The notes beneath the pieces are model-generated. The model worked only from the letters and a program-made list of their open reading frames with translations, was not told the DNA's origin and searched no databases. The position numbers and the translations under genes were made by a program. Shown piece by piece: positions 1 to 15,556 of a DNA stretch of 15,556 nucleotides. Source of the DNA: Dehalococcoidia bacterium (GTDB lineage: Bacteria > Chloroflexota > Dehalococcoidia > GIF9 > AB-539-J10); the NCBI GenBank assembly GCA_030627025.1, contig DAOUSX010000004.1, positions 1 to 15,556 of the forward strand, given 5' to 3'. Numbering within the stretch: the first letter of the stretch is position 1; every line of letters begins with the position of its first letter.

Positions 1-426
1 GGTGATCACACGCATAATTACCTGCTTAGTCCCGCAACTGAGCGACAGAAGTGGCACGCCCAGAACTTTGTGGATTTGGTGAAACTTGTCCTGAAAGCCT
101 ATGGCCCCGGGGCCACGCCGTCATCATTGGCTGATAAGATGTTGGAATTCGCCGAGGATCATGACTTCATCGAGTTTGTGGTCCCCGGTTGTGAACATGG
201 CATCGGAATGATGGGAGATGAGTGGCGCATCGGCATGAACGATGGCCCCTTTGAGTACTGGACAAACCCTGATCATGTGTATCAACCCGGTGAGATGGTG
301 ATATGTGCGATGCAGTATACATGTCCCGAAGAAAATATTGGTTCCCGCTACGAAAATCCGATTATAATACTGGATAGAGGCTGTGAGCCTTTATCAAAAT
401 TTCCACTGCGCATTGAAGAGATCTAG
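1..426 (+). CDS. M24-family (aminopeptidase P/creatinase fold) protein, C-terminal part
   Basis: The frame is open from base 1, so the N-terminus lies outside the window; 141 residues plus a TAG stop are visible. The pita-bread fold pattern can be followed: GDHTHNY near the start corresponds to the conserved D-x-T-R metal-binding segment, CEHGIGMMGDEW to the GHGIG-x(n)-HE segment, PGEMVICAMQY to the PGMVFTIEPG strand, and GSRYENPIII to the G-x-R-x-E-D segment. Family members are metal-dependent proline-specific peptidases, or non-metal relatives such as creatinase. The Glu of the EPG strand is replaced (Met or Ala depending on alignment), so a normal two-metal peptidase is doubtful. No ATG begins this piece naturally; the Met codon sometimes assigned at base 70 is a GTG inside the domain. 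Fold assignment is confident, activity is not. Confidence 0.8.
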   Translation, partial: GDHTHNYLLSPATERQKWHAQNFVDLVKLVLKAYGPGATPSSLADKMLEFAEDHDFIEFVVPGCEHGIGMMGDEWRIGMNDGPFEYWTNPDHVYQPGEMVICAMQYTCPEENIGSRYENPIIILDRGCEPLSKFPLRIEEI

Positions 427-547
427 GGTTGTCTAAGTTAAGGGACTGAGCCATATCAAAAATCATTGCATCCCAGGCTCCCCGCTTGAATGCCAGTAGG
501 CAAGAGCTGGCCAGGCCGAGTAACGCTGGGCAACTTTTGCTGCTTCC

Positions 548-934
548 TTAAATTCCTTTCCTGTACCTGTTATCCTCGATGCTACGCAGAGTCTTCTCAT
601 CAATGCCAAAGTGGTGAGCTATCTCGTGGCACACTACTTCAGTTATTTTCACGCCGAGCTCCTCATTAGAATGACACTGACCCTCTATAGGCTTCCGAAA
701 GATGCTTATTTTATCGGGCGGAACCAGCCCATATCTTTCGCCACGCTTAGTTTGGGGCACGCCCTCGTAAAGTCCCAATAATTGGCTGGGATGGCTTACT
801 TTCACTTTCTTAAGCTGTCCTGATGTTGGCCAGTCCTCTACAACGACATCAACATTTTCAAGCTTATTGCGAAACTCAAGAGGCAGATTATCAATAGCTC
901 CCACCACGAGAGTCTCAAATTTCTCTCTGTCCAT
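548..934 (-). CDS. Small zincin-like metallopeptidase (PF06262-type)
   Basis: This 128-residue protein ends with the zinc-binding motif HEIAHHFGIDE at about residues 103-113, an HExxHxxGxxD arrangement in which two His and the following Asp are expected to hold zinc and the Glu to be catalytic. Size, motif position near the C-terminus and the following short helix match the small PF06262 (formerly DUF1025) metallopeptidases, whose substrates are unknown. There is no signal peptide, so it is probably cytoplasmic. The ATG at 932-934 has no good Shine-Dalgarno sequence. It stands alone: the nearest intact genes are the M24 fragment on the other strand and decayed DNA upstream. A minus-strand TATAAT at 965-970 may be its -10 element. 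Confidence 0.8.
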   Translation of the reverse strand: MDREKFETLVVGAIDNLPLEFRNKLENVDVVVEDWPTSGQLKKVKVSHPSQLLGLYEGVPQTKRGERYGLVPPDKISIFRKPIEGQCHSNEELGVKITEVVCHEIAHHFGIDEKTLRSIEDNRYRKGI

Positions 935-964
935 ATCACTGCTACTAGACTATCTAGCTTCCAT

Positions 965-1032
965 TATTATAGCCCAATTTCTTGGGACTGTGTCTTTGTC
1001 CATTATATACTCAGAATACAATCCATTGTATT
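965..1032 (-). promoter_or_regulatory. Possible promoter and palindromic operator upstream of the metallopeptidase
   Basis: On the minus strand TATAAT lies at 970-965, about 30 bases before the ATG at 934. Just upstream is a perfect hairpin with 5-bp arms (973-977 and 982-986) whose minus-strand loop is GAAA. Further upstream is the palindrome AATACAATCCATTGTATT at 1015-1032, with 8-bp arms around 2 bases. A second minus-strand TATAAT lies within 1001-1010. No convincing -35 hexamer is seen. That the palindrome is an operator is a guess from its position. Confidence 0.3.
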
Positions 1033-1202
1033 GTGTATTGTTTACTCCAAAACAGCCTACTGCTCTGATTACTTTTCAGGACCGCACGATTTGAACTTAC
1101 CTCAGCAGTCAAAACTCGAGCCATAGCCTAGGATTCTACCTATCTCTTGCTAGAATTACTTCCCTCTCCAACATTGTAATTACATTCCGCACGCACAGGG
1201 CT

Positions 1203-1343
1203 TCACCTTGAATTGACAACTATTTGAACCTCCGCCCCCAGCATCTCGCCAGCTCTTCTCTCTACTCTAATCTTTATCTCGGCGACCATGTTCTGCATTT
1301 CTAAACCTTCGCCGGCCTGCTTCAGGTAAAGGCGCAGAGCCTC
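1203..1343 (-). pseudogene. Remnant of a mobile-element-type helical protein (C-terminal piece)
   Basis: Reading 1343 down to 1203 gives 46 codons and a TGA. The segment QNMVAEIKIRVERRAGEML is typical of small helical proteins found in phage, plasmid and integrative-element genomes, in which the pattern A-E-I-x-x-R-A-E-R-R-x-G-E-x-L recurs. It is preceded by EALRLYLKQAGEGLE, which also fits that family. There is no start codon: an in-frame TAG at 1344-1346 sits directly before the Glu. I read this as a broken piece of a longer gene. The family has no function I can name. Confidence 0.5.
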
Positions 1344-1435
1344 CTATGAGCTGATTGTCTTCTAACGCCCTTTTCTAATAGTTTCACCTTAGCTTCTAAC
1401 TCTCGAATACGTTTAGCTTTAGCAGCTAAGATAAG
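1322..1435 (-). pseudogene. Coiled-coil fragment, probably the upstream part of the same broken gene
   Basis: In a different minus-strand frame from the 1203-1343 piece, bases from about 1435 down to 1322 encode LAAKAKRIRELEAKVKLLEK followed by a short basic tail and a TGA. The heptad-like L/A-rich charged pattern suggests a coiled coil. The piece overlaps the 3' fragment by about 20 bases in another frame and has no ATG. A frameshifted single ancestral gene explains both pieces simply, but two unrelated scraps cannot be excluded. Confidence 0.3.
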
Positions 1436-1499
1436 GACAATTCAGTGTCAGCAATATATTCTGTCCTGATACCTGAGTCCCAAAGAATCTCACCATAGG

Positions 1500-2156
1500 T
1501 CATGACATTTCTCTCCACGCTATTACGTTGGATGCTATTTCGGGGATACGGTAAGAGAATATGGTTCCGAGTAAGGCAAGGAACCCCACCAGTGGACCAA
1601 CGGAGGAGCGCAATAGTGCCCCCCACAACCTCCCTGACATCCCCTTCAGTCCTACTCCATTCATGCTCTGAAAACCTCTGCTTTTCAGCTCCTTGACAGT
1701 CCATATATATTTATGTTCTTAGTGGGGATTGTTACCACAGGCATGTTGTTCCCACTTCCCAACAGGGCAAGATATCACTGTCATACGTTTTGATACACGT
1801 TCAAGTTCACTCAGCAACTCCTCACCGCCAGGTTTTTCCAGGTGCTCAAGTACTGCCACACTTACCGCCACGTCCACACTCTTGTCCTTGATAGGTAAAT
1901 ACCTTACATCGCCCAGGATAAGGTCTTGATATGACTCCAATCTTTTTGCCTTATCGAGGCTAGGCTTAAATATATCCAGACCAACCACGTTAAGCCTGTT
2001 ATGCTTCGCCACAAGAGCAACAGGACCACCCTCACCACAGCCAACATCAAGGATAAGTATCTCCCCCATCTTCCTGAGATGGGTCAATAGCTTGCTCCGG
2101 CTAAATATAGTTTTTAGCCCAAACAAGGTAAAGTAAGGCCGTGCTATGTCGTTCAT
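1500..2156 (-). pseudogene. Class I SAM-dependent methyltransferase broken by an in-frame TAA
   Basis: The gene reads through 218 codons from ATG 2156 to TGA 1500-1502, except for one TAA at 1719-1721. Before the stop are 145 residues: motif I ILDVGCGEGGP near residue 35, an acidic residue after the second strand (VVGLDIF, residues 58-64), GDVRYLP near 82-88 and the motif IV region SVDVAVSVAVLEHL near 93-106. This is a Methyltransf_11-type Rossmann fold. After the stop, in the same frame, the sequence continues as EHKYIWTVKELKSRGF and ends IPEIASNVIAWREMS, the usual closing part of such enzymes. The truncated product would lack the last strands. The frame is also open upstream of the ATG for about 15 codons with no better start, and AAGGA lies too close to the ATG to be a good ribosome binding site. 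The methyl acceptor is unknown. Confidence 0.75.
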
Positions 2157-2350
2157 TTCCTTTATCTCTGCCCAACTACGCAGTTCCGTGTGGTGACATT
2201 CTATTATCCGCAGTACTAGCCATCAAATAGTTAGTGACCACTGAGAACCAGCGTAGCATCCCTGTTTTGCCCAAAGTCGTAATTGTACACTTCCTATGCA
2301 AAATCTGGTAGAGGAGCCTGTCTTTACGACGGTCGAACATTCTGATGTCA

Positions 2351-2420
2351 TGAAAACGCTGACCGCTGGAGCATAAAATGTCCTGAAACGATTTAACTGT
2401 TGACAAAGTCAGCGTTTTCA
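2351..2420. repeat. 13-bp perfect inverted repeat
   Basis: TGAAAACGCTGAC at 2351-2363 is matched by its exact reverse complement at 2408-2420, with a 44-base interval. A flanking GTCA/TGAC match continues the symmetry with four extra bases on one side. A second nested pair, ATGTCCTGA (2377-2385) and TCAGGACAT (2442-2450), overlaps it. There is no T-run, so it does not look like a terminator. Ends of a small decayed element or a regulatory structure are both possible. Confidence 0.55.
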
Positions 2421-2506
2421 GGGATGACGAATTGCTTAATATCAGGACATCCGAGGAAAACGCAAACGATGTCGGTTCACTGTAAATCGTCAACAAAAAT
2501 AAATCT

Positions 2507-2563
2507 GGTATTCAGGGACACAATACCTGATTTGTGGTAGGCTTGGTTAGTATTGTGTTCCTG
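2507..2563. repeat. Palindromic GGGACACAATACC repeat pair upstream of the PPC gene
   Basis: CAGGGACACAATAC (2513-2526) is repeated in reverse complement as GTATTGTGTTCCTG (2550-2563) with one mismatch in 14. The first copy is itself bracketed by GGTATT and AATACC. A third copy in direct orientation follows the gene (3046-3064). The core resembles short palindromic intergenic repeats that, from memory, occur near REP-associated tyrosine (IS200-like) transposases in many anaerobe genomes. No transposase is present here. Confidence 0.55.
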
Positions 2564-2583
2564 GAATTCATAGGAGGTTAACA

Positions 2584-3036
2584 ATGAAAGCATGTGAAGG
2601 ACGAATAGGCCGGGTTTTCGTGATACGGCTCGAGGATGGGGATGTGGTGCCCGAATGTATTGAGCGTTTTGCCGAGGAGAGCGGAGTATTTGTGGGACAT
2701 GCTATTCTAGTGGGTGGAATTGGAGCTGGCGATGTTGTTGTTGGCCCGCGACGTTCAGAAGAAAGGCCACCAACGCCAATGCTCTTGCCCATTGACGGAG
2801 CACATGAGGTGGTGGGAGTGGGCGTACTCGCTCCCGGTGAAGATGGCAAACCGGCTCTGCATATCCATGCTGCGCTGGGACGGGCAGGACAAACCATGAC
2901 TGGATGCCTGCGGTATGGCGTCACGACATGGCTTGTAGGGGAGGTTATCCTTTATGAAATCCTCGGCGCGGACGTGGCGCGTATCAAGGACGAGCAGAGT
3001 GGCTTCGAGCTTCTGGAGCCTCGGGTCAATCAATGA
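2584..3036 (+). CDS. PPC/DUF296 domain protein
   Basis: This 150-residue protein is a single PPC (plants and prokaryotes conserved, DUF296) domain. It opens with GRVFVIRLEDGDVVPECIE, continues with a V-G-G-I-G-A strand near residue 43, and has HIHAALGRAGQTMTGCLRYG near residues 93-112, the conserved His-x-His segment of the domain. In plants the domain is attached to AT-hooks; the bacterial single-domain forms are trimeric and of unknown function, although often named DNA-binding. No AT-hook or membrane segment is present. The start is firm: AGGAGG at 2572-2577 lies 6 bases before the ATG. It is monocistronic, set off on both sides by short repeats. Confidence 0.85.
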   Translation: MKACEGRIGRVFVIRLEDGDVVPECIERFAEESGVFVGHAILVGGIGAGDVVVGPRRSEERPPTPMLLPIDGAHEVVGVGVLAPGEDGKPALHIHAALGRAGQTMTGCLRYGVTTWLVGEVILYEILGADVARIKDEQSGFELLEPRVNQ

Positions 3037-3045
3037 GAGCTTTTT

Positions 3046-3064
3046 ATTCTGGGGACATAATACC
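3046..3064 (+). repeat. Third copy of the GGGACAYAATACC repeat, downstream of the PPC gene
   Basis: ATTCTGGGGACATAATACC at 3046-3064 matches ATTCAGGGACACAATACC at 2510-2527, allowing one inserted base and a C/T change, in the same orientation. It begins 10 bases after the PPC stop codon, so the gene sits between copies of the repeat. Confidence 0.5.
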
Positions 3065-3074
3065 CGAGTTAAAT

Positions 3075-3112
3075 CTCCTCTACCTTGACGGGAGAGGATT
3101 AAGGTGAGGGTG
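3075..3112 (+). repeat. Short dispersed repeat of the GGGAGAGGATTAAGGTGAGGG type
   Basis: The segment CTCCTCTACCTTGACGGGAG followed by AGGATTAAGGTGAGGGTG contains a small imperfect stem (CTC...GAG around CTTGACGG). From memory, this wording recurs between genes in many bacterial genomes from anaerobic and subsurface sites. Only one copy lies in the window, so the repeat status rests on recognition rather than on comparison here. Confidence 0.35.
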
Positions 3113-3152
3113 TTAGATGCAGATGGACATGTGGCGCAATAATATGGTTGGG

Positions 3153-3272
3153 TGTCATTGCGAGCCCCTTCTCCCTCTGTCATTGCGAGCCGAAGGCGTG
3201 GCAATCTCGGTGAAGAAGAATTCTTGGGGATTGCTTCGTCGTCCGTCGGCTGACGGACTTCCTCGCAATGAT
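3153..3272. repeat. MITE-like palindromic element with CTCGCAATGA ends (copy 1)
   Basis: TCATTGCGAG (3180-3189) is the exact reverse complement of CTCGCAATGA (3262-3271), and inside it GCAATC (3201-3206) matches GATTGC (3229-3234). The centre of the right half is a perfect 7-bp stem, GTCCGTC/GACGGAC (3241-3258). A further partial left end, TGTCATTGCGAGCCCCTT, lies at 3153-3170. A related copy with the same GGATTGCTTCGTC start and CTCGCAATGA end follows aspartate kinase at 15097-15212. It has no coding capacity. Confidence 0.7.
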
Positions 3273-3572
3273 ACAGCGGACCGCCAGAGCCTGTTCAAAC
3301 TCAAGATGAGACATGACTCCATACCTCGAAGTGTCCACCATCTATCTGAACTAGATCAGCCCCCGTTATTCGAAGGCTCGCTTGGACTCTGAAGCACAGA
3401 TGTTTGATGCTTTGTAAACAAAGTCGCATGAATAGTTCTGGCGTGCTTGGTAACTCCAGGGTCGCCATCACTTGGGTTATATGACACGGTATCTGTGGCT
3501 GACTTCACTAGCCGAAATGTCCGTGAGAAGGCTGGACAAAAGGGCAGAATATCAGTATCATCGAAAGGCATA

Positions 3573-4589
3573 ATGATAGCGGAGATGAGAAAGGGCGCTA
3601 CTACAGCGCAGGTAAATGCGGTGGTGCGGCGTGCCAAGTCGCTGGGACTGAGTGTCCAGTTGAACTTGGGCACGGAAAAAACGGTGGTGGCCATGCTGGG
3701 GAGTGATACAGGGAAGCTGTCCGCAGATATCTTCGCCGTGCTTCCTGGGGTGGAGAGTGTGACCCGGATTATGAAACCCTATAAGCTTGCCTCCCGGGAA
3801 TTCAAGGCAGAGGACAGCCTGGTTTCCATTAATGGAATCGAGTTTGGGGGCAGGCGCATTGTAGTGATGGCAGGGCCCTGTGCTGTGGAGAGCGAGGAGC
3901 AGCTTATGAGAGCGGTCAAGGCTGTGAAGGACTCCGGCGCCTCTATTGTCCGTGGTGGAGTGTTCAAACCACGTACCTCTCCCTTTAGCTTTCAGGGTCT
4001 GGAGAAGGCTGGCCTGGAGTTGCTGGCGCTGGTCAGGCAGCGGTTCAGCATACCCGTAGTCACCGAAGTGGTAGACCCTCACGATGTTGATGAGGTATCC
4101 AAGTATGTTGATATCCTTCAAGTCGGGGCCCGAAATATGCAAAACTTCGCCTTACTGACCGAGATTGGAAAGAGCAGGCGCCCTGTTCTGCTGAAGCGGG
4201 GGTTCTCGTGCACTGTTGCTGAGTGGCTTACAGCAGCCGACTACCTGCTCTCGGAGGGGAATGACCAGGTTATCCTGTGTGAGAGGGGTATCAGAACCTT
4301 TGAGGACAGCACTCGCTTTTCCCTTGATGTCTGCTCTATACCCGTGGTCAAGAAATTCAGCCACTTGCCTATAGTCGTCGATCCCAGCCATGCTGCGGGC
4401 CACTACTCCTTTGTCCCGGCTATAGCCAAGGCCGCGGTTGCTGCTGGGGCCGACGGGCTCCTCATCGAAGTTCACCCCAACCCCAAGCAGGCCCTAATGG
4501 ATGGCCTCCAGTCCCTCACTCCATCGGACTTCGCCAGGTTGATGAAAGAGCTCAGGCTGGTTGCCAAATCGGTAGGCCGATATATCTAG
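3573..4589 (+). CDS. aroF: 3-deoxy-7-phosphoheptulonate (DAHP) synthase, AroF/type I-beta
   Basis: DAHP synthase condenses phosphoenolpyruvate with erythrose 4-phosphate, the first step of the shikimate pathway, in the cytoplasm. From ATG 3573 the product is 338 residues, the usual length of the form with an N-terminal ferredoxin-like regulatory domain (about residues 1-70, beginning MIAEMRKGATTAQVNAVVRR). The barrel follows: GPCAVES with the metal-binding Cys, RGGVFKPRTSPFSFQG, VGARNMQNFALL, LLKRGF, DPSHAAGH with its His, and LIEVHPNP with its Glu. All expected ligands are visible. I prefer 3573 over the earlier in-frame GTG at 3447 because family homology begins there and AAAGG lies just upstream. 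In the Thermotoga enzyme the N-terminal domain gives aromatic amino acid feedback. No other aro gene is adjacent, and the gene converges on the ABC permease. Confidence 0.92.
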   Translation: MIAEMRKGATTAQVNAVVRRAKSLGLSVQLNLGTEKTVVAMLGSDTGKLSADIFAVLPGVESVTRIMKPYKLASREFKAEDSLVSINGIEFGGRRIVVMAGPCAVESEEQLMRAVKAVKDSGASIVRGGVFKPRTSPFSFQGLEKAGLELLALVRQRFSIPVVTEVVDPHDVDEVSKYVDILQVGARNMQNFALLTEIGKSRRPVLLKRGFSCTVAEWLTAADYLLSEGNDQVILCERGIRTFEDSTRFSLDVCSIPVVKKFSHLPIVVDPSHAAGHYSFVPAIAKAAVAAGADGLLIEVHPNPKQALMDGLQSLTPSDFARLMKELRLVAKSVGRYI

Positions 4590-4672
4590 TATAGGGCATA
4601 GGCGTACCTCAACAGCGGCAGCGGCATCACCTACCCAATCCACATCGCAGCAGGCACGTAAGGATTGAGCTC

Positions 4673-7126
4673 CTACTCTGACCAGTCCTTGGTTGCGGTG
4701 GGGAGGCTCAGGCGGGAGACCTGCCTGATGGCGGGTATCTGGGAAACAAGGAGAATGACCAGCGCGGACACACAGGCGATGACATACGACCTGGGGAAGA
4801 TAACTGCAGTCATGCTGATAATATCCATCTCGGCCTGGGCTACGAAGTAATTGGCAATATAACATCCCAGTGGAATACCGATAGCAACCCCCAGGCAGCC
4901 TATGAGCAGGTTCTCCAGGGTGAGGATGATGACTAGCCGGGACTGGCTCAGGCCCACGGCGCGCATAATGGCAATCTCCCGCCTCCGCTCAAGCACATTC
5001 ACCGTGACTCCGTTGAAGATAATTGCCATTCCCAGGGCAAAGCCCATGGCTAGCATCACGCCGATGAAAGCCCAGAAGAAGCCCATCAGTTCATCTACGA
5101 AGCGCTTTGCCTCGCCGGAGAACTCTATTGAGGCGGTCTCGGGAAGCCTGTAAAGCCTTTCCATGAGCGCTGCCGATGGCTCACCGTCGAAGCGTAGCAG
5201 CACTCCAGTGGCCACCCCGGGGGCTCGGAGGAGCTTTTGTACCTCCTCAAGCGGCATGAAAGCCCTGCCGCCCAGTGGTTCATTGATGAACCCTGCCAGC
5301 GTCTTTTCCGTTTCACCCACGGAGCCGACGAAAGGTTCCAGATGAATCTCATCGCCAGGTTCAGCACCCAGCTTGTTTTTCAAAGGTATGGAGAGCAGTA
5401 TACCGTCTTCGACAACGGTGGTGGGATAACCCTCCGGCGTCAAGAGGGTATACATGGTTGAGTCTTGGGGCAGTCCCAGAATGCTGCTATCGGCTACCTG
5501 GTCTCCGCTCTGAAGGCGGTAGGGCAGCTCAAGCACAGGCTCGGCTTCCTGTATTCCCTGGAGGTGCTCGATGTAAGAGGCGGTTGCCGCTGCTCCCTGA
5601 CCCTGGAAATGGAGCCTGGCATCATAGTTCTGAATGACTTCGAACTGGGTATACATGAGAGACTCCGTGGCGTCCACGAGGGACAAAGAGACCAGGATTA
5701 GGGCAATAGCTGAAGCTACTCCCATGGCCATAAAAAAGCTCCGCCGCAAGTTGCGGAAGAAATTCCGGAGAGGCAATTTCAGGACGCTGGGAAGCAGGGA
5801 AACAAAGGGCAGCAGGACTTCGAGCAGGGTGTGGTGGCCGGCACGCGGTACAGGAGGGCGCATTGCCTCCGCAGGGCGCATCCTGGCTGTCGCCCATGCG
5901 GGAAGGAGTCCCGCAGTCAGTGGGACGATAATCCCGATAAGCGCGCCTAGACCTACTATATACCAGTGTGGCTCCACCACAATGAATGGCAGCTTGAGCT
6001 GGACGGCATAAACGCTGGTGAGAAAGCTGGCTATGGCGTGACCGAGCAGTGCCCCAAGCACTGAGCCGATTACTCCCACCACCAGGGCAAATCCCATGTA
6101 GTGAAACATAATCTGGAGGGTGCCGTAGCCCAGGGCTCGCATCAGCCCAATCTGCGCACGCTGTGACTCCACCAGGCGGTTCAGCAGGGTGTAGATGGCA
6201 AGGGCAGCCATGGAAAGGAAGAGCAGCGGAAACAGCACGGCTAGCTGTCTGAATCCATCCACATCCTGCTTCAGGAGGCTGTTGCTGGGCTGGTCCTTTC
6301 TCTCGATCATGTAAGCTGTGCGAACGCCCTGGATGATATCTATCTTCCTGGTGCTGATGGCGATGGGCTCGTCCTTGGATGTTAGTCTTATTATGCTATA
6401 GCGTCTGAGGATCCGGCTGACCTCGCTGAGAGCTTGGGCAGGGTTTGTTCCCGCTTCGAGAACTAGGTTTACTTCGTTTACCATGCCCTTCATGCCGAAG
6501 AGTCCCTCAGCTCTTTCTTCGGGCATGAAGATAACGCCGAAGGTGCGCGCCGAGGTGAATAACTCCTGGGCACTTTTGGTCACCCAGATATATTCAGGGC
6601 TGACCACTGTGCCGGCTATTTTGAAGCGTGCCTTGCTGCTGTCTCTCTTAATGGTGAGCCAGTCGCCGGGACCCAGCTGGTGATATTCGGCAAAACGTTT
6701 CTCCAGTAGTATCTCACGCTGGGCACCAGGAGCTAAATAACTGCCGCTCTCGATGCGCACATCATTTATTTCGGGATGCTCACCTGACGGTAGTGAGATG
6801 ACCCTTCCCGATACCTTCTCACCAGTCTCCAGCTGCAGGTCGATGGTTACATCTCCCACAATGCGACCCTGTGCCACTACGCCGGGAACATCATTCATTT
6901 CTGTGATAGCCCTGAGGGGCAGATAATCCACCGATATCCAGTAGTCTGCCATGCGCAACTGCTCATAGGAGCCTTCATAAGAGCTGTCCAGGTTCTAGTA
7001 TGCTTCGTAGGAGCCCACGAAGGTAGCTATGCCAACAACGATAATGAGTACCACGGCGCCGAACTGTGCCCTGGCTGAGGTTAGATCGCGGAGCAGCTTA
7101 CGATGTAGCTTGGGCAGAGCTACCAT
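4673..7126 (-). CDS. ABC transporter permease, double FtsX/MacB type, with in-frame TAG at codon 44
   Basis: The full reading frame runs from ATG 7126 to TAG 4673-4675, 817 codons, interrupted only by TAG at 6995-6997. The start overlaps the ATPase stop (ATGGTAG), so the two were built to be translated together. Order: first membrane segment FGAVVLIIVVGIATFVGSY before the TAG; a large extracytoplasmic MacB-like domain (about residues 60-290 of the full protein); an FtsX triple-helix domain near 295-415 containing AQIGLMRALGYG; then a second membrane segment, domain and FtsX unit ending near the C-terminus with RRREIAIMRAVGLSQSRL. This two-half layout is typical of lipoprotein- or lipid-related export permeases; the substrate is unknown. 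If translation restarts at the internal TTG (6958), the 761-residue product lacks the first membrane helix, and no ribosome binding site precedes that TTG. The gene may therefore be dead, or the stop may be a sequence error. Confidence 0.85.
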
Positions 7127-7923
7127 TTGAGACCCTCAGGGTCCATTGGATGGTCGTTGTGGATTGTCTCGGCAATCTGACCATCACGCAGGCGCACCAC
7201 GCGGTCGGCAATGGTGCCTATAGCGGAATTGTGAGTGACCACCACTACGACCTTTCCCTTCGTTTGGTTGAGCACCCTCAGCAGCTTGTAAATGCGTTTG
7301 CCTGTCTCGAAGTCCAGGGTGCCTGTGGGTTCATCACAGAGGAGAATCGGCGGGTCAGTGGCCAGGGCCCTGGCTATGGCCACTCGCTGGTTCTCGCCGC
7401 CCGACAGCTCGCTTGGGAAATGCTTCATGCGCTCTTCCAAGCCTACCTCGTGTAGTATCTCTTCGGCAGACCTGTGATGTTTTACCAGCTCAGCGGCGAA
7501 CTCGACATTTTCCGTGGCGGTGAGGGTTGGAATCAGATTGAAGAACTGGAAGATGAAGCCGATTTGCGTGCGTCGAAAATTGGTGAGCTGGGCCTGGCTC
7601 AGTTTCGTGATGTCGGTGTCGTTAACTATAATGCAGCCTGAGGTGGGAGAGTCCAGGCCTCCAATCAGGTTGAGCAGCGTCGTCTTTCCAGAGCCACTGG
7701 GTCCCAGGAAGACGATGAATTCTCCTGCCATCACCTCGAAGGTGACATCTCTTAGCGCCGGCACGAGAATCTTGCCCATCTGGTAGTTCTTGGAAACCTT
7801 TTCTAACTTGATTGCTGGTTTCCTGGAATTTTGCTTGGCTGTTACCAGTTCCGAGGCATCGGCCATCGACTGCTTTCCCTTGCTACGTAGCCAGCGCATC
7901 CTGCTAGGTCGTCGGATTGACAT
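7120..7923 (-). CDS. ABC transporter ATP-binding protein, LolD/MacB family
   Basis: A complete nucleotide-binding domain: Walker [10 protein letters not shown] (residues 74-82), Q-loop Gln in FQFFNLIP (126), signature [15 protein letters not shown] from 173, Walker [10 protein letters not shown] (193-201) and H-loop His in VVTHN (231). The region after the Walker B reads [15 protein letters not shown], as in LolD/FtsE/MacB ATPases that drive FtsX-type permeases by mechanotransmission. The listed ATG (7923) gives 267 residues. An ATG at 7866, preceded by AAGGGA 9 bases upstream, gives 248 residues and may be the real start, because the first 19 residues are basic and not family-like. The gene directly precedes and overlaps its permease. 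All catalytic residues are intact even though the permease frame is interrupted. Confidence 0.92.
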
Positions 7924-8054
7924 GATTGGCTCGCGCCACTTGCCTCTCCTTGTGCGGACACAGGAGATTTTCCTCCCAGCTCATCGGGCTATGTTAACGC
8001 CGTTGCTCTCAGGCTGTCAACGCTTGGTGCGGGGCATTTTGTTACCTCACCCAG

Positions 8055-8489
8055 TCAAAGGTCTCTCACCATTTTTATATGTTTGATACCAGCTTCCCGG
8101 AAAGGTGAGCCTAACTCGTTAAAGCCGCATGCCCTGTAGAATTCTATAACTCCGTACTGAGCATGAAGAACCACCTTTTCAACTCGCTTATTCTTTAATT
8201 CCTGAGCCAGAAAGGACATCAGCTTCCTTCCTATTCCTATATGGCGAAAGGGTTGTAACACAGCCATCCTTTCCAGCTTAACCTGTCTGGCATCTAAAAA
8301 TTGAACTCTGGCGGTTCCTATAGTCTTCTCTCCGTCTTTAACTACCACATGCATTGCCTGGCCTTCACAGCCATCGAATACTACATCTTCCTGAACGCCC
8401 TGTTCATCAACAAATACCTGCCTTCTCACCTCAAAGGCGTCCGTTAACTCATCGTCGTTTTCCACAAGTTTATATATGAATCCCTTCAT
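8055..8489 (-). CDS. GNAT-family N-acetyltransferase
   Basis: This 144-residue protein transfers an acetyl group from acetyl-CoA to an unknown amine. It begins MKGFIYKLVENDDELTDAFE and continues RRQVFVDEQGVQEDVVFDG, the opening of the ElaA-like branch. The acetyl-CoA loop is QPFRHIGIGRKLM (R-x-x-G-x-G) near residues 85-97, after the strand VKLERMAVL. The closing strand VVLHAQYGVIEFYRACGF is typical. A GTG at 8519 would add ten residues but lies almost directly after the minus-strand TATAAT at 8525-8530, so I chose ATG 8489; neither start has a strong Shine-Dalgarno sequence. It lies upstream of the ABC genes on the same strand with a gap of about 130 bases, so it could share their transcript. 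Confidence 0.88.
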   Translation of the reverse strand: MKGFIYKLVENDDELTDAFEVRRQVFVDEQGVQEDVVFDGCEGQAMHVVVKDGEKTIGTARVQFLDARQVKLERMAVLQPFRHIGIGRKLMSFLAQELKNKRVEKVVLHAQYGVIEFYRACGFNELGSPFREAGIKHIKMVRDL

Positions 8490-8519
8490 AGCGGTAACAT
8501 TGAATATTGCTTGAACCAC

Positions 8520-8570
8520 TTAATATTATAAGTGAATATTGCGCAAATGGGTTATTATAATAAGAAAACA
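8520..8570. promoter_or_regulatory. Divergent AT-rich promoter region between the GNAT and DUF1214 genes
   Basis: TATAAT occurs on both strands: minus at 8530-8525, facing the acetyltransferase gene, and plus at 8556-8561, facing the DUF1214 gene. TTGCGC at 8539-8544 (plus) lies only 11 bases before the plus -10, too near for a normal -35. The two hexamers suggest divergent transcription, but no clean pair of -35 sites is seen. Confidence 0.35.
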
Positions 8571-8668
8571 AGTAGGGAAAATCTGGTGCGGAGATGAGCG
8601 AGCTTTGCAAGACATAGTTCAGCCTCAGGGAAGGAGAGAAGCACTTTCTGTTTGCTACAATTAGTTAG

Positions 8669-9277
8669 ATGGAATCAGGTAACAGGAGAAAAACAATAAG
8701 GAGGATATCCAAGTATCTTTTAGTTGTAGTGGTTGCTTTGGCCTTGGGAGTTGGTTCGGCGTTATTGGGAGTTGGCTTTATGACTGAAAAGGACTTAATT
8801 AGAAATGGAGCATGGTATACCGGCCTTACATATGGCAGTGAGCAAGCCGGGATGTATACCAGGGCTGCAGTTGCTATTGTGGCGCTTTTTTCACTTAACA
8901 GATCTGAGGTGATTTATTACACGGCAGATACTGACGGTGCTGGACAGCTGCTGCAGTCGAGCTGTGACTACAAAATTGAAGGTGGTAATCTTGATCCCTA
9001 TGCCTCCTGGTGGAGCATCACGGCATACGGCGGTGATAATTTTTTGATCCCCAATGAGCAAAACCGTTACTCCTACACCGATACGAATATCGAGTATGAT
9101 GGGGACGGAAACTTTACAATTCTTTTGTCCTCAACTTCCAAAACGGGTAACTGGCTCCCTACGGGTAATCAAAACAAAATCATTCTTATGCTGCGTATGT
9201 ATAATCCGGCACCATCTGTTTATGAGAACCTCGATACTATTGAACTGCCCCGTATTGTGAAGGAAGAATGTAAATGA
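8669..9277 (+). CDS. Membrane-anchored DUF1214-domain protein
   Basis: A 202-residue protein with a basic N-terminus (NRRKTIRRISKY) followed by one membrane segment at about residues 17-38, placing the rest outside the cytoplasm. The domain carries WWSITAYGGDNFLIPNEQNR (about 113-132) and later NWLPTGNQNKIILMLRMYNP (about 160-179), the hallmarks of DUF1214. In many bacteria DUF1214 is fused C-terminal to DUF1254 in one larger protein; here each is a separate gene in reversed order. The ATG at 8669 follows an in-frame TAG closely and has no clear Shine-Dalgarno site; GGAAGGAG at 8630-8637 is too distant. Its stop overlaps the next start as ATGA. Function is unknown. Confidence 0.8.
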   Translation: MESGNRRKTIRRISKYLLVVVVALALGVGSALLGVGFMTEKDLIRNGAWYTGLTYGSEQAGMYTRAAVAIVALFSLNRSEVIYYTADTDGAGQLLQSSCDYKIEGGNLDPYASWWSITAYGGDNFLIPNEQNRYSYTDTNIEYDGDGNFTILLSSTSKTGNWLPTGNQNKIILMLRMYNPAPSVYENLDTIELPRIVKEECK

Positions 9278-9810
9278 AAAACTGGATAAAATTGATAGTG
9301 ATAACGCTTTTATTAGCTGCTGTAATTCATGTAGCTACAGTGGCAGTGTTACCGTACGGGATTACACTTTATACCTTGGTAAGCATGCAGCAAAAAACAC
9401 CTGGCGGCCAGATGAACATGATATATCAGGCGCCTCCGATAACAGCCGATAGCAGAGATGTGGTTAGACCTTCCCCTGACCTTCTATACTCCATTTGCGT
9501 TTATGAAGTGAGCGATAAGCCGCTTCATATCGTCGCTCCAATACCTGATGACACTTATTGGTCAATGTCCTTTTACGCAATTAACACAGATAATTTCTTT
9601 GTGGTGAATAACCGAACCGCTAAATCAAACCCGGCTGATATACTTCTGGTCGGGGAAGACATGCCTTACCACGATGCCGGAGATTCAGAGGTGGTCATTG
9701 CCCCAAGCAACATGGGTGTTATCCTCTTTCGCATTCTCATCACCGATAAAAGCGAATTAAATGACCTGATGCAAGTCCAGGAACAAGCATACTGCAGCCT
9801 GGTTGATTGA
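9274..9810 (+). CDS. Membrane-anchored DUF1254-domain protein
   Basis: A 178-residue protein beginning MKNWIKLIVITLLLAAVIHV, a membrane anchor at about residues 5-27. The outside part contains DVVRPSPDLLYSICVYEVSD (about 63-82), the V-x-x-x-x-x-D-x-L-Y-S pattern of DUF1254, then KPLHIVAPIPDDTYWSMSFY. It overlaps the DUF1214 gene by four bases (ATGA), so the two are very probably made together and may form one complex equivalent to the fused DUF1254-DUF1214 proteins. Both lengths are short compared with the fused forms. The function of these domains is not known, and the nearby nitroreductase and acyl-CoA dehydrogenase do not define it. Confidence 0.78.
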   Translation: MKNWIKLIVITLLLAAVIHVATVAVLPYGITLYTLVSMQQKTPGGQMNMIYQAPPITADSRDVVRPSPDLLYSICVYEVSDKPLHIVAPIPDDTYWSMSFYAINTDNFFVVNNRTAKSNPADILLVGEDMPYHDAGDSEVVIAPSNMGVILFRILITDKSELNDLMQVQEQAYCSLVD

Positions 9811-9840
9811 AAAGAAAGGCAAACAGAAGGAGGTAGCTAA

Positions 9841-10341
9841 ATGGAGGTATTACAAGCAATCAAGACTAGAAGAAGCATAAGGAAATACAAGAAAGACCCT
9901 GTCCCACAGGAGGAATTGGAGAAGGTCCTGGACGCAGGAAGATGGGCACCATCTGCAAGCAATTTACAACCATGGAAGTTTATAGTCCTAAGTGACTTCA
10001 AGGTAAAGGAAAAGGTGGCGAAATCGCTTGCCTGGGGGAAATTTCTGGATGAAGCACCCTTGGGCATTGCTGTAGCGGCAGACCCCAGAGTATCAAGCCA
10101 TCCTGTAGAGGATGGCTCAATAGCAGCATATAGCATACTTCTGGCTGCCCATGCGGTTGGTCTTGGCGGGTGTTGGCTCAATCCTTCCGCTAGTGAGGAG
10201 GAAGTGAAGGAAATACTCGGCATTCCGAAAGAGGAGAGGTTAATTTCGGTAATGTCAATTGGATATCCCGCCGAAGCTCCATCCAGCACCAGGAAGGAAT
10301 TAAAGGACATTACTTTTACCAACAGGTACGGAAGCAAATAA
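9841..10341 (+). CDS. Nitroreductase-family FMN oxidoreductase
   Basis: The 166-residue product shows the family layout: MEVLQAIKTRRSIRKYKKDPV at the N-terminus with the Arg-Arg-Ser-x-Arg FMN-phosphate contact, APSASNLQPWKFIVL near residues 37-51, and the glycine-rich GLGGCWLNPSA near 115-125. Members use FMN and NAD(P)H to reduce nitro compounds, quinones, enones or other substrates; the substrate cannot be read here. Length is at the short end for the family. AAGGAGG ends about 7 bases before the ATG. It lies 30 bases after the DUF1254 gene and probably belongs to the same transcript. Confidence 0.88.
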   Translation: MEVLQAIKTRRSIRKYKKDPVPQEELEKVLDAGRWAPSASNLQPWKFIVLSDFKVKEKVAKSLAWGKFLDEAPLGIAVAADPRVSSHPVEDGSIAAYSILLAAHAVGLGGCWLNPSASEEEVKEILGIPKEERLISVMSIGYPAEAPSSTRKELKDITFTNRYGSK

Positions 10342-10451
10342 AGGCTGCAATACCGAGCACCGCAATTTTGGCAGAGGGAAGTGGAACAGCTACCGGGGAA
10401 AAGCTTGAGAGCATCAGCCTTTCAGATTTGGCTAAGAAGCTGCAGGTGTGA
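10341..10451 (+). pseudogene. Possible short coding remnant between nitroreductase and acyl-CoA dehydrogenase
   Basis: One plus-strand frame reads ILAEGSGTATGEKLESISLS then DLAKKLQV and a TGA at 10449-10451. Its composition and helical look resemble the C-terminal end of a real protein, but it has no start codon and I cannot name a family. It fills most of the 171-base gap, so it may be the tail of a gene otherwise deleted. It could also be chance. Confidence 0.2.
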
Positions 10452-10512
10452 GATGCTGCTTTACACGGAGTGGCATAGATTCTTAAAATCTAAAAAGGAA
10501 GGTAAGTAAAAC

Positions 10513-11748
10513 ATGGAAATTATAGGAAGAAAATATCTGGATGTGTTAATACCGGAGGAAGCTGCGTTCATGCAGCAAGCGCTACATGCCTTTGTTGACA
10601 ATGAGATTATGCCGGTTCGCCAAAAGATTGACTATGATGACGAACATAAGCTAGTTGATAAGATTCGCCAGGGCTTGACAGGCCTTGGTATTCAAAGAGC
10701 TATGTTTCCGGACAAATATGGCGGCATGGGCATAACGTCAATGGTTCTCTCTTTCATAGCTTTTGAGGAAATCGCTCGTGGGGATGTGGCAATAGCCATC
10801 GCTACAGGCTGTACTCCCTGGTGCTTTGCACCTGCCATACTTGCTTCAAATGAAGCGGTCCTGGATAGATTTGCGCCTCAGTTCTGTGGCGATGAGCTCC
10901 AGACAGGCTGTTTTGCACTGACCGAGCCAGCTAGTGGCTGTGATATTGAAAACCCTGAGATGCATGGGCGCACAATAAAGACTATAGCAAAGCTCGATGG
11001 CGATGAATGGGTAATCAACGGTAACAAATGCCTCGCAAGCAACTCCGGGGTCTCCCAGGCTTACTGTGTAGTCTGCACCACGGATCCCAATTTGGGAGAA
11101 GAAGGGATTGCCCTCATGTATGTGCCATATCCCGTTGAGGGCATGTCATTTGGTAAGTTCGAGGATAAAGCAGGGATGCGAGCAGACAGGAATTGCGATA
11201 TCTTTTTGGATAACGTGCGGGTTCCCAAGGAATATCGCGCCGCCGGGCCAGGAAAGGACGCAGAGCTTTTTACGTTTAACTGCATTATGGGCAGAGGTGG
11301 TGCCGCTGGATTCTCTATAGGGGCTGCTCAAGGCGCCTTTGAAAAGGTCTTGGAGTACACTACGGATAGAATCGTAGCTGGCAAGCCGATAAGAGAGCAT
11401 TCAGTATGTGCCTGTATGTTAGCCGATATGGTCATCGGCATCGAGACCGCCAGAGCCTATTACATGAACCTTGCCTACATGATAGATGAAGCCAGGATCG
11501 TTGATACAATCGGCAGCAAAGGATTGGATCCGCAACTTGCAAATTTTTTCCTGTCGAGGGCAAGCCTCGCCAAAGTCTATGCTGATGATGTAGCCGTTAT
11601 GGTTACAAACAAGGCTATGGAGCTTATGGGCTCTTACGGCTATCTTCACGAGTACGACGTAGAGAAGTATTGGCGAGATAGTAAGGAATGCCAGCTATAC
11701 GAGGGAGGAGCTCAGCTAGGCAGACTTGACATTATAAGAAATTACTGA
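10513..11748 (+). CDS. Acyl-CoA dehydrogenase family protein
   Basis: This 411-residue flavoprotein has the normal family length and order: an N-terminal helical part, FALTEPASGCD (about residues 134-144, the FAD-contacting T-E-P-x-x-G-S-D motif with Cys for Ser), the middle beta domain with WVINGNKCLASNSG, then a helical C-terminal domain ending YEGGAQLGRLDIIRNY. The Glu in YEGG corresponds to the catalytic base position of many family members. These enzymes oxidise acyl-CoA at the alpha-beta bond and pass electrons to ETF; the chain type cannot be read. AAGGAAGG precedes the ATG by about 10 bases. It is the last gene of the run that starts with DUF1214. Confidence 0.92.
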   Translation: MEIIGRKYLDVLIPEEAAFMQQALHAFVDNEIMPVRQKIDYDDEHKLVDKIRQGLTGLGIQRAMFPDKYGGMGITSMVLSFIAFEEIARGDVAIAIATGCTPWCFAPAILASNEAVLDRFAPQFCGDELQTGCFALTEPASGCDIENPEMHGRTIKTIAKLDGDEWVINGNKCLASNSGVSQAYCVVCTTDPNLGEEGIALMYVPYPVEGMSFGKFEDKAGMRADRNCDIFLDNVRVPKEYRAAGPGKDAELFTFNCIMGRGGAAGFSIGAAQGAFEKVLEYTTDRIVAGKPIREHSVCACMLADMVIGIETARAYYMNLAYMIDEARIVDTIGSKGLDPQLANFFLSRASLAKVYADDVAVMVTNKAMELMGSYGYLHEYDVEKYWRDSKECQLYEGGAQLGRLDIIRNY

Positions 11749-11880
11749 GCACAGGAGAAGGGCGAAAGGGGGTTGAGATAGTTTAGCTCCGTTGGCTACC
11801 CCATAAACAGTATGATTTCTGTCCTTATAGACAGCTTATATGACGTTTCCCATCTGAAAGTCAAGGGTCGAGTAAACTAA

Positions 11881-11926
11881 TCGGGGCGAGAGGACTCGAA
11901 CCTCCGACCTCAGCGTCCCGAACGCT
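11881..11926 (-). repeat. Stranded 3' fragment of tRNA-Pro (attL/attR-like copy)
   Basis: These 46 bases are identical to 12569-12614 and, on the minus strand, cover the tRNA from the anticodon stem through the T arm to the discriminator base. Identity then breaks with one mismatch, four matching bases and complete divergence. On the outer side this copy is followed by TTA where the intact tRNA has CCA. It has no 5' half and cannot form a tRNA. Confidence 0.85.
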
Positions 11927-11984
11927 ACGCGTGTTGCAAGATACGAGGTATCAGTCGTTTTGATTGTTCGCAGCAAGGAGTTTG

Positions 11985-12013
11985 TTGCTCTTGATAGCTG
12001 TTGAAGCTATAAT
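11985..12013 (+). promoter_or_regulatory. Predicted promoter of hicBA
   Basis: TTGCTC at 11985-11990 and TATAAT at 12008-12013 are separated by 17 bases, the ideal spacing for the housekeeping sigma factor. The palindrome TAGCTGTTGAAGCTA (11995-12009) lies across the spacer and the edge of the -10 and is a candidate operator. The predicted transcript starts about 70 bases before hicB. The same TTGCTC/17/TATAAT wording is found at the tRNA-Pro promoter. Confidence 0.6.
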
Positions 12014-12091
12014 AAGTTGTGAGCGGTGTTGATTAAGTGAAAAGCATGTCTTTTACTGGAACAGGCAACAGGAGGCTAAGAGGGGTGAAAA

Positions 12092-12346
12092 TTGATTACA
12101 CAATATATTGAGGCTGCGCTGAGTAGAGCGAGGTATGAAATCATTGAGGATGAGGAGCCATATTATGGGGAGGTTCCGGAACTTGAAGGCGTATGGGCTA
12201 CGGGCAAAACACTTGAAGAGTGCCGCCGCAATTTGGCTGAGGTTATTGATGGTTGGCTTGTGGTGAGGCTTAGAAGGGGATTGGATATTCCTTCTATAGG
12301 GGAATACAAAATAGAGGAACTGAAAATATTAAAAGTCGGTGGCTGA
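12092..12346 (+). CDS. hicB: HicB-family antitoxin, short form
   Basis: This 84-residue protein has the HicB partial RNase H-like fold: a first strand with YEIIEDEEPYYGEVPELEGV, then WATGKTLEECRRNLAEVIDG (about residues 35-54), the conserved helix that packs on HicA. HicB neutralises the HicA RNase by direct binding. Only about 30 residues follow the core helix, and none looks like the ribbon-helix-helix or helix-turn-helix tail by which larger HicB proteins bind DNA. Translation must start at TTG 12092, because a stop (TGA) lies two codons upstream in frame; GAGGGG is 6 bases before it. Its end overlaps hicA by eight bases. Confidence 0.85.
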   Translation: MITQYIEAALSRARYEIIEDEEPYYGEVPELEGVWATGKTLEECRRNLAEVIDGWLVVRLRRGLDIPSIGEYKIEELKILKVGG

Positions 12347-12557
12347 ACTTTCAGCTGTTTCATGGACAGAGCTGGTAAAGCGGCTTCATAAGCTTGGATT
12401 TGAAGGACCTTTCCGAGGCGGTAAACATCCCTACATGATAAAAGGGAACTTGGTGTTAACCATTCCTAATCCGCATCGTAGAGCGATTGGGATTTCTCTT
12501 TTATCCCGGATTTTAAAACGGGCTAAAGTTACCAGAGGGGATTGGCTTAAACAATAG
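12339..12557 (+). CDS. hicA: HicA-family toxin (mRNA interferase)
   Basis: A 72-residue protein with the small double-stranded-RNA-binding-like fold of Hic[21 protein letters not shown] (helix and turn), then [10 protein letters not shown] with the conserved catalytic His at about residue 29, a strand LVLTIPNPH, and a C-terminal helix [18 protein letters not shown]. The His is present, so the toxin is likely active when free. It starts at GTG 12339 inside the end of hicB, giving coupled translation with antitoxin first, the common HicBA order in many non-enteric genomes. Its stop lies 8 bases before the 3' end of the convergent tRNA gene. Confidence 0.87.
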
Positions 12558-12565
12558 CTTTCTGC

Positions 12566-12642
12566 TGGTCGGGGCGAGAGGACTCGAACCTCCGACCTCA
12601 GCGTCCCGAACGCTGCGCGCTACCAGACTGCGCTACGCCCCG
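12566..12642 (-). tRNA. tRNA-Pro (anticodon CGG)
   Basis: Reading 12642 down to 12566, the acceptor stem CGGGGCG pairs with CGCCCCG, the D stem is GCGC/GCGC, the anticodon stem CAGCG/CGCTG encloses TTCGGGA with anticodon CGG (reads CCG), and the T arm is GGAGG-TTCGAGT-CCTCT with one G-T pair. The discriminator is A and CCA is encoded, for 77 bases in total. All arms close, so it should be functional. Its 3' 46 bases are duplicated at 11881-11926. Confidence 0.95.
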
Positions 12643-12653
12643 TTGTCTAGCCT

Positions 12654-12682
12654 ATTATAAGGTGGTTTAATTATCAGAGCAA
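12654..12682 (-). promoter_or_regulatory. Promoter of tRNA-Pro
   Basis: On the minus strand TTGCTC (12682-12677) and TATAAT (12659-12654) are 17 bases apart, and the tRNA begins 12 bases after the -10, as expected for a stable RNA gene. The -35 hexamer ends immediately before the ATG of the divergent phosphoglycerate-mutase-like gene. Confidence 0.7.
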
Positions 12683-13867
12683 ATGAAATATTGCGTTGTG
12701 ATAATCGATGGCGCAGCAGGTTGGTCTCTACTCCAGCGTGGCGGGAAGACCTGCTTGGAGCTAGCAAAAACTCCAAATCTGGATGCTATGGCCAGTGAAG
12801 CTACCATCGGGCTTGTTCGCACGGTGCCGCCAGGCATGGAGCCCAGCAGTGCCTGTGCCTGTATGTCGCTGCTGGGTTATGACCCTAAGGTGTACTACCG
12901 AGGCAGAAGTGCTATCGAAGCTAGAAGCATGGGTATTCCCATTGAAAGGGATGAGGTCGTTTTCCGATGTAATCTGGTTGCTGTGCGTGATGGGAAGATG
13001 TGGAGTTACAGCTCAGGGTATATCAGCACCGAGGAAGCGAAACAGCTTGTCGCTAGTTTAAATGAAAATCTTGGCAGCGATGAGGTGCATTTCTATCCCG
13101 GTGTGAGCTATCGGCATATATGTAAGATAAAGGGGCATAAGGATACACTTACGGCTGCCTGTACTCCTCCGCATGATATTCCTGATAAGCCTGTTGCTGA
13201 ATTTCTTCCTCATGGTGCAGGGAGTAGCTTTTTGAAAGATCTTATGGAGAGATCAAAGTCTATGCTTCGAAGGCATCCGGTAAATGAAGCACGCAGGTCT
13301 CGAGGCGATATACCGGCTACGATGATATGGCTTTTCTGGGGTAGTGAGAGAATACCTGATATGCCTTCTTTCAAGGAGGCATATGGGCTTGATGCTGCCC
13401 TGACCTCGGGTGTTGACCTTCTACAGGGATTAGCCAAAATGATGAGAATGGAGGTGTTAAACATCCCTGGTGTGACCGACGGATTGGATAATGACTATGC
13501 TGCTCAGGCAAAAGGTGCTTTGGAAGCACTTAAAGAATGCGACCTGGTGGTTATTCACGTAGAGGCGCCCGATGAAGCTGCCCATGCTGGTGCCATCGAT
13601 GATAAAATAGAGGCTATCCAGGAGGTGGATGGTAAAATCGTCAGCCGAATTCGCAAGTGGGATAAGGATGCTATTCGTGTTTTAGTCATGCCTGACCACG
13701 CAACGCCTATTCAAGTTCGGACTCATACTGATGAGCCGGTTCCATTTATGCTGTGGGGCAAGGGATTCAAGGCTAATGGGGCGAAGAGATTCACCGAGGC
13801 TGAGGCTAAAGGCACAGGATTTTTCATCGACGCAGGGTATAATATTATGGGGAAATTGATACGGTGA
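12683..13867 (+). CDS. Archaeal-type phosphoglycerate-mutase-like protein, proposed homoserine kinase
   Basis: This 394-residue protein belongs to the alkaline-phosphatase-fold aPGAM group. Visible metal and catalytic sites are IDGAAGW (Asp 9), the nucleophile region [18 protein letters not shown] (Ser 55-56), [12 protein letters not shown] (about 295-306), MPDHATP (about 336-342) and the His of [10 protein letters not shown]. Standard annotation would be cofactor-independent phosphoglycerate mutase (apgM). However, a subgroup next to threonine-pathway genes (TIGR02535) is proposed, and in some bacteria supported genetically, to phosphorylate homoserine. Here it overlaps aspartate kinase, which favours that role. 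The stop overlaps the first possible lysC start (GTGA). Only a weak AGAG precedes the ATG; the leader is short because tRNA-Pro diverges right upstream. Confidence 0.88.
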
Positions 13868-13875
13868 GGAGTAAC

Positions 13876-15093
13876 GTGGCGTTAGTAGTTCAAAAGTATG
13901 GTGGTAGCTCAATTGCTGATGGAGAAAGAATTAGCAGCGTGGCTCGAAGGGTAGCCAAGGCCAAAGATGCGGGGAATGAGGTGGTGGTGGTTGTCTCGGC
14001 GATGGGGGATACCACTGATGAATTGATCAGATTAGCTCAGCAAGTTAGTGCACAACCGAGCGATAGAGAGCTTGATTTGTTGCTTTCTACCGGTGAGGTA
14101 GTTTCCAGCACTCTTCTGGCGATGGCTCTGGAAACTCTGGGCTATAGGGCGGTCAGCCTTAGCGGTGCTCAAGCGGGCATCGAGACTGATTCCAGGTATA
14201 GCAGGGCTCGGATTCTTCGTGTTGACCCTAAGCGGATCATCAGTGAGTTGGAGAGAGGGAATATCGTCATCGTGGCCGGATTTCAGGGTGTGACCCAGGA
14301 GATGGATATCGCTACTCTGGGCAGGGGTGGCTCTGATACTACCGCGGTTGCTCTGGCTGCCACCCTGGAGGCTAAAGAATGTCAAATTTACACCGATGTC
14401 GAAGGAGTTTATACTGCTGACCCTCGTGTTGTGCCCGAGGCAACTAAGTTAAAGAAAGTTGGCTATGAGGAGATGCTTGAATTAGCTAGCTATGGAGCGA
14501 GGGTGATACATCCCAGGGCAGTAGAATTGGGCGGTTTATATAATGTGCCAATACTGGTAGCTTCTAGCTTTGTTGATCGCCCAGGCACTATTATTTGTAA
14601 GGAGGCATCTATGGAGGTAAGAAATAAGGTGAGCGGCATTGTCCACGATACTAATGTAGCCAAAGTCACGGTCATTGGGGTTCCTGATCACCCTGGCATT
14701 GCTTCAGCTATATTTGAGCCTTTAGCCAATGCTGATATAAGTGTGGACACCATTGTTCAGAATGCCAGCATCGAAAAGATTGCTGACCTTACCTTCACGG
14801 TGACACGAAGTGACCTATCCAGGGCGATGTCTATTGTGGAGACTGTCGCTAAGACTGTAGAGGCAAAACGATGTGTTGCTGATTCTAAATTAGCCAAGGT
14901 CAGTATCGTTGGAACGGGTATGTTAGACACACCTGGCTATGCTGCTAAGATGTTCCGCACACTTTACGAACAGGGCATCAATATCGAGTTAATCACCACT
15001 TCGGAAATAAGGATAACCTGCATCATTTCTGAAGATAGGGTCGAGGATGCTGTCCGGGCATTACATAGAGCCTTTGAGCTTGAAAAAGAATAG
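13876..15093 (+). CDS. lysC: Aspartate kinase
   Basis: Aspartate kinase makes aspartyl phosphate, the entry to lysine, threonine and methionine synthesis. From GTG 13876 the product is 405 residues, the usual single-function length. The kinase domain has [10 protein letters not shown] at the start, [12 protein letters not shown] near 70-85, [16 protein letters not shown] near 150-165 and [13 protein letters not shown] near 173-185. Two ACT domains follow, around [20 protein letters not shown] and [19 protein letters not shown]; these normally bind lysine or threonine for feedback. I prefer 13876 because family homology begins there and AGGAG is 4 bases upstream; the alternative GTG 13864 overlaps the previous stop and adds four residues. 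The two genes form one translational unit. Confidence 0.95.
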
Positions 15094-15096
15094 CCT

Positions 15097-15212
15097 GGGA
15101 TTGCTTCGTCCCCTTCGCTTCGCTCTGGACTTCGGCTCACAGCGCTCCTCGCAATGACAAAGAGGAACGCGCTCCGCAATGACAGAAAGTGTGAGTGCCT
15201 CGCGATGACACA
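15097..15212. repeat. MITE-like palindromic element with CTCGCAATGA ends (copy 2)
   Basis: The element begins GGGATTGCTTCGTCCCC four bases after the lysC stop and reaches CTCCTCGCAATGACA at about 15145-15159. Two further degenerate right ends follow: CGCTCCGCAATGACAG (about 15169-15184) and TGCCTCGCGATGACACA (about 15196-15212). It shares its start and end with the right half of the 3153-3272 element but differs in the centre. Its position right after an operon could make it act as a transcript end, though no T-run is present. Confidence 0.65.
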
Positions 15213-15226
15213 AGGGGGTGCAAGTA

Positions 15227-15256
15227 TTGAATTCTCACCTTAGAATGGGGTATCTT
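15227..15256 (+). promoter_or_regulatory. Possible promoter of the CBS-domain gene
   Basis: TTGAAT at 15227-15232 and TATCTT at 15251-15256 are 18 bases apart, about 40 bases before the start codon. The hexamers are imperfect, so support is modest. Confidence 0.3.
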
Positions 15257-15294
15257 TATAAAGTTTTGGCTGTTCTTGGTCAGGAGGCTTGACG

Positions 15295-15556
15295 ATGAAG
15301 AAGAGTGTTAAAGACCTTATATCGAGCAAGTTTGTCAAAGTGGCAGAGGAAGACCAACTTTCACAGGTAGTAGTTAAGATAGCCAAGGATAAGGAGACCA
15401 TGCTTGCTTGTGTGCTGGACGAGGAAGGTAAACTCAAGGGGATAATAACGCCCAAAGAGGTTCTAAGGGCAGTAGAGATACGAGAATTTGGCACTATCAG
15501 GCGTCCTTTTTTTGAAGGTCCAGAAATCCTACGTATCTTAAGCTCAAAATATGCTA
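15295..15556 (+). CDS. CBS-domain protein, N-terminal part
   Basis: The gene runs off the window after 87 codons. The visible part, MKKSVKDLISSKFVKVAEED, then a helix and CVLDEEGKLKGIITPKEVLR, is one CBS motif (strand, helix, two strands, helix), which usually binds adenine nucleotides in pairs. After it comes EIREFGTIRRPFFEGPEILR, a linker to a likely second motif beyond the window. AGGAGG at 15282-15287 lies 7 bases before the ATG, so the start is firm. Any attached enzyme or channel domain cannot be seen. Confidence 0.82.
   Translation, partial: MKKSVKDLISSKFVKVAEEDQLSQVVVKIAKDKETMLACVLDEEGKLKGIITPKEVLRAVEIREFGTIRRPFFEGPEILRILSSKYA

Follow-up and report, generated by a model that had tools for sequence, protein, structure and literature searches.

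Beside an intact tRNA-Pro(CGG) gene, the window (the whole stretch of 15,556 nucleotides that was analysed, which is contig C47 of its own genome, G000) carries a pair of genes, hicB and hicA, closed off on the far side by a second copy of the 3′ part of the same tRNA (Table 1). Both genes are read towards the tRNA and overlap by 8 bases, and hicA stops 8 bp from the CCA end of tRNA-Pro, where the CCA is encoded (12566-12568). Adjacent and overlapping, with matches to PF07927 and PF21748 above cut-off, they have the domains of a HicBA type II toxin-antitoxin system, and the HicA reading frame is open in the window; HicB is 96% identical in amino acids to the HicB of genome G008, and HicA is 71-72% identical to its counterparts in G005 and G081. 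Judged by the ORF list and Pfam profiles, hicB and hicA are the only plausible genes between the repeats (a 66-aa ORF lies on the opposite strand, overlapping hicB) and no integrase was found there, in agreement with an earlier sequence-only reading, which had seen almost nothing else within the unit.

Table 1. Features of the micro-island in the window and, below them, gene content of the successive units beside tRNA-Pro(CGG) in genome G021.
Feature	Position	Strand	Details
Intact tRNA-Pro(CGG), seat of the island	12566..12642	-	ARAGORN; Rfam RF00005, 65.4 bits
Displaced tRNA-Pro 3′ fragment, att-like repeat, distal end	11881..11926	-	exact 46 bp; 50/51 on extension to 11931
att-like repeat copy within intact tRNA-Pro, proximal end	12569..12614	-	exact 46 bp
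Micro-island unit	11881..12568	.	688 bp from repeat start to repeat start; homologue G008:C135:157-737
hicBA leader	11932..12091	+	TATAAT 12008-12013; homologous to G008 leader
hicB antitoxin, 84 aa, TTG start	12092..12346	+	PF21748 E 4.8e-33; PF15919 E 1.6e-4, under its cut-off
hicA putative toxin, 72 aa, GTG start	12339..12557	+	PF07927 E 3.7e-8
G021 unit 1 outward from tRNA			asd
G021 unit 2 outward from tRNA			nucleotidyltransferase + HEPN protein
G021 unit 3 outward from tRNA			HicB-like + ribbon-helix-helix protein; also partly masked ORF
G021 unit 4 outward from tRNA			nucleotidyltransferase + HepT-like protein
G021 unit 5 outward from tRNA			HTH protein + PemK/MazF toxin + unnamed ORF
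G021 unit 6 outward from tRNA			DUF433 protein

The same reading had given the pair its own promoter, and here the evidence is divided: by eye, the perfect TATAAT of the leader is preceded, 17 bp before it, by a weak TTGCTC (11985-11990), but a consensus promoter scan upstream of hicB found no promoter, so that the claim is plausible and unproven. The leader is alike in G000 and G008, with a local alignment score of 20 that was matched by 1 of 1000 shuffles, and AAGCTATAAT is conserved in the G008 leader region.

The repeat spans the tRNA from the discriminator base back to about position 29, which bears out the suggestion that the duplicated block runs from the anticodon stem to the discriminator; the left copy is then followed by TTA, against CCA at the intact tRNA. 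The structure lies far beyond chance, two matches to the 46-mer being found in none of 200 shuffles of the window. When extended, the copies (11881-11931 and 12569-12619) remain identical at 50 of 51 positions, and because the repeat is so nearly perfect the insertion in G000 is likely to be recent. Other cassettes with this tRNA-Pro end, and an integrase that uses it, had been envisaged in the same genome, and neither was found: in G000, which is 66% complete (1.18 Mb in 204 contigs), a 31-mer scan with up to 3 mismatches matched only the two window sites and tRNA-Pro(TGG), and no integrase using the tRNA-Pro(CGG) end was seen. A weak tRNA-Pro-like stretch elsewhere in the window (1226-1248, score 26) is near background, and a match of the TTAG after the left piece to genus g9 was rejected as too short to count.

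Among the 84 genomes of the order that we compared, HicBA-like DNA occurs in 8, G000 included, and one of them, G008, holds the same cassette. On its contig C135 the HicBA pair is oriented as in G000 and flanked by two tRNA-Pro pieces, a decayed one at 157-192 and a longer one at 672-737; as in G000, a tRNA-Pro piece stands on the leader side and the hicA end is at the tRNA CCA. The hicB genes are 90% identical in nucleotides; more than half of the G008 hicA is missing, and only 79 bp of its 3′ part align. The outer neighbours are different, apgM-tRNA and an acyl-CoA dehydrogenase gene in G000, asd and an unnamed 91-aa ORF in G008. As both inner ends are alike and the outer neighbours differ, we infer that what moved was already the minimal unit. 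Contig C135 starts inside asd and the G008 tRNA contig, C134, ends inside asd; this split of one gene over two contig ends, in the order seen in G021, suggests that the contigs are probably adjacent, by synteny of asd and not by assembled sequence. A piece on G008:C121, at first taken for tRNA-Pro(CGG), proved to be tRNA-Pro(TGG).

The synonymous divergence of hicB between G000 and G008 is low (dS 0.54, bootstrap 0.31-0.94; dN 0.02), against dS 1.69 and 1.68 for apgM and ask beside the same tRNA. None of 64 core-gene windows of 84 codons had a dS of 0.54 or less (minimum 0.91; 14 were saturated or undefined), so that the cassette has spread between lineages and is younger than the split between the genera of G000 and G008; for a pair within one genus, G000 and G002, the dS of apgM is 0.47. 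Horizontal spread of the window cassette between genera, beyond vertical descent, is thus well supported by this divergence. Since 32 of the 120 HicB relatives among the matches listed (of 2430) are full-length at 90-96% identity, not counting the window protein, a third source would be as likely as direct exchange between G000 and G008. Together, the G008 cassette between its tRNA-Pro pieces, its other neighbours and its low dS uphold the earlier claim of site-specific insertion at a tRNA 3′ end by a unit that has no integrase, and insertion at the tRNA-Pro 3′ end is well supported.

We read the 3′ side of tRNA-Pro(CGG) in 43 genomes besides G000, over spans of 0.5 to 19.9 kb, and found a HicBA pair directly behind the tRNA (up to four ORFs, first 3 kb) in none of them. 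In G021 a lone HicB-like ORF lies 2.5 kb from tRNA-Pro; the tRNA-Pro contigs of G010 and G004 each contain a HicB- or HicA-like match, 17 and 8 kb off. By eye, a mazG-fmt-dnaA run is kept behind tRNA-Pro in most other families read, and in G010 of the window's own family; within that family, gene content behind the tRNA varies. A strict empty tRNA-Pro site could not be shown, since the left flank of the island was found in none of the relatives. The G060 site, half N, was uninformative. In G002 tRNA-Pro is directly followed by a methyltransferase gene that looks ArsM-like by eye (C45, L022, 2754-3599); it precedes the genes that come directly after tRNA-Pro in G009, and no tRNA piece was found there.

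An empty site does exist for a second HicBA micro-island of G000, of 593 bp, which lies in the 3′ end of a tRNA-Met gene (contig C8, L285, 1-636). Its ends are an exact 43-bp repeat of the tRNA-Met 3′ end (1-43 and 594-636), and a HicB-HicA pair is all that they enclose, HicA being confirmed by PF07927 and HicB named by eye. In G001, of the same genus, the whole tRNA-Met is left of the cassette, just downstream of 23S rRNA; the displaced tRNA-Met piece is followed by a terminator-like hairpin, and the cassette's different hairpin comes right after the tRNA (by eye). In G018 and G072 the 23S-tRNA-Met run leads straight into the hairpin found behind the displaced piece, with no HicBA, and the homology beyond tRNA-Met is about 45 bp; these two sites are nearly identical despite their assignment to different genera and are therefore counted as one observation. 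Filled and empty sites thus demonstrate insertion at the tRNA-Met 3′ end.

The 3′ side of tRNA-Met could be read in 22 genomes of the 42 with any match (G000 and G009 not counted), with a displaced tRNA-Met piece 0.6 to 2.8 kb away in 7 and none in 15. What the inserts carry varies: HicBA in G016, single ORFs in G069 and G071, two larger genes in G031, no convincing gene in G028, and in G008 two ORFs together with a 37-aa tyrosine-integrase remnant, 59% identical to an integrase of G054. In G009 (contig C113) a homologous HicBA unit is bounded by tRNA-Met pieces and the intact tRNA is absent there; G003 was rejected as a site, as part of the right flank is present with no tRNA. The tRNA-Met cassette differs from that of G009 by dS 1.11 (0.71-1.96), against 1.54 for core genes, and from that of G016 by dS 1.04 (0.71-1.90), against saturated core genes; its divergence is not clearly different from that of core genes, so that vertical descent is possible there.

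Insertion at tRNA-Pro(CGG) may also have happened repeatedly. Beside the intact tRNA of G021, six tRNA-Pro(CGG)-like pieces (scores 32-71) lie within 6.8 kb (C111, L025, 2102-8988), and G008 has three; all are on the tRNA strand and are 74-93% identical to the G000 tRNA. At a score of at least 30, full tRNAs excluded, such pieces were found neither in 39 other tRNA-Pro flanks (557 kb) nor in 76 HicB loci of other taxa (501 kb), and at score 26 there were two matches in each set. In the G000 and G021 pieces the 5′ part is missing, the match starting at tRNA positions 27-42, and most of the 3′ end is preserved. Piece identity does not fall evenly with distance, the outermost of G021 being 93% identical. 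To judge by their predicted products, the G021 units carry mostly toxin-antitoxin-type genes, and BrxC/BrxD-like genes follow the third piece of G008; both arrays look like stacked insertions with decaying ends. We came to doubt that asd, the gene separating tRNA-Pro from the first piece in G008 and G021, is a cassette: it is behind tRNA-Pro also in G011, G029, G031 and G033, and in G013 (at a contig end, by eye), and as these have no piece its position may be inherited synteny. A 91-aa protein with no Pfam match is encoded in both arrays, at 2980-3255 of L025 (G021) and 886-1161 of L023 (G008), with tRNA-Pro pieces close by in each.

PF00589 matches were present in all 8 genomes tested, with four in G000. 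One of these four is beside a tRNA-Pro piece: a tyrosine integrase on contig C63 (L234, 2532-3865) adjoins a 3′ piece of tRNA-Pro(GGG), of which another piece was seen on C130 (L286, 2538-2580). G054 encodes two related integrases, each beside a tRNA-Pro(CGG) piece with its CCA (C28, L232, 4777-5676; C56, L233, 1464-4050); the two loci share 76-79% identity in integrase and att region, and one integrase is separated from its piece by a transposase-like ORF. Relatives of the G054 integrase (E ≤ 1e-20) occur in 21 of the 84 genomes, with 29 matches counting the query itself, and a tRNA or tRNA-end piece is present at 26 of these 29 loci, query included (many tRNA kinds, two short). At that threshold G000, G008 and G021 have none, and the window island and the G054 integrase contigs share nothing at E ≤ 1 beyond the tRNA part.

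In contrast to the 26 of 29 integrase loci, a tRNA or tRNA-end match was found at 10 of 79 HicB loci of other taxa, counted by a scan with all tRNA ends and not inspected singly, and at 7 of 30 HicA loci (from 12 genomes, out of 51 matches). HicA stands between two tRNA-end pieces at 4 of the 30: G000:C47, G000:C8, G001:C58 and G009:C113. That tRNA seating is a general habit of this HicBA was rejected from 88 loci (L115-L202), of which three had a tRNA by ARAGORN, none of them with a repeated tRNA end, a test to which fragment-only loci are invisible; the scan for tRNA-Pro(CGG) pieces (score 30) covered 76 of the 79 loci L124-L202 and gave no match, the three Dehalococcoidia or Chloroflexi loci omitted being also present as contigs of our genomes. 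Nor does the unit look like a phage or plasmid fragment: a distant BLAST search matched 94 phage and 105 plasmid records, of which the 20 listed for each matched the tRNA part only and none covered 80% of the cassette query in one place, a 29-mer of the tRNA end was found in no viral contig, and no relative was confirmed when viral contigs were searched for HicB.

We propose that the unit is a non-autonomous, att-bounded HicBA cassette, inserted by a tyrosine integrase at tRNA-Pro(CGG) and kept by HicBA addiction, and we consider this the probable explanation. A tyrosine integrase of the order's common tRNA-targeting kind would recombine a circular form of the cassette with the tRNA gene; alternatively, its substrate could be a deletion derivative of a larger, integrase-bearing element. 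The tRNA would then end in a 3′ part brought by the cassette, and the host's original one would be displaced by 688 bp. Having no integrase, the cassette would be stable as long as none acted on it from elsewhere, in trans or in cis, and HicBA addiction would then favour its retention. Repeated insertions at one tRNA could give arrays, as in G021 and G008, in which the older repeats decay. The interpretation of the sequence-only reading is in this way largely supported, and reaches past the window locus: our findings suggest that very small, integrase-less toxin-antitoxin cassettes repeatedly settle in tRNA genes of this Dehalococcoidia group.

The unit could instead be what is left of a larger, integrase-bearing island that entered tRNA-Pro and lost all but HicBA, its minimal form never having moved by itself. 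HicBA would then have been kept by selection, antitoxin loss being harmful (as proposed), and the integrase remnant between tRNA-Met and its piece in G008, like the decay of the G008 hicA itself, fits such erosion. We think this unlikely, though worth keeping in view, as the minimal ends are alike in G000 and G008 despite the fresh repeat of G000 and the old split (dS 0.54), so that the shrinkage must precede transfer; a minimal unit moved by a trans-acting integrase is what we would prefer over a stripped remnant.

Homologous recombination through tRNA identity, or a tandem tRNA duplication with one copy decayed, seems a good deal less credible. One G008 piece does span tRNA positions 7-72, nearly the whole tRNA, and tRNA-Met of G016 shares with its piece a letter that differs from G000 and G001, which fits local exchange. 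Set against this are the G000 and G021 pieces, shaped as integrase sites are known to be, with the 5′ part gone and the 3′ end mostly intact, and, by eye, the hairpins at tRNA-Met, one inside the insert and the other, behind the piece, common to the empty sites, as insertion predicts. That two contexts were wrongly assembled into one across the tRNA repeat might be suspected because G000 is fragmented and contigs of G009, G052 and G058 start at or within about 30 bases of tRNA-Pro(CGG); yet the unit recurs in G008, where its repeats are decayed and unequal, and the G001 assembly contains a similar unit complete, and such an error is very improbable indeed.

Extending the preferred reading, of a HicBA cassette inserted by a tyrosine integrase, one could imagine in this Dehalococcoidia family an integron-like economy on tRNA 3′ ends, in which tRNA-specific tyrosine integrases, encoded elsewhere, would capture one-module cassettes, mainly toxin-antitoxin pairs, line them up beside a tRNA gene and carry them from genus to genus in units of 0.6-0.7 kb; this is speculative and, on balance, doubtful. 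Chromosomal integrons are arrays of one-to-few-gene units, rich in toxin-antitoxin genes, each with its recombination site; unlike in integron cassettes, the sites in the present case consist of tRNA 3′ ends, and the locus is that of a tRNA.

The kind of element is already known in outline, as the available parts of several published accounts indicate. The ssrA islands of Dehalococcoides, of the same bacterial class, stand in tandem, delimited by 3′-end repeats of one RNA gene, and 15 of them have no integration module and were proposed to be possibly cis-mobilizable (McMurdie 2011, PMC3146451). RNA-gene 3′-end repeats and module-less islands are thus common to both systems; as described there, however, ssrA islands have a tmRNA target, a serine recombinase, a 20-bp repeat and cargo including reductive dehalogenase genes, whereas the seats here are tRNA-Pro (that of the window island) and tRNA-Met, the repeats are of 46 or 43 bp and the content is HicBA only. 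CIMEs, which are att-bounded, have no integration or transfer genes and accrete in tandem, are defined in the part available as decayed conjugative or mobilizable elements (PMC5704250). The window island has attL-/attR-like 46-bp repeats (putative sites) at both ends and neither integrase nor transfer genes inside, but unlike for CIMEs no parent with matching ends was found for it. Additive flexible genomic islands at tRNA-Lys in Methylophilaceae have repeats of the last 20 nt of the tRNA and range from 330 bp and one coding sequence upward, with 79-80% of proteins of unknown function; the accessible text makes no mention of toxin-antitoxin-only units, which the HicBA-only window island is (PMC10872708). 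Tycheposons, of 4-200 kb with a tyrosine recombinase and a tRNA at the border (PMC10872708, in part), differ from the window island, which has 688 bp and no recombinase, and tRNA-seated remnants and horizontally acquired vapBC pairs are on record, from what is available of the source, for Sulfolobus islandicus (PMC3718332). We found no paper on HicBA-only tRNA micro-islands among the open-licence literature searched; what is new is the micro scale of toxin-antitoxin-only units, seen at two tRNAs.

These islands illustrate the small size possible for a unit that spreads horizontally and is seated site-specifically, and give a concrete route for lone toxin-antitoxin modules into chromosomes. With two micro-islands in one genome and empty sites for one of them, trans-mobilisation becomes a testable question: is a 600-bp HicBA cassette cut out by the tRNA-specific integrase that a resident element encodes?

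Two further loci may be recorded here. The third HicA of G000 starts contig C117 (L304, 1-374), about 60 bp upstream of a whole tRNA-Ser(GCT), and no repeated tRNA end was seen there. On contig C62 of G021 (L279), two tRNA-Met 3′ pieces (1141-1184 and 2669-2714) lie 1.5 kb apart and enclose two ORFs of 185 and 182 aa, a small island of the same kind.
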